Source: Farysia itapuensis (taxonomy: Eukaryota > Basidiomycota > Ustilaginomycetes > Ustilaginales > Ustilaginaceae). Taken from it: a DNA stretch of 64,000 nucleotides. The translations under genes and the position numbers were made by a program. Below the pieces are notes generated by a model. It ran no database searches. It worked only from the letters and a program-made list of their open reading frames with translations, and was not told where the DNA came from. Positions 1 through 64,000 of this stretch are shown here, piece after piece (the first letter of the stretch is position 1; every line of letters starts with the position of its first letter). The stretch lies in assembly GCA_023212645.1 (NCBI GenBank), contig JALBYC010000010.1, positions 1 through 64,000 of the forward strand. Direction: 5' to 3'.

Positions 1-576
1 GGCGTTGCGCTCAAGGACAGTGAGCTGGCGATGCGCGAAGACATGGAGCTTTCGAGCCAGCAACTGGCATCTGACCTAGTGCTGTTCGAACAGCAAGAGC
101 ACATGTCGCAGGCTGAAATCGACATTCAGCAGCGCTCGCGCGAGATCAATGGCATTGCCAAGTCGATACAGGAACTGGCGCATCTGTTTGGCGACCTTCA
201 AAACCTTGTGATGGATCAAGGAACCATGCTGGATCGCATCGACTATAATGTCGAGCTGATGTCGACCGAGATGCAGAGCGTAGTACGCGAACTGGATACA
301 GCTGGAACATACCTACGTCGGTCAGGAAGAAGGCAATGCATTCTGTTTCTCTTTCTTCTGATCGCGTTACTGATAGCAGTCATAATCGTCAAGCCCTTCT
401 GGCGCTTATTCTTTGCGTCAAGAGAAACACATTCACAAGCCAGACTGCTGGTACAAGAGAGCGAGAGTAACACTTGCGCGTTGTGTGGAGACTGGCAAAT
501 TCGAATGATAGCAGTTGCGAGAGTTGCGTGTGCGACTGACTTGCTGCCCCTTGCTGCCATCGGCCGCTGCAAGTGA
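1..576 (+). CDS. TLG2: t-SNARE, Tlg2/syntaxin-16 type (3' part)
   Basis: The reading frame is open from base 1, so the N-terminal Habc region lies outside the window. The visible part has a Qa-SNARE helix containing VMDQGTMLDRIDYNVE, with the central (zero-layer) Gln, followed by a basic stop-transfer stretch and one hydrophobic transmembrane segment (ILFLFLLIALLIAVIIV). This matches the Tlg2/syntaxin-16 family, which acts in endosome-to-TGN fusion. About 55 residues follow the membrane anchor. Tail-anchored SNAREs usually end near the membrane, but yeast Tlg2 also carries a lumenal tail. The tail sequence itself is not recognisable. The gene is complete at its 3' end, and the next gene on this strand begins about 700 bp downstream. 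Confidence 0.85.
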   Translation, partial: GVALKDSELAMREDMELSSQQLASDLVLFEQQEHMSQAEIDIQQRSREINGIAKSIQELAHLFGDLQNLVMDQGTMLDRIDYNVELMSTEMQSVVRELDTAGTYLRRSGRRQCILFLFLLIALLIAVIIVKPFWRLFFASRETHSQARLLVQESESNTCALCGDWQIRMIAVARVACATDLLPLAAIGRCK

Positions 577-1077
577 TGCCAATGCCCGCGCCAGGTTGAC
601 TCCACTTGCTCACCAATCCGAGCTCGGTGAGAAAGGTGCAGACAAGCCGTGATTTGATGGAAAGTGAATCCTGCTGGCACCTTGTCGCTGAAACACTCGA
701 TGGAGGGTGGCCTGCAAGCCATTGGAACAATGTACAATAACCGTGTCAGTGAGAACTCTGCACGAAAGCATGTTCCACATCACATGAGTCCATTGCGCCG
801 CAGAGCATTAAGCTTGGAGATATGCATGTCGCCGCATCGTTTGCTGCTACCTTGAATAATAGAAGACGAGAGCATGTCTGCTGTGAGGTATAATCAATTC
901 CTACAACGAGCGTGTAGTGTGTCCCAGCAAATCTTCAGCATTGTCAGCGGAACGGGCCCGCAGCAAAGCAATCACCAGAGGTATGAAACAGTCAAGAGCC
1001 ACCTGTGCTCGTCATTCCTTGCTGTCAGAACAAGGTAGGCCAATCCGGACGGTGGAAGGAGTCAAAAGGCAAACAGA

Positions 1078-1096
1078 GATTCACAAATCGTGAATC
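1078..1096. repeat. short inverted repeat (GATTCAC arms)
   Basis: GATTCAC, five bases (AAATC), then GTGAATC: perfect 7-bp arms. It sits about 185 bp upstream of the LYR-protein start codon. It could be a small hairpin or a dyad protein site. No function is known to me. Confidence 0.6.
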
Positions 1097-1166
1097 AAGG
1101 CGAGTGTCGTTGATCGATGATCACGAAATTGATTCGAGTCTCTAACATATCAAAGCAAGATGCGGG

Positions 1167-1226
1167 CCATGCAGCCATGCGGCCATGCAGGCCATGCGGG
1201 CGCTCCGGGCGCTGCGAGCGCTGCGA
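1167..1226. repeat. GC-rich short tandem units upstream of LYR gene
   Basis: Four CCATGC units start at 1167, 1175, 1183 and 1192. Three 9-bp units follow (GCGCTCCGG, then GCGCTGCGA twice) at 1200-1226. The block ends about 55 bp before the start codon at 1281, so it is probably in the 5' leader or core promoter. Confidence 0.6.
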
Positions 1227-1280
1227 TTGGCGAGCTTTGCACATTGTGATTGTCGACCTCTCCCTCCACCATACCAACAG

Positions 1281-1698
1281 ATGCCGCCACCAGCCCGTCT
1301 CACGCAGTCTCAAAGAGACATCTTGGCACTTTATCGCCGAGGTCTGCGGATGATCAAGACCAAAGAAGCAGTAAGTGTTGAGCACGACGGACCGCAGCTG
1401 AGCAATTCTGCTGACACTAGCACACGTTCAGCAACATCAAAAGAACTTTACCATCTATCTACGCTACTTCTTCAAACATCCTTCATGGGGGGGAGGGCTA
1501 AAACGGAAAGACTTTGCACAAATAGAATACTTGCAGCGCAAGACACAGAGGCTGCTGGAAACGACATTTGAGCCTGCGGCCGTGAAACACATCAATTTGC
1601 CTGAAGACATCAGCAAGGACATGCACAATCTCAAGCTCGACCTCTGGAAGCGGACTCAAGAAGCGCCAAGCCCACAAGTGCAGAAAACAATGCCATGA
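1281..1698 (+). CDS. SDH6: LYR-motif protein, SDHAF1/Sdh6-like assembly factor
   Basis: This is a two-exon gene: 1281-1370 and 1432-1698, with a 61-bp intron (GTAAGT donor, CTGAC branch-like site at 1411, CAG acceptor), giving 118 aa. Exon 1 encodes a LYR motif in LTQSQRDILALYRRGLRMI. Exon 2 continues with YLRYFFKHP and then KRKDFAQIEYLQRKTQRLLE. This pattern is typical of SDHAF1 (yeast Sdh6), a mitochondrial matrix factor that helps deliver Fe-S clusters to the SdhB subunit of complex II. The intron call is supported because only phase-0 joining at the second AG gives this conserved sequence. The stop codon lies 16 bp from the convergent stop codon of eIF3b. The assignment to SDHAF1 among LYR proteins is likely but not certain. 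Confidence 0.8.
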
Positions 1699-1714
1699 AT
1701 TGCTGTGTACGAAA

Positions 1715-3943
1715 TTAGTCGAGAATTTCCTCGGTCTCTTCGAGCACAACCTCGACCCATTCCTGGACCTCTTCGGTGGCCTCTTCGGCGAGCTTCGCAG
1801 CATGATCGACGCTCTGGCCTTGCGCTTCGCGTCCAAGGTCTTCGCGCAAATCCTGCAGATCCTTGCGTGCTCTCGCTCTCCAGGCTTTCCATTCTTCCAG
1901 GATACGTTGGTAAAGCTCTCGCTCCGCAGAGGCAAGATTGGACTCTTCAGCAGCGTCTTCCTCCTCAAACTGCTTCGAGTAATCGCGTAGATTCTTTCGG
2001 ATTCGCTTTTGATCCTCTTTGGACAGCAGAGTTCGGGGTCGCGGACGCCAAAGAATCTGCTTGAATCGATCCTGAATGTGCTTTTGCAACTCTTGTCCCT
2101 TGAAGTCCCAAATTGCATAGCCATTTTCGAGCGAGTGCCGCCAAGAAGAGGCAGACGTGGCAACGTATCGACCAGAAGGGTCCCATTCAAGGTCCGTGAT
2201 GCCATAGTGTTCGCCGCTGCCGATCAGGCGGACGTCTTCAGCAGGATCAGCCGATGGGTTGCCCTGTCGTACCTCGTGCATGAAATCAATGTCGAACCAC
2301 TCAAGATCAAACTTTTGAGAGCTGCCGAGCGTGGCCGCAATCATGTGTCGTCCGCGAGGAGACCAAAAGAGAGTGTTGAGAGTCTTGTTGTCCAGCGTCT
2401 TGAGCAAGCGGAAGTCGCCTTTGCTGTGCAGATGGAAGAAGCTCAGCTGAGTCTTGATAGTGATACCTGAGGCAACGGTGCCAAGCTGAGGATCGTTGCT
2501 AGAAATCACGGCGAAATGTGTGCCGAATGGTTCCCATGCAAATGCAGTGACAGGATCCTTCAGCTCGATGACTTCGACCGGGAACTCCTTCTCGCGCATT
2601 CGGAAGATTTCGAGATTGCAGAACATGGACTTTTTCGTTTTTGTGTGGCGATCGACTTTGACGCAGAGGTAGTCTCCCTGTGGGTGCCAGTGGATCTTGC
2701 AATCCGAGACGTTGAACAGATTTTTAGAACGGTGAATGGCACGCGAAGGAATTGACATGACAGTGACACGAGCTGGCTGGTTTGCTACTTCGGGTTGCCA
2801 GTAGACAATCATGTTGTCTCTCGCCTTCTTGTTCGGTTTACCAGCTTCTGCCAGCTCGCGGTCCTTGTCGCTCATGGGGCAGAATTCAAAGTCTACGACA
2901 CCCTCAATCTTGATGGACTTCTTCTCGAGCAGGCCCATGGTTGGTGTTTCGTAAACACTGATAGCCTGTCCGGGCATGAGCCGAGCGCAGTACTTGTCGT
3001 CGGGACTCCACTTGACAAACGGCCATGTGAAACCTTTGAGCTGCTGACCGTCTTCTTCTTGTGGCACGGGAAACGAGCGAAGCAGATGGCCGGTGCGAAC
3101 CTCCCAGACAGCGATGCGGTTTCCTTCGTCTTCCGGTCCGAAAAATTGGGGCCCAATCGGGGCATTATCTGGCACTTGGATCGGCTCGTGGGACCATGTT
3201 ACCATGAATCTTTCATTTGGCGAGAAGTCGACAAGACGAGCACCAGGGTGTGGGAAGCGCATGAAGCGCTCGCACGAAGGTCCGCCCCAGATCTGGATAC
3301 CCTGACGGTGGAATGTAGTGAGGAAGGTGCCAAGTGGTGACCATTGAACGTAGCTTTCTGTCCATCTGGGACGGGTGTGTTCGACCTGGGGATCTGATGT
3401 TCGGTTGTGCCATGCGATCTCGACGTCGTCGCCTCGGCAAATTACAAGCTGGTCTCGTCCTTGCGCATCGGCAAGCCAAGAACGAAGATGCTCTCGTGGC
3501 TCGAATGCTTCCTCTTCCGGTTCAGCATACTCTTCAGAGAGGTTGGCAAACTTCTCCACATCAGTGAAGCGATGCACCGCAAAGCGGTGTTTCTTGTCAA
3601 ACGCATAGCCGTCCATCTGCCGGATTGCCTGGGCAGCATCTTCGGGCGAGGCCATTTCTACAAACATATACCCTTTCGACTCGCCATTGTCTGCGTAAGG
3701 AATGTGCATACCTTCGACAGCCAGATCGATCCCTGCATGTGTTTTGAAGCGCTTCTGAATAGTCTCAAAGAGCTTTTGCTGGCGGGAGCCGGTGATAGTT
3801 GGAACGCCATCGATGACAATAACATCATCCAAGCCCTCGTCAAACTTGACAGAGTACTTTTGTTCAATATCCGAGAAGTCGATTTCGTCTCCGGCCAGAC
3901 CGAGGTCATGCACGCCGTTGGTGACGGTATCTATGTCGGCCAT
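1715..3943 (-). CDS. PRT1: translation initiation factor eIF3 subunit b (Prt1)
   Basis: A 742-aa intronless protein. I take the start at 3943 (MADIDTVTNG), because the codons upstream in frame look like leader sequence. The order is an acidic N terminus, an RRM at about residues 40-125 (IDGVPTITG then GYMFVEMASPEDA), WD40/beta-propeller repeats through the middle (WSPLGTFLTTFH, WSPDDKYCARL, WSPRGRHMIAA, WDPSGRYVATSASSW), and a charged helical C-terminal tail rich in Glu and Arg. This is the architecture of eIF3b, the scaffold of the eIF3 complex that loads initiator tRNA and mRNA onto the 40S subunit. The length matches fungal Prt1. It is divergent from SPB1 across a 257-bp shared promoter. 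Confidence 0.95.
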   Translation of the reverse strand: MADIDTVTNGVHDLGLAGDEIDFSDIEQKYSVKFDEGLDDVIVIDGVPTITGSRQQKLFETIQKRFKTHAGIDLAVEGMHIPYADNGESKGYMFVEMASPEDAAQAIRQMDGYAFDKKHRFAVHRFTDVEKFANLSEEYAEPEEEAFEPREHLRSWLADAQGRDQLVICRGDDVEIAWHNRTSDPQVEHTRPRWTESYVQWSPLGTFLTTFHRQGIQIWGGPSCERFMRFPHPGARLVDFSPNERFMVTWSHEPIQVPDNAPIGPQFFGPEDEGNRIAVWEVRTGHLLRSFPVPQEEDGQQLKGFTWPFVKWSPDDKYCARLMPGQAISVYETPTMGLLEKKSIKIEGVVDFEFCPMSDKDRELAEAGKPNKKARDNMIVYWQPEVANQPARVTVMSIPSRAIHRSKNLFNVSDCKIHWHPQGDYLCVKVDRHTKTKKSMFCNLEIFRMREKEFPVEVIELKDPVTAFAWEPFGTHFAVISSNDPQLGTVASGITIKTQLSFFHLHSKGDFRLLKTLDNKTLNTLFWSPRGRHMIAATLGSSQKFDLEWFDIDFMHEVRQGNPSADPAEDVRLIGSGEHYGITDLEWDPSGRYVATSASSWRHSLENGYAIWDFKGQELQKHIQDRFKQILWRPRPRTLLSKEDQKRIRKNLRDYSKQFEEEDAAEESNLASAERELYQRILEEWKAWRARARKDLQDLREDLGREAQGQSVDHAAKLAEEATEEVQEWVEVVLEETEEILD

Positions 3944-4200
3944 GTTGGGGCTAGGTGGTGTTGCTGGAAGAAAGACAAACTTGTCGTGCAAAATCACAGT
4001 GACGGCCCCCAATTTTTTCAACTTTAGTTTATGGCGTCGCGAGGCGTGCGACACCGCAGCCATTCGTGCGAAACAAGATTGATCGTGTGAGATCGGCAGA
4101 GAGCCAAGAAGAGACCCGGAGACCCTTCGACCCTGGCAACTTTTTTCCTCTTGTGAAATTTCTTCGAACCGCTGGAAATTTTGAACCATTCACACCAACC
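3944..4200. promoter_or_regulatory. bidirectional promoter between PRT1 and SPB1
   Basis: These 257 bp separate the start codons of two divergently transcribed translation/ribosome genes and must hold both promoters and leaders. It contains a pyrimidine-rich stretch shortly before the SPB1 start. No clear TATA box is seen. Confidence 0.6.
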
Positions 4201-6918
4201 ATGGGCAAACACAAAGAGAAAAAGACCGCCAAGGGTCGTCTTGACAAGTTCTACTGGCTTGCAAAGGAACAAGGCTATCGTTCGCGAGCCGCGTTCAAGC
4301 TGGTCCAACTCAACAAGAAGTACAATTTTCTCGAAAAAGCACGATGTTGTATCGATCTGTGTGCTGCTCCCGGTGGGTGGCTCCAAGTGGCATCCAAGTT
4401 CATGCCACCCAACTCGCTCATCGTCGGCGTCGATCTTGTGCCTATCAAACCTATTCCTAGAACTATGACTTTTGCGGAAGACATCAACTCGTACAAGTGC
4501 CGAGATCAACTACGACAGATCCTTAAGGACTGGAAAGCTGATATCGTCATCCACGATGGTGCGCCAAACGTCGGAACCGCGTGGGTTCAAGATGCTTACG
4601 CCCAATCTGAGCTGACACTACAATCGCTGCGCCTTGCTGTTGAATTCCTCGCTCCTGGAGGCACCTTTGTCACCAAGGTGTTTCGCTCCAAAGATTACAA
4701 CAACCTTCTTTGGGTCTTCAACCAGCTGTTCAAAACAGTGGAGGCCACGAAACCTGCCTCGTCACGAAACGTATCTGCCGAAATCTTTGTCGTCTGTCAA
4801 GGCTACAAGGCGCCCGCACGCATTGATCCCAAATTTCTTGACCCAAGCCATGTGTTCAAAGATCTTGACCCCACAGCCCTCGTGCCAAACCAAGAAGCTG
4901 GCGTACCTCTCAGTCTAAAAGGAACGTCTGCAGGAAACGCACATGCCAATGTCTTCGAGCCAAAGAAAATTCGCAAGAACCGAGAAGGTTATGCTGACGG
5001 AGACTACCTTCTCTTCCATTCACTCGAGGCAACAGACTTCATCACCGGCCACGATGTCGTAGGCATGCTTGGTTCTTACAATCAAATTACTTTCAAATCA
5101 GCAGAGAGCAAGGCGGTGCTCAAACTCGCCGACACGACTGACGAGATTGTCGAGAATTGCACAGATCTCAAAGTCCTTGGCAAAAAAGACTTCCGCAATC
5201 TCATGCTTTGGCGTAAAGATGTTCGGGTCAGTATGGGTTTGGAACTCTCAAAGGCAGCGCAAAAGGCACAAGCGAGTCAGACAGAGACTGTCGAGGTCGA
5301 AGAATTGGACGAAGACGATCAGATTGATGACGAACTCGCACGCCTAAACGAAGAAGCCGGCAGGAAAGCCAGAAAAGAGAGGAGGAGACGAAACGAAATT
5401 CGTCAGAAAAAGATCCTCAAGATGCAACTGTCCATGACCACACCAATGGACATTGGCATGGATGTGCTTGACGATCAATTAAGAGGTGGTGTCGATGATT
5501 TCTTTGACCTGGGCACTGGCGAGAAAGTTCCGCGTAAAGCTGCGAATGATCAGGCTGACGTCAGCGATGACGAAAGTGACACCATCACTGGATCCGTTCA
5601 AGACGACAACGAGGACGACGCAGAAGCACGAGCTAAGAAGCTGGATGAAGAGATGGATGCACTATACAATCAGTACAAGCAAAAGCAATCGGATCGGGAC
5701 GCTAAATTCCGCGCCAAAGAAGCTCGTCGCAAAGATCCGAAGATGGAGTCTTGGCACGGCATTCGAGACGATGACGATGACGATGACGAAGATGTCGAGG
5801 AGAGTGATGCCAGCGAAGGTGGTTATCAAGTCATGCAAAAGCGCAAAGAACAGGAAGAAACGTTTGATACGGATGATGAGGAGGACGAAGAGGACGAACG
5901 TCTCGAACGCGAACAGGAGCAACCAAGAAAGCGAAAACGCGAGCTCTCGGAAGACCCTGCGTCGGACAGCAAGAAGACCTTGGTCAACACGCTGGTCAGC
6001 AATGCCGCACTGGCAGCTCAGCAAAGTCGTGAAGCTTCTGTGTGGTTTGACAACCCACTGTTCAAAGACCTCGCTCACGTCTTGCCAGGCTCAAGCGCAC
6101 CGGACGATGACGACGATGACGAGGAGTGGCAAGATGCGCGCGAAAGTGACGCGGACGACCGGGCCAGCGCGAGCGAAGAGGCATCCGTAGAGGAAGATTT
6201 CGAAGTCGTGCCGCAAGACGAGGGGAAAGCGTCAATACCTGAAGGAGAATGGGATGTTGAGGGCGAAGATATCGAGGCTGGGAAACAACGGAAGATCCAG
6301 GACCATGGTCTTGCTACCGCTGAAGCTGTTGCGCTTGCCCAAGCGCTTGTCAATCGTCAAATTTCCAAAGAAGACCTTGTTGACCAAGGCTTTTCCAAAC
6401 ACACCTTTGTAGACAAGGACGGCCTACCCACATGGTTTCTGGACGATGAGCAGAAGCATTACAAGGCCAACATTCCGATCACCAAAGAAGCAGTACAGGC
6501 GCTAAGAGATCGACAACGTGCACTCGATGCCCGGCCGATCAAGAAAGTTGCGGAAGCCAAAGCGCGAAAGAAGATGAGAGCCCTCCAACGTCTCGAGAAG
6601 GCGCAGAAGAAAGCTGAAACCATCAACGAAAACGATGACATTACCGAAAAAGAAAAGTCAACCACCATCAACAAGCTTCTTTCAAAGTCTATGAAAGGTG
6701 GGCAGCAAAAGAAGGAGACGAAACTCGTTGTCGCTAAGGGCGTTAATAGAGGTCTCAAAGGTCGTCCCAAGGGTACCAAGGGTCGATACAAGATGGTGGA
6801 CCCAAGGATGAAGAAGGAGCTTCGAGCGGTCAAACGTGTCAACAAGCGAGATGGTAAAAAGGTCGGCTCATCCAACAAGACCCCAAGAACGCCCACAGGC
6901 TACGGACCTCGAAATTAA
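4201..6918 (+). CDS. SPB1: AdoMet-dependent 27S pre-rRNA methyltransferase Spb1
   Basis: A 905-aa protein. The start at 4201 gives the family N terminus MGKHKEKKTAKGRLDKFYWLAKEQ. An FtsJ/RrmJ methyltransferase domain (about residues 20-210) carries the SAM loop DLCAAPGGWLQVA, IHDGAPN and TKVFRSKDY, supplying the K-D-K-E catalytic set. It is followed by a DUF3381-like middle region, long acidic runs (DDDDDDDED and similar) and a basic Spb1 C-terminal domain. In yeast Spb1 2'-O-methylates a guanosine in the 25S A-loop and is needed for 60S assembly in the nucleolus. It is intronless. Confidence 0.96.
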   Translation: MGKHKEKKTAKGRLDKFYWLAKEQGYRSRAAFKLVQLNKKYNFLEKARCCIDLCAAPGGWLQVASKFMPPNSLIVGVDLVPIKPIPRTMTFAEDINSYKCRDQLRQILKDWKADIVIHDGAPNVGTAWVQDAYAQSELTLQSLRLAVEFLAPGGTFVTKVFRSKDYNNLLWVFNQLFKTVEATKPASSRNVSAEIFVVCQGYKAPARIDPKFLDPSHVFKDLDPTALVPNQEAGVPLSLKGTSAGNAHANVFEPKKIRKNREGYADGDYLLFHSLEATDFITGHDVVGMLGSYNQITFKSAESKAVLKLADTTDEIVENCTDLKVLGKKDFRNLMLWRKDVRVSMGLELSKAAQKAQASQTETVEVEELDEDDQIDDELARLNEEAGRKARKERRRRNEIRQKKILKMQLSMTTPMDIGMDVLDDQLRGGVDDFFDLGTGEKVPRKAANDQADVSDDESDTITGSVQDDNEDDAEARAKKLDEEMDALYNQYKQKQSDRDAKFRAKEARRKDPKMESWHGIRDDDDDDDEDVEESDASEGGYQVMQKRKEQEETFDTDDEEDEEDERLEREQEQPRKRKRELSEDPASDSKKTLVNTLVSNAALAAQQSREASVWFDNPLFKDLAHVLPGSSAPDDDDDDEEWQDARESDADDRASASEEASVEEDFEVVPQDEGKASIPEGEWDVEGEDIEAGKQRKIQDHGLATAEAVALAQALVNRQISKEDLVDQGFSKHTFVDKDGLPTWFLDDEQKHYKANIPITKEAVQALRDRQRALDARPIKKVAEAKARKKMRALQRLEKAQKKAETINENDDITEKEKSTTINKLLSKSMKGGQQKKETKLVVAKGVNRGLKGRPKGTKGRYKMVDPRMKKELRAVKRVNKRDGKKVGSSNKTPRTPTGYGPRN

Positions 6919-7036
6919 GTTGCCCCTTGCCCATCCTTAGCACTGCCTATACCAGCAATCAGATTCACAATTCTGGTCTTGATGAAGACTGTTTCTATTG
7001 CGAAATGTTCCTTTCAGGGTTTGTGGTTGAGAATCA

Positions 7037-8146
7037 TCAGGGGTTCGAGTGTTCTTCCGGTGCTTCGAAAACGACTGTAGGCAATGATTGTCCATCATGT
7101 TCCGCCGAAGCGCTGGCCGACGCGTGTATATTCTGGTCGACAGCCGGTGCTTGAGACGAAGACGATGTAGACTTGACAGAATCCGACCTCTGAAGAGTGC
7201 TGCCTCGGGATCCGGCAGGCTTGTTTGCCGTCAGGCGCTGATCAAGGGCTTTCAGCGCCATAGCTCGTCTGCGTTCGGCTTCTGCCCTAGCGCTTCCCTG
7301 CGCGGGTGGCTGGCCATTATTAAGTGATGCCTCCAGATCAGTGTAATCTCCACCGCTCCATGGCTGAACAACTCCCAACTTGCAGAAGAGAGCAAATAGG
7401 GTGTTAGAGATGACCTGCACGACAGGATGAGCGATGGGCGGAAACCAATTGACGAATGCAAACGCCTCGCTGCGATCACCCCTGTAACCAGACTCGTTGA
7501 GCTTGAAGAAGCGCAAGTATGCCCACGAAAGTAACCATCCGAACTGTATCAAGATCCAAGGAGAGGTCCAGCCAAACAGGCAGGCTACGTTACTAACAGT
7601 GACGTACAGCATCGGCAGATCCTTGACTCGCAGAGTGAGCGCGCCTCGGAAAATCTGCACTTGATGCTCGGGGATGAGCTGAGTGAAAGCCACTAGGAAG
7701 CCGGTTTGCAAAGCTTGAAGTCCATGGTATTGAATGCCGGAAATTAGAGCCTCTTTCCGAAACACGATGAACAGCAAGAGCTGCAGTCCCCAGGCGATCA
7801 AGTTGCTTCCGACTAAAACAGCGACGCAGAACTTTACAAGCTCGATCCCACCCCATTGACGCTCGAGATATCTCCCTGCAAGCGGCAGTGAAACGATTGA
7901 GACGAGAAACTCGAGGATGCTAGTTTCGCAGAAGCTAGAGACGATAAGTGTCCATGGGTACCAGAAGCTCGCGCCAGGCACAATTACTAGCCACGGAAAC
8001 TGTACAGTACTGTCTACACCGAATCCTAGACCAGTCCTGAGACGTAAGACAAACAGAAAGATAGATAGTGTGAGCAGAGTACCGGTAAGCGCTCGCGTGG
8101 CTGGTGGAGTGTTTTGCAGAAGAGTAGATAAGGAAAAAACTGCCAT
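7037..8146 (-). CDS. TMEM115/DUF1751 rhomboid-like Golgi membrane protein
   Basis: A 369-aa protein. The N-terminal about 250 residues contain several hydrophobic segments (ALTGTLLTLSIFLFVL, LVIVPGASFWYPWTLIVSSF, FCVAVLVGSNLIAWGLQLLLF, LQTGFLVAFTQLIPEHQVQIF). The R-Y-L-E-R-QWGG and FTQLIPEHQVQ motifs are those I associate with the TMEM115/DUF1751 family (yeast YOL107W), inactive rhomboid relatives linked to Golgi retrograde transport. The catalytic Ser/His dyad of true rhomboid proteases is not evident. The C-terminal third is hydrophilic and Ser-rich, probably cytosolic. It is convergent with SPB1 and divergent from the IPI1-like gene. Confidence 0.8.
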   Translation of the reverse strand: MAVFSLSTLLQNTPPATRALTGTLLTLSIFLFVLRLRTGLGFGVDSTVQFPWLVIVPGASFWYPWTLIVSSFCETSILEFLVSIVSLPLAGRYLERQWGGIELVKFCVAVLVGSNLIAWGLQLLLFIVFRKEALISGIQYHGLQALQTGFLVAFTQLIPEHQVQIFRGALTLRVKDLPMLYVTVSNVACLFGWTSPWILIQFGWLLSWAYLRFFKLNESGYRGDRSEAFAFVNWFPPIAHPVVQVISNTLFALFCKLGVVQPWSGGDYTDLEASLNNGQPPAQGSARAEAERRRAMALKALDQRLTANKPAGSRGSTLQRSDSVKSTSSSSQAPAVDQNIHASASASAEHDGQSLPTVVFEAPEEHSNP

Positions 8147-8536
8147 GTTCGAGTATGTGAAGCGTCCAGCGCTGTAGGTTTCCGCGCAGACGGCCTAGAT
8201 CGCCGTTGAGAGTGTTGGGTTAGCTGGTCTCTTTCGCCGGTTCCAGGAAAGGTGCTGTAAAGATGGAGATCACTACAAGAAGTTCTTTGCGCTTTTTTGA
8301 CGCGTCTAAATTCAGCTACTGCCCAATTGCCCAGCTCACACAGATGCACAGAGCGCGGCACAAAATGGCCTTCTAACATGACTTGAACTCTTCCGGAAAA
8401 ATCGAAAAACGGGAAACGTAACGCGAAGGAACGGGACTCGGGATGCGGAAGTGTGCTGTCTAAGATTTTTTTCGAAAATCGTACTGCATTGGACTCGGTG
8501 TGCGGTTGACTGTCGACGCCTAACACCGCTGTGGAA
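8147..8536. other. divergent intergenic region, TMEM115-like / IPI1-like
   Basis: About 390 bp containing both promoters. I see no TATA box, gene or repeat in it. Confidence 0.5.
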
Positions 8537-10832
8537 ATGCCAAAAGCTACCAAGCGGAAGACAGAGAAGAAGGCGGACTTTCAGGTAGGCTCTCGATTCA
8601 AGGAGTCTGATCGTTCTGGGAACTCATCAATTGATCTTTCCTTTCGTGCAACAGAAAACTAAGCTGAAACTGGGGAAAGGCAAACAAGCGGCTAGCAATG
8701 CGACCGACATCTCCTTCAAGGCCAGAACAATCGCCCTACCCCAACAGTCTATCACCAAGGACAAGTCTTTGAAGCTGGTCAACTCGCGTAACCTCGCAGT
8801 GCCTGACTTGGCTGTCCAGCTTCGTCATTACTCCGCGAGTGTAAGAAGGGATGCTATACAAGGTATCAAAGACATTTTGACCATTCATTCCAGTCTCCTC
8901 ACCTCGTCACTCGGGCAGCTTCTTCCAGAGTTAGTCAGATGTATTGGAGACGATGATGCAGCCGTGCGTAAGCAGCTCCATGCCCTTCTGACCTGGGTGC
9001 TGCCTCAGATTCCGCCTCCGCTCTTGGCCCCGTACCACAACATCCTGCTTCTGTTCACCACCTCGGCTCTCAGTCATATCTATCCAGAGGTACGCGCGGA
9101 TGCCGTAAAGGTGCTCGATGTCTGCTTAGACATGTTTCCCGATACTGCCATACAAGGCTGGGAGTTGTCAGTATCAAGGATGGGGGAAGCTCCGCCTTCC
9201 GTGTCGAACGCCGTTCGCGCGACGACAGTTGCAGGTTCCAGCACCACAGCCCACCAGCCACATGGAGACCGAATCATGAATTGCCTCCTAAATTTGTTTG
9301 GAATCACGCGACGTTTCTCTGCATCAGCACCGATCACCTCGACCGAATTAACGCAAGGAGCAAAGCTGACCATCCTCAGATCACTTCGGACATTTCTGAC
9401 ACATGCCCTGTCGAATAGTCTGAGCGAAGCAGGACCTGGCAGGAAGAAGCACGAGGCGGCTTGTCCCACATGGTTCTTTCGCTCGAGCTTCAAAACTCTG
9501 TCCGAATTCGAATACTTCGAAACTTTGCTTGACAAGCCGTCATCCATGGGACACACGTGGGCCAGCATCGAGAATAGGGACACGGTAACGACGGCTGCAT
9601 CAAAAGTGTCAAGTGTCGCTCAGAGCGGCAGCAGTCATCAGGTAGAAACTCTAATGGATGTCACCACCATGATCGGCAAGTCCTTAGAATCAAGAGATCT
9701 GCTTCGTTCGCTGCAGTACGCTGCAGATAAACAGATTTCCCCTGCCCCTAGATCCGTGCCTATGTTGCTTTACGAACTACTCCATCCTGTTCTCCTAGCA
9801 ACATTCCTTGACACTGCACCGTCAGCCTTCCAGCTGAGTCAAGACACACTCTCAGTCCCGAAAACACACTCGAGCCAGAATGTAGGATTATCAGTTCCAG
9901 CACAATTGCTTTACGAGTTAGTGACTCTTGTGCTAACTCTGTGGCGCTCGTCAACCACTCCGACAGCTCCATTGCCCCCCACGTCTGCGCGTGCCTGCCT
10001 CAGAACTCTCCTTGGCCATATGTCGATCTACTTTCCCTTCAGCGAACAGATGGGTTCCGTCACGGCAGTGTCAGCGAAAGCCAGATCACTTGTCGTAGAA
10101 ATGGATCTCGCGTACTCGGAACTAATAGCACTCCTGTCGCTCATCTCGCCACACGGCGCAAAGGACAGAGGGAAAATCGATCTTGCAATGCAGGTCGATT
10201 GTGTGTCAGCTTTCATCGCAGATCTGCTGTCCACGCCGATCTCTGCTCCTGGTACTGTAACGCTGGCCTTTCTCGGCAGCGAGAAAGCGTTGGAACCGCA
10301 AACATTTCGGACTCTTTTGCCCACCCTGTGGTTTTTGTTGGGCACAACAGAACAGAATAGCCTGTTGAACGCATTGCTCGAAACCTACCATGCATCCAGC
10401 TCATCAAGTCGGGTAAAGCCAGTTCTTTTTGAATTCTTGGCACGTGTCTACTTGCTTTCTTTCGCAAGCTCCGAAGAGGTAGTGTCCAAGGACTCTGCAA
10501 ACAAGGTGATCAACAGCCTATTGTCAACTCTTCCACGAACTCTTTGGGAGTCCTCAAATTCCCCTTCTACTCATCAATTTGCCGGTTTGTTGCTCGAGCT
10601 GCTCCATTTTGTCCTATTGTTGCCAGCCAACTGTTCAAGGCAATTAGCATACGATAGACTGAGGCCATTCTACTGCTTCAAGCACCCTTCGAGAGGAATC
10701 ATGGTCGCTGGACCCTTTGCTAAATTGCCGCCAGCTCTTCGCAAACTCGCCCTCGACAATGCTACGTTGCTGAGGAACGAGGATGTCAAACTAGCTGCAG
10801 CCATCGACACCGTTCGCCAGATTCAGGTTTAG
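8537..10832 (+). CDS. IPI1: pre-rRNA processing protein Ipi1/TEX10-like
   Basis: Exon 1 is 8537-8584 (MPKATKRKTEKKADFQ). A 70-bp intron (GTAGGC...ACAG) follows, then exon 2 at 8655-10832, giving 741 aa. The join produces KKADFQKTKLKLGKGKQ followed by NATDISFKARTI, the conserved Ipi1 N terminus. An ARM/HEAT-like helical region follows (LRHYSASVRRDAIQGIKDIL; ALLTWVLPQIPP; YPEVRADAVKVLDVCLD). Ipi1 is part of the Rix1/PELP1-TEX10 complex acting with Rea1 on pre-60S particles. At 741 aa it is much longer than the roughly 330-aa yeast Ipi1 and closer to animal TEX10. The N-terminal identification is firm, but the C-terminal half is not recognisable by eye. Confidence 0.85.
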
Positions 10833-10852
10833 TGTAAAAATATGATTGCACT

Positions 10853-12277
10853 TTACTGTGGCGGCTCCGCTTCGCCGAATTTATGCTCCAGCGTCTCGTA
10901 CATAGCCTGTGCCTGTGGGATCAGGGCGTTGAATTGACTGTTCGACCACTGGCCCTTCTGAGAGGGCAAAGAGGGGAGATTTCCTGATGTCTTGAGAATA
11001 GTTAGCAACTTGGCTAACAGAGCGTATGACAGGCGGTCTGCTTGTTCCGGCTCCAATGTTTTCAGGCCGGCCTTCCCGCCATCTTGGGGATGTAGTCCAC
11101 GGTGCTGACCCAATAACAAAGCGAGTTGCAACATACTGGGCGGATAATCTGACTGCACACTTCTTTCAAACCAATAACGGGCGCTGGTATCGTCCGCTTC
11201 GAGACCAAAAAGTTCTTTGTGCACTTGTTTCATGGTGCGATCGCCTTTGACCACTTCTGGATGTTTGCCTATCTTGTCGCGGTCCAAAAAGTAGAAAGAG
11301 CCGACCTGAAACATGCTTTGCGCATCGCCCTGTTCAGCTGCGTGACGAAACAGATCAAACGACAATTTTTTGCTCTCGCTGGAGCTCTCGAGCAAATGAA
11401 GGGTGCCGAGAGAGTATAGACAACCCGAGTGTCCCAGATCAGCGCCTTTTCGCAGATACATTTTGGCTTTGTTTGCATCAGGAGCTGCATAGTGAGAGTC
11501 ATCTTGGTAGATTTGGGCCAGCTCGTACCATGCTTCCGCAAGTCCTTGATCGCCCGCTTTCGTGCACAAGCCAGCGACTTCGTCCACCAAACTTGGCCAC
11601 TGCGCCTTGTCCACCTGTCCTCTCTGCATCCTTTGCAAAAGCAGGCGCGCTACACCAAGACTGCCAAGCGCGTTTCCGGAAGCACTGAGTCTCTGATACA
11701 GAGTCAAAGCATCGTGAACTCTGCCTTTTGCATCCCCAGAAGGAGGAGGTGGAGCCGAGTTCTGCAGCACCATCGTAGCCCAGTAGTATCCGGCGTCGTC
11801 ATTTCCAGCCTTGTGAGCTATCTGAAAGAGTCTAAAGGCAAGAGGCTGTCTTCTTGGATCAACAGATGCAGTTAAAAGTGTGCTCGCGAGGTCCACCAGA
11901 TCTCTAGATGTGTAACCAGAGGCTTTTACCGCTGTCAAAATTTCCAAGTCCACCGAGGATTGATACGACTGTTTCTCCGCAGAGGTGGGTAGCTCAGAGA
12001 TAGCACGGAGCTGTACAAGAAGCTTGACGAGGACATCATGAGCTTCTTCCCTTTTCATTGAGACTACGGAAGCTGGTGGACAAATTCGATTGATAGCCGC
12101 ATGAAGCTCAGATTGGTCCTGTAGTGGCATCGGCGAGGTGGTTGCGAGACGGCGAAACTGTGGCCGAATCGATCGTGTAGTCCAGCTGTGCATATGACCC
12201 GAACGCGTCAAAGTGCGGCTGACCCTGGGCGCAAGAAGATTCATCCTGGCTGCGAGTAAAGTTATTGGCACCGACAT
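10853..12277 (-). CDS. Sel1-repeat (TPR-like) protein, probably mitochondrial
   Basis: A 474-aa protein starting at 12277 (MSVPITLLAARMNLLAPR); an internal Met a few residues later is an alternative. The N terminus is rich in Arg, Ser and Leu with almost no acidic residues up to about residue 55, like a mitochondrial presequence. The remainder holds helical Sel1-like repeats (ALTLYQRLSASGNALGSLGVARLL; AKMYLRKGADLGHSGCLYSLGTLHL; SFDLFRHAAEQGDAQSMFQVGSFY; ARYWFERSVQSDYPPSMLQLALLL). Such repeats are protein-binding scaffolds. The exact role is unknown. Its start is 118 bp from that of the divergent metallo-hydrolase gene. Confidence 0.8.
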   Translation of the reverse strand: MSVPITLLAARMNLLAPRVSRTLTRSGHMHSWTTRSIRPQFRRLATTSPMPLQDQSELHAAINRICPPASVVSMKREEAHDVLVKLLVQLRAISELPTSAEKQSYQSSVDLEILTAVKASGYTSRDLVDLASTLLTASVDPRRQPLAFRLFQIAHKAGNDDAGYYWATMVLQNSAPPPPSGDAKGRVHDALTLYQRLSASGNALGSLGVARLLLQRMQRGQVDKAQWPSLVDEVAGLCTKAGDQGLAEAWYELAQIYQDDSHYAAPDANKAKMYLRKGADLGHSGCLYSLGTLHLLESSSESKKLSFDLFRHAAEQGDAQSMFQVGSFYFLDRDKIGKHPEVVKGDRTMKQVHKELFGLEADDTSARYWFERSVQSDYPPSMLQLALLLGQHRGLHPQDGGKAGLKTLEPEQADRLSYALLAKLLTILKTSGNLPSLPSQKGQWSNSQFNALIPQAQAMYETLEHKFGEAEPPQ

Positions 12278-12395
12278 GGCGTCAAATGGTAAGTACAACA
12301 ATGCGGTCCGCAATTGTCGGTCAAGAGCAGATAGTCGCCGTACCTCCACATTATTCACCTGCTCCTTCCGATCAGTTAGCGGCCATACTTCCAGC

Positions 12396-13640
12396 ATGCC
12401 CTCCGATGGGGAAGCTCTGTCTTCTCAAGTACCCACGCTGCCGTCGACATGGCTCGAGAAAGTAGTCTTTCTCGGTACAGGCACAAGTGGACAGGTTCCA
12501 GCCATTCATTGTGTCACTCGGCCAGACTATGGAGGCTGTACAGCTTGTCACGACGCCACCGTGAACCCTACGGGCAAGAATCGACGAGGATGCACTGCAG
12601 CGGTGCTGCTTGGTCGCGACCCTCAAGACGCAAACTCAAGCGCGATCCTCATTGATTGCGGCAAGACCTTCTATTCCAATGCAGTCGTGCAGTTTCCTAA
12701 GAATGATATTCGCAGTATCCGAGCGGTGCTTCTGACACATGCCCATGCGGACGCCATCTTGGGTCTTGACGACCTGAGAGCTTGGACGATGGGAGGCATA
12801 ATTCAGCCTTTCGTTGACATCTACTTGACTCATGACTGCATGGTGGTTGTCGAGGCCATGTTTCCGTACCTAGTAGATCGGTCCAAATCGACAGGGGGCG
12901 GCGATGTACCCTCACTTCGATGGCATATCATCGATAAAGACTCTTCCTTCACGCTGCCGGCTTCTCAGGGTTGCAAAAAGGTCTGCATCACCCCACTACC
13001 GGTCCTACACGGCTTTGTTGGAAGGAACGTTCCCTTTTGGAGCCTGGGCTTTCGAGTGGATACATTCAGTTACATCAGCGACTGTGTAAGTCTTCTGCAT
13101 TTATGACCTTTGGCTATGATCTGACCTTTAAAGTTTGGGTAGCATGACATCCCGCAGCGGACCATCAATCTCATGAGAGGAAGCGAAGCCATTGTCATGG
13201 ATGCATTGAAAATGGATCGGCATCTTTCCCATTACTCCTTTGCACAGGCTTTGTCCTTTTTCGCGACATTCAATCCTCCACCGTCTCTTGGCCTTCTGAC
13301 GGACTTTACCCATCGCATCGAGCACCATTCCACGCAACTGTTGGTGGACGAATGGCGCAACGGTATGCTTGCATGTCAATTGGAAACTACCGGCATATCA
13401 GGTCCTGTGAGGCCCAGTAATGGCACAGACGAAGCAGTCACAGGTCGGTGGTGGAAGCATGTATGGGACGAGCGTGCCAACGAGCGTGACTTGACCATCA
13501 GGCTCAATCGATCTTTCGAGCACACTATAGACGAGAAGGCTGCAAAGAAAGTACTGCACTACGTTCCTCCAATCAAGCTTGCATGGGACGGCATGGTAGT
13601 CCCTTTTCGACGGGTCACAACAGGCAACCATGCATTGTAG
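12396..13640 (+). CDS. metallo-beta-lactamase-fold hydrolase (PhnP/tRNase Z-like)
   Basis: Exons are 12396-13085 and 13143-13640, with a 57-bp intron (GTAAGT...GTAG), giving 395 aa. The start MPSDGEALSSQ at 12396 is chosen because the upstream codons overlap the divergent gene's leader. The N terminus has the family signature FLGTGTSGQVPAIHC, then GGCTACHDA and an internal LIDCGKTFYSN. The metal-binding motif is LLTHAHADAILGLDDLRAW, so the usual HxHxDH reads HxHxDA. The intron interrupts FSYISDC/HDIP, the Asp-bearing strand-turn of the fold. The family includes phosphodiesterases and nucleases; the substrate is unknown. The splice join is in phase, and exon 2 resumes conserved-looking sequence (AQALSFFATFNPP; LLTDFTHRIEHH). 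Confidence 0.8.
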
Positions 13641-13689
13641 AACAGACCTCGTAATAGCACTGACAGATGTTCTTTGCGTATTCAAACGA

Positions 13690-15574
13690 TTATCTGAGAA
13701 GCTCGCGAACGGCTCCCCAAGCCGCACGGAAGCCACGCTTTTTCTTCTTGGAAGGATCAGAAAAGGAGGCTGCGGCGAGCTGAGTCTCCTCCTGCGGCTT
13801 GGCGTACAACTCATTCGATAGGTCGACTGCTTCATTCGGGAGAACGCCATCCGAGCCGACGAGAGCCGCAGAAGACGGCCTGTCTTCAGGCTGTCCTGAT
13901 TGCTGCAAGGCAGTCGGACAATACGGCACCGGGTCTTGTCCCAATGTTTGCTGATCGTATGTACGTGACGGTTGCTCCGAATCAGCGTCCGCCTTCTCGG
14001 TCGGCTTCTCGGTCGGCTTCTCGGTCGGCTTCTCGGTCGGCTTCTCTGGTTCTTGGTGAATCTGTGTTTGAACGTTCGGCTGCACTTTGGTGAGGTGTTC
14101 AACCGCGTCAGTCGATGTCGCGGCCACGATACCACGGCTACAATCTCGGACAGACACGGATGATGATGAGGTCAGTTCTTCAGTCGGTATAGCAGCGTTT
14201 GATTTCGGGAAGATGAGGACACAATGAGGTCTGAAGAAGTGCTTCGCTTACTTTTGATCATCCGCGACATGAGTTGCAGCTAGCGCAGTAGCAAGCTCGT
14301 CCGTCTCATCTGACCTGCTTGCCGCAGCTACTGGTTGTTTGGATGTTGATTCATGGTCCGAATCTTGCTCTCCCTCGCCGTCTGTCGACTCCTCATCTTC
14401 GTCTTCTCCGTCCGGATCCCTACAGATCGAGTTTGGAGAGCGTCAGTATCGAGCATATGTCCGCCAACAGCAGTCTACTTACATTTCGTCGAGTTCGTCC
14501 AATGCATGTTCATGTTTGTGGAAAGCAAGCGCCGTCTTGATGTTTTCGATGCATTCATCGTCTTCGTCAGCCCAGTTGCCGTTGATCTCGAGTCGTGTCA
14601 GATTTGGCAAGTGTGCACGGATGGCGCCGCCAAGTTCGGCAAGTGCTTTGCGGTCCAAGTCACAGTATTGGACCTGAATTGTTTCGAGTAATGGGTTTGA
14701 TCCATTACTTAAAGCACCGAACACAAGTGCACCTCCTCTTGGTTTCAGCAAGCAGTCAGATAAGTTCAAGGTCTTGAGCCTTGGCCATGAAGCAAGACAC
14801 GCGGCAATAGCTCGAGAACCTCGAACGGTAGCGGTGTTGTCTTGCAGATCCAAGACTTCCAGATCGGCGCATGACGCGAGGCCCTTGCTGATCGCTTCGA
14901 TCCCTTCCATGCGGATTCCGTTTTGAAACATTCGCACTTCCACTAAGCCCCCATGGGCAGCGTAGGCTTTGGCCCACACTGGAGCTGAGCCGTTCTCAAG
15001 GCGATTCCGGCCGCAGATTACAGTGCGCAAGTTGGACCTCAGGCCCTTTGACTTTAGAATTTCGGCTGCTTCCAGCAAAGCCTCGGCCACAATGGTGCCT
15101 CCAGTTACACCGAGTCCATTGTTGTTGAGCTTTAGGACCGAGAAGCTGTGGTTCTTTTTCAGAAAGTTGACCATGGGTTCGGCTGAACGGCCACCGAACG
15201 CATTGTCGGAGAGATTGAGCTCGACGAGGGCGGTGTTGTCAATCAATGCATCACAAAGAGCTCGGAGTGCATCCGGAATTTCCGAGATCAGTCGACCAGT
15301 GAAGATGTCGGCAAAGTCGGCAATCTGAGAGCACAATTGGTCAACGTCGAGCAGCTGGACACTTGCAAGCGTAACGTACCTTCAAAGTGCCCTTTGTCTT
15401 CAAGACCTCGGCCAACGCTTGGCATGCTTCGACGCCAAAGGTGTTGCCTCCTAGGTGGATTTCATGCAGATCAGTGATCTGATCCAGCTCATCCAAATGC
15501 GGCTGAATATCAGCTTTGGAATTGAGCTTGAGATTCCTGCCCACAAGCGAATACACGTTGGATGGGTTGGTCAT
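13690..15574 (-). CDS. RNA1: Ran GTPase-activating protein (RanGAP/Rna1), four exons
   Basis: Exons on the minus strand are 15574-15380, 15324-14483, 14419-14252 and 14137-13690, totalling 1653 nt and 550 aa. The introns are 55, 63 and 114 bp, each with a GTA(A/C)G donor and a branch-like TGAC. The protein begins MTNPSNVYSLVGRNLKLNSK and carries leucine-rich repeats typical of RanGAP (LHEIHLGGNTFGVEACQALAEVL; ALVELNLSDNAFGGRSAEPM; LEVLDLQDNTATVRGSRAIA; LTRLEINGNWADEDDECI). An acidic segment (DPDGEDEDEESTDGEGEQD) follows. Cytoplasmic RanGAP stimulates Ran-GTP hydrolysis in nuclear transport. Exons 3-4 add an unusual tail of about 200 residues with four EKPT units and a basic end (KKKKRGFRAAWGAVRELL). 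The LRR part is secure; the exon 3/4 join rests on phase and splice signals. Confidence 0.88.
13997..14044. repeat. 12-bp tandem repeat, four copies (EKPT codons)
   Basis: Four perfect consecutive copies of TCGGTCGGCTTC, read on the minus strand as GAAGCCGACCGA and encoding the EKPT repeat of the RanGAP tail. Perfect identity at DNA level suggests recent expansion. Confidence 0.85.
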
Positions 15575-16234
15575 CGTTGCCGCAAGTGTAAGTGGGTTTG
15601 GATTGGAACGATTAGGAGGCAAAGTAACACACCGCAGCAGATAAGTGTGAGTGTTGGTCTTTGCAGGTTGCAAAATGCAAAACGAGAATCGAGAATCGAG
15701 AATCACTGTGAATATCTACGTTGTTAGGGTGATGCCTGCATTCGTGCGAGAGGTGTAAAAGACTGCGGCAAGCACCTTGCACGCCTCCTGGGCTGCTTTG
15801 CCTTCAATCTCACAGTAGGAATGCAGCGCAGAAGATCACCTGCATTGCAGCACTAAGAGCTCACACAAAACCCGACAGCCTCTGCGACATTTCGCAAGCT
15901 GCGAACGGCCAAGCATGTCAGAAAGGGGACTGATCGAGACAGTTGTTTTGGCTGCAACGAAGACGGCGCGCAACGATTGGCAGAGTGGCTTATGCGTTTT
16001 GAGCGACGCAAAAATCGGTTCTTCGCGCCAGACGTTGGCCAATCAGCCAATTTCTGCGCTCTGCGGCTTTCTGCGTCTGTGCTCAGCTCTCTGCCTCAAA
16101 AAATTTTCCCAGCCAGAGCGCTTCTCCTCTTTTGACACCATCCCATCCCCTTGCGGTTACTCCTCCCGCCCTTATCCTCAAAACCTATCCCATCTCTTTC
16201 GTCAAAAGCGGACTTCGCTTTAACCTGATCCAAG
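15575..16234. other. divergent intergenic region, RanGAP / eEF2
   Basis: Some 660 bp without a recognisable gene. The last about 100 bp before eEF2 are pyrimidine-rich (CCATCCCATCCCCTTGCGG and similar), as is common in leaders of highly expressed fungal genes. No TATA box is obvious. Confidence 0.5.
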
Positions 16235-18760
16235 ATGGTTAACTTTACCGTCGATGAGATCCGTGGCCTCATGGACAAGCCCACCAACATTCGAAACATG
16301 TCCGTCATTGCCCACGTCGATCACGGAAAGTCGACTCTTACCGATTCGCTCGTCTCTAAGGCTGGTATCATCGCCGGCGCCAAGGCCGGTGACACCCGAT
16401 TCATGGACACCCGTGATGACGAAAAGGAGCGTGGTATCACTATCAAGTCGACTGCCATCTCCATGTACTTCCCCATGAACAAGGACGAGCTCGAGGCTAT
16501 CGCACAAAAGAAAGACGGAAACGAATTTTTGATCAACCTCATCGACTCTCCAGGACACGTCGACTTCTCCTCTGAAGTCACTGCCGCCCTCCGTGTCACC
16601 GACGGTGCCCTCGTCGTCGTCGACTGTATCGAAGGTGTTTGTGTCCAGACCGAGACCGTACTTCGACAGGCTCTCACAGAACGGATCAAGCCCGTTGTCT
16701 GCCTGAACAAGGTTGACCGAGCTCTGCTCGAGCTGCAGGTCGGCAAGGAAGACCTCTTCCAGTCCTTCATGCGAACCATCGAGTCGGTCAACGTCGTTAT
16801 TGCCACCTACAACGACCCTGTGCTTGGCGAGTCTCAGGTTTACCCCGAGAACGGCACTGTCGCCTTTGCCTCCGGTCTTCACGGATGGGCCTTCACTCTT
16901 CGACAGTTCGCCAGCCGCTACGCCAAGAAATTCGGTGTCGACAAGGAAAAGATGATGAGCAAGCTCTGGGGTGACAACTTCTTTAACCCCAAGACCAAGA
17001 AGTGGACCACTAAGGACACCGACGCCGATGGCAAGCCCCTCGAGCGAGCCTTCAACATGTTTGTTCTTGACCCAATTTTCCGAGTCTTCGACGCTATCAT
17101 GAACTTCAAGAAGGACGAGATTCCCAAGATCCTTGAAAAACTCGACGTTAAGCTCACTCAGGACGAGCAGGACCTCGAGGGCAAGGCTCTCCTCAAGGTT
17201 GCTATGCGGAAGTTCCTTCCTGCTGGCGATGCTCTTCTGGAAATGATTGTCATCCACCTCCCCTCTCCGGTCACCGCACAGAGATACCGTGTCGAGACCC
17301 TGTACGAAGGTCCCATGGACGACGAGTCTGCCATTGGTATTCGAGACTGTGACCCCAAGGGTCCCCTCATGCTGTACGTATCCAAGATGGTCCCTACTTC
17401 TGACAAGGGTCGATTCTACGCCTTTGGCCGTATCTTCTCCGGTACTGCCAAGTCGGGCCCCAAGATCCGAATTCAGGGCCCCAACTACACGCCTGGCAAG
17501 AAAGACGATCTGTTCGTCAAGTCCATCCAGCGAACTGTGCTCATGATGGGTCGATATGTCGAGCCTATCGAGGACTGCCCTGCCGGCAACATCCTCGGTC
17601 TTGTTGGTGTCGACCAGTTCTTGCTCAAATCTGGTACCCTGACCAGTTCCGAAACGGCACACAACTTGAAAGTTATGAAGTTCTCCGTATCCCCAGTTGT
17701 ACAGGTCGCCGTCGAAGTCAAGAACGCTAACGACTTGCCCAAGTTGGTCGAAGGTCTGAAGCGACTCTCCAAGTCAGACCCTTGTGTCCAGACCTGGATT
17801 AACGAGACCGGTGAACACATTGTTGCTGGTGCCGGTGAGCTCCATCTCGAAATTATTCTCAAGGATCTCGAGGAAGACCACGCTCAAATCCCCCTCAAGA
17901 TCTCGGACCCCGTTGTCGGTTACCGAGAGACTGTCCAGGCCGAGTCGTCCATGGTCGCTTTGTCCAAGTCCCAGAACAAGCACAACCGACTCTTTGTTAA
18001 GGCTATGCCCATTGACGAGGAGCTCTCTAAGCTGATCGAGTCCGGTAAGATGACTCCTCGAGACGACTTCAAGGCCCGAGCACGTGTTCTTGCCGATGAC
18101 TTCGGCTGGGACGTGACCGATGCCCGAAAGATCTGGTGCTTCGGCCCTGAGACCAACGGACCCAACCTCTTGGTCGATGTCACCAAGGGTGTGCAGTACC
18201 TCAACGAAATCAAGGACTCTTGTGTTGCCGCTTTCCAGTGGGCTTCCAAGGAAGGAGTCTGCGCCGAAGAGCCCATGCGAGGAACTCGATTCAACATTCT
18301 CGATGTTACTCTTCACACAGATGCCATCCACCGAGGTGGTGGACAGTTGATTCCCACTTGCCGACGTGTCTGCTACGCTGCTGCTCTGCTGGCACAGCCT
18401 GGTATGCAGGAGCCCATGTACCTGGTCGAGATTCAGTGTCCCGACTCTGGTCTCGGCGGTATCTACTCCTGTCTCAACAGACGACGAGGACACGTCTTCT
18501 CCGAAGAGCCTCGAGTTGGAACGCCCATGGTCACAGTGAAAGCTTACCTCCCCGTGAATGAATCGTTCGGCTTCAACGCCGATCTGCGACAGGCCACTTC
18601 CGGACAGGCTTTCCCGCAATCCGTCTTCGACCACTGGGCTCTGATGAACGGCACTCCTCTCGAGGACGGCAAGCTCAAAGACCTCGTTACGAGCATCCGC
18701 ACCAGAAAGGGTCTTAAGCCAGAAATCCCGGCCCTCGACCACTACTATGACAAACTCTAG
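16235..18760 (+). CDS. EFT2: translation elongation factor eEF2
   Basis: An intronless 841-aa protein, essentially the family length (yeast 842). The GTPase motifs are in order: AHVDHGKST (G1, about residue 25), ERGIT (G2), DSPGHVDF (G3) and NKVDR (G4). The C-terminal domains include [11 protein letters not shown], with the diphthamide-acceptor His at residue 699. eEF2 drives ribosomal translocation. Codon use is strongly biased to C-ending codons compared with neighbours, as expected for a very highly expressed gene. The start [16 protein letters not shown] matches eEF2 exactly in form. Long open frames on the opposite strand are a by-product of this codon bias. Confidence 0.98.
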
Positions 18761-19324
18761 ATATTCTTGCCAATTAAAAGCACATGCAGATTGTCTCCGA
18801 GCTGGCATTATCTTGTTGACTCTCAGCAACGCACTTGCCCCTATCTACTTCGTCTCTGTACCGTACATGCAGATCTTTCCCCGAATTGATTCTTTTAGCA
18901 CTGAGCTCTAGTCTGTGCACTTCTGATCGCAACTTGCGTTTTCCAGACTTTGAATAACTAATGAGTTCCCATGTTACGGAGTATCATCTTACCATGTTGT
19001 CAGAGGCTGAGATCGCAAGCTGGATGTGAGCATATGGCCCATATGAGAAGCTCCTTGACATGCACCCAGCTCGAAGTGTCGGAGACAAAAGTTGAGATCA
19101 CAGAACATCGATAGATAGAAGGAAGAAAGTCATATTTAAGATCAATACATGAAAGGAGTTGTTCCTCGCGCTTGTGAAGCTTCCTAAACATGAGTGGACT
19201 ACGTAAGTCACATCAACATGTAGTCTAGCCTTCTAGCCTTCGAAGGAATACCGGGAAGAGAAACAAGAGCAACACATCGTAGAGAATTAGAGGTACCAGT
19301 TCGAGTATCGGAAGCCGAGTCAAA
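18761..19324. other. convergent intergenic region, eEF2 / Rep1-like gene
   Basis: About 560 bp of 3' flank for two convergent genes. No coding sequence, RNA gene or repeat was recognised. Confidence 0.5.
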
Positions 19325-22300
19325 TCAGATCTGGAGGAGCTGGGAGATGGTACCACCAGTAGAGGAGCCGTCTGCGGACTGAGCACCACCTTGGACCGAG
19401 GAGAGACCATTGCCCTGAACAACCTTGTCGTTGGTCTCGTCAGAGTAACTGGATCCGCCCATGGAGTTAGCGTTGCTCAGCTGCGAGTTGTACGAAGAGG
19501 GAGCCGATCGTCGAGCGTTCTGCGAAGCGCCCTGCTTGTTGGCCTGCGAAGCTTCGGTGTTCTGAGTGATCTTGCCACCAACAGCTACGTTACCTTGGGG
19601 AGTACTCCAAGAGTCGGGAGCGTGGTGCCAGAAGTACCCAGAGGCGACGTAAGGACCCGCGTTGGCGCTGGCATCGGCGTTGCTGCTCGTATCCTGCGAG
19701 TTGCCCTGAACCTGAGTCTGAATCTGTCGTCGGTGATGGGCATTGGACGCTTGCGAAGCGCCCTGCTTGTCTTGCTGGTTGCTGTCGCTGTCTTGGATGA
19801 TAGTACCGGCATGAGCAGAAGAGTCAATGCTGGTTGGGCCAGTGGTCCAGCCTCCCGAAATGTAGACGGGTCCACCCGTGGCGTCAGCGGAAGCAGTCTG
19901 CTTGGTACCTTGCTGAGCGAGCTGACCCTGGGCTTGCAGATCTCGTCCGAAGATGTTGGAGAACTGCTGACTCAAAGACTGAGTGGCGCTCTGCTGACCG
20001 TCTTGAGCAGCTTTTCCGTTCTGGTTGACAGCACCGCCCTGAGCACCGTTGCTAACGTAGGCACCGCCGTTGCCGCCAGAGATGTAGGCAGATCCTCCCT
20101 CGGCGTTGGCCTGACCGTTCTGCTTGATACCCTGGTTGATACCTTGGTCAAGACCCTGGTATTGTCGTCGCCAGTAAGCACCTTCGCCACGGAACTGGTT
20201 CTCCTGCTGCTGCGAGAGATCCTGAGTGGCGGACTGAGCACCGTATTGCTGGCCGCTAGCTCCTTGGTTGACAGTGCCAGCGGTGGCGTCACCGTTGACG
20301 TATGCAGGTCCATTGTTGCCGACGATAGCAGTAGAACCGCCTTTGGCGTTGGCCCCGCCGGTCTGTTCAATGCCCTGACCAATACCCTGACCGAGACCTT
20401 GGAATTGCCGACCGAAGAGCTGCTGCAGACCTTGAGTAATGCTGCCACCCTGGCCGTTGTTCTCGGCGCCTTGGGAACCACCAGTAGTGACGGAGTTGCC
20501 GGTGCCAGATACGACGGGTCGGTTGTTCTGGTTCTGGAAGCTGGAGCCACCGTAGCCGTTAGCGCTGGCGCCCTGAGCACCGAATGCAGACTCGTACTGG
20601 CGCTTGCCAAGACCAAGCATCTGAGAGAGGCTCTGGTCGACCGATCCACCTGTTCCATCGTTCTCACCGAATTGAGATCCGCCAGTGGTGACCGAGTTGC
20701 CGGCGCCAGAAACCACAGGCTTGTTGGTCTGGCCTTGGAACGAAGAGCCACCGAAACCATCAGCGCTGCCCTTCTGCGAACCGGAAGCAAAGAGTCCCTG
20801 TCGCTTGCTAAGGCCGAGCTTCTGAGCGAGTGACTGCTGAATCTGGCCTCCCATGCCGTTGTCTTCGGCACTCTGAGCTCCGCCAGCAGTCAAAGAGTTG
20901 CCGGCGCCCGAGAGAACGGGAGTGTTGGTCTGTCCCTGAGCGGACTGGCCACCGAAGCCATCAGCGCTACCCTTCTGGGACCCGGAAGCAAAAAGGCCCT
21001 GTCGCTTGCTAAGACCAAGCTTCTGAGCAAGAGATTGCTGGATATCGCCTCCTGAGCCGTTGTTCTCGGAGCTCTGAGCGCCTCCAGCGGTGAGAGAGTC
21101 GCCAGCGCCAGAAAGAACAGGGGAGTTGGTCTGGTCCTGGGAGGACTCCCCACCAAAACCGTCAGCAGATGCTCCCTGATTGCCCTGAGCGAAGAGCTGT
21201 CGTCGGCCGAAGCTACTGCCCCCAAGGGATTGCAGCTGAGAAAGGGTCTGCTGGATCGAGCCACCTTGGCCGTTGTTTTCGGCACCCTGAGCTCCACCAG
21301 TGGTCAGGGAGTTACCGGTACCGGAGAGCACAGGCTTGTTGGTCTGGCCTTGAGCAGAGTCACCACCATAGCCGTTGGCTGAGGCGCCCTGCTTGCCCTG
21401 AGAGAAGAGCTGTCGACCTTGAAGGCTCTGGAGGAGCTTCTGAGTGATCTCCCCACCCTGGCCATCGTTCTGAGCCTGCTGAGCACCACCAGCAGTCAAA
21501 GAGTTACCAGCTCCAGAGAGAACGGGAGCATTGTATTGTCCCTGCTGGGAAGAGCCGCCAAAGCCATCAGCGGATGCTCCCTGCTTGCCCTCGGCACCAA
21601 GGAATTGTCGGCCTTGAAGCTTCTGCAGGAATTGCTGAGTAATGTCACCACCCTGGCCATCGTTCTGAGCCTGCTGAGCACCACCAGCGGTGACTGAGTT
21701 GCCAGCTCCAGAAACCACGGGAGCATTGGTCTGTCCCTGTTCGGAGAACCCACCATAGCCATTAGCGCTGGCACCCTGCTTGCCTTGTGCGCTTTCGAAG
21801 AGGTTGCTCAGCTGACGAGCGCTCAGCTTCTGCGTAAGGTCCTGGAGAACTTCGCCGCCAGTGCCGTCATTAGTCGCCGACTGGTTTCCACCTGTACCGA
21901 CAGTGTTACCAGATCCAGAGACGACGGGCTTGTTGATCTGATATTGGCTGGAGCTGCCACCAGATCCATCAGCGGAACCGACTTGCTCGCCAACAGCAGA
22001 AAGAATAGGCAGTCCTCGCTTTCCGTTGCTTTGATTACCCGTACCAGCAATTTGGGCATTGGCGTTGTTGTCGTTAAGGATAGGAGCGCTGATAACATCA
22101 CCGGTCTTGTGTTTGTCATCGCTGCTAGACCATTGTCCTTTGTGACCGTCACTGTTCTTCTGATTACCAGTACCAAGGATTTGGAGGTTGGCATCGTTAC
22201 CATTCAGGATTGGCAGGCTGATGACGTCGCCGGTAGATCCGCCTCGCTTATTCTTCTGGTTGCCAGTTCCGGCGATTTGGGTATTGACCTTGTTGCCGTT

Positions 22301-22645
22301 AAGAGCATCGATCGAAATGAGATCACCAGTTTTGCCTCCAGACGACTTGTGACCGTGGTGTCCTGAAGCCGGAGCAGCAGGTGCAGGGGAGCCTGAAGAG
22401 GGGTGACTAGGCTCGCTGCCGTGGTAGACAACGCTCAGGCCATCGTCCTTGGAAATCTTGACACCTTGAGTGTTCTGCTGGTTAGAGCCAGACTTCTGGG
22501 AAACATTGTTGCCGCTAGCCTGCTGGGTGGTACCCTGAGCATTGGACTGGGTGACATCCCGAGAGCTGACAGGGGCTGCCGAAGCAATGTTGGAAATGGC
22601 AACAGAGCCAACAACAAAGGCGGTGAATCCAGATGAGAACTTCAT
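19325..22645 (-). CDS. secreted repetitive Kex2-type precursor, Rep1 repellent-like
   Basis: A 1106-aa intronless protein with a clear signal peptide (MKFSSGFTAFVVGSVAISNI, cleavage probably near ASA/AP). The mature part is very rich in Gly, Gln, Ser, Asn and Ala and is made of repeats. There are three short A units (about residues 108-219, core DVIS-PILN-N-AN-QI-GTGNQ), eight B units of 64-71 aa (about 220-760, core QGASADGFGG, PVLSGAGNSLTAGGAQ, NDGQGG) and four looser C units (about 761-1054). Most units end in a basic site followed by Gln (SKRQ, GRRQ, WRRQ, HRRQ), as in precursors processed by the Golgi protease Kex2. The architecture resembles Ustilago maydis Rep1, whose peptides coat aerial hyphae. 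That link is by architecture, not alignment. Confidence 0.8.
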   Translation of the reverse strand: MKFSSGFTAFVVGSVAISNIASAAPVSSRDVTQSNAQGTTQQASGNNVSQKSGSNQQNTQGVKISKDDGLSVVYHGSEPSHPSSGSPAPAAPASGHHGHKSSGGKTGDLISIDALNGNKVNTQIAGTGNQKNKRGGSTGDVISLPILNGNDANLQILGTGNQKNSDGHKGQWSSSDDKHKTGDVISAPILNDNNANAQIAGTGNQSNGKRGLPILSAVGEQVGSADGSGGSSSQYQINKPVVSGSGNTVGTGGNQSATNDGTGGEVLQDLTQKLSARQLSNLFESAQGKQGASANGYGGFSEQGQTNAPVVSGAGNSVTAGGAQQAQNDGQGGDITQQFLQKLQGRQFLGAEGKQGASADGFGGSSQQGQYNAPVLSGAGNSLTAGGAQQAQNDGQGGEITQKLLQSLQGRQLFSQGKQGASANGYGGDSAQGQTNKPVLSGTGNSLTTGGAQGAENNGQGGSIQQTLSQLQSLGGSSFGRRQLFAQGNQGASADGFGGESSQDQTNSPVLSGAGDSLTAGGAQSSENNGSGGDIQQSLAQKLGLSKRQGLFASGSQKGSADGFGGQSAQGQTNTPVLSGAGNSLTAGGAQSAEDNGMGGQIQQSLAQKLGLSKRQGLFASGSQKGSADGFGGSSFQGQTNKPVVSGAGNSVTTGGSQFGENDGTGGSVDQSLSQMLGLGKRQYESAFGAQGASANGYGGSSFQNQNNRPVVSGTGNSVTTGGSQGAENNGQGGSITQGLQQLFGRQFQGLGQGIGQGIEQTGGANAKGGSTAIVGNNGPAYVNGDATAGTVNQGASGQQYGAQSATQDLSQQQENQFRGEGAYWRRQYQGLDQGINQGIKQNGQANAEGGSAYISGGNGGAYVSNGAQGGAVNQNGKAAQDGQQSATQSLSQQFSNIFGRDLQAQGQLAQQGTKQTASADATGGPVYISGGWTTGPTSIDSSAHAGTIIQDSDSNQQDKQGASQASNAHHRRQIQTQVQGNSQDTSSNADASANAGPYVASGYFWHHAPDSWSTPQGNVAVGGKITQNTEASQANKQGASQNARRSAPSSYNSQLSNANSMGGSSYSDETNDKVVQGNGLSSVQGGAQSADGSSTGGTISQLLQI
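20366..21988 (-). repeat. eight tandem B-type repeats in the Rep1-like gene
   Basis: Approximate bounds. There are eight diverged units of roughly 195-215 bp, each coding GAS(A/N)(D/N)G(F/Y)GG ... VSGAGNS(L/V)T(A/T)GG(A/S)Q ... GGxIxQxL ... (K/R/G)RQ. Units 5 and 6 are the most alike and share the ending LAQKLGLSKRQGLFASGSQ, which suggests a recent duplication. Flanking this block are three shorter A units (about 21989-22324) and four C units (about 19484-20365). Confidence 0.85.
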
Positions 22646-23884
22646 AATGATGGGTGGTCAAGAAGTCGAGAAGATTAGAGAGTCAAGGGCTGGTTGGGTA
22701 GATTAGAGAGAAGGGATTAAAGGGGCCTAGTAAGATAAAGTCCGGACAGGTAGTAGCACCAGAGAAATGTGTTGATGTGATGAGGAAAGGGAAGAGGGCA
22801 GATGGAATGTGATGATTATATAGCTTTCAAGTGCCTGCTGGAGGCTTCAGTGGAGATACCGGAAAACCACAGCGAAAACGTCTTGACTCTGTCGAAAAAG
22901 GGTTTGAGCGCAGCACACCAAGAGTGATGTGCTGCTTAGGGCTGCATCTTGTCCCATTCAGTTCTGCTGTAGTGGGCCACGATGGGCGAACACTCGAGAG
23001 GCAGAGACGCAAATCGGTGACAACGAGCATTGGTTCGCATCAATTTCTACTAGTGTGGCGATTTGATCACGGCAAGCGATGGGAACCGTTTAGACGTGGG
23101 AACAACCGCTAAGTGTCACAGCTGATTGATCGACTTCTGGATCACTACAAGTGCCGTGAACGAGCATGGGTGTTCGCATAGACCGAGCCGATGGGAGCGC
23201 GTTCAAAACAGCCGATGGGAAGACGAGTTGTGCGATTCGGCTGAGGGAAGGAGCAGGACGGCTAAGCAGGCTAGACAGAGGGAGAACAAGAGTCTTGACA
23301 CGCTTGCGTAAAGGACTGTATGAGTGGAATAGTTTCAGCTCTGTGTGACGGCGATTTTGGGCGGGCAATGGTTAGAAGCAGTGCGGATGTCATTTTGGCA
23401 TACGCCTGTCACTCATCTTGCATGAAGCGATCTTGAACGCCGGTGGATCGATCCAGGAAATTGAACTCTCCGGACCTGTCAAAAATCGGCTAAATTAGCG
23501 AGCTGGGTGTTGGACTCGATTTTCTGGAAGTGATCATCGGTGACTTTTCTTAGTAGCCGAGATGAGCGACGACGTCAACGCCAAACGAGCCTCGGAAGCA
23601 CGCACTTTGCCACAGTAAACACACAATAGCCATCAGTCAGGCTGCAGTCAGCCTGTCAAGCTGAACTGCTTACAGAAGTTTTCGACGAGCAATGGTAGTC
23701 TCGACGACCTTTTTAGTGGGGTCAACCGCCGTAATTGCCTCAATCACAGTGCCGCCCCTACTTCGTCCTCTTCTTAGTTTCCCTACCAACATCTTCCCTC
23801 TTCCGACTGAAACCTCTCTCTCTTTCTTTCTCATTTGTATCGTCAGCTTCTTCCTTCCCTTCACCATTGACTCTATCGAACACA
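22646..23884. other. divergent intergenic region between two secreted-protein genes
   Basis: About 1.2 kb without a convincing gene. On the Rep1-like side there is a CT-rich leader (minus strand) and a TATATAA at 22816-22822. On the other side, 23755-23880 is a pyrimidine-rich leader upstream of the next start codon. A large upstream region fits strongly regulated genes. Confidence 0.55.
22816..22822 (-). promoter_or_regulatory. TATA box of the Rep1-like gene
   Basis: TATATAA read on the minus strand, about 170 bp upstream of the start codon at 22645. The CT-rich sequence between them would be the transcript leader. Confidence 0.5.
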
Positions 23885-24418
23885 ATGAAATCAGCAAAGG
23901 CTTTCCTGGCCGTCACGGTCATAGTCGCCAGCCAGACATTGATCTCAGCTCTTCCAGTACCGTCTCGATCGCTGATGGTCGTCGATCAGGTTACTGTGCG
24001 AGGACTGGGAGATGCTCCACTCATCGTGTTGGGCAATTATCAGACCGGAGACGACAACCAAAGTGGCAACGGAAACACTCAGACGAGCGACTCGACCACA
24101 AACGTCAGCGGAAATGCAAACTCTGTCACTTCTAACTCTGACGGCACCACTCAAAACCAGACTCAGAATGCCGATCAGACCAACAGCTCGTCTTCGGCCA
24201 ACAGCGACCAGACTCAATCCCAGGGTGTGCCGACGGATCCGGACAGCGGCTCAGCCATTCCTCAATCGTCTGGGGGTCAAAACGTCGAGCAGAGCAACAG
24301 CCAAACCACTACTCAGAATTCAGGTGGCCAATCCTCGTCTCAAAGCAGTCTTTCGCAGCAGGGGAACACTCAGTCTTCGTCTCAATACCTGCAAAGGTGT
24401 GTAGGCTCAACTGCTTGA
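23885..24418 (+). CDS. small secreted Gln/Ser/Asn-rich protein, repellent-cluster member
   Basis: A 177-aa protein starting at 23885 (MKSAKAFLAVTVIVASQTL), an evident signal peptide followed by SALPVPSR, the same pattern as its two neighbours. The mature part is almost entirely Gln, Ser, Asn, Thr and Gly with no cysteine until near the end. The segment GDAPLIVLGN-containing DDNQSGNGNTQ resembles the A units of the Rep1-like protein. It has no B units and no obvious Kex2 site apart from VRG. The C terminus (YLQRCVGSTA) may be altered if an intron with a GTGTGT donor near 24397 is used. I cannot decide this from sequence. Function unknown; probably cell wall or surface. Confidence 0.65.
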   Translation: MKSAKAFLAVTVIVASQTLISALPVPSRSLMVVDQVTVRGLGDAPLIVLGNYQTGDDNQSGNGNTQTSDSTTNVSGNANSVTSNSDGTTQNQTQNADQTNSSSSANSDQTQSQGVPTDPDSGSAIPQSSGGQNVEQSNSQTTTQNSGGQSSSQSSLSQQGNTQSSSQYLQRCVGSTA

Positions 24419-25183
24419 TATTGCTAAGAGCGGTCCGTTACTTCTCGTCAGTCTCATTCAAATTTCTATTATTTCGCTTGCTCGCACCTTCACCTCGTCT
24501 TCAGTCATGTTTAGGAATTACCAGCAGATCTGCAGTTTCTCGTGTGGTGAAGTGGGCTTTCATACAGTACTACGGGTGGTCAGAGACTCTTCAGTGCTAT
24601 CAAGGAAGAAGAACGCTTTGTGATCGAACAGTCTCTCAGCGCTGTTTACGAAGTCTGTTGTCAATCTTTCATAGTATCGAGCGCTATGTCAAGGACTTGG
24701 GCAGTGGACTGAGCTATGCTTAACACCGTGCGGGTATCTGTACTTGGTCATCGAGCGACTGAGAGGCGCGTTCTGAGTGTCGATTCAAATGCCGGAATAT
24801 CTTCTTCACACGATCTCGCATGGAGTCATCTCGCTTCGATTCATAGTGCGAAGCAACCAGAGCCGCCAACAAGATTCGGTTGTTCTGACATGTTCTCATG
24901 CACTGTGTGCCGAGGTCTATTGTCCTCTGATACCAGAGTGACTCGTCGCTGCTGCCAAGCGAGAACCAGCGGCTTGATCGCGATTGCGATGCAGGAAATG
25001 ACTAGTGACCGAATGCGTTCATGTGACGTAGCCTCCTCATCGACAAAGCAGCATTGTCTCTTCGCCACAGCAGCAGAGACCGCACCCCTAAGAAGCAGTA
25101 GTAAAATCTTATAAATAAGCTGGAGGAACGACCTCGGACAGTTCTGGACCTTACCTACCTTTATTTTGAACCCGGCTTTCACT
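24419..25183. other. intergenic region within the secreted-protein cluster
   Basis: About 765 bp. The only signal recognised is a TATA box at 25110-25118 serving the downstream gene. Confidence 0.5.
25110..25118 (+). promoter_or_regulatory. TATA box of the third repellent-like gene
   Basis: TATAAATAA, ending 65 bp before the start codon at 25184, a good spacing for a core promoter with a short leader. Confidence 0.55.
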
Positions 25184-25834
25184 ATGAAGTACGCTACCTT
25201 TTCTACCATGTCTGTCCTGGCTCTCGCAGCTCTTACCAGCTCTGCACCTCTTCCGTCTGGCTCGCCCGTCACTGAGAGCAACTCTCAGGGCAGCACTGGT
25301 CAAAGCCAGCAAACTTCGAACTCTCAAGGAGTACTTGGTAGCCAGACTGGCTCCGCTGGCGGCTACGGTGGCAGCGCCACTGCAACTCAAGATAACGACT
25401 ATTCTCAAGTACAGCCTGGCAACCAAGTCACCAACGGAGGAACTCAATCTGCCCAGCTTCAGGGACAAGCGGGTTCTGTCTTGCAGAACGTGCAGTCATT
25501 GTTTGGTCGTCAAGTCCAAGATGCCAGTGCTGAGGGATACCGAGGCACTTCTACTGCGACTCAGGACAACGACGGTAGTCAAGTAGCTCCTGGTAATCAA
25601 GTTTCTCTTGGCGGCAGCCAAACCTCCTCTGACCAGGGACTTTCAGGCACCATCGATCAGAACAACAGTCTGCTGAGACGTCAGGTTCACGATGACATTG
25701 CAAGTATCCGACGTATTCCTGTACAGTTTGCTGGCACTGATGCCAGCACAAAGGGGCACTGCATGCCTCGCTACGCCGGTCTCGGTTTGCAACAGCCTTC
25801 GGGAACTTCACCTTGCAGCCATAGCGATGCCTAA
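25184..25834 (+). CDS. secreted protein with two Rep1-type repeats
   Basis: A 216-aa protein starting at 25184. The signal peptide (MKYATFSTMSVLALAALTSS) is followed by APLPSGSPVTESNSQGST, closely like the Rep1-like N terminus (VTQSNAQGTT). Two repeat units follow: GSAGGYGGSATATQDND ending SLFGRQ, and DASAEGYRGTSTATQDND ending SLLRRQ. Both contain a GNQV-x3-GG-x-Q core and match B units of the large neighbour. It is a two-unit relative of the 1106-aa precursor, probably processed by Kex2 at LLRRQ and perhaps at FGRQ. The last 45 residues contain Cys and look unlike the repeats. They might be a distinct mature peptide or a degraded reading frame. Confidence 0.7.
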   Translation: MKYATFSTMSVLALAALTSSAPLPSGSPVTESNSQGSTGQSQQTSNSQGVLGSQTGSAGGYGGSATATQDNDYSQVQPGNQVTNGGTQSAQLQGQAGSVLQNVQSLFGRQVQDASAEGYRGTSTATQDNDGSQVAPGNQVSLGGSQTSSDQGLSGTIDQNNSLLRRQVHDDIASIRRIPVQFAGTDASTKGHCMPRYAGLGLQQPSGTSPCSHSDA

Positions 25835-27679
25835 CGCGCGTGTCTCGCATTACCGGCCCACGTTCAGCCATTCCATCCCATAGCTTCACGATTCCTTCCT
25901 ACTGCAGCTTTAATTATTGAAGTATGAATTGTCCCAGCCTTTTCAGAAGGATTTGTGCTCATCATCACAGCTCGATTCTTGAACTGCCAGACGCTAGTAG
26001 TCAATGTAAAAGCAGCAAAGCTAGCACAGTACCATAAAAGGTTTGGAGCAAGAGACGCGAGTATTCGATCTCCAATCTGATCGGATCTCGAAGGCATTGC
26101 ATGTGAAATTGTGTTGGACGCCGAGGGGAGGGTGGAGGCGCCCAGGAATGCCTTGGTGGTACAATGGTGTGATCTGTACAGGTCGAAATGCCCGGTAACA
26201 CCGAGAGAGTGATAGGATGGCGAAAGCCGTACAGGCGGAGGTGCATGTGCATGCGTGAGTATGCGGGGTTTTGTTGAACGATGCGGACGTGGGAAAGATC
26301 GGATCTATTGTTTGTTCCAAGCGATGACAGGTGACGTGATGGAAGACACGTCGCGGAACGTGCCGGCTAACGTTGTCCAAAAAGGTTTTGCCGTAATAGA
26401 ATCGTCTCGGCTAAAATTTGTATTTCTGTTGTAATTGCACGTAGGAGAACTGATAAGTCGCCGTTGCATAATCATTTCTCGTTATTCCCCTTGCGCGGGA
26501 TCATCATCGCACGTCTTGCAAATCTGGTGCTATGATCATCACAGATCGACGGAGCCATCCCGTGTCGATCTTTCGCAAATCATCAAGACAGTTGAAAGAA
26601 AAACAGGAGAATATTAGCGCAGATCATTTGCCCGATGAGCCTGTGTTGGTGCGGGGCGCTGACGCTTAATTGCCGGTCGGAATGTAACTACAAACACACC
26701 TGACATGGTCAAGTCTGCAAACCGAATAGTGCGAGGCGTGGGAAGCATGAGCAGTGCCACGGGGCTATGCGAAGCACGGGCTGTCAATTGTCCACGAGCG
26801 GCCGGCAGCTGCCCCTTGTGATGCACGACTTTGTCATCCGTGCACATTCCCACCGATATGAGCTATTCTTTGACGTGCGTTGGCGTGGGTGTCGCCTGAG
26901 CCCACGCCATCTTCTCAGGCTTCGGCAACGTCGTACTTGCCGACATGCATGCTCTAATGCCGATCTACTTAGGCGAGATCTTGAGATCCCTGACAGTTCT
27001 GGGTGTCAGATCCGCTTGCGCCCATTTTCCCACATTTCGCTTAGCAAGCCGAGCTCAAGACACCGGATCCCGCTTGTCAACTATTGCGAGCATGTACGCC
27101 GCACAATGACAGGATGCCAAAGTTTGCCTTTCTTCGCCGCCAGACGCCACTGGCAGTGCCTCGACACTCAATCGCCTTATTTCTACGCTGTCGGCACAAT
27201 CCTTTGAACGCATCGCAGCTTCGGCAAGTCAGAGACGCGATTCTTGGTGTGAGCTTTCGCTCGCTTCGACTGGCTTGTACACAGTTGACTTGCCATCAAC
27301 GCATGCTTTCATCAGGTTCCACGCTTTCCATGACTTTCCCATCGATCAACACTAATTGCTCTGTCTCGCTTCGAGCTTGGACGACACTTATGCGACTTTT
27401 CGAAGAAGGAAGAGCAGCAGTGCTGCATAACGATAAGCCATAGTTAGTCGCACTTCCTGGAAGAATTCACCGTACAGACATGGTACTGTAGAGTGGCAAA
27501 TCTCTTTGCGGAACGCATCCATACGGCACTTACTGAGTATTTCCTACCGTATGTCATCCTCAGTCCCCATGTCAGGCCTCCAGTCCCTCTGTGCGGGCCC
27601 TTCATAAGAGTGAAGTCTGCTTCAATTTCCTTCGCATGTCCCTACCTCCTTCAGCAAACTCATTTCGGCATCCAACAAC
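25835..27679. other. long intergenic region without recognised genes
   Basis: About 1.85 kb, the largest gap in the window. Several open frames of 60-146 codons exist on both strands, but none shows a domain, codon bias or splice structure I can support. It lies between the secreted-protein cluster and the RhoGEF gene. Confidence 0.5.
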
Positions 27680-30502
27680 ATGCCTGCCTCCAACACCGAG
27701 ATCACCCCGCTGCCGGGGCTGGGAGCAGACCATTCCAGTGAGCAAGTATGTATGCTCGGATTGTACGCGGTCGGTGCTGCTTTTCTAAGCATCGCTTGCC
27801 AAAATCAAGAAGTGCCTAGTGAGCTGAAAGCAAACTATACAAAGGATGACATACGTCTTGGCACCTCACACATGCATCATGTACGAAGCTTGGAACTGGA
27901 CGACCACGATAAAAGTCTCTATAGCAACGGCGTTCAAGCACAACATACTCGCCTCAGCAGACATCAAATTAGAACTCGGCCTTCCTTTCAAGGTTCTAAG
28001 AACTTGTCGCGTCTTCTCAGGCGCTCAATCGAGGAACACAGAGTAAGGCCGGACTCGCAGGTCGTTCAGCACTCTCTACCGGCCAGTCGTATGCGGGAAA
28101 GCACACGAAGTTTCGATCTGCTTTCTGCAGAACGACCACGGCTATCATTTTCATCTCGGCGTCCAGCCCTCTCGCCGATCCCTCATTTGAAACATTCAGT
28201 CCTACAACGCGAGGCATGCGACACCCATGCTCATGATTGTTTTGTACAGAACATCAGTAACCTGGGTATATCTGGCAGACAACTGGCATCCGACACTGTA
28301 CCTAGTCCCACCGACCCCAGGCACATTGAAGATGCTTTCAACCCACCTCAAGACTACCTGCGCACTCTAGGAGAGTGTCGAGCGTCTACTGGGTGGAACC
28401 ATAAGTCTCCCTTTGCTACATCCGATAAGACTCCAATGCCTCAATCCCCTGTCAAGACCCAAGAAAGCAACGATATTGATGCCGCACACAAGTCTAAGGG
28501 GAGTACCTTCGGCAGATTCTTCTCTATGCCACGACGTAAGACTCGTGCAGCTTCTTCGCCTTTCGTGTTCTCAGAGGGTCAGTCCCAGGACGGCTTGAAA
28601 CACGAACTCGGCCCAGTATCTGGTCAATGTCTTTCAACATCTACATCTTCACGTTTTCGTCAGAGGGCAAGAAGCATGAGCCTGGACATTCCCAAATTTG
28701 CTCGCAACAGCATGAGCATGCTGCGTACGAGTAACCCTCCGGCGCACAAGAACATGTGTAACGACTCGGACGACTCATGTTCTAGTCCACAATCACCATA
28801 CAGCGCCGATGAGAAGATTAGTGACGCTTCGCCTGTCGCAGCGGGGTCACATCCTTCTTCTAGGTCCAGCAATTCGCATTCGCTCACAAGAATTGATGAC
28901 CTACCACGTGAAAGTCGAAGCTCCGATTCAGACTATGACGGCGTCAGCAGCGCTCAAAGATCAGACCACACTTTGGACTCGGTCGACACGGACAGCTCAG
29001 ATTCGGATGACGACGAAGACGATATTGAATGGGAAGTTCAGTCACCTTTGCGTACCTCTCATCAACATGACTCTCGTCCTCAGCCTTGTCAGCCAGCCTA
29101 CGTTCATCGCAGCTATAACATGATCGAGACAGCGAGACAACGTACTTCTGTCGGAAGTCTTCGCGCAGGAGCCATTCCTTCGTATTCCCGCCTTCAGCAC
29201 TCGAGATCCTCGCCTCTGCTCGATAGTGCGCATTCGACTAGTAGTCGCGAATCTCATTCTGCAAGTCATACTGCTTCTCGTCTGGGATCCAAGACTACCG
29301 AGCTCGCGGCGGTGTATCTGCGCAACATCATTCCAAGCAAATTAATGTACAGTGGTACTGCTCCGGTAGGCAGCCCGTCTCCTCTACAGACCAGTGCGGT
29401 CAGTCGTCCTTCCATCTGCATGCCCGCCTTGCCTCCGTCAACACTCACAGTGAATCAGAGTCCTAGTCCGCAAGCTTCTTTGAAGCTATTCTCCGACGCA
29501 GCCTCCAGCGCAAGCAGCCGAACATCGCCAGAATGGTCGACCCTGGAGGAACTTGTCATCACGGAGACCAAATTCCTCAAAGATATCCAGACATTGTCAA
29601 GTGTATACCTGGATGGTATGAAGCAGATGGAACTCATGACCTCGGCCTCTCTGGATCGGATAAGGTCCAATTTGGACGAAGTCATTGATTTGTCCAAGCA
29701 TCTGATCAGCATGATCCTTAGCCACATCCCAACCTTCTCTGTCAGCTTAGAAGACGAGGATCTTTTGGCGCTAAGCAACGTTCTGGCTAAAGAGCTCCCA
29801 CCTCGCTTGGAGGTGTTCACGCGGTACTGCCTGTCGCTTGCCGGAGCACAGGAGCGACTTGCTTTTGAAATCCAGCTGCGCCCGGCTGTGGCCAAATATA
29901 TTCAGGTTTGCAGGAGCACTAATCCGAATCTGCAAGGCATGGACCTGTCGCAGTTCCTCGTTCTACCAATGCATCGGGTGACTCGGTATCCTCTGCTGTT
30001 TGGCAATCTGGCAAAGAAGTCTGCTCGCAAGCAATCCTGGACCAATTATAATACCGAGTTGAGGGAAGAAGACGAGGAAAGTCCGGATCAAGCCATCAGT
30101 GACATTCAAAAATGTCAGGAGCGTCAAGACTGCATTCATCGGAACTGGACGCAGCTGTGTGACGCCACTTCAGCAATTTGCAAGATCACTAATCTTGCCA
30201 TTAGCTATCAGGAGCTCCCTCCCTGTAAAGAAAAGCGGCGAATATCTATGTCTCCGAGTAAGGCGACCTCGACACCAGTAATGGCTTCCGCCGCTGCTGG
30301 AAGTAAGAAAGGGGCACTTTCCCCTGGTCTGTCCCACCAGCCGCTCGCACCACCTGCCTTTGCCTTTTCCCATCCACACGAGACTACGAAGTCAGACCGA
30401 CGCGAAGACGTCAGCAGTCTTCCTACTGGAAAGAGGCAGGTTAAGAAGACCCTCGGTCGGTACATGTCTAGCGTATTTCTACAAGGCTTTAGAACACCCT
30501 AA
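27680..30502 (+). CDS. Rho guanine-nucleotide exchange factor (Dbl-homology domain)
   Basis: A 940-aa protein as an open frame from 27680; the true start is uncertain. The first about 610 residues are Ser/Pro-rich and look disordered, with an acidic patch (SDSDDDEDDIEWE). A DH domain spans about 615-830: it begins STLEELVITETKFLKDIQ, includes ELPPRLEVFTRYC, and has the diagnostic CR3 segment LSQFLVLPMHRVTRYPLLF. DH domains catalyse GDP/GTP exchange on Rho/Rac/Cdc42 GTPases controlling actin and polarity. No PH domain is evident in the last 110 residues, although DH domains usually precede one. It is convergent with CWC25. Confidence 0.82.
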   Translation: MPASNTEITPLPGLGADHSSEQVCMLGLYAVGAAFLSIACQNQEVPSELKANYTKDDIRLGTSHMHHVRSLELDDHDKSLYSNGVQAQHTRLSRHQIRTRPSFQGSKNLSRLLRRSIEEHRVRPDSQVVQHSLPASRMRESTRSFDLLSAERPRLSFSSRRPALSPIPHLKHSVLQREACDTHAHDCFVQNISNLGISGRQLASDTVPSPTDPRHIEDAFNPPQDYLRTLGECRASTGWNHKSPFATSDKTPMPQSPVKTQESNDIDAAHKSKGSTFGRFFSMPRRKTRAASSPFVFSEGQSQDGLKHELGPVSGQCLSTSTSSRFRQRARSMSLDIPKFARNSMSMLRTSNPPAHKNMCNDSDDSCSSPQSPYSADEKISDASPVAAGSHPSSRSSNSHSLTRIDDLPRESRSSDSDYDGVSSAQRSDHTLDSVDTDSSDSDDDEDDIEWEVQSPLRTSHQHDSRPQPCQPAYVHRSYNMIETARQRTSVGSLRAGAIPSYSRLQHSRSSPLLDSAHSTSSRESHSASHTASRLGSKTTELAAVYLRNIIPSKLMYSGTAPVGSPSPLQTSAVSRPSICMPALPPSTLTVNQSPSPQASLKLFSDAASSASSRTSPEWSTLEELVITETKFLKDIQTLSSVYLDGMKQMELMTSASLDRIRSNLDEVIDLSKHLISMILSHIPTFSVSLEDEDLLALSNVLAKELPPRLEVFTRYCLSLAGAQERLAFEIQLRPAVAKYIQVCRSTNPNLQGMDLSQFLVLPMHRVTRYPLLFGNLAKKSARKQSWTNYNTELREEDEESPDQAISDIQKCQERQDCIHRNWTQLCDATSAICKITNLAISYQELPPCKEKRRISMSPSKATSTPVMASAAAGSKKGALSPGLSHQPLAPPAFAFSHPHETTKSDRREDVSSLPTGKRQVKKTLGRYMSSVFLQGFRTP

Positions 30503-30750
30503 TGACAAGTTCACAAAACACCCTGACCTCGCCCCTCACCATATCCTATAGTTTTGCTTATGATATATTTTTCAACAAAGGGTCGAGATAACAACTTTGA
30601 TTCCATGGTCGAGTTACGCTCATTGGGGCGCGCACGTTGCCAAATATCGTCTTGGTGAGACCATTGTGATCCCCGTCCCATACTCAGAGTCACGCATACG
30701 ACACAATTAATCATCTGAGACTTCACTGGATTAAACGGATATCAGACCTT

Positions 30751-32037
30751 TTATATCTCGAGCGACTGATAACCACGCCCTCGCCTGATTCTGTCTGCGA
30801 GAGCTACGTTGTCCCCGTACACTTTCTGCTGTTGACCCAGCATGAAGGTGCCGCGACCGTCGCTCTGTCCCTTTTGCCGGGATTCTACGAGCTTCTGTCG
30901 CAGCTCAGCTTCTTGTCGCTCCTGTTCTGCTTCTTCCGAATTAATGCGCGAGACGTAAGTGGTCCGCTGTTCCTGCATCGATGCCGCGTTTTGTGTCATT
31001 TCTCGAAGCTTGGCTTCTCTTTCTTCTCTTCTACGTTGCTCGTCATCGGCCGTTCGCGGAGAAGTCTCGCGCCTCGTATCCTGTCGAGTGGCTGCGTCCC
31101 TATCTACTCTTCCGCTCAGATTCAAATGACGCGGTGAATTGTCTCTAATCCGCGTCGGAGATTTAGCTCGGCGTGTTGCGCCATCTGAAGAACGTGAGCT
31201 GAATTGTTGAGTGACCTGCTCGCCGTCTCGCGAACGTCTGTCTGAACGAGGCGCGTGCTCTCTGCCACGGACATGATGATGGTCATCTCCGCTAGACATA
31301 CGCTTGTGTTTTTCTTCTCTGCTTGTTCTGTCGTGTGGATGACTTTTGCTCCGGCCGTGGGTAGCCCGACGATGTGTTACCCGCAGGTCGCCTGTCTGTC
31401 TTTCTTTCGTGCCAAATGTTGAATCACGATGCTGAAGGTGATTCACTTCATCGTACCTATGACGTCTGTCTTCTTTCCGCCCGTCCTTCTGCCGCCTTCT
31501 TGCGTCCCTCGCTTGATCTGAGCTTTCAGACTCGATGCCGGCTTTTCGCTTCATTTGCCGTAAGCGAGCAGGGTCGCGCAGTAAAGCCTCGTATGCGGCT
31601 TGTTCCTGTTGCTTGATGGCCAGCATAGGGTCCTCGCGCACCTTGGCTGCAATATCTCGACTACTGTTGGCGTTCTGTAAAGAGATGAAGCTGGACTGGT
31701 CGCTTCTTGACACGGAGGAAACATCGTCGGGCGTGAGCAATTTGTCTACCCGCTTTTTGCCAAGTAGGTAGTCTTCCATTTCAGTACTTGATGGTCCGGA
31801 ACTCGCTGCAGGCGTGGCGTACATCCAGTCGACTTTGTCGATTCGCTTCTTTCCGCCAGCTTCCTCCTGCAGACGCTGTAACTCTTGCATCTCGCGTTCA
31901 TATTCACGTTCGCGGCGCAGCTCTTCAAGCTTCTTGCGCTCTTCTGAAGCCTCTTGTTCTCGTTTCCACACCCTTTCCTGGTTCACCTGCAGGAGAGGGT
32001 GCCACGACTTCTTCATGTTCAAGTCGCCTCCGCCCAT
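30751..32037 (-). CDS. CWC25: pre-mRNA splicing factor Cwc25
   Basis: A 428-aa protein that begins MGGGDLNMKKSWHPLLQVNQ, the hallmark N terminus of Cwc25/CCDC49, followed by a charged coiled coil (RKKLEELRREREYEREMQ), KKRIDKVDWMYA, and YLLGKKRVDKLL. The rest is Arg/Asp/Ser/His-rich low complexity with DPARLRQMKRK. Cwc25 joins the spliceosome after Prp2 action and promotes the first transesterification. It is divergent from RPB2. Confidence 0.93.
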   Translation of the reverse strand: MGGGDLNMKKSWHPLLQVNQERVWKREQEASEERKKLEELRREREYEREMQELQRLQEEAGGKKRIDKVDWMYATPAASSGPSSTEMEDYLLGKKRVDKLLTPDDVSSVSRSDQSSFISLQNANSSRDIAAKVREDPMLAIKQQEQAAYEALLRDPARLRQMKRKAGIESESSDQARDARRRQKDGRKEDRRHRYDEVNHLQHRDSTFGTKERQTGDLRVTHRRATHGRSKSHPHDRTSREEKHKRMSSGDDHHHVRGREHAPRSDRRSRDGEQVTQQFSSRSSDGATRRAKSPTRIRDNSPRHLNLSGRVDRDAATRQDTRRETSPRTADDEQRRREEREAKLREMTQNAASMQEQRTTYVSRINSEEAEQERQEAELRQKLVESRQKGQSDGRGTFMLGQQQKVYGDNVALADRIRRGRGYQSLEI

Positions 32038-32584
32038 CTTGTAGGCTTCCTGTAGTGATCCGCGATGTAGTCACAGTCCGCGCCTTGTTTCTCAAAAGTT
32101 ACTTGAGACACAGTGTGGTTGAGCGAGGAAGTCACAGCCACAGATGTGAGAGTGTGAGATGTGCCTCACAGTGTGCAGTCACAGTGTGTACATGTGAATG
32201 ACAGTGTCAGTCTGTCGGAGTGTGTGAGTGTGACTGTGTGAGTGTGCAAGTCACGATTGTGATTGTGATTTGTGACTGACTTGTGAGTATGAGTGGCTGA
32301 GTTGAATCAAAGATTTCTCGCGCGAGAAGAAGAACCTTGCGCGCCGACTATGTGACTGTTTGTTCTGCCAGTCTGGCAAATCACAGTCGATCGCGCTTGG
32401 TGGCATCCAATTCTCTTACCTCTGTCCCTTCACTGGCAACTCAGCACCGTGACCTCGTCGCTTTCTGGTCTTGCTACGAGAGTGACGAGCTCATTGTCCG
32501 TCCAGTTTCGTACTCAGCGCGGCCAGCTGGGTTTAGCTCGTGCTAGAGCTTCTCATCGAACGGCTTCGTTCACTGCTTGCAACA
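32038..32584. other. divergent intergenic region, CWC25 / RPB2
   Basis: About 550 bp with both promoters. Positions 32105-32290 are a GTGTGA-type low-complexity stretch described separately. The remaining sequence before RPB2 has no clear motif. Confidence 0.5.
32105..32290. repeat. GTGTGA/CACAGT low-complexity tract
   Basis: Nearly 190 bp composed of irregular GTGTGAG, CACAGTGTG, GTGACTGTGTGAG and GATTGTGATTGTGATT units, alternating purine-pyrimidine dinucleotides broken by A or C. It is not a simple microsatellite because no unit repeats exactly more than two or three times. Confidence 0.7.
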
Positions 32585-35500
32585 ATGGCGGATACGATAG
32601 CGTACGACAAGTACATGAAAGACACTGTCGACGATGGCAGTCTGGACGTCGACAATCTGGATGCTGGTGGGTACACTTCGAACTATGGCGCTGGGAAGTT
32701 GGGCGACTATGATGATGAGGAGTACTCGGACGAAATTTCGCAAGAAGACTGCTGGGATGTCATCCGCGCATTCTTCGAAGAGAAAGGCCTTGTTCGACAT
32801 CAACTAGACAGTTTTAACGAGTTCATGAGCAACACCATCCAGGAGCTTGTCGAAGAAGTGCGAAGCCTTACACTCGAGCAAAGTGACCAGCACTCAGGCC
32901 ATGCCGAAGATCGCACGCGCCGATACGAGATCGAGTTCGGTCAGATCTATCTCAACAAGCCTACCATGACTGAATCGGATGGAAGCAGTGCACAGCTCTT
33001 TCCACAAGAAGCCCGCTTCCGAAATCTCACCTATTCAGCGTCGCTATTTGTTGATGTCACGCAAAAGGTGCTCGTACAGAGCGAGGACCAATTGGACCTG
33101 AACGGCGATCCTGCCTGGGTTCCTGAGTTCGGCAAGACTGATGTCGAAGAGCAACAGATTTTTATCGGCAAGGTACCGATCATGCTCAAGTCAGATTTCT
33201 GCTGGCTCAAGGGTCTGGATGACGAGATGTCGTTCTCGCTCAACGAGTGCCCTTACGATTCTGGAGGATACTTTGTCATCAACGGGTCCGAAAAAGTGCT
33301 CATCGCTCAAGAAAGAATGGCTGCCAATCATGTTTATGTGTTCGCCAAGGCTCCTCCGGCACCCGTCACCTTCCTTGCCGAAATTCGCAGTGCTGTGGAG
33401 AAGGGTGGCAAAACCATCTCTACGATGCAGGTCAAGCTTTTCTCGAGAAGCAAGGAGAAGACGGGGAACAACACGATTCGTGCTACTCTGCCTTACATCC
33501 GCAACGATATCCCGATCGTCATTGTCTTCCGAGCTCTTGGAATCGTTCCAGACAGGGAAGTCCTTCAACACATTTGCTATGACTTCAACGATACTGCAAT
33601 GCTCGAAATGCTCAAGCCTTGTATCGAGGAGGCTTTCGTGATTCAAGATAGAGATGTCGCGCTCGACTTCATCGGTCGACGAGGTACGACCACCGGACTC
33701 ACAAGAGCTAAGCGTACGGTTTATGCTCAAGAAATTTTGCAAAAGGAGATGCTTCCGCACGTCTCTACGGCCGAAGGGTCAAATACTAAGAAGGCGTACT
33801 TCTTCGGGTATATGATCCATCGCTTGCTCTTGGCTGCTCTCGATCGACGGGAGATTGACGATCGAGACCATTTCGGCAAGAAAAGAATCGACTTGGCGGG
33901 TCCGCTGATGGCCAATCTGTTCCGCATGCTGTTCCGCAAAGTGACTCGCGACGTCTATCGCCATCTCCAAAAATGCGTCGAAGAACACAGGGAGTTCCAC
34001 ATTCAAGCCGCCGTCAAGTCGAGCACCATCACAAACGGTCTTCGATACTCACTGGCTACTGGCAACTGGGGCGACCAGAAAAAGGCCATGTCTGCGAAGG
34101 TTGGTGTTTCGCAGGTGCTCAACCGATTCGGATTCGCGGCAACCCTTTCGCATCTTCGAAGGACCAACACGCCAATTGGGCGAGACGGAAAGATTGCAAA
34201 ACCTCGACAGCTTCACAACACTCACTGGGGCATGGTATGTCCTGCCGAGACTCCCGAAGGTCAAGCTTGTGGACTTGTAAAGAATCTCAGTCTCATGAGC
34301 ACCGTCACTGTTGGTACTCCCTCCGCGCCAATTGTCGAGTTCTTGGAAGAATTCGGTCTCGACAGCTTAGTGGACATGCAAGTTACCAATGCCAAGGCAA
34401 CCAAGGTCTTTGTCAACGGCGTTTGGATGGGTACTCACGATGACCCAGGCCAGCTTGTTGACACCCTGCGAGATCTTCGACGTAAAGATGACATCAGCCA
34501 GGAAGTCAGTGTTGTTCGAGACATTCGAGAGAAAGAATTGAGAATATACACAGATTCTAGCCGTGTTACGAGACCGCTATTCATCGTCAACCCACACGAC
34601 ATGACGTTGTACATCAAGAAGCACCATGTCCAGATGATTGGTCAAACCACTGAGTCGGGAGAAGAGTACAAGTGGACTCACTTGGTACAGCAAGGTGTCA
34701 TCGAGTATCTTGACGCCGAGGAAGAAGAATCCGTTCTGATCAGCATGTCGACTACCGATTTGGAACAGTCCCGCGAGTACAAAATGCGTAATGGCCACGT
34801 CAATTTCGAAAGCGCAGATCCTTCTGCGCGGCTAAAGTCCGTTCTCACAATTCAGCCCGACACGTGGACGCATTGCGAGATTCATCCCGCCATGGTTCTC
34901 GGCATCTGTGCCAGTATCATCCCTTTCCCAGACCACAACCAATCGCCGCGAAACGTGTACCAGAGTGCCATGGGCAAACAAAGTGTCGGCATCAACATAT
35001 CCAACTTCTTGGTGCGGCAGGACACGATGAACCATGTTTTGTATTACCCACAAAAACCTCTTGGCACAACGAGATCGATGGAACACCTCAAATTCCGAGA
35101 GCTTCCCGCTGGGCAGAATGCGATCGTGGCCATCATGTGTTACTCTGGTTACAACCAGGAAGATTCCGTCATTCTGAATCAATCTTCAATCGATCGGGGG
35201 CTTTTCCGTTCTCTTTACTACCGGGGTTACATGGCCGAGGAGAAAAAGGTCGGAGTCATGCAGCTCGAAGAATTCGAAAAGCCGAGTCGGGACACCACGA
35301 TCCGAATGAAGCACGGAACATACGACAAGATCGATGCTGATGGCTTGTGTCCTCCTGGGACTCGTGTGTCTGGTGACGATGTTATCATTGGCAAAACTGC
35401 GCCTCTGCCGCCGGACAGTGAAGAACTTGGCATGCGAAGCAAGCTGCACACCAAAAAGGACGCCAGTATATCTCTCAAGTCGACCGAGCACGGTACTGTG

Positions 35501-36304
35501 GATCAAGTGCTGCTGACGACCAACTCTGCGGGGAACAAGTTTGTGAAGGTGCGGATTCGCAATTCGCGTATCCCGCAGACAGGAGACAAATTTGCCTCGC
35601 GTCACGGACAGAAGGGAACGATCGGCATCACATATCGACAGGAAGACATGCCGTTTTCTGCCGAGGGTGTAACACCGGACATTATCATCAATCCGCATGC
35701 TATTCCCTCGCGTATGACAATTGGGCATCTGGTAGAATGTCTACTCTCCAAGGTTGCAGCGCTATCTGGTCAAGAAGGTGATGCTACGCCGTTCACCGAG
35801 TTGACTGTCGAAGCTGTGTCTTCCATTCTTCGAGGCCTTGGCTACCAGTCTCGTGGACTTGAAATTTTATATCATGGACATACCGGTCGGAAGATGCAGG
35901 CGCAGGTCTATCTGGGACCGACGTACTACCAAAGGTTGAAGCACATGGTGGATGACAAGATTCACTCACGAGCGCGAGGTCCCGTTCAGATCTTGACGCG
36001 GCAGCCTGTAGAAGGTCGATCGCGCGGAGGTGGACTGCGTTTCGGAGAGATGGAACGCGACTGCATGATCGCGCACGGCATAGCGGGTTTCCTCAAAGAG
36101 AGAATGTTTGACGCTTCTGATCCCTATCGCCTGCACGTTTGCGGAATTTGTGGCCTCCAGTGCATCACTAACCTCAAAAAGGGTTCCTACGAATGTCGAA
36201 GCTGCAAGAATCGCACAGACATTTCTCAGATCTACGTACCCTACGCCTTCAAATTGCTCCACCAGGAACTCATGTCTATGAACGTTGCTCTTCGTCTTTA
36301 CTAG
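32585..36304 (+). CDS. RPB2: RNA polymerase II second-largest subunit Rpb2
   Basis: A 1239-aa intronless protein. The start at 32585 ([13 protein letters not shown]) follows a leader and matches an acidic Rpb2 N terminus. Recognised segments are [14 protein letters not shown] (lobe/protrusion), [48 protein letters not shown] (fork loop), [20 protein letters not shown] (hybrid-binding), [12 protein letters not shown], and [20 protein letters not shown]. The C-terminal zinc site is CGICGLQ with CRSCKN. It forms half of the Pol II active-site cleft. Length is close to yeast Rpb2 (1224). Confidence 0.98.
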
Positions 36305-36491
36305 CCTTCACACATCGCTACCTTTGATATCTCGAATGTACATCACAAAAAGTAACGAAAAGGTTTCAATTCGTCTTCTGACATGGTCTTCGCAGTCTAG
36401 GTGTACGCGCGCGGGGCAAGACACCTTTGTGGCCATTAAGTGTGATAAGGAGTTGGCAGTTTAAGGTCAAAGTTTATGATCTAATGCGAGA

Positions 36492-39400
36492 TTATTCGCA
36501 CATGGGTAGGACGCTCTGAAGGGTGCCAAGTTCGGCTGTCCGCCTGGGACTTTCGAGCTGTGGGCTGGAGAGAGTAGGGAAAGTCGCGGAAAGCGGGCTA
36601 GAAGCCAGCGTTCTGTACATCGAGTGCACAGAGGGCGACGGAGGTAATTGACGGAAGCGTGCCTTTGGCGACGCGGATGGAAGTCGCCGGGAAAGACTAT
36701 CTGGAGAAGATTGGTCACAATGGTCTGCATCGAGGTCTAGACGCGCAGGACGCTTCTTGACAGTAGCTTGAACGGAGCCCACATCGTGCGTTAGGGAGGA
36801 TAGACTGCCGGATGAAACATTTCGTCGTACCGGGTAGGCTCCAAATAGCGAACTCGCCGACATGGATGAGCTGGGCGAAGTAGATCCTTTTGAGGAGACT
36901 GGCGCTGAGGAGGGCTCGACGAGATCGTAGGAAGCCTGAGAAAGTGCGTCCTTCACTGCAGCGCGTGTGTGTTCATTCATTGCACGTATCTCGTCGGCTC
37001 CTAAGCTGTAGTCCTGCAAACCGTCCAAAAATGCTGTGTTCTGGTCTGAATATTCTTGCGCGGTTGGTGAAGCAAATAGCAGAGACGCAGCAGACATCGT
37101 CGTCGAATTGTCTGCTTTATGTGACTCAAGTCCTAACTTTTGAGCATCGTTACAGCTGCGATAGTCTTTTCTCGATTCCTCCGGAGGCCTGTGAAATTGA
37201 CCGTCCGATCTAGAAAGCTCAGCACTTTCTTGCTTCCAATGCTTGGCGTTTACACTTGTGATGTTTCGATCAATTGACTCCATGTCGACTTGCGAGATTG
37301 CATTGCGATCAGAACTTGAAATCTCTAGGATGTCTTCCAACTCGGCCGTCAGCGATCGCAGAGAGCGACTGAAAGGAACAGAAATTGAGTCTCTCGTAAG
37401 ATGTGATGCTTGACTCCATCTCTCCTTTGGCGTACTTCTATCGTTGACAGCAACAGATAATGGTTGCGTTCTGAAGCGTTTCGGACCTGCCTGCACTTGG
37501 TCAGGCGACGCCTCGTTTCCCGGTCTTTCTTGCGATTCAGCGGCCTGCATATTTGGATTGTGTTGCTGCATACCTGTGGCAGAACATGGTTGTCTCGCTG
37601 TCGGTAACGTCAAGGCTCGAAAGGGTGAATCACCGCCATCAGCTTCAATCTTAAGGCTTTGTGTGTGCTCGGAGAGTGGAAGCCCATCGTTTCTTGCTTT
37701 GTCCGCTCCCGCCTGTTGTCCTTTCTGTGCCTTGTCTTCGCTGTCGTGCTTTGTGTAGCCTCGGCCATTGTGCTCTGCGCTAAGAATGTTGTAGCCTTGT
37801 CGAGGCGGACAGTCAAGCCAGCCGAGCTCTGCCAATCGAGTCGCACTCGATGGTGCTTGAAGTTCCAGACTTGGTGACCTCAGTCTTGAGACACCAGATG
37901 TGCTGGCAGGGCGCGGTGACATGTGATTTCGATCGAAGTGGCTATCCTCTGCAACAAATGTCTTGCGAACATTTGAACGACTCTTTGAACTTGCTGCTTT
38001 CGATTGTAGCAACCATTTCGGGCTAGGCGTCACTGAAGCGGAAAGACTTCGAGCATAGGCCAGGCTCTCGTGACTCGACATTTTCTGAGTGCTCAGTACG
38101 GGACTGATGCCAGGGTTCGGTGAGCAGGCAGGACTGAGCAGCTCCAATGCTCTCTCCATCTTGTCTAAAGTCTCTGAAAGGTCCCTCGAGCTGCGTTCAC
38201 TCTTACAGACCTGGTGGTTGTCTATTGGCACTAAGGAGGGCGGCGACACTGGTGAAAGGTGTCGCTGGGCCTTCTCCACAGACGCATCCGTAGAGGTACC
38301 GAAAGCTCCTTGCGAGGCTTGGGGGCTGAGCAGATCTGGACACGGAGGGTTTTTACTGGTACCGAGACTTGACCGCACGCCATCAAAAGCTGCGACATCA
38401 AGATGGATCGGGCTCAATAAGGAGGCTCGAGTCTTGTCCGCATCGGCGGCTTCGATCGGCAGGCCAAGGCCAAGCAGCAGCGAACTCCGGTCCGGCTGCA
38501 CGATGGACGGAGTATCTATGAACAGCACGTTGTGTGGATCGCCACTAACCTTGCTCGACCAGAGGCCGACAACTTCCTTCAAATCTGGTTCGGACTCTTG
38601 CATGCTCTTGATTGCTTGCCCATCCGAATGCCTGTCTTCATCGAGCCGGGGCAAGACCGTTGTCGTGGCTGTCGGTGTCTTCCCAATCCAGCTTTGAATT
38701 CGAGATGTGGTGGATCGAGGGGGACTGAAACCAATATCTGGAATGGCCTGACCGTCACGAGTCTGAAGAATGCCAAAGTCCTCCTCAAAGGTGAAGCCGT
38801 CGCGCTGTGTGAATGTCAGCGGTGGTTGACGATGTAGTCGCTCTACAGATGCATAGCTTCGGAAAGGTACCTTAGGTGCGTGGAGGTCTTTCCAGAGGTC
38901 CTCGTCGCTCAGTTCGGGAACGGCTTCAAGCTTGGCTGGCTCTGTTGCGTGGTCTTCAGGCTCGTCTTCTGGCAGGGCTGCAGACGGCATAGCCTCTATC
39001 AGGGAGAAAAGTTGATTCTCCTGTTCTTCATCGTCTTCTAGAAATTCTGAGTACCCCGTGTGAGTCTCACCCGTGGCTGTTCGAGGACTGCAGGGCTCCA
39101 GTGCGTCTCTTTCTCTGGAGTCGAGGGTTTGAATGACAGAGTCGCAGTGACGTCGGACTGCTGTGGGCAAGGAGATGGAGGATCTCCTTACGGTAGCAGT
39201 CGCTAGATTTTGCAGTTCTTTCGTCGTGGGATCTACTTCACATCGGGAAGACGAAGATTCTGTTCCGGAAGCAGTCTCAGATTTGTCTCTCGAGCTGTCA
39301 GCCTGTGCCTGTTCAGGGACTTGAAAGACCTCTTCTTGTGTCATTTGCAATGTTTGAGGCGTTCGTACGGATGAGCGGCGAGATGAAGCTGCCGCAAGGT

Positions 39401-40508
39401 CCGGGTGAGACGGTGCGGATCTGCTTGCTGGCAATTTTACGCGATGCACTCCGTTTTCTGGACGCAATGTTGTTCGGCCCTCACCATTTGACGACGATGT
39501 TTGTGTTGCTTTGAGACCGTGCTCGGCGATGCTAGTACGGGGCAGAAATCCTTCCGAAGCAACGCGGCTCGGATGATCGTTTCTCTTTCCAGACTGAAAA
39601 ACACCTTCCTGACCCAAATGAATGTTTTTGCGGATGGGGACGGGTTTGAAGTCGTGCGTCGATGTGCGTGATTCTACCCATGCCGGCCACCAGTTAGCCT
39701 TTGACTCCTCGATTATCCATTCGACCTTTGCGAGGATGGGAGGAGGATGTGTATACGTCGAAGCAGATATGCTGGGTCCGCATGTTTCGCTCAAGATGGT
39801 CTCATTCCGCACTGAATGTCGACGACCATTGAGGTAAGTGATGCTGGGTCTGCTTGATGACGATTCGCCAACTGCAGAAGAAGACTGGTTCACCCAATTG
39901 ATACTGGACGAATTTGGGTCCGCAACCGGACGGGCTATTTGTTCCGAAGAGCGTCGAGTGGAAGCGAAAGGGCCGGGTCTGGAAGATGGTGATTGATGAC
40001 TGTCAGACTGGAAGTATCTGCCCCACAGTGCGGTCCACGAAGACTCGCCGATCTTTGGCCCCAAACCGCCGTTGCCGTCATCGGCCAAGTAAATCATCAG
40101 GCCAGATACTGCAGGTAAAGAGTATTCTCGCGAAATTGCCCACAACTGTCCCCCGAGAGTGGGATACAGGGGCAAAAGCGAGCCTCGTTGCAGCCGAACT
40201 CTCTCCGATTGAGTTGCTTGGGGTGAAAAGGGATAATTACTGGGTGGTACAACAGTGATGAAGTGGCTCGGACTGGGCGGATAGGAGGATCTGAGAGCGT
40301 GAATGACCGGGCTGATACCATGCTCTGCTGGTGGGAATGACGACGATGTGTCGTAGTCAGCAGCAGGCATTGTACGAAAGACAGAGTCTGATGCTGAGAG
40401 CGACAGATCGAGTTTGCCTGAGTTCTGTGCTCCGCGATCGACCAAGGGCGATTGCGATGTGGCTGGGCGGGCTTGAGAGTCTTGAGACGAGCTTGCCGAT
40501 TCCTTCAT
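36492..40508 (-). CDS. large Ser-rich protein of unknown function with conserved N-terminal domain
   Basis: A 1338-aa protein taken from MKESASSSQDSQ (40508); codons upstream in frame look non-coding. About residues 80-160 are ordered and hydrophobic-patterned: SHFITVVPPSNYPFSP, RGSLLPLYPTLGGQLWAIAREYSLP-like, GLMIYLADDGNGGLGPKIGESSWTALW. This block resembles a conserved N-terminal segment I associate with uncharacterised fungal proteins. The remaining 1100 residues are low-complexity Ser/Pro/Glu sequence with likely phosphosites and a second short ordered patch near FRSYASVERLHRQPPLTFTQRDG. No enzyme or membrane motif is visible. Convergent with RPB2. Confidence 0.75.
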   Translation of the reverse strand: MKESASSSQDSQARPATSQSPLVDRGAQNSGKLDLSLSASDSVFRTMPAADYDTSSSFPPAEHGISPVIHALRSSYPPSPSHFITVVPPSNYPFSPQATQSERVRLQRGSLLPLYPTLGGQLWAISREYSLPAVSGLMIYLADDGNGGLGPKIGESSWTALWGRYFQSDSHQSPSSRPGPFASTRRSSEQIARPVADPNSSSINWVNQSSSAVGESSSSRPSITYLNGRRHSVRNETILSETCGPSISASTYTHPPPILAKVEWIIEESKANWWPAWVESRTSTHDFKPVPIRKNIHLGQEGVFQSGKRNDHPSRVASEGFLPRTSIAEHGLKATQTSSSNGEGRTTLRPENGVHRVKLPASRSAPSHPDLAAASSRRSSVRTPQTLQMTQEEVFQVPEQAQADSSRDKSETASGTESSSSRCEVDPTTKELQNLATATVRRSSISLPTAVRRHCDSVIQTLDSRERDALEPCSPRTATGETHTGYSEFLEDDEEQENQLFSLIEAMPSAALPEDEPEDHATEPAKLEAVPELSDEDLWKDLHAPKVPFRSYASVERLHRQPPLTFTQRDGFTFEEDFGILQTRDGQAIPDIGFSPPRSTTSRIQSWIGKTPTATTTVLPRLDEDRHSDGQAIKSMQESEPDLKEVVGLWSSKVSGDPHNVLFIDTPSIVQPDRSSLLLGLGLPIEAADADKTRASLLSPIHLDVAAFDGVRSSLGTSKNPPCPDLLSPQASQGAFGTSTDASVEKAQRHLSPVSPPSLVPIDNHQVCKSERSSRDLSETLDKMERALELLSPACSPNPGISPVLSTQKMSSHESLAYARSLSASVTPSPKWLLQSKAASSKSRSNVRKTFVAEDSHFDRNHMSPRPASTSGVSRLRSPSLELQAPSSATRLAELGWLDCPPRQGYNILSAEHNGRGYTKHDSEDKAQKGQQAGADKARNDGLPLSEHTQSLKIEADGGDSPFRALTLPTARQPCSATGMQQHNPNMQAAESQERPGNEASPDQVQAGPKRFRTQPLSVAVNDRSTPKERWSQASHLTRDSISVPFSRSLRSLTAELEDILEISSSDRNAISQVDMESIDRNITSVNAKHWKQESAELSRSDGQFHRPPEESRKDYRSCNDAQKLGLESHKADNSTTMSAASLLFASPTAQEYSDQNTAFLDGLQDYSLGADEIRAMNEHTRAAVKDALSQASYDLVEPSSAPVSSKGSTSPSSSMSASSLFGAYPVRRNVSSGSLSSLTHDVGSVQATVKKRPARLDLDADHCDQSSPDSLSRRLPSASPKARFRQLPPSPSVHSMYRTLASSPLSATFPTLSSPQLESPRRTAELGTLQSVLPMCE

Positions 40509-41832
40509 GTTGCAGCTAAGTATCTCGACGCAGCCAGCTGCTAGATGGCTGAGCTGATTGCGACGAGAACCGTTGTCGCTGTCCACGGCAAGGGCAAGCG
40601 ATAGAGCTGGTAGAGGACGACGGCAAGACGGGCGACAATGGCAATATGGTGAAACGAGGTAAAGCACCGACCAACGAACTCAGCCATAATCGGCACCCAC
40701 ACGCACACTTTTTTTTCGCAGTCCTGATCACTGTAAAAGCATGTCATTGATGCAGGCCTTTCGGCGAAAATGAACCGCACATTATGCCTAATGCTGTAAA
40801 GTCACATTGTGCATTCGTGATTGTCACACATGCACACATGTTGCATTCGCATGAATCCAACAAGTGTTCCTCTTTTTTTTTCTTTGTTACTTTTCCCTTC
40901 TTCTTTGCTTCAGCCAGCCAAATGAGCCTAGCAAGACTGCCTGTAAACAACATAGTTTCTCTATGCAGGTCACGCTTCGTCAATGCAAGAGCAATTTATT
41001 GCAAGCTCTGTAGCCGATGTCGATGTACGGGCGTCATTGTCCGAGACGCAAGCAAGTGTTGATGTCGCGCTTGAGCTCGGGTCATCCTCTTCGGCAACGC
41101 GGTACAAAACTGACGCGTTGCCTCGTCAGAAAAAGCAAAGAAAAACATTCCTCCATCGGAGCGAGAGCCGATCAATAATCACAAATTCAATGTCAGCCTC
41201 GGTGATCCAATGGTCCAACGCCTTGGAGCTGCATACAGCCGCCGTTCCTCCCCTCCGACCAACCTCCTGTGTGGCGTTCATCCCTGCCAAGAAATACCTC
41301 TGCATGCATAGAAGAGCCTTTTCTCTGGACCTCCCAGCGTCACGTGCTGATCCCTTCCCACTTTTGTACCGTCCGACAACCACCCTGCCTTTGTAATTGT
41401 GATCACCCTCATGCACCCACACTCCCACTCCGCAACCATGACTGTCTCACACGGCGTGACACTTGACGTTCCATTGAGGAGGGCAACATCCACGGCGCTG
41501 ACTCTTTGCGGAATCCGGGGCGCCAGTAGCGGCTTCATTAGCATGATGCCTTCTTCTCCTTCTTGCAATGCCAGCTCTGCCGCAAGGATGAGTCGGGACG
41601 ACGAGCATTGTGGTCAGATCATAAATTCGCGTAATTCTGGGCCTCAGGGATAATCGCACTGTCGCTGTGATCGGACGCTCTCATAGTGCTGCTGCAGGCA
41701 ACACAGTGCTAAGTTCGCGGCCTAGCGAGAGAAGCGAGACGATCTTTGGCTCCTTCTTCTTTCATACGATGTAATGAGCGTTTGATACATTGGAACGTGA
41801 CGCGTTTGACCACAAGTGCTACGGTAGGTGCT
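40509..41832. other. intergenic region, unknown gene / sugar transporter 3' end
   Basis: About 1.3 kb. Open frames at 40983-41396 (+, 137 codons) and 41438-41653 (+) have Met starts but no recognisable homology, and opposite frames overlap them, so I do not call them. A T-rich tract lies near 40870-40910. Confidence 0.45.
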
Positions 41833-43445
41833 TCAAGCGAAGCTTTTAGACTTTGAGACGTCCAACGAAGCGGGCTCGATTTGCTCGGTCTCGTCTGTTG
41901 AGATAAATGCGTCCGGCAAGCGTGTAAGTGATGCCCTGGCAGCAATGGATCCCATCACGTTGTCCATCTGTTCTAGCGTCAACAGCTTGGTTTCGGGCCA
42001 GAAAAAGTAGACAACAATCTACGTGCAAAACCAAGAGAATCAGCATGAGAGCTATGAAGGCCGATATGAAGCCATATACTTACAAATGTGATCGTGTTGA
42101 TACCCATCATCAACCAGTACAGGCGGTAATCGAGTGCGGCACTGAGAACTGGCCACAGTTGATTGACCACGATGACAGCGATGAACAATCCGAGAAAGCT
42201 GATTGAGATGCCTAGATCTCGAAGAGCTTGCGGCCAGATTTCGGATGATATGACTATGCAAGCCGATCCCAGAGCACCGGCGTATGAGCACTGGATCGCA
42301 AAGATACAGATCACCATCCACACCGCAGCACCTTTGTTCTGCGCCTGTGGCCATCGTTCGAACAAAGCACCTAGGAAGAGGTAGCCGAGCCATGCAACAC
42401 CGATGCCGAAGAGCATGATTTTCTTGCGACCCCATCGATCAAACAAGAACAGAGGCACGAAACATGCAATCAGCTGTAGACTACCCCCCAGGCCATTGAT
42501 AATCAAACTCAGCTGCTTTCCGCCGAGGTTCAGACTTTCGAAGACGGTGATACCATAGAGCATAAGCGCAGCGACGCCAGTCAATTGGGCGAAGATGCAA
42601 CTGCCAGCGCCAATAAGTATACGCCTCCATACGTTGCGTTGGCGCAGTAGCTGAAGAGGTGAGCCATAGATGGCAGCGGCTCGCTGAGCCATCACGTCGG
42701 ACTGCATAGAAGTCCATTCGCTTTCCAACTTGCTGTCGTTGGAAGGAAGACGACGCAAAGCCATGTGATTAGCGCGAGCCAACTTTACTTTCGGATCGTC
42801 CATGTTTGTGGGATCATCTGAGCGATTGAGCAATTGGCGAGGTGATTCGGGCGACAAGAGCGCCACGATGACCAAGACGATGCCAAACGACATCTGAACA
42901 GCGGTCAGAACTCTCCACGAATTGCCTCCGCCAAGACTTGCGGTGCCCAAGGAGATCCAGAAGGCAATGAACACGCCGACTTGATAAGAGACTTGGACCA
43001 TGCCAATTGCAGTACCTCTGACTTCTGCCGAGGCGATTTCCGAAGTCCAAGCGGCAAAAGTGCCTTGACAGAGCGAAACGCCGATTCCGCAAAGAACCCG
43101 ACCAGCTAAAAGCATGCCTTCATTGCGTGCCCCGGCGACCAAAGACGCGCCCGCCATGAGGATGAAAGCGCCTATCACCATCGTCCACCTTCGACCAAGT
43201 TTCTTGCCCAAGTAGACGAGAGGGCCGAGATAGGCGATGCAATTTCCCACGTTGATAAGGGCTGCAAACGCGCCTTGCATTGCAGGCCCGAAGTTGAACT
43301 CATCGAGGAAGCTTTGATCGGCAATGACTGCCGCAGCGGAGGCGGTGTCATAGCCGGAGAAAATGTTGGCGATAGCGAGTCCTGCACAGATCGACAAGGT
43401 CTTGGTATTACCTGACCACCTCGGACGGGGGATTATGTCGATCAT
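41833..43445 (-). CDS. MFS sugar transporter
   Basis: Two exons on the minus strand, 43445-42084 and 42018-41833, with a 65-bp intron (GTAAGT...CGTAG), giving 515 aa. Signatures: GYDTASAAAVIAD in TM1, LGRRWTMVIGAFILM (loop 2-3), AGRVLCGIGVSL, SPESPRQLL after TM6, FDRWGRKKIMLFG, and in exon 2 FFWPETKLLTLEQMD. This last is the PETKG-type sugar-porter motif, and it confirms the splice join because reading through the intron loses it. There are twelve hydrophobic segments. The family imports hexoses, pentoses or small oligosaccharides by proton symport. It is divergent from a GH127-type glycosidase (529 bp between starts), so an arabinose-containing sugar is a plausible substrate (inference). Confidence 0.9.
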
Positions 43446-43974
43446 TGCAAAGGAGGATCGGAACGGGTGATAGCAGGCGGGGTTCCAAAGTGCGAGACAG
43501 CTCTATATGTATGTTGCGTGGAGCTCCGCAACATCGCAAAACTCGATGGCAAATCTCCAGTGAGTGCTCAGGGACCAGAAGTGCGGCAATTCAAGTTCGG
43601 GGATATCGGACAAAGCACCGCATGGAAGGTGACGTTGGCATAGCACAGATTTGCGGCTGCTGTCTTGGCAGCCAGAGTGCAAGTATGCAAGTGGCAAAGC
43701 AGAAAGACGGATGTCCGATACCAAGATTTCCGGGGTAAAAGATTGCCGACAAGCTCGCACGCAGAGTATACCGAATCCCCAGAATTGGGCCCTCCAAACA
43801 TATGGCGTGTGGTGCATTTCGCATCTCTTGAATTTGGACCCTTGGAACTGGGGCCTCGGTAACCTGTTCGGGAATCTCTGAGAGGTTCTTCCAATTGCAA
43901 CATCATGGCCGCACAATCCAGCCTTGCTCTTCACATCCACCGTCTGCCCCTGTCTTCTCAATCTTTCCGCGACC
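43446..43974. promoter_or_regulatory. divergent promoter of sugar transporter and GH127 gene
   Basis: 529 bp shared by the two genes. It contains three matches to the CreA/Mig1 repressor consensus SYGGRG on the plus strand: GCGGGG at 43477, CCGGGG at 43730 and CTGGGG at 43848. About two matches on both strands are expected by chance in this length, so this is only weak support for glucose repression. No TATA box was recognised. Confidence 0.4.
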
Positions 43975-45957
43975 ATGGCTGGCTATTACCCCCAAGAAAA
44001 ATTCGTTAACGCCAGGCTTGAGCCAGGCTCGTTCTGGGAGACGTGGCAAGCTACTTCTCGAAAAGTGACCATTCCAGTCCAGCTGGACTTGCTCAAAACG
44101 ACAGGCCGATACGATGCGTTCAACCTGAAGATGATTGACTACTACAAGAAGCCACCTACCATCTGGCCTGTGCCGGACCATCTCTTCTGGGAGTCGGATG
44201 TGGCTAAGTGGATCGAAGGTGTTTGCTACAACCTGCAGCTCAAGCCTGACGAAAAGCTTCAACAGCATGTGACTTATCTTGTCGATCTCATTGAGAAGGC
44301 ACAGCAAGAAGATGGCTATCTCAACATTCACTTTGTTGTCGTTGAGCCCGAAAAGCGATGGTCGAATCTGCGAGACTTACATGAGCTCTACAATGCTGGT
44401 CACTTGATTGAAGCTGCTTTGGCTCACCAGGCACAAACTGGCTCGGACCAATTCGTCGACGTCATGCTGCGTTTTGTCGAGTACTGCTGCACTGTGTTTG
44501 GTAGAGCTGATGGGAAGCTCAAAGGCTACCCCGGTCACCCTGAAATCGAATTAGCCCTCTTGCGATTGTACAGCCGCACCAAGCATGTCAAAAGCCTCGA
44601 GCTCGTGTCCTACTTTTTGACAGAGCGAGGACAGAACGAAGGTCAGTTCTACAAGGAAGAGCAGGCCAAGCGTGGCGAACACCCACACTGTATCCCAGCC
44701 ATGATGCCAAAGCCTTACAGCTTCTGGTACATGCAGGCTCACAGACCTATCGCGCAGCAGGACACGATCGAGGGCCACTCTGTGCGAGCAATGTACCTGT
44801 TGACTGCAGTCGCGGACCTCGTGAGCTCATCCGAAGCAGAATCTCACGTCTCCAAGCAAGAGCTCAACAACCTTGCTCAGGCTGTCGAAAGACTGTGGAG
44901 TAACATGGTTCAGCAAAAGATGTACGTCACCGGCGGTATCGGTAGCATTAAACAGTGGGAAGGCTTTAGCATTCCATATGCTCTTCCTATCAGCACAGAC
45001 GAAGGAGGCTGTTACACCGAGACTTGCGCTGGTATCGGTCTTCTCATGATGGCTGACCGCCTTCTGTACGAGCGTCTCGACGGAAGTGTAGCTGACGTGG
45101 CCGAGCGTGTTCTCTTCAACTCCAGCATCACTACCGGTATGTCCGTGGACGGAAAGGCATTCACGTACGTCAACCAGCTTGCTAGCTCGAAGGAAGAACC
45201 ATGCCAGCGCTTCGACTGGTTCGAATGCGCTTGCTGTCCCCCCAATGTCATGCGCACGTTCGGCTGTCTTCAAGGCTACTTCTTCGGCAATCTGCGTCAG
45301 TCGCCCAGAGATCTTGCCATTCACCAATTGTTTGCCGGATCAATCGACTTCCAAGGCAACAGCGTCACCCTCGCTACCAAGTACCCTCTTGAAGGCTACG
45401 TCGACGTTGATGTCAGGCAGATTGCACCCGGATCTACCATCTGGCTCCGAGTTCCTGGTTGGGCCAAGTCCAGCTTCCAATTTTCGGGACCGAGCGAGCT
45501 GCAGAACGGCTACCTTGCCATCAAGAGCGTTGGAAAGTACACACTGGATCTCGCGATGGAGCCCCGGCTTTTGCACTCGCATCCCGACGTCGGACCCAGC
45601 CGCCTTACCGTAGCATATGGTCCCTTGATTTACTGTGTCGAAGATGTTGACAATGTTTGGATTGATCAGCTGCCAGAAGCAGAACAGCATTTCAAACACC
45701 TCTGCCTTGACGCGAAGACGAGATTTGAGCTGGCTCCTCACAACAACATCATTCTTCTCAAGGCAAGCAAAGCTGGTTACAACCTCAACTTGTCCGGACA
45801 GGCAGGGTTCGCTTCCGCTTTCGAGGCTCAAGACCTGCCTGTCTACTACGAAGAAGCCGGCGAGGGCCGTGACCTTACCTTCATTCCGTACTATTACAGA
45901 TGCAACCGCCCTGAGACCAAGGGTCGAATGAGGACATCTCTTCGAGCCCTCTCATAA
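43975..45957 (+). CDS. GH127/DUF1680 glycoside hydrolase, probable beta-L-arabinofuranosidase
   Basis: A 660-aa intronless protein, start at 43975 in good context (GACCATGGCT). It has the GH127 (alpha/alpha)6 barrel pattern: FWESDVAKWIEGVCYNLQL, QQEDGYLNIHF, HELYNAGHLIEAALAH, GYPGHPEIELALLRLY, FWYMQAHRPIAQQDTIEGHSVRAMYL. The catalytic zinc-thiolate set is visible as Glu349 and Cys351 in CYTETCAG, with Cys420/Cys421 in FECACCPPNVMRTFG. In the characterised bacterial enzyme a Cys of this set is the nucleophile. C-terminal beta domains follow. There is no signal peptide, so it should act in the cytosol on imported short arabinosides. Its divergent neighbour is a sugar transporter. Confidence 0.9.
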   Translation: MAGYYPQEKFVNARLEPGSFWETWQATSRKVTIPVQLDLLKTTGRYDAFNLKMIDYYKKPPTIWPVPDHLFWESDVAKWIEGVCYNLQLKPDEKLQQHVTYLVDLIEKAQQEDGYLNIHFVVVEPEKRWSNLRDLHELYNAGHLIEAALAHQAQTGSDQFVDVMLRFVEYCCTVFGRADGKLKGYPGHPEIELALLRLYSRTKHVKSLELVSYFLTERGQNEGQFYKEEQAKRGEHPHCIPAMMPKPYSFWYMQAHRPIAQQDTIEGHSVRAMYLLTAVADLVSSSEAESHVSKQELNNLAQAVERLWSNMVQQKMYVTGGIGSIKQWEGFSIPYALPISTDEGGCYTETCAGIGLLMMADRLLYERLDGSVADVAERVLFNSSITTGMSVDGKAFTYVNQLASSKEEPCQRFDWFECACCPPNVMRTFGCLQGYFFGNLRQSPRDLAIHQLFAGSIDFQGNSVTLATKYPLEGYVDVDVRQIAPGSTIWLRVPGWAKSSFQFSGPSELQNGYLAIKSVGKYTLDLAMEPRLLHSHPDVGPSRLTVAYGPLIYCVEDVDNVWIDQLPEAEQHFKHLCLDAKTRFELAPHNNIILLKASKAGYNLNLSGQAGFASAFEAQDLPVYYEEAGEGRDLTFIPYYYRCNRPETKGRMRTSLRALS

Positions 45958-46083
45958 TATTCGCACAGCTTTTCAGCATCTTGACTTTCAATTTCTTTAT
46001 GACGGCATGCCCAATTATGTACGTGTATATTTCCGTGTCCCAGCGGACCAGCACAAGCTTGAGATGAAGTAGCGAGGGTTGAT

Positions 46084-48210
46084 TTACAAGGCTTGTACCA
46101 CTCCAGGTTGAGCTGGAGGCTTGGGGGCGACGTATCTGAACGAGGGCTTTCCCGTGAAGCGGAGGAGCAGATAGCCGGCGAGAGTGAATACAACCGCTAT
46201 GGCAGCGAGAAAGCCGGCATTCTCGGCTATAGTAAATGCGCTGAGGCCATATTGAGAGATAACGTCTTGACCGGTTCGATAGCATTGGGAGGAATTTGCG
46301 TCACACGAGAAGTCAATGTGTCGGAACTCATTCTGAGCTAGAGCTGAGTAAGTGAAGGTGATGGGTGAGATCCAGTGGAGCCAGATGAACCACGGCGGTA
46401 TCGATGATAGGGGGAGTAGATTACCGCCGAATAGAAGGAACACGACATTGATGAGCGGTGCGAAGATGTTGGCAGCTTCAATACTGGGAGAGCCAGAACC
46501 GATTGCGAGACCTAGGCCAATGGACGTACCGACTTGAAGGAGGTTGATGCCCAGCCAGATGAAGAAATTGCCGGCAGTCTGTCGTAGTCCTATCATCCAG
46601 TATACTACGATGTAGAACAATGCTCTTTGCAGCATCTGATTAGGCACTTCTGTGACCACTTTGCTGACGTAAAAGGACGACGTCCGGTACATGCCGGCTG
46701 ACCTTTCCCTGAGCATGATACTGCGTTGAAGCGGAAAGATGGCGAGGATGGGGAAAAGTGTGGCGAAACTTGCATTAACAGGAACGATGAATAGGGCACC
46801 GATCCTTCCCAGCGCACCACCTTGATCGTTGTTGAGTCGGAAGAAGGCAAAGCCGATGATGATCAGAAGGATAAAGTTTTGGCCGAAACTAGCCACAACG
46901 ATTGTTGGGTCTTTAAGGATCAAGGTGAAGTTCCGATGCGTAAGCGCCGCGAGTTCATGAAACCAGGAATTAGGCCAAGTGCCAGCAATATGAGTGGCAT
47001 CGCTGGTCTTGGACTGGCCTCGACGCAGTTGAGGTGGGAACTCGGGTTTCTGAGAGTGTGCGAGGCCTGTCTGGGATGCCAGAAAGGCTGTCCCACCCTC
47101 CCTCCACGATGACAGAAGTTCACGAACACGTGTCTCGGCTTCGTTTGTCTTCTCGTAATTTTCAGCAATCGATATGTAGAAATCTGCGGGATTGACTCCC
47201 TCGGGCGGTTGGTGGGAGAGTGTTGAGAACCAGGCTGGGGCAAGTGTGGGAGGGCCCGAGTAGTACACTTGTCCGCGTGTTAGTAGAACCACACGATCAA
47301 AATTTTTGAAGATACTCCAAGATGGTTGATGGATCGTCATGAGGGTGTATAGATCTCTCTCGCGTGTAATCTCTTTGAGATTGGTGACGAGACTCAGCGC
47401 AGCGTAGGCATCGAGGCCCGAAGTGGGCTCGTCGAGTAAAAGCACACTGACGTCCGAGACCAGCTCCGTGGCTACGGCTACTCGCTTCCTTTCTCCTCCC
47501 GAAATACCCCGCTTGTTTGGACCTCCGATAAGAGTATCAACACACTTCTCCAGGCGTAGCATTGCAATGCTGTCCTGTACGCGTTGCCTCCGTTCCTCTT
47601 TGCTGTAGATGCGACTGGGCAAGCGCAAGTCGGCTGAATACTGGAGAGTTTCTTGGACAGTGAGTGAAGAGAACATGAGATCGTCCTGCTCGACGAAACC
47701 AGTGAGACGTTTCCACGTTGCCGGGTCACGCTCCTTTGACTGGAACACCACTTGACCACCGATTTCGGCTGACTTGTCTAGACGCGCTGATAGAATGGAA
47801 AGCAGAGAGGTTTTGCCTGCACCAGATGCGCCCAGCACAGCGACCATCTCACCACGCTTAACATGCCCACTTACGCCATTTAGTACGCGTCTTCTGATGG
47901 GGTTAAGGAGCGGAAGATGAGGAAATGTGTCAATTTGTTCGGCTAAGACATCACTGCTGTCGGACGACAGGGTGCCATGTTCAGCCTCATTCGGGCTCAG
48001 ATCCGTCTTCTCTTTGACAGAATTGCCAAGCTCGGTCGAGCTTGTCTTTGCTTTCGCCCTGGCCGCTTTGCGCTGCTTTTTGGCCAGCAGTACGTCGTAT
48101 GTGATGTTGCTCCAAGAGAAGTAGTTGAACCCGGTGACATTGTCCTCCGTCGTGGTGGATCGTTGCGTGAGAGCGGCAACAGGTGTCACTGATGAAGAGG
48201 ACGACTGCAT
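46084..48210 (-). CDS. ABCG-type half ABC transporter
   Basis: A 708-aa protein, start at 48210 (MQSSSSSVTPV). The nucleotide-binding domain is N-terminal: Walker A GASGAGKTS (about residue 125), signature ISGGERKRVAVA, Walker B VSVLLLDEPTSGLDA. The C-terminal half has six hydrophobic segments (IVVASFGQNFILLIIIGFAFF; LFIVPVNASFATLFPILAIF; FAPLINVVFLLFGGNLLPLSSIPPWF; FLAAIAVVFTLAGYLLLRF). Domain order NBD-TMD and single-copy halves define the White/ABCG family, which exports lipids, sterols or drugs as dimers. The substrate is unknown. Its 3' end faces that of the GH127 gene. Confidence 0.93.
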   Translation of the reverse strand: MQSSSSSVTPVAALTQRSTTTEDNVTGFNYFSWSNITYDVLLAKKQRKAARAKAKTSSTELGNSVKEKTDLSPNEAEHGTLSSDSSDVLAEQIDTFPHLPLLNPIRRRVLNGVSGHVKRGEMVAVLGASGAGKTSLLSILSARLDKSAEIGGQVVFQSKERDPATWKRLTGFVEQDDLMFSSLTVQETLQYSADLRLPSRIYSKEERRQRVQDSIAMLRLEKCVDTLIGGPNKRGISGGERKRVAVATELVSDVSVLLLDEPTSGLDAYAALSLVTNLKEITRERDLYTLMTIHQPSWSIFKNFDRVVLLTRGQVYYSGPPTLAPAWFSTLSHQPPEGVNPADFYISIAENYEKTNEAETRVRELLSSWREGGTAFLASQTGLAHSQKPEFPPQLRRGQSKTSDATHIAGTWPNSWFHELAALTHRNFTLILKDPTIVVASFGQNFILLIIIGFAFFRLNNDQGGALGRIGALFIVPVNASFATLFPILAIFPLQRSIMLRERSAGMYRTSSFYVSKVVTEVPNQMLQRALFYIVVYWMIGLRQTAGNFFIWLGINLLQVGTSIGLGLAIGSGSPSIEAANIFAPLINVVFLLFGGNLLPLSSIPPWFIWLHWISPITFTYSALAQNEFRHIDFSCDANSSQCYRTGQDVISQYGLSAFTIAENAGFLAAIAVVFTLAGYLLLRFTGKPSFRYVAPKPPAQPGVVQAL

Positions 48211-48575
48211 TGTGATGGTCGTGACATAACAACTGGGCCCCTTTGACTGAATTAAGTAGAATGCGAGCAAGGACTGTTGGTGGAAGTGGTTGCCTAATCT
48301 TGCTCGTCCGCGGAACACGAAACTGTCACAGTGCGCCAAGAATTGATACGCGAGGCTCCGAGGCCCGCGGAAAGACACGTTGCTGCACTCAATTCCCATT
48401 TTAGACTCTCATTCACAATCGGATTCGGATCTCGTTCGTCCCTCGGGACGAAAACGACCCTGCACCACACATCCCTCACGCTCAACAATCATTCATCGAA
48501 ATATGTATTGTCCATTGCCCCTGGCGATGAAGCGCACGCAATCTAGAGGCAACGCTGGGCATGCAAGTAAAGTGC
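48211..48575. other. intergenic region, ABCG promoter
   Basis: About 365 bp between the ABCG start and the stop of the next minus-strand gene. No element was recognised. Confidence 0.45.
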
Positions 48576-51416
48576 CTACAGTTCACGGGCCAAAGGAGTG
48601 CGCTCGCCCGTGCTGTCTGTGCTGAAGACTTGCGTCTTGATCTCATCGGCATGGTTCGAGTTTGGAAGATAACCGGAAGACACCTCCGGTGTGTTGAGCT
48701 CGTCACTCATGGCGCTTTCGCTGCCTTGCTTGAAGAGACCGACGCTTTCAGGTCCACTTGAGTAACTGTTATCGCTACTTTGAAAAACGGAATCCTCTGA
48801 CGATGGTGTCCTTGAATTGACCCTCATGAGATGCGGACTCGGTCGTCGCTCTTGACTGGTGCGACCGGCTTCAACTAAGATTTGTCTGGCCTCCTGTAAA
48901 CCCTGTGACGGTTGCGCCAAGGTGCTACTGCTTTCAACAATGCCGCCTTGGTCCGATGAAGGTCCGCTCTGAACCGAAAGTAGTTGAGACTCGCTCGGAG
49001 TTGCATTGTCCTGTAACTCCCGATGGTCGTTGAGCTTCTTTAACAGCTCGTGGTCAATCGTAGGCATGGTAGAATTGTCAGGAAAGTTGGCCTTGGCGCT
49101 ATTGGTATGCGAGTCTTCAACACTGTGACTAGACCCGAAACTGCTCAGGCGTCGCAGCAGCTTGCGAACCCCTTTCTTACCGCCTGAAGATTGAATGCTG
49201 GGAGCAGTGTCTGGACCGCCTGTGACGCTTGAACGTCGACTGGCGTTTGGGCTCGATCTCGCAGGCTGCGGTGACATCTTTTCGGTATTACCAGCTTCTT
49301 CCACTGAGGGAAGGTCTACCATTTGGAAAGCGATCGGGGAGACGTCAGCATCGCTTCGCGTCGACACTGCTGCAGAATCAGGCGAAAGAGGTCGCAAATC
49401 TGCACAGGGCGAGCCGTAAACGCTCGATGACGAAGTGGTCGCGCTGGGTGGGCTCATTACGGACTTTTCCCCGGCGTCAACCTTAGTTTGGGACTTGTTC
49501 CTGCCTTTTCGAAGAATGGAGGAGAACCGAGTGACGGCCTTGGGGCCCGTGGATGGTGACGCAGGCGAGCTCAACAGTCCAATCGAAGTAGCTTGTGCCT
49601 CGACCTGACTGGCTGCGAGTTTGGTTAAAGCCTTGTTGGCCTCGACGGACATCTTCATATTCTCGGCTTCTCGCTTGAGATTGCTGAAGGAAGCGCGTGG
49701 GCTTGCAGCTCGACTTCCAGCTCTGCTGCCAGCGCGACTGGCGAAAGGGGTTGACTTTTTCGATTTTGGTGGGCGCGTGAGACCTTGCAACTCGGCTTCG
49801 GGATCGTTCATCGTCATAGTGAGCACTGGACGACGGGCACTGGTCTGAGAGGTAGCCGAATGTGAGGGTCGGCGGAGAGTTGTTGAGAGATGGATGCTTG
49901 ATGTATCCGAATTATCGTGGTCGACTGCTTCCTGGTTGGTGCTCGGAGCAAGCATCGGGTAGGGCGAGCCTCCTAGGCCAGTAAACATCTCGAGTGGAAC
50001 ACTGCTCATGGCGGGATCGTCAGACGGCAAGCGTGGGCTTGTTGGCAAGCTCGTGGCCACTGCCTGGACACTCTCGGCATCCCAATCTGCGGACTCGAAT
50101 GCTTCGTCATCCATCATACTACTCGGTGACTTACTCTGCACGTGCAGTTCCTGCATCGGTGCATCCTCGAGGATGCTTGGAAACGACCTCCGACGCGGAT
50201 CGTTGAAGGTGGCATTGGCACCTTTCGAGCGCAGAGGGGACGAGCTTCCACTGCGGCTGGCCCGAGCGAACGGCGGCTGCGGGATCTGCTCAGCGATGGC
50301 TTCAGCAGCTAATTCTCTGATGAGCAGGTCAATGTCGCGAGTGTCCACGAATCTTCGTCTGTGACCCCCAGGAGTGGTTGTACCAGCTTGAAGATGACTA
50401 GCGTTGGAAGATAGATCGCCTTCAGGATACGTTGAGTCATCGTTCGAAGAAGCCATAACGTCTTTCTTGCGGTCAGGGCGAGAAGTGAGAGTGCGGAAAA
50501 AGCTTTTCTTGGCTTTCATTTTGTCTCCGACACCAGCGTCAGATTTGGACCTACTTCTTGAGGACGACCGTGCTAACTTCGAAGATCTCACAGCGTCAGC
50601 AGGCCGCGTTTTGCTATCTCCATTGCTGCGAGGATCTATGGGCGAAAAACTTCGACCGAGCGCTTTTGGCGATGCAGGAGCAGATTTGCCTTTCTTCCGT
50701 GTCTCGGCCTGCGCTTGCTTGCGAGCAGCTTCCAATACCAATTGAGCAGCTTGAGCGACCATGTGATCATCGCCTGGAGCGGTACCCTGCTCAGAAACAG
50801 AGTTTCCGCGACTCGTGGTGATTTGCAATCTGGAAGTATTTGTAACAGTATCGCTGTTTGCTCGCAGCATGTCAGCATCGAGTTTCGGGTCCTGGTTCAG
50901 ATCTTCGCGAGGAACTGGGCTGGCAGTCGGTCTGGAGAAGTTGTTCAAGCTAGCGTCCGTGTTGGACATTGTTGGCGAAACAGCAAATAGTGGCGATGTC
51001 CGAGCAGACGAGGAAGACGTATTTGCCGAGCTAGATTGCTGAAGCAAGAGCGGTGGAGAGTAGGACGAAGATCGCGCGTTCAAGACCGGGTGTTTAGTTT
51101 GGTTTCCTTTTACGTTCTGATCTGAGGTAGCTATGTTATCATGAGCGTCCGCAATGAGACCCGAACCCTGCTCGCTATGCGCGAGATCCATGCTTTGATG
51201 GGACAAATGAGCAGGAGGTGCGATTTTGGTCACGTTGTCAGTACGGTCCGTTCTGGACGTTTGAGAAGTACCGGTGATGCGTGCCAAGAGACTACTACCG
51301 CTGCTCACTGTGCCTGAGCTGTTCAACGATCTCTTGAAAGGATTCACGCGTTTTGGCCTTGGAGGAGGTGGGGAGGTGGAAAGCGCAGATGGCGAGATCT
51401 GAGCGGGGGAGGACAT
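48576..51416 (-). CDS. large Ser-rich disordered protein of unknown function
   Basis: A 946-aa protein from MSSPAQISPSALSTSPPPPR (51416). Nearly the whole sequence is Ser/Pro/Thr/Asp low complexity with many SP and RS sites. Slightly ordered patches are GDKMKAKKSFFRTLTSRPDRKKD, DTRDIDLLIRELAAEAIAEQIPQPP, NMKMSVEANKALTKLAASQVEAQA and GGKKGVRKLLRRLSSFGSS. There is no transmembrane segment, signal peptide or enzyme motif. The basic patches with Ser could bind membranes or be kinase targets. I do not recognise the family. Confidence 0.7.
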   Translation of the reverse strand: MSSPAQISPSALSTSPPPPRPKRVNPFKRSLNSSGTVSSGSSLLARITGTSQTSRTDRTDNVTKIAPPAHLSHQSMDLAHSEQGSGLIADAHDNIATSDQNVKGNQTKHPVLNARSSSYSPPLLLQQSSSANTSSSSARTSPLFAVSPTMSNTDASLNNFSRPTASPVPREDLNQDPKLDADMLRANSDTVTNTSRLQITTSRGNSVSEQGTAPGDDHMVAQAAQLVLEAARKQAQAETRKKGKSAPASPKALGRSFSPIDPRSNGDSKTRPADAVRSSKLARSSSRSRSKSDAGVGDKMKAKKSFFRTLTSRPDRKKDVMASSNDDSTYPEGDLSSNASHLQAGTTTPGGHRRRFVDTRDIDLLIRELAAEAIAEQIPQPPFARASRSGSSSPLRSKGANATFNDPRRRSFPSILEDAPMQELHVQSKSPSSMMDDEAFESADWDAESVQAVATSLPTSPRLPSDDPAMSSVPLEMFTGLGGSPYPMLAPSTNQEAVDHDNSDTSSIHLSTTLRRPSHSATSQTSARRPVLTMTMNDPEAELQGLTRPPKSKKSTPFASRAGSRAGSRAASPRASFSNLKREAENMKMSVEANKALTKLAASQVEAQATSIGLLSSPASPSTGPKAVTRFSSILRKGRNKSQTKVDAGEKSVMSPPSATTSSSSVYGSPCADLRPLSPDSAAVSTRSDADVSPIAFQMVDLPSVEEAGNTEKMSPQPARSSPNASRRSSVTGGPDTAPSIQSSGGKKGVRKLLRRLSSFGSSHSVEDSHTNSAKANFPDNSTMPTIDHELLKKLNDHRELQDNATPSESQLLSVQSGPSSDQGGIVESSSTLAQPSQGLQEARQILVEAGRTSQERRPSPHLMRVNSRTPSSEDSVFQSSDNSYSSGPESVGLFKQGSESAMSDELNTPEVSSGYLPNSNHADEIKTQVFSTDSTGERTPLAREL

Positions 51417-52638
51417 CGTATCAGAACAAGCAAGTGCTGCGCGAAAGAAGGATGCGGTCGACTTTAAAGGTTCGGAGTCTCGCACAAAGGCACCGTCCGG
51501 GAGAGAAACGGAAGATTCTGGGTGGCAGTCGTGTCAAAAAGGAGCGTGGCGGAACGGGCAAAGTTCGGTAGATGGCGGCAAATGGCTGAAGAGAAGGGAT
51601 TGTATAGAGTGGCTTCTGCGTCGAGAGCAACGCCGAAGTGTCGATCCGACGCGGATCGGCAAAGAACGTGCGAGGTTGAAAGCAAGCACGCTTTGAGTTA
51701 TGCACAGCGTGGTATCTTGACGGTAAATCTTACGAACAAGACCGGCGCCAACAAGAATGCAGAAGGATGAGGCAAGAAAAGCCCGCAAGAGGCGAGAAGA
51801 GAGAGAAAGGGAAGTGAGGGTGGGAGGAAACAGAGAGAGTAAGTGCGATGGCGGATGGCAAGATGTAGTGATCATATCTCGCTAGCGTTTTTTGCCGGAC
51901 TCTCCTCCGATTCGAGGGACGAAAAAAAAGGAAAAAGAAAACACCCTCAAATGCAAAGTGGAGTGAGGCGCTCTGTTGTCTCAGGTTTTCATGAGTACAC
52001 GCATCCTTCTGTATCACGCCAAGACTATCATGCGGAAGACCTCCTGATCGTGACGGTGGGGAGAGTTCGCTGTATCAGTGAATTCATAGTGGAAAAGAAG
52101 TATGCTTATTGACGCGTGTGACGGACAGGATGATGGCAAAACAACCGTAGGCAGGAAGCGCCTTAGCTGCAGGGATCGCCGGTTGCCTTCGATTCGGTGT
52201 TTTCAAATTTTCGACGTTGGATACAACGGTCACACAGTTGCTAATAGCATTTGTGACCGACGCGAAAGAATCGCATGAGCTTCTCCTTTTATGCCGATGC
52301 ATGATCGGATTCGATGATTCAAGGGTCTAGATGCGGGCTTAGTCTCAAGCTGTAATCGACCCTCTCTGTGTTACCACAATCAAGGAGCCTTCACGCGTCC
52401 ATTTGCGATGGCATTTTGCAGGAACGTGATACAAGCGAAATCGACGCAGTGAGCATGTGTCAGAGCGTGGAGTGAGGTCTCGGATTTGCAGCAACGTTTG
52501 CGCAATCTTTACGGCCACGCTCGTAGCTCGCTCGGAACAGATCCGATAGGGAAATTGCCAACAGCAACGTGAGCATTGCTCACATGCATTGCATGCTGAC
52601 CTCAGCAGGCAACGCTATCAATGTGGGTCTGACAGCCG
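51417..52638. other. intergenic region upstream of the Ser-rich gene
   Basis: About 1.2 kb with no gene recognised. It includes an A/G-rich stretch at about 51910-51950 (CT-rich on the gene's strand) and a pair of adjacent perfect palindromes at 52569-52595 close to the 3' end of TSR3. Confidence 0.5.
52569..52595. repeat. two abutting perfect palindromes
   Basis: GTGAGCA-T-TGCTCAC (52569-52583) runs directly into CATGCA-T-TGCATG (52583-52595), sharing one C. Both have a single central T. They lie 44 bp beyond the TSR3 stop codon, so they would form part of its 3' untranslated region or terminator area. Confidence 0.8.
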
Positions 52639-53664
52639 CTAATGAGCATGTGACGGCTCTGTGATTCGAACAATCTTTGAAAAATCTTGTTGAAGAGAAG
52701 CATGTTCGATATCATGCTCGTCATCGCTGGAGTCCGCGGCGACTAGCTCTTTCGCAATGCGGTCTAGCGTGCCTTGGATGCCTCCTGACTCTTCAAATCG
52801 CTTCTTCTCGGCTTCTTTCTCCTGTTGATCCTGCGCTACCATGTGACGAGCAAGATCATCAACTTCGGACGATGTGCGACAGTTGTGATAGGCGCGGATC
52901 CACCGCGAGTTGATCTGCGGGAAATGCAAACCCCACCCAAACTTGGACAGCAACAATCTGCCTTGCGCGGGCATCGAGCAAATGTAGAAGGCAGCTGCCA
53001 ATGCCTCGACGCAGTTCAGCTTCATTGGCTTGCCATAGTTCACTGGGTTTGTTGCGATCAGATGCGGCAAGAGTCTCTCGTGTGGACTTTTAAGCTTCCC
53101 AAAGGGTATCTCCTCCAGTCGAGCCCAGCTACATTCTACTACGGCAACGCCGTTCTCCCGTATGATGTCCGAGTCACTCGGGGACAGAGTTCGGGTAGCA
53201 TTGGGTGTGAGCACAATACCTCGAAACTTTTGGCCCACTCGCAGCTCCTGTATGAGACCGAGTCTGGACAATTTCTTGCCGGAGCACCGCTTCGGATCGC
53301 AGTGGTTGAAATCCCACATGGCCACTGGCACTTCGATCGACTTCACGTCGTCGCCACCGTCGAATGAATCAGTTTCGCTGACCTGTCCCGCCTCATTCTC
53401 GATTGTGGCCTCGCTATCATGGTGTCCGCTCAAATCCTCGCTTTGCCTCCCGCCTGACGCTGTTGACTCGTCGCTTTCGCTGCTAGAGTCAGGTGGTGCA
53501 TCGATCGCGCTGTCTGGCCTCCAACTGTCTTGATCGAGAAAAGCAGTGTGTCGATCTGCAAGGCCACGACCGCCGCCACTTCGACCTTTGCCTCTGCCTC
53601 TGCTCTTGTTGCCAGTGCCGCCGCGTCCACCCTTGCCGTTCGAGGATGCAAAAGGCTTGGCCAT
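52639..53664 (-). CDS. TSR3: 18S rRNA aminocarboxypropyltransferase Tsr3
   Basis: A 341-aa protein, start MAKPFASSNG at 53664. The N-terminal about 110 residues are Gly/Arg/Ser-rich then acidic. The Tsr3 core follows: VPVAMWDFNHCDPKRCSGKKLSRLG, GIVLTPNATRTLSPSD, GVAVVECSWARLEEIPFGK, RLLPHLIATNPVNYGKPMKLNCVEALAAAFYI, FGWGLHFPQINSRWIRAY. Tsr3 transfers the acp group from AdoMet to the hypermodified m1acp3-psi base of 18S rRNA in the cytoplasm, a late 40S step. Family length is normal apart from the extended N terminus. Confidence 0.95.
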   Translation of the reverse strand: MAKPFASSNGKGGRGGTGNKSRGRGKGRSGGGRGLADRHTAFLDQDSWRPDSAIDAPPDSSSESDESTASGGRQSEDLSGHHDSEATIENEAGQVSETDSFDGGDDVKSIEVPVAMWDFNHCDPKRCSGKKLSRLGLIQELRVGQKFRGIVLTPNATRTLSPSDSDIIRENGVAVVECSWARLEEIPFGKLKSPHERLLPHLIATNPVNYGKPMKLNCVEALAAAFYICSMPAQGRLLLSKFGWGLHFPQINSRWIRAYHNCRTSSEVDDLARHMVAQDQQEKEAEKKRFEESGGIQGTLDRIAKELVAADSSDDEHDIEHASLQQDFSKIVRITEPSHAH

Positions 53665-54346
53665 TGTCGTGTGTTCTTTTCGCTTCATTCATGAAATGGC
53701 AAACTCGAAATCACAATACCGGTGTAAAATTGGTGCACGAAAATCAGGGTTCAAAATCACATGCACTCACACTCGCGCGAGAAAGCCTCAATTCCGCTTG
53801 AAGCCGTCTCGGCGCTCCATGTCTCTCGTAGGCTGTAGCTCCTGCAAGTAACACTCCGGCAGCGAAAAGGCACAGGGTACCCTCAGTTCGCCTCGAATGG
53901 TCCACACCTGGAGCCGGTAGACTACTTAGAGCAAAGCGCGACAAATCGCCAGAATTGAGGAGGGTAGAGAGGTACGACGATGATCGAGATCGGACTCGGT
54001 AGCGAGTAGGGCAAGGATCGGCTGCTTTCACGCTCTGAGCGAGCGGTGAATGACCGGACAAGTCGGATTTTGCCCCGCAGCGTGAGCACTCGATTCAAAT
54101 TTCTCCACACTACGCGGTCATGCACGAGGTGGTGTGCGGCCAGAGCTGAAGCCGCTTTGGCCGGTGCCTTTCAACCGCAACCGGCAGTCATCCGCCAACG
54201 CATTGGTCGGGCAAGAATACTTGGTCCCGTTTATATACCTCGGCCTCATTCCACAAAACCATTTCATACACACTCCACGTTAGACGTCGCTCCTTTGCTA
54301 ACGACGACTCCACTCCACCACACCCAGCCGACAGCAAATACTTAAA
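53665..54346. other. divergent intergenic region, TSR3 / ICL1
   Basis: About 680 bp. It contains the ICL1 TATA box. A 105-codon minus-strand frame at 53744-54061 with one hydrophobic stretch was seen, but is not supported enough to call. Confidence 0.5.
54232..54237 (+). promoter_or_regulatory. TATA box of ICL1
   Basis: TATATA, preceded by CCCGTT, 110 bp upstream of the ICL1 start codon. TATA-containing core promoters suit inducible genes such as glyoxylate-cycle genes. Confidence 0.55.
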
Positions 54347-55942
54347 ATGGCCGATCAAGAACTCAAGCTTTTCCAGGAAGAGGTCGAAGCGGTCAAGCAA
54401 TGGTGGAAGAATCCGCGCTTTGCCAACACCACCAGAACCTACACTGCTGAACAGGTTGTGTCGAAGCGAGGCACACTCAAGCAGACCTATCCTTCCAACA
54501 TTCAGGCCAAGAAGCTTTGGAAGACCCTTGAAGGCCATGCGTCCAATGGCACAACCTCGCACACCTACGGAGCTCTGGATCCCGTCCAGGTCACGCAGAT
54601 GGCAAAGCACCTTGAGACCGTGTACGTTTCCGGCTGGCAATGCTCCTCTACTGCCTCTTCGACCAACGAGCCCGGTCCTGACCTTGCAGACTACCCATAC
54701 AACACTGTGCCGCTCAAGGTGGAGCATCTTTTCATGGCCCAACTCTTCCACGACCGAAAGCAGCGAGAGGAGCGAAGCAACATGTCTCCCGAACAGCGCG
54801 GCAAGACTCCCGTCGTCGACTACTTGCGACCTATCGTGGCCGATGCTGACACTGGGCACGGTGGTCTCACAGCCATCATGAAGCTGACCAAGCTTTTTGT
54901 GGAGAAGGGCGCAGCCGGTATTCACATCGAGGACCAAGCGCCAGGAACTAAAAAATGTGGTCACATGGCCGGAAAGGTGCTTGTGCCTATCCAAGAGCAT
55001 ATCAACCGTCTTATTGCTATCCGACTTCAGTACGACATCATGGGTGTCGAGAACCTGGTAGTTGCCCGAACCGATTCTGAGGCAGCTACTCTTATTACCA
55101 CCAACGTGGACGAGCGTGACCACGCGTTCATCCTTGGAACCACCAACGCTGACCTGGAGCCGCTAGTTGATATTCTCAACCGTGCCGAGGGCGAAGGGAA
55201 GGACGGGCCTGCGCTGATTGCAATCGAGGAGCAGTGGCTCGAGAAGGCCAAGCCCATCCGTTACGGTGACGCCGTTGCTGCTGAGCTCGAGAAGAAGGGC
55301 CAGAAAGACAAGGCCGCCAACTTCCTCAAGCAGGCCAACGGCATGTCTCACATCAAGGCGAGGAAGGTTGCTAAGGAGCTCGGAGTTGACATTCATTTTG
55401 ACTGGGACGCCTGTCGTACACGAGAGGGATACTACCGATACCAAGGCGGCACCGACTGTGCCATCAACCGTGCCATCGCGTTCGGTCCGTACGCCGACCT
55501 TCTGTGGATGGAAACCAAATCTCCTATCATGGCGCAGGCGAAAGAGTTCTCTGATGGTGTCAAGGCTGCTCGTCCACACCAATGGCTGGCATACAATCTG
55601 TCTCCCTCTTTCAACTGGGACGCTGCCAAGCTCAGCACAGAACAGATGAAGAGCTACGTTTGGGACCTGGGCAAGCTCGGCTTCGTCTGGCAATTTATTA
55701 CTCTTGGTGGCCTTCACTCCAACGCCTACATTTCTGATTCCTTCGCTGCCGGATTTGCTAAAGAGGGAATGAAGGCATACGTCGAGCTGGTGCAGCGCAA
55801 AGAGCGCGAAATTGGATGTGATGTGCTCACCCACCAAAAGTGGTCCGGCGCCAACTTTGTTGACGCTTGCCTCAACACTGTCCTCAAGGCAGCTTCTACG
55901 TCAGCCATGGGCAAAGGCGTTACTGAGAGCCAATTCAAGTAG
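54347..55942 (+). CDS. ICL1: isocitrate lyase
   Basis: A 531-aa intronless protein, starting [20 protein letters not shown]. It carries the catalytic [10 protein letters not shown] motif (Cys about residue 204), ADADTGHGG, the metal-binding [20 protein letters not shown] and [10 protein letters not shown]. The enzyme cleaves isocitrate to glyoxylate and succinate in the glyoxylate cycle, needed for growth on C2 compounds and fatty acids. Family length is normal. The C terminus ESQFK is not a canonical SKL-type peroxisomal signal. Codon use is biased to C-ending codons, indicating strong expression when induced. Confidence 0.97.
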
Positions 55943-56116
55943 TCACATTTCATCATCCCCTGTACATATTCATTAATCGCCCCGCATTTTTCTCCGTTCG
56001 TTGTCTGATGAAATATGTGCCTGAACATATCGCCGCTACAGTTTATTGCCGAATAACCGGGGCCATTCGGCCTGACGTATCGCGCTCATCCGTCTAGCTA
56101 AAGTGCGCGCGAGCCG

Positions 56117-57371
56117 ATGCTAAGAACAGTCGCCAAGACAGCATCAGCACACCGTTTCCAGACATCAGCATTGCCTCGAAGCAAAAGCTTTAACTTTTTC
56201 CGGTACCGGTCAACGATATCTGCTCCAGACATGTCGAACACAAACGGTCCCAAACGGAGGACTGATTTATTGGAGCCGGAATTCAAGCCTCATGATCCCG
56301 TGCACAGGCTGGGAGAGGATACGCTTCATGGACCTGATGTCGAGAATCACATAGTACTGGTGCTTGGTGTAGGGCCTGGTCTGGGTCTGTCGATTGCACA
56401 GACATTCGCGGCTCGCGGCTACACTACCGCTATCTTGAGCCGCACAAAGTCTCGACTCGACGGTTGGGCGCAAGAGCTTCATTCTTCCGCATTGAGTTTC
56501 CGCCAAGCTCACAACATGCGTCTGCCTGCAGACGGCGAGATGCTGTCGGCTGCATTTGCATGTGACGTTTTGGACAACGAAGCTATCAAGCTCGCTGTTC
56601 GCCAAGTTATTGACTTTTGGCCGGACAAGAAGCTCGGTACGGCATGCTACAACGCCAGCGTACGCAAGCGCGGTCCCTTCCTGGAACAACGAATGGAGCA
56701 GATCCAGGAAGGCGTACAGGCTTCGATCTTTGCTGGCTTCGTCTTTATTCAATCGGTCATCGGCGAGATGCACAAGCACGGGCTAGGCGGCAGTGTTCTG
56801 GTTACTGGTGCCACGTCGTCGACTCGTGGACGAGAAGGTTTCGCCGGTTTTGCAGCCAGCAGTAAGTCGCTTCGCGGTCTACACACCGAGCTTCACACAT
56901 TAACCTTCTTCACTTTTAGAGTCCGGCCTGAGAGCGATCTGTCAGGTAAGCGCGGTATTGGCGAGCTTGTCCATGGTGACACACTGACGTCTCTTGGTCA
57001 TAATCAACAGTCTGTAGCCCGAGAAGTAAGTGCACTACGTAGTCAAGAACTGATTCAAGTCTCTCACTCTAATTTGATACTACGTACAGTGGGGACCTCG
57101 CAATGTTCATGTCGCCCATATCATCGTCGATGGCTTGATCGAATCAGATACAGCGCTCAGATATATCGGCTTACCAGAAAACAGTCGTTTTCCCACCGGA
57201 TCGGTAGGTGATTTGACAAAGGACTATCGTCACGACAATGCACTCATCACAGCTATTCTTTAGGCTCTTCACCCGCCCCAAATGGCCAAGACCTGGTTGT
57301 TTCTAGCTCAACAGCATCCTTCTAGCTGGACGTTCGAGATGGACCTGCGACCTGCCAAAGAGCATTTTTGA
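56117..57371 (+). CDS. short-chain dehydrogenase/reductase, five exons including tiny ones
   Basis: Exons are 56117-56861, 56920-56945, 57011-57025, 57090-57203 and 57264-57371 (1008 nt, 335 aa), with four introns of 58, 65, 64 and 60 bp, all GT-AG. The join gives FAGFAASKSGLRAICQSVAREWGPRNVHVAHIIVDGLI in continuous SDR style, which supports every splice. The N-terminal 45 residues are Arg/Ser/Phe-rich with a Met at residue 39 that could be an alternative start; a mitochondrial presequence is likely. The cofactor loop is VLVLGVGPGLGLSIA. The usual catalytic Tyr of YxxxK is Phe here. The substrate is unknown. Confidence 0.85.
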
Positions 57372-57755
57372 TCCTCCATCGAAGTCAGGCCCGAACACAC
57401 GGTAGCGCAAAGCGTCATGTATGCAGAATGTTGTAAACAATTCATTTTTTGAGAGGGGGGAATGTCGACAATTCCAGAGACAAGGAGATTGAAGACTTGT
57501 TGTTGGGGTAACGAGATGGCCTTGTTGAATGATATTGGCTTGAAAACCAGAGATTGGTGATTTGCCTGGACGAACAGATGCTGTCGCAGATACAAAGAGA
57601 ACGTTGAGAGCCATACCTGAGTATGCTTGCATGTTTATACATACCAGCAGTGACAGCAACATAAAGACAGATGCGTTCCAATCGCTAGAGTCCAGAACCT
57701 CCACCATAGTAAACCTGTCGAGAGGGGTTATTGGCGATTGTGGTTGGCGACAAGT
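57372..57755. other. convergent intergenic region, SDR / RPL41
   Basis: About 380 bp of 3' flank. Small opposite-strand frames overlap one another and are not supported. Confidence 0.45.
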
Positions 57756-57833
57756 TTACTTGCTTCTTGCGCGCATTTTTCTGCGCTTTCGACGAAGTCT
57801 GCGCATTCTCTTCTTCCTCCACTTGGCTCGCAT
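57756..57833 (-). CDS. RPL41: 60S ribosomal protein eL41
   Basis: A 25-aa protein beginning MRAKWRKKRMRRLRRK and ending KMRARSK, with 17 of 25 residues Arg or Lys. This is the nearly invariant eL41, the smallest ribosomal protein, lying at the subunit interface. The open frame extends upstream, but the family start is the Met at 57833. On this strand a CTAAC branch-like site and a TAG acceptor lie 11-35 bp before the start codon, and a GTACGT donor lies near 57993. A 5'-UTR intron of about 150 bp (57844-57993) is therefore probable; this is inference. Confidence 0.93.
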   Translation of the reverse strand: MRAKWRKKRMRRLRRKRRKMRARSK

Positions 57834-58439
57834 GTTGACGAAGCTATACGGTTCAAAGTAGTATTTTGTTAGTCGAGGCGTTGCACGATGATGTTGGGAG
57901 CAGTCAAGACACGAGCAGCGCGAGCGATCGAGGTGTCGCCTCCACGCAGCTTCATGCACTGAGTCTACTTTGACCACGTCGATGAACACGTACCTAGCTT
58001 GATCAAAATGAGAGTGGTGGGAAGGAAGTGAGGTAGTTCATGCTCGCCTGGCTTTGTACGCTCTACCGGCTAGTTGCGGCACGAGCACTTGGCCGATCAC
58101 ACATCGGAGGCCAAGCACGTGATGCCGTTATGGTTCGGCCGAGCTATCACTCTAACAGATTTAGGTTGCTGTGTTAGAGTATAGAGATATGCTGAGGTCA
58201 AATTGCTCTAACAGCATTATTTTCTCGGTCTCACTTTTTTCGCTCTCGATTGATCTCGAGACGTTTGCCGGACTGCACGGTTTGCATGATTGAAGTCTTG
58301 CAGTTTGGGAGAGCCTGAAGCAGCCATCTGACTCGGATGGCAGCAGCTCAAGGTAACATTTCAATTGACACGACAATACCCTAAGCACTCGCCGCTTCCT
58401 TCCAATGCGACATCAAGTTTCCCACAGATAGTGATCTTG
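57834..58439. other. RPL41 upstream region / RPB6 3' flank
   Basis: About 600 bp containing the probable RPL41 leader with a 5'-UTR intron, then its promoter with three CTCTAACA octamers. No further gene was recognised. Confidence 0.5.
58149..58213. repeat. three CTCTAACA elements, two forming an inverted repeat
   Basis: ACTCTAACA (58149-58157) is repeated inverted as TGTTAGAGT (58172-58180) with a 14-bp spacer, and CTCTAACA recurs at 58206-58213. They lie about 320-380 bp upstream of the RPL41 start codon. They may be a transcription-factor site cluster. Confidence 0.6.
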
Positions 58440-58984
58440 TTACTCGCTGACTATTAGCTCCGATACCGTCCAGTCTTCGTAGCTGCCATCCGGAAGGTAT
58501 CTTCTGACAACGAGCGGAATCTTCTTGGCTGCGAGCTCCTTCATTGCGATCTCTAGAGGGTCTGTCTCGCCTTCTGTAGGAACCAGGACAGGTGCGTTCA
58601 TCCTGCGCATTTCAAAGCTATGAGTACAAGGCTGGCGTAATTAGAACGACAGTTGGCCACTTACGAAATCTGGAGGGCACGGGTGCCCAAGATCCTTGCA
58701 CGCTCATACTTGGTCATATATGGTGTTGTGATACGCTCTGCGTTCGCCTGGCCAGCCATGGCGGTTGAAGGATCTCCACCCGCTGAGGAATGGACGATTC
58801 CGTTGGCGGCGACATCGGCAGCGTCATCTAATTGCTCCTCGCCAAGATCATCGCCATCAAAGACTGGCTCTTCCTCTTCGTAGAAGCTGCGTGAGAGGGA
58901 AGCGACCGAATGTTAGCAAAGTCGTCCTCCCTTTGTCGGTAAATGTACGTACGTGTCGTCTCCACCGTCTTCCCTGTCTGACAT
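58440..58984 (-). CDS. RPB6: RNA polymerase I/II/III shared subunit Rpb6 (ABC23)
   Basis: Three exons on the minus strand, 58984-58953, 58886-58665 and 58602-58440 (417 nt, 138 aa), with introns of 66 and 62 bp. The protein has an acidic N terminus ([10 protein letters not shown], then [15 protein letters not shown]) and the conserved core [64 protein letters not shown] and [13 protein letters not shown]. Rpb6 anchors the clamp in all three nuclear polymerases. At the second intron two AG acceptors are possible; the downstream one (AG at 58603-58604) restores the conserved QIS-MNAPV junction. It is divergent from the chitin synthase gene. Confidence 0.93.
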
Positions 58985-59295
58985 TCCTGTTGTGTATGAC
59001 TGGGATGCGATGGCACCGAATGGAGTTGCAAGTTTTGCACAAATCTTGAACCAGTCCCGATAGGAGATCGGGCGGATACGCGAGATTTCTGACAGCGCGT
59101 CGGAGTCGAGTGGTTTTTAAAAGGGAGTGTTTTGGCGAAGTGTTGGATGAAAGGGAGGTCAAATGCACGAATTGCATTTCGACGTGCATCACGCACTGAA
59201 ATGACCCTCGGACGCTCGCCGAACGCTGCCGGAGTCCCTTTTGTGGTCCGGGGTGACTAGTGACTGCTCGCTGCTTCACTGCCACCAACACCAGG
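58985..59295. promoter_or_regulatory. divergent promoter, RPB6 / chitin synthase
   Basis: 311 bp between the two start codons. No TATA box or repeated element was recognised. Confidence 0.5.
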
Positions 59296-62200
59296 ATGAG
59301 TTATCGGAGCCCTCACGACGGCTCTTACGGTCGCGCCCAACAGAACGTGTATCAAGAGCATGCTGCCCCCTACGATCCGTATGCGCATTACGATGAGGAA
59401 GCAGAGTATCACCGCGAGCCTGTTCGTCCCCAAAGGTAGGTGACGTTCGTGGTCTTGTAAGACATCTCGAGTTAATTTGAATGTGGCTGACTTTCCCACT
59501 CTTGCTCATTAGACAACCTTCTAGGACTCAATCCAGCTTTGCGCGCACGCTCCCCCATGGAGATGAGCAGGTTCCTCCTGTTCCCTCGAACCTATCAGCA
59601 GCCAGACAGAGACAAGCGCTGCCCCCCAGCCAGTCTTACCACCAGCATCCCAGTCATTGGGACCCTAACGCCAGCTACGACAATCCGCCATCGGTGCCCC
59701 TGTACGATCCAGCCCCTTTTCAGGGCGACGCCTCTACCAACAGCATAGACCTTGGCTCACGCCATAACGGAACCATGAGAAACCACCCGTACCACAATAC
59801 ACAATCTTCTTTCGATCGCTCTCACACCTATATTCAGCACCAGGAAGAAGAAAAAAGTTTCTACTCCAAGTCCAGCAATCATGTGCCCGGCCCCTACGGT
59901 CAGATGCCAACGATGTCCTACGGTGACGCCAACGGATCCCACTCCATGCTGAACCTTGGCCAGCCAGACTATCCGCCTACCACATACAGTGCTTATCAGG
60001 GCATGCCGGAGCCATATATCTCGGCGCTTGGAGCTCCGGGTGCAGTCATAGCTTCAGCTCCCCTGAACAATTTCCAGCATCAAGATTTCTCCGCTCAACA
60101 GGCTAATCGCGACCGGATTATGCGCAAGCGCACTGTCAAGCGCATTGAGCTGCAAGACGGCAATCTGGTGCTCGACATCCCTGTGGCTAAGAGCATCAGC
60201 AGAGCGGAGTCGAACGTACCCGAATTCAGTGAGATGCGTTACCAGGCATGCACCTCTGACCCGGACACCTTTGTCGAAGACAAGTATACACTGCGCCCGT
60301 GGCTGTACGGCCGCCAGACTGAAATGGCCATCGTAATGACTTGCTACAACGAAGACGACGTGCTGTTCGCGCGCACTATGGGCGGTGTCATCAAAAATAT
60401 CGCTCATCTATGCACAAGAACTCGTAGCAAGACCTGGGGCGCTGATGCGTGGAAGAAAGTCGTCGTTATCATTGTTGCCGACGGCCGTAAGAAGGTCAAC
60501 GAACGGATGCTCAAAGCGCTTGGTCTGATGGGATGCTACAACGAGGGCGTGATGAAGGATCACGTCCTCAAGAAACCGGTCGAGGCGCACATCTTTGAGT
60601 ACACCACTCGCGTTCAAGTTACCGAAAAAGGCGAGGTGCAGATCACCCCTTGTCCCATTCAGGTTGTTTTCTGTCTCAAGGAGCAGAATAAGAAGAAACT
60701 CAACAGCCATCGATGGTATTTCAATTCCTTCTGTCGTCTATTGCAACCCAACGTCTGCATTCTGCTCGACGTCGGCACAAAACCAACTGGTACGTCGATC
60801 TACGAGCTGTGGAAGAGCTTCGACAAGCACCCGTCTGTCGGTGGTGCGTGCGGAGAGATCTGTGTCGACACCGGAAGGGGCTGCTGGCAGCTCGTGAATC
60901 CACTGGTTGCTTCCCAGAACTTCGAATACAAGCTCTCCAACGTTCTGGACAAGCCTCTCGAGAGCTGCTTCGGTTTCATATCCGTGCTACCAGGCGCCTT
61001 CTCTGCATACCGCTACAAGGCATTGCAAGGTAGGCCCTTGCAGATGTATTTCAAGGGCGAAAAACTTCATTCGGGCGAGGGAGGCAACTCCATTTTTTCT
61101 GGCAACATGTATCTCGCGGAAGATCGAATTCTTTGTTTTGAGCTGGTAACCAAGGAGGGCGAGGGCTGGCTGCTGCGCTACGTCAAGTCGGCCAAGGCCT
61201 ATACCGATGTTCCAGACAAGGTCCCTGAATTCATCTCTCAGCGTCGGCGTTGGCTCAACGGCTCCTTGTTCGCGGCTTACTATGCTACGTGGCATTGGTA
61301 CCGCATCTTCACCTCGGGCCAAGGATTCTTTCGCAAAATCTGGCTGCTGTTTCAGGTACTTTACAACCTCGTGTTGCTCGTCTTCAGCTGGTTCGGAATT
61401 GCCAACTTTTTCCTCGCTTTCTACTTTTTGCTCAGCTCATCAACGAGTACCACAGGAAAAGATCCGTTTGGAGGACAGAGCGCTGCAATCATCGAGGTGT
61501 TCCAGAACCTGTTCATTGCCATGATCATCGTTGTACTGGTCTGCTCGCTGGGTAATCGTCCGCAGGGGTCTAATTTCGCCTATACTTCAGCCATAGTGGT
61601 GTTTGCAGCCATCATGGGTTTGGCACTTTACGCCGCTGGCTTCACAACTTATCTAGCCCTCGACGCTGCTGGACTCACGCGGGTAAACGGTTGGACTACT
61701 GCCAATATACTGGATCTGCTACAGACCTCTGGTTTCAGAGACATTGTCATCTCGCTTGCCGCAACGTATGTCATGTGGCTCGTCATCTCGATCCTGCATT
61801 TCGAGCCTTGGCACATGCTTACCTCGTTCGTGCAGTACCTGTTCCTCACACCAACCTACATCATTGTTCTTAGTATCTACTCGATGGCGAACACTAACGA
61901 CCTTTCTTGGGGCACCAAGCAGTCGACTGGTCCGGCTACAGATCTGGGAGGAGCTACTGGCTCAACTGGAAAAGAAGACGGCAGAGAGGTGGTGGAAGTT
62001 AAAATTCCGACATCTGCAGATGACGCCGAAGACCTCTGGCTCCACTACCGGCAGACGCTTGGTAAGCCTCAGGCCGAGGTAAAAACCAAGCGAGATAAGG
62101 CTACCAAGCAGGAGGACCACGCGAAAAATTTCCGAACCAACCTTGTCCTCATCTGGATGTGCACCAACGCGCTGGTCGTCATTATCTTTACCAGCTCGTG

Positions 62201-62357
62201 GTGGCAATCCTATGTCAAGAATCACGTCCCGCGCCGAAGCGGCCAGCCAGTGGTCAACCCCTACCAGTCATTCCTCTTTTGGTCGACAGCTGGCCTTTCT
62301 GCCATCCGCTTCCTCGGAAGTCTCATGTATCTCGTGCTCCGTCTCTTTGGACATTAG
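59296..62357 (+). CDS. CHS: chitin synthase (division 1, class I-III type)
   Basis: Exon 1 is 59296-59435, then a 77-bp intron (GTAGGT...TTAG), then exon 2 at 59513-62357, giving 994 aa. The N-terminal about 200 residues are Pro/Gln/Tyr-rich and disordered. The chitin synthase N-terminal domain includes RTVKRIELQDGNLVLDIPV and MTCYNEDDVLFARTM. The catalytic motifs are ADGRKKVNERML, LDVGTKPTGTSIYELWKSF, SCFGFISVLPGAFSAYR, EDRILCFELV and QRRRWLNGSLF (about residue 623). C-terminal transmembrane helices follow. No myosin head is attached. It makes cell-wall chitin at the plasma membrane. The class within I-III is not decidable by eye. Confidence 0.95.
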
Positions 62358-62507
62358 TTGACCATTCTCGCGTCAAAGTGCTCGTCAAATCCGATGAATT
62401 CGTCATACCTTCACATTGTCGTCTCTCCACTAGAGAGATTGATTCAGTCGCGAAAGCGGTCAACGCATCTGCGTTTCAGCGAATGTGCTACAGTTACATA
62501 TGAGAAT

Positions 62508-64000
62508 CTATGTCTTGCGTTTGCGAGGAGACTTGCCAGGCGTGGACGGAGATGGTGTGGTGCCATTGGGGAAGGACAACTTTCCAGGAGGTCCGTGTGG
62601 GATAGTGATTGGCTTGGAACGAACAAGCGAATCTACTGCGATTGCGGGTCGGAGTAGAACCCGGTCGCGGAATAGAGCCACCAGGTCGTCGGTGTCAGTC
62701 AACAATACGTCCTCAATCGTCTTTTCGTTGATGAGAGGTGTGGCAGGATCCTCATCAGTGGTGCCTGCCGCTCTTGTGTGACCATTGCTGATCTGAGATA
62801 CCTTGGACATCTTGGTCTGCACCTCTGATCGTGTGTTGGATGTGGGTAGCAACTTGGAAATGAATGCTTCGAACAGGGTTGATGCAGGCGGCATAAGGTG
62901 TGACGCGGTCGAGAACAAGGCCGTGAAGCCGGCAGCAGTGCTGACAGATGGCGCAGAGACGGAAGGATCTACATCAGTCTCCTCCACTGACAGGAAGGAG
63001 GACGGTCCGAACAAGTCATCGAACAAAGTCTTACGGACGTTCGAGATACCACGAATATTCTCAGCCGTGGATTGTTCTTTCGGAAATAGAGCCGGCAAGT
63101 CTGTCATGGCGAGGTGGACCAGATCCATCTCCTCAGTCAGAGCAATAAACGAGGGCTCTTCGCCCTGGAGGGAAGACGCGGGAACAACAGTGCTGATGGA
63201 AGTTTGACAGCTATGCCGCTGAAGCTGTTGCTCACGAGTGTTGTGGCTGTCCGATGCGACTGAGATCACTACAAACGTCGTTTTTGGCCTAATGGCAGAG
63301 CCTTTTGCGGCTGCCGAGGTTTGTTCTGCGTCGTTAGAAGCAACGATACAGAAACGTCCATGTTGAGCTTCCGGCAGAGGAAGTAGCAAGTGACATCGTT
63401 GCACTACTTCCAAATTTACTTCCGCTGCTTGGCGGGAGGCAATGAGGTCCCACAGAACTACACGATGAGAAGAGGCCAGACCAAGATACCGGCCATTGAA
63501 AGAGACTGCATCGATACTGTCCGTCAGCCCAGGTGCGGATACAACGGCGGACATGATGTTCGTCTCTGGACTCCAGAGTGTAGTGGTACCGCGTTGACCA
63601 AGGGCGAGGATAGAGCCATCTGCCGAAAAGGCGCTGCACGTCGGGATCTGGTCGCGGTAGCCAAATACAGATCGACAGGCCCAGTAGCTTTCCTTTCGAC
63701 CTGATTTGAGGGTCCGCGAAGCCAGATGCCAAGCGCGCGCTTTGCCGTCGACAGCTGTAGTAACAAGCAGGTAAGTGACAGGCGAAAATGTGATAGAAGT
63801 CAGACGCTGTCCATGATGAGGCCTGTCGATTCGAGTGTTGAGCGCGTATCGACGGTTCATGGCGTCCCATCGCCAAAACTTAAGACTGGATTCTGAGATA
63901 ACTTCGGCATCGATAGGACCGTGAGTCAGATTGCGACTGTCGAAGGTGACCATCCATTCGCCTTTTTCTCCGGTCTTGACAGAGGTCGATGGGGAAAAGA
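62508..64000 (-). CDS. UTP17: U3 snoRNP WD40 protein Utp17/Nan1 (WDR75), 3' part
   Basis: The frame is open to the window edge, so the N-terminal half lies beyond 64000. About 497 residues are visible. They begin with KTGEKGEWMVTFDSRN and continue with WD40-type blades (LKFWRWDAMNRRY; LTSITFSPVTYLLVTTAVDGKARAWHL; WACRSVFGYRDQIPTCSAFSADGSILALG; VVLWDLI), ending in a charged tail with TPSPSTPGKSPRKRK. The W-x-C-R-S-V-x-G-YR blade pattern is what I associate with WDR75/Nan1, a t-UTP subunit of the small-subunit processome that couples Pol I transcription to 18S processing. Convergent with the chitin synthase gene. Confidence 0.8.
   Translation of the reverse strand, partial: FSPSTSVKTGEKGEWMVTFDSRNLTHGPIDAEVISESSLKFWRWDAMNRRYALNTRIDRPHHGQRLTSITFSPVTYLLVTTAVDGKARAWHLASRTLKSGRKESYWACRSVFGYRDQIPTCSAFSADGSILALGQRGTTTLWSPETNIMSAVVSAPGLTDSIDAVSFNGRYLGLASSHRVVLWDLIASRQAAEVNLEVVQRCHLLLPLPEAQHGRFCIVASNDAEQTSAAAKGSAIRPKTTFVVISVASDSHNTREQQLQRHSCQTSISTVVPASSLQGEEPSFIALTEEMDLVHLAMTDLPALFPKEQSTAENIRGISNVRKTLFDDLFGPSSFLSVEETDVDPSVSAPSVSTAAGFTALFSTASHLMPPASTLFEAFISKLLPTSNTRSEVQTKMSKVSQISNGHTRAAGTTDEDPATPLINEKTIEDVLLTDTDDLVALFRDRVLLRPAIAVDSLVRSKPITIPHGPPGKLSFPNGTTPSPSTPGKSPRKRKT

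Follow-up and report, generated by a model that had tools for sequence, protein, structure and literature searches.

The window analysed here comprises the first 64,000 nucleotides of contig JALBYC010000010.1 (contig 2) of the basidiomycete Farysia itapuensis; the assembly searched (GCA_023212645.1) consists of 13.7 Mb in 53 contigs. Three neighbouring open reading frames had been claimed in an earlier reading made from the letters alone (the sequence-only reading), and their extents proved correct:

19325..22645, minus strand: gene 1 (P0001), secreted repeat protein of 1106 aa; frame open; 13 homologs, 7 of them named, all of these 7 from smuts and their kin
22646..23884, no strand: intergenic region of 1239 bases from which genes 1 and 2 diverge
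23885..24418, plus strand: gene 2 (P0002), secreted Q/S/N/T-rich protein of 177 aa; frame open; two homologs, of 76% and 72% identity
25184..25834, plus strand: gene 3 (P0003), secreted protein of 216 aa; frame open; eight homologs

Each of the three genes opens with a hydrophobic stretch that, by eye, reads as a signal peptide. The strings SAAPVSSR, SALPVPSR, SAPLPSGS and VT(Q/E)SN(A/S)QG(T/S)T, previously attributed to these proteins, are all present, as are repeat units ending in RQ in both gene 1 and gene 3. Of the three genes described as tandem, only 2 and 3 are so arranged; genes 1 and 2 point away from each other on either side of the 1239-base region. Within this region, TATATAA lies 177 bases upstream of the gene 1 ATG. 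For gene 3, TATAAATAA is found 74 bases upstream of the ATG. The sequence ACAAAGGGA, the Prf1-type pheromone response element, is absent from the locus, including the intergenic region 22646..23884, and occurs once in the window (at 58928), which corresponds to the chance level.

The flanking genes are of the housekeeping type according to Pfam (an elongation factor 2-like GTPase, a RhoGEF, a Cwc25-like splicing factor and the second-largest subunit of RNA polymerase). Elsewhere in the window, a perfect 12-base tandem repeat of 4.5 copies was observed at 13993-14046, and at 41979-48399 a sugar transporter, a GH127 beta-L-arabinofuranosidase-like protein and an ABC transporter are encoded side by side, perhaps forming an arabinose-use cluster.

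None of the three proteins has a Pfam match above the cut-off (the gene 1 product gave one match below it, E 0.042), and the gene 2 product gave one sub-threshold NCBIfam match (E 0.019). A PDB sequence search with gene 3 returned a single weak match (E 0.016), which was taken as chance. The hydrophobin domain contains eight Cys residues. The products of genes 1, 2 and 3 have none, one and two, respectively, with no Pfam hydrophobin match at E up to 1, and their identification as hydrophobins was rejected; a genome search for hydrophobins gave no match, but its controls likewise gave none.

Repeat units common to genes 1 and 3

The gene 1 product consists, in order, of a signal peptide, a Q-ladder module, a spacer, three units A, eight units B, three units C with a diverged fourth, and a unit-B-like cap:

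22574..22645, minus strand: signal peptide, residues about 1-24, recognised by eye
22454..22567, minus strand: Q-ladder module, residues 27-64, with Gln at 33, 37, 41, 50, 56 and 60 (family profile)
22016..22336, minus strand: three units A of 28-31 aa with linkers, residues 104-134, 136-164 and 180-207 (profile, 56-69 bits each)
20411..21997, minus strand: eight units B of 58-68 aa, residues 217-745, with borders K/R-R-Q or G/A-R-Q (profile, 86-125 bits each)
19727..20407, minus strand: three units C of 69-81 aa, residues 747-973, each with a long-loop Gln ladder (profile and Gln spacing)
19511..19726, minus strand: diverged fourth unit C, residues 974-1045 (profile, 12.5 bits only)
19328..19510, minus strand: C-terminal unit-B-like cap, residues 1046-1106 (unit B profile, 31.1 bits)

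The unit profiles were drawn from the gene 1 family itself, so the unit numbers within the family are a count and not a test: among 12 members, unit C is present three times in 10, four times in one and twice in one; B-type units, counting the cap, number 4 to 10 and A units 0 to 5. At the thresholds used, two further relatives (P0015 and P0016) contain B units only.

The gene 3 product carries two copies of unit B, recognised with a profile made from a single gene 1 repeat, followed by a tail:

25337..25504, plus strand: first unit B, residues 52-107 (44.5 bits; shuffle maximum 20.6, 0/500)
25517..25663, plus strand: second unit B, residues 112-160 (32.8 bits)
25715..25831, plus strand: C-terminal tail with two Cys and PxYxGLG, residues 178-216 (read in the sequence)

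Comparison of gene 1 with gene 3 by composition-adjusted BLASTP gave E 5e-8, and their local score of 200 exceeded the maximum of 123 obtained with shuffled sequences (0/500). A profile of the gene 3 units recognised gene 1 with 44.2 bits (shuffle maximum 16.0, n=300), and the profile-profile comparison of the two gave 97.7%. Composition as the sole cause of this likeness is ruled out by BLASTP, the shuffles and the unit profile. It is therefore well supported, at the level of sequence, that genes 1 and 3 are homologous and have in common unit B, of approximately 60 residues. Their first 45 residues are also alike (score 62 versus a shuffle mean of 29, 0/1000), and the corresponding score for genes 1 and 2 was reached by 1/1000 shuffles. 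For genes 2 and 3 it was reached by 62/1000, so the similar pro-start proposed for all three proteins is unsupported for this last pair. As regards the gene 3 tail, PxY is kept in 6/8 relatives and GLG in 4/8, the other tail residues having diverged.

The Q-ladder module of genes 1 and 2

Significant alignment beyond composition was found for genes 1 and 3; over the whole length, neither pair including gene 2 showed it: the score of gene 1 versus gene 2 was reached by 43/500 shuffles, and that of gene 2 versus gene 3 by 68/500. Candidate assignments of gene 2 as a unit-B protein (12.5 bits, reached by 6/500 shuffles), a unit-C protein (10.6 bits, 22/500) or a gene-3-type protein (gene-3-type profile, 3.2 bits, 99/300) were rejected. 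A 33-residue module, located just past the signal peptide in gene 1, has a C-terminal position in gene 2:

24278..24385, plus strand: Q-ladder module of gene 2, residues 132-167, with Gln at 132, 136, 140, 144, 153, 159, 163 and 167 (profile and Gln spacing)

The module profile was built from positions 27-64 in 11 aligned gene 1 family members, leaving aside the twelfth, P0012, which is cut short there. It matched residues 131-163 of gene 2 with 41.1 bits (shuffle maximum 21.2, 0/1000), and both gene 2 homologs, P0025 (45.1 bits) and P0026 (38.4 bits), with 0/1000 shuffles reaching either score. Under a stricter shuffle, in which all Gln were fixed and the other residues permuted inside 12-residue blocks, shuffled gene 2 reached at most 39.3 (0/1000), and the scores of P0025 and P0026 were reached by 0/1000 and 1/1000 shuffles, respectively. 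Gene 3 obtained 7.2 bits, a value reached by 108/1000 shuffles. The VT(Q/E)SN motif said to be common to genes 1 and 3 is indeed present in both as a string, but in gene 3 it does not rise above chance; the real match of the gene 1 motif is the above segment of gene 2, which the sequence-only reading overlooked. In a set of seven more relatives, either of gene 3 or distant ones of gene 1, the profile gave weak matches in P0020 (14.2 bits, 1/1000), P0018 (5/1000) and P0017 (12/1000), and in P0015, P0016, P0019 and P0024 its score was reached by 75 to 237 of 1000 shuffles. When 879 open reading frames of the window were scanned, only genes 1 and 2 exceeded 20 bits.

The spacing of Gln residues provides a second view of the module, of which the profile test is independent. 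In gene 1, every one of the three C repeats contains Q-x3-Q-x3-Q-x3-Q, a gap of 33-35 and Q-x5-Q-x3-Q; three ladders of this type are present in 8/12 gene 1 family members and two in 4/12. The N-terminal module of gene 1 has the inner six Gln of the ladder with a gap of only 9 (8 in P0010, P0013 and P0014), and this six-Gln form recurs once more in gene 1, near position 957. Gene 2 and both of its homologs contain Q-x3-Q-x3-Q-x3-Q, 9, Q-x5-Q-x3-Q-x3-Q, and the ladder is present in none of nine gene 3 family proteins. The pattern was found post hoc, so the shuffle numbers for spacing overstate its significance: the unit C region, shuffled 5000 times, gave at least one ladder in 17 cases and three in none, the gene 2 arrangement arose in 0/50000 shuffles of each of the three sequences, and the six-Gln form appeared in 18, 6 and 11 of 20000 shuffles of gene 2 and its homologs.

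It might be argued that gene 2 encodes an unrelated low-complexity secreted protein, resembling gene 1 by composition only, and that the family is limited to genes 1 and 3. The lack of whole-length similarity is in line with this, as are a profile-profile match of 55% probability over 35 columns and part of the results obtained with a reverse profile (gene 2 plus its two homologs), which failed in P0011 (93/300 shuffles), P0012 (197/300; a fragment without the N-terminus), P0013 (69/300) and P0014 (29/300), and whose score for P0009 was reached by 1/300. However, the same reverse profile beat 300/300 shuffles in 7/12 gene 1 family members, at their N-terminal module, the forward match survives the Gln-fixed shuffles and the exact Gln spacing is held in common, and we consider an unrelated gene 2 to be unlikely. 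Genome searches with each Q-ladder module as a single sequence found the query only, both times; either this approach lacks sensitivity, or only a profile reveals how genes 1 and 2 are linked.

The presence of a common module in genes 1 and 2 is thus fairly well supported by the sequences. Gene 1 would then combine B layers and Q-ladder layers, of which gene 3 has only the former and gene 2 only the latter. The proposed clustered family of related secreted repeat proteins holds in this sense, through unit B (genes 1 and 3) and the Q-ladder module (genes 1 and 2), its Rep1 and Kex2 parts being weaker. A separate block of gene 2, TVRGLGDxPL.VLGNYQ (residues 29-64; window 23969-24076), is invariant at 28/36 positions in the three known sequences.

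Relatives in smut fungi

Homologs found at E <= 0.001 number 13 for gene 1 (among the 7995 candidates with most shared words, which were scored), 8 for gene 3 and 2 for gene 2. The named matches (7/13 for gene 1 and 4/8 for gene 3) all come from smuts and their kin (Sporisorium, Ustilago, Pseudozyma and Thecaphora), while neither gene 2 homolog (P0025, P0026) bears a name. Within the F. itapuensis genome, gene 1 matched itself and gene 3 only, among the best-scoring candidates, and gene 2 had no match besides itself. Two gene 3 relatives, P0019 and P0020, are named in the database as a translation factor subunit and a ubiquitin ligase; their sequences suggest neither, and these names are probably annotation errors.

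The tagged relatives of gene 1 are EX895_001558, UHOD_06221, NDA11_003932, NDA16_002784, PFL1_01514 and ACQY0O_005162. In U. loliicola, the relatives of gene 1 (NDA16_002784) and gene 3 (NDA16_002782) each lie on a 638281-base contig, and for those of gene 1 (PFL1_01514) and gene 3 (PFL1_01512) in P. flocculosa the longest contig measures 1270782 bases in both cases. In each species they are two locus tags apart, with one gene intervening by numbering (NDA16_002783 and PFL1_01513, respectively), which matches the order in the window. Read from locus tags and shared contig sizes, the gene 1 and gene 3 relatives would therefore be syntenic. Furthermore, P0017, of the gene 3 type, and P0025, of the gene 2 type, each come from a contig of 3529 bases, which suggests that a pair of these two types adjoins in a near relative. 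In the literature searched, we found no mention of UHOR_06221, UBRO_06221, EX895_001558, PFL1_01514, UHOD_06221 or PFL1_01512, and no paper that brings together as many as four of the five subjects Ustilaginales, repellent, gene family, Kex2 and orthologs.

Processing, predicted fold and the nature of the locus

The gene 1 product contains nine [KR]R sites; 10 of its 21 Arg residues are followed by Gln, and 6 of these 10 RQ junctions are dibasic. Arg 682, 746, 827, 901 and 1046 are invariant across 12 relatives (12/12), the residue preceding them being basic in 8, 6, 6, 5 and 7 of the 12, respectively; Arg 709, within a unit, is also invariant. In gene 3 there are two dibasic sites only (the RR of the tail), neither kept in the two nearest homologs, and the junction between its B units reads GRQ, versus K/R-R in 8/8 homologs. 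The gene 2 product, with no [KR]R in its 177 aa, was rejected as a Kex2-processed repeat protein (KEP), and since gene 3 has only the two sites, the description of a Kex2-processed precursor does not fit the full trio. Cleavage of the gene 1 product is plausible from its sequence, and contig 51 encodes a 988-aa protein that its P domain and a reading of its sequence mark as kexin-like. KEPs have been mined widely (excerpts of PMC6339444 and PMC7329392); gene 1 resembles them in its signal peptide (recognised by eye), its repeated units and its nine [KR]R sites, but its unit borders are only partly dibasic. Beside their B units, P0016 and P0024 carry extra near-identical short peptides of about 22-25 residues, bounded by KR, which are typical of Kex2-processed peptides and which the window genes lack.

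Confident structure prediction is nearly confined to the unit C repeats, whose cores (mean pLDDT of 10-residue blocks, 51-92) are predicted to adopt a FapC-like fold; the Q-ladder module of gene 1 is predicted to be beta (best 10-residue block mean, 71). The closest solved fold to unit C is the Pseudomonas functional amyloid FapC, with a modest score, and E. coli CsgA, ranked 9 by Foldseek (E 3.5), came second on realignment, also with a modest score. The model moderately suggests that the unit C repeats stack as beta layers, somewhat like bacterial surface amyloid fibres. Predicted stacked beta layers, conserved Gln, a usual number of three units and the presence of a smaller homolog close by in the genome would be features in common with FapC/FapB (as presented in an excerpt of PMC12392863). 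On the other hand, a PDB search with the gene 1 profile returned no chain at E 0.01, secretion is eukaryotic, the fold match is modest, and the C repeats are 69-81 aa long versus about 35-40 in FapC, or about 20 residues in CsgA (same excerpt).

In Ustilago maydis, repellent peptides are reported to have replaced hydrophobins, rep1 being the well characterised gene (excerpt of PMC4102580), and functional amyloid, Ustilago and repellent occur together in a hydrophobin review (PMC9394342). Rep1 is described, in an excerpt of PMC4617103, as a protein of 652 aa with 12 Kex2-processed repeats of 34-55 aa, whose peptides form surface amyloid-like fibrils. Gene 1 is likewise secreted, repeat-built and dibasic between some units. 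It differs in having three unit classes of other lengths (28-31, 58-68 and 69-81 aa for A, B and C), often non-dibasic Arg junctions and two adjoining partner genes. The orthology table in PMC7409079, in the part available, assigns REP1 to UMAG_03924, UHOR_05948 and EX895_001361, and REP4 to UMAG_04517 and EX895_002086; S. graminicola would therefore possess Rep1, REP4 and the gene 1 relative EX895_001558 at three separate loci. Judged by locus tags, the suggested link with Rep1 stands as a likeness in the way of working and not as orthology, and gene 1 and Rep1 may still be distantly related.

We tentatively favour, with somewhat less than even confidence, a surface-fibre system of smuts that is Rep1-like in principle yet separate, with gene 1 encoding the large subunit and genes 2 and 3 minor ones. 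The large subunit would contain one Q-ladder module, three units A, eight units B and three to four units C, the cores forming cross-beta layers. Kexin probably cuts it at the Arg junctions between units, and the pieces may stack as amyloid-like fibres on the hypha. Gene 3, the short homolog, would contribute two B layers plus its C-terminal tail, and gene 2 one Q-ladder layer of the gene 1 type; most likely both are minor subunits, serving to start, cap or anchor the fibre.

It is also possible, if considerably less probable, that gene 1 and its partners are not cleaved and make up a wall coat of elastic or adhesive nature, in which the junction Arg residues are structural. This would account for the invariance of Arg at five junctions (12/12) where the preceding basic residue is kept in only 5-8/12, for the invariant Arg 709 inside a unit and for the lack of a dibasic site in gene 2, but the Arg residues of gene 1 lie mostly at unit borders, 10/21 being followed by Gln, and a kexin-like gene is present. 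Less probable still is an action of the trio on the host, as secreted peptides or a hyphal shield in infection, a role put forward for further repetitive secreted proteins, Rsp3 among them. Pseudozyma flocculosa is a non-pathogenic mildew antagonist, and the presence of the family in this species speaks against such a role. The restriction of the named matches to smuts and their kin would fit it, as would the precedent of Rsp3, a repetitive secreted protein of the hyphal surface (excerpt of PMC5923269). That gene 1 is the Rep1 ortholog, with small paralogs next to it in the already described repellent locus, is very improbable: its secretion, repeats, some dibasic sites and smut-type named matches recall the 12-repeat Rep1, but, judged by locus tags, its relatives EX895_001558 and UHOD_06221 differ from Rep1 (EX895_001361, UHOR_05948) and REP4 in the available part of the table, none of the 13 matches (6 of them unnamed) among the 7995 best word-sharing candidates scored is named repellent, and the B and C units measure 58-81 versus 34-55 aa.

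The surface-fibre reading can be extended, at a level we regard as unlikely, to a eukaryotic, smut-specific and independently evolved analogue of curli and Fap, in which genes 2 and 3 encode nucleator and cap, stacking on matching fibre ends. As part of this same unlikely extension, each small subunit would carry one kind of layer, B in gene 3 and the Q-ladder in gene 2. If the favoured reading is true, several amyloid-type systems would build smut surfaces, including a second conserved one with dedicated small partners, and the locus would offer a testable fungal case of the bacterial large-subunit/nucleator design.
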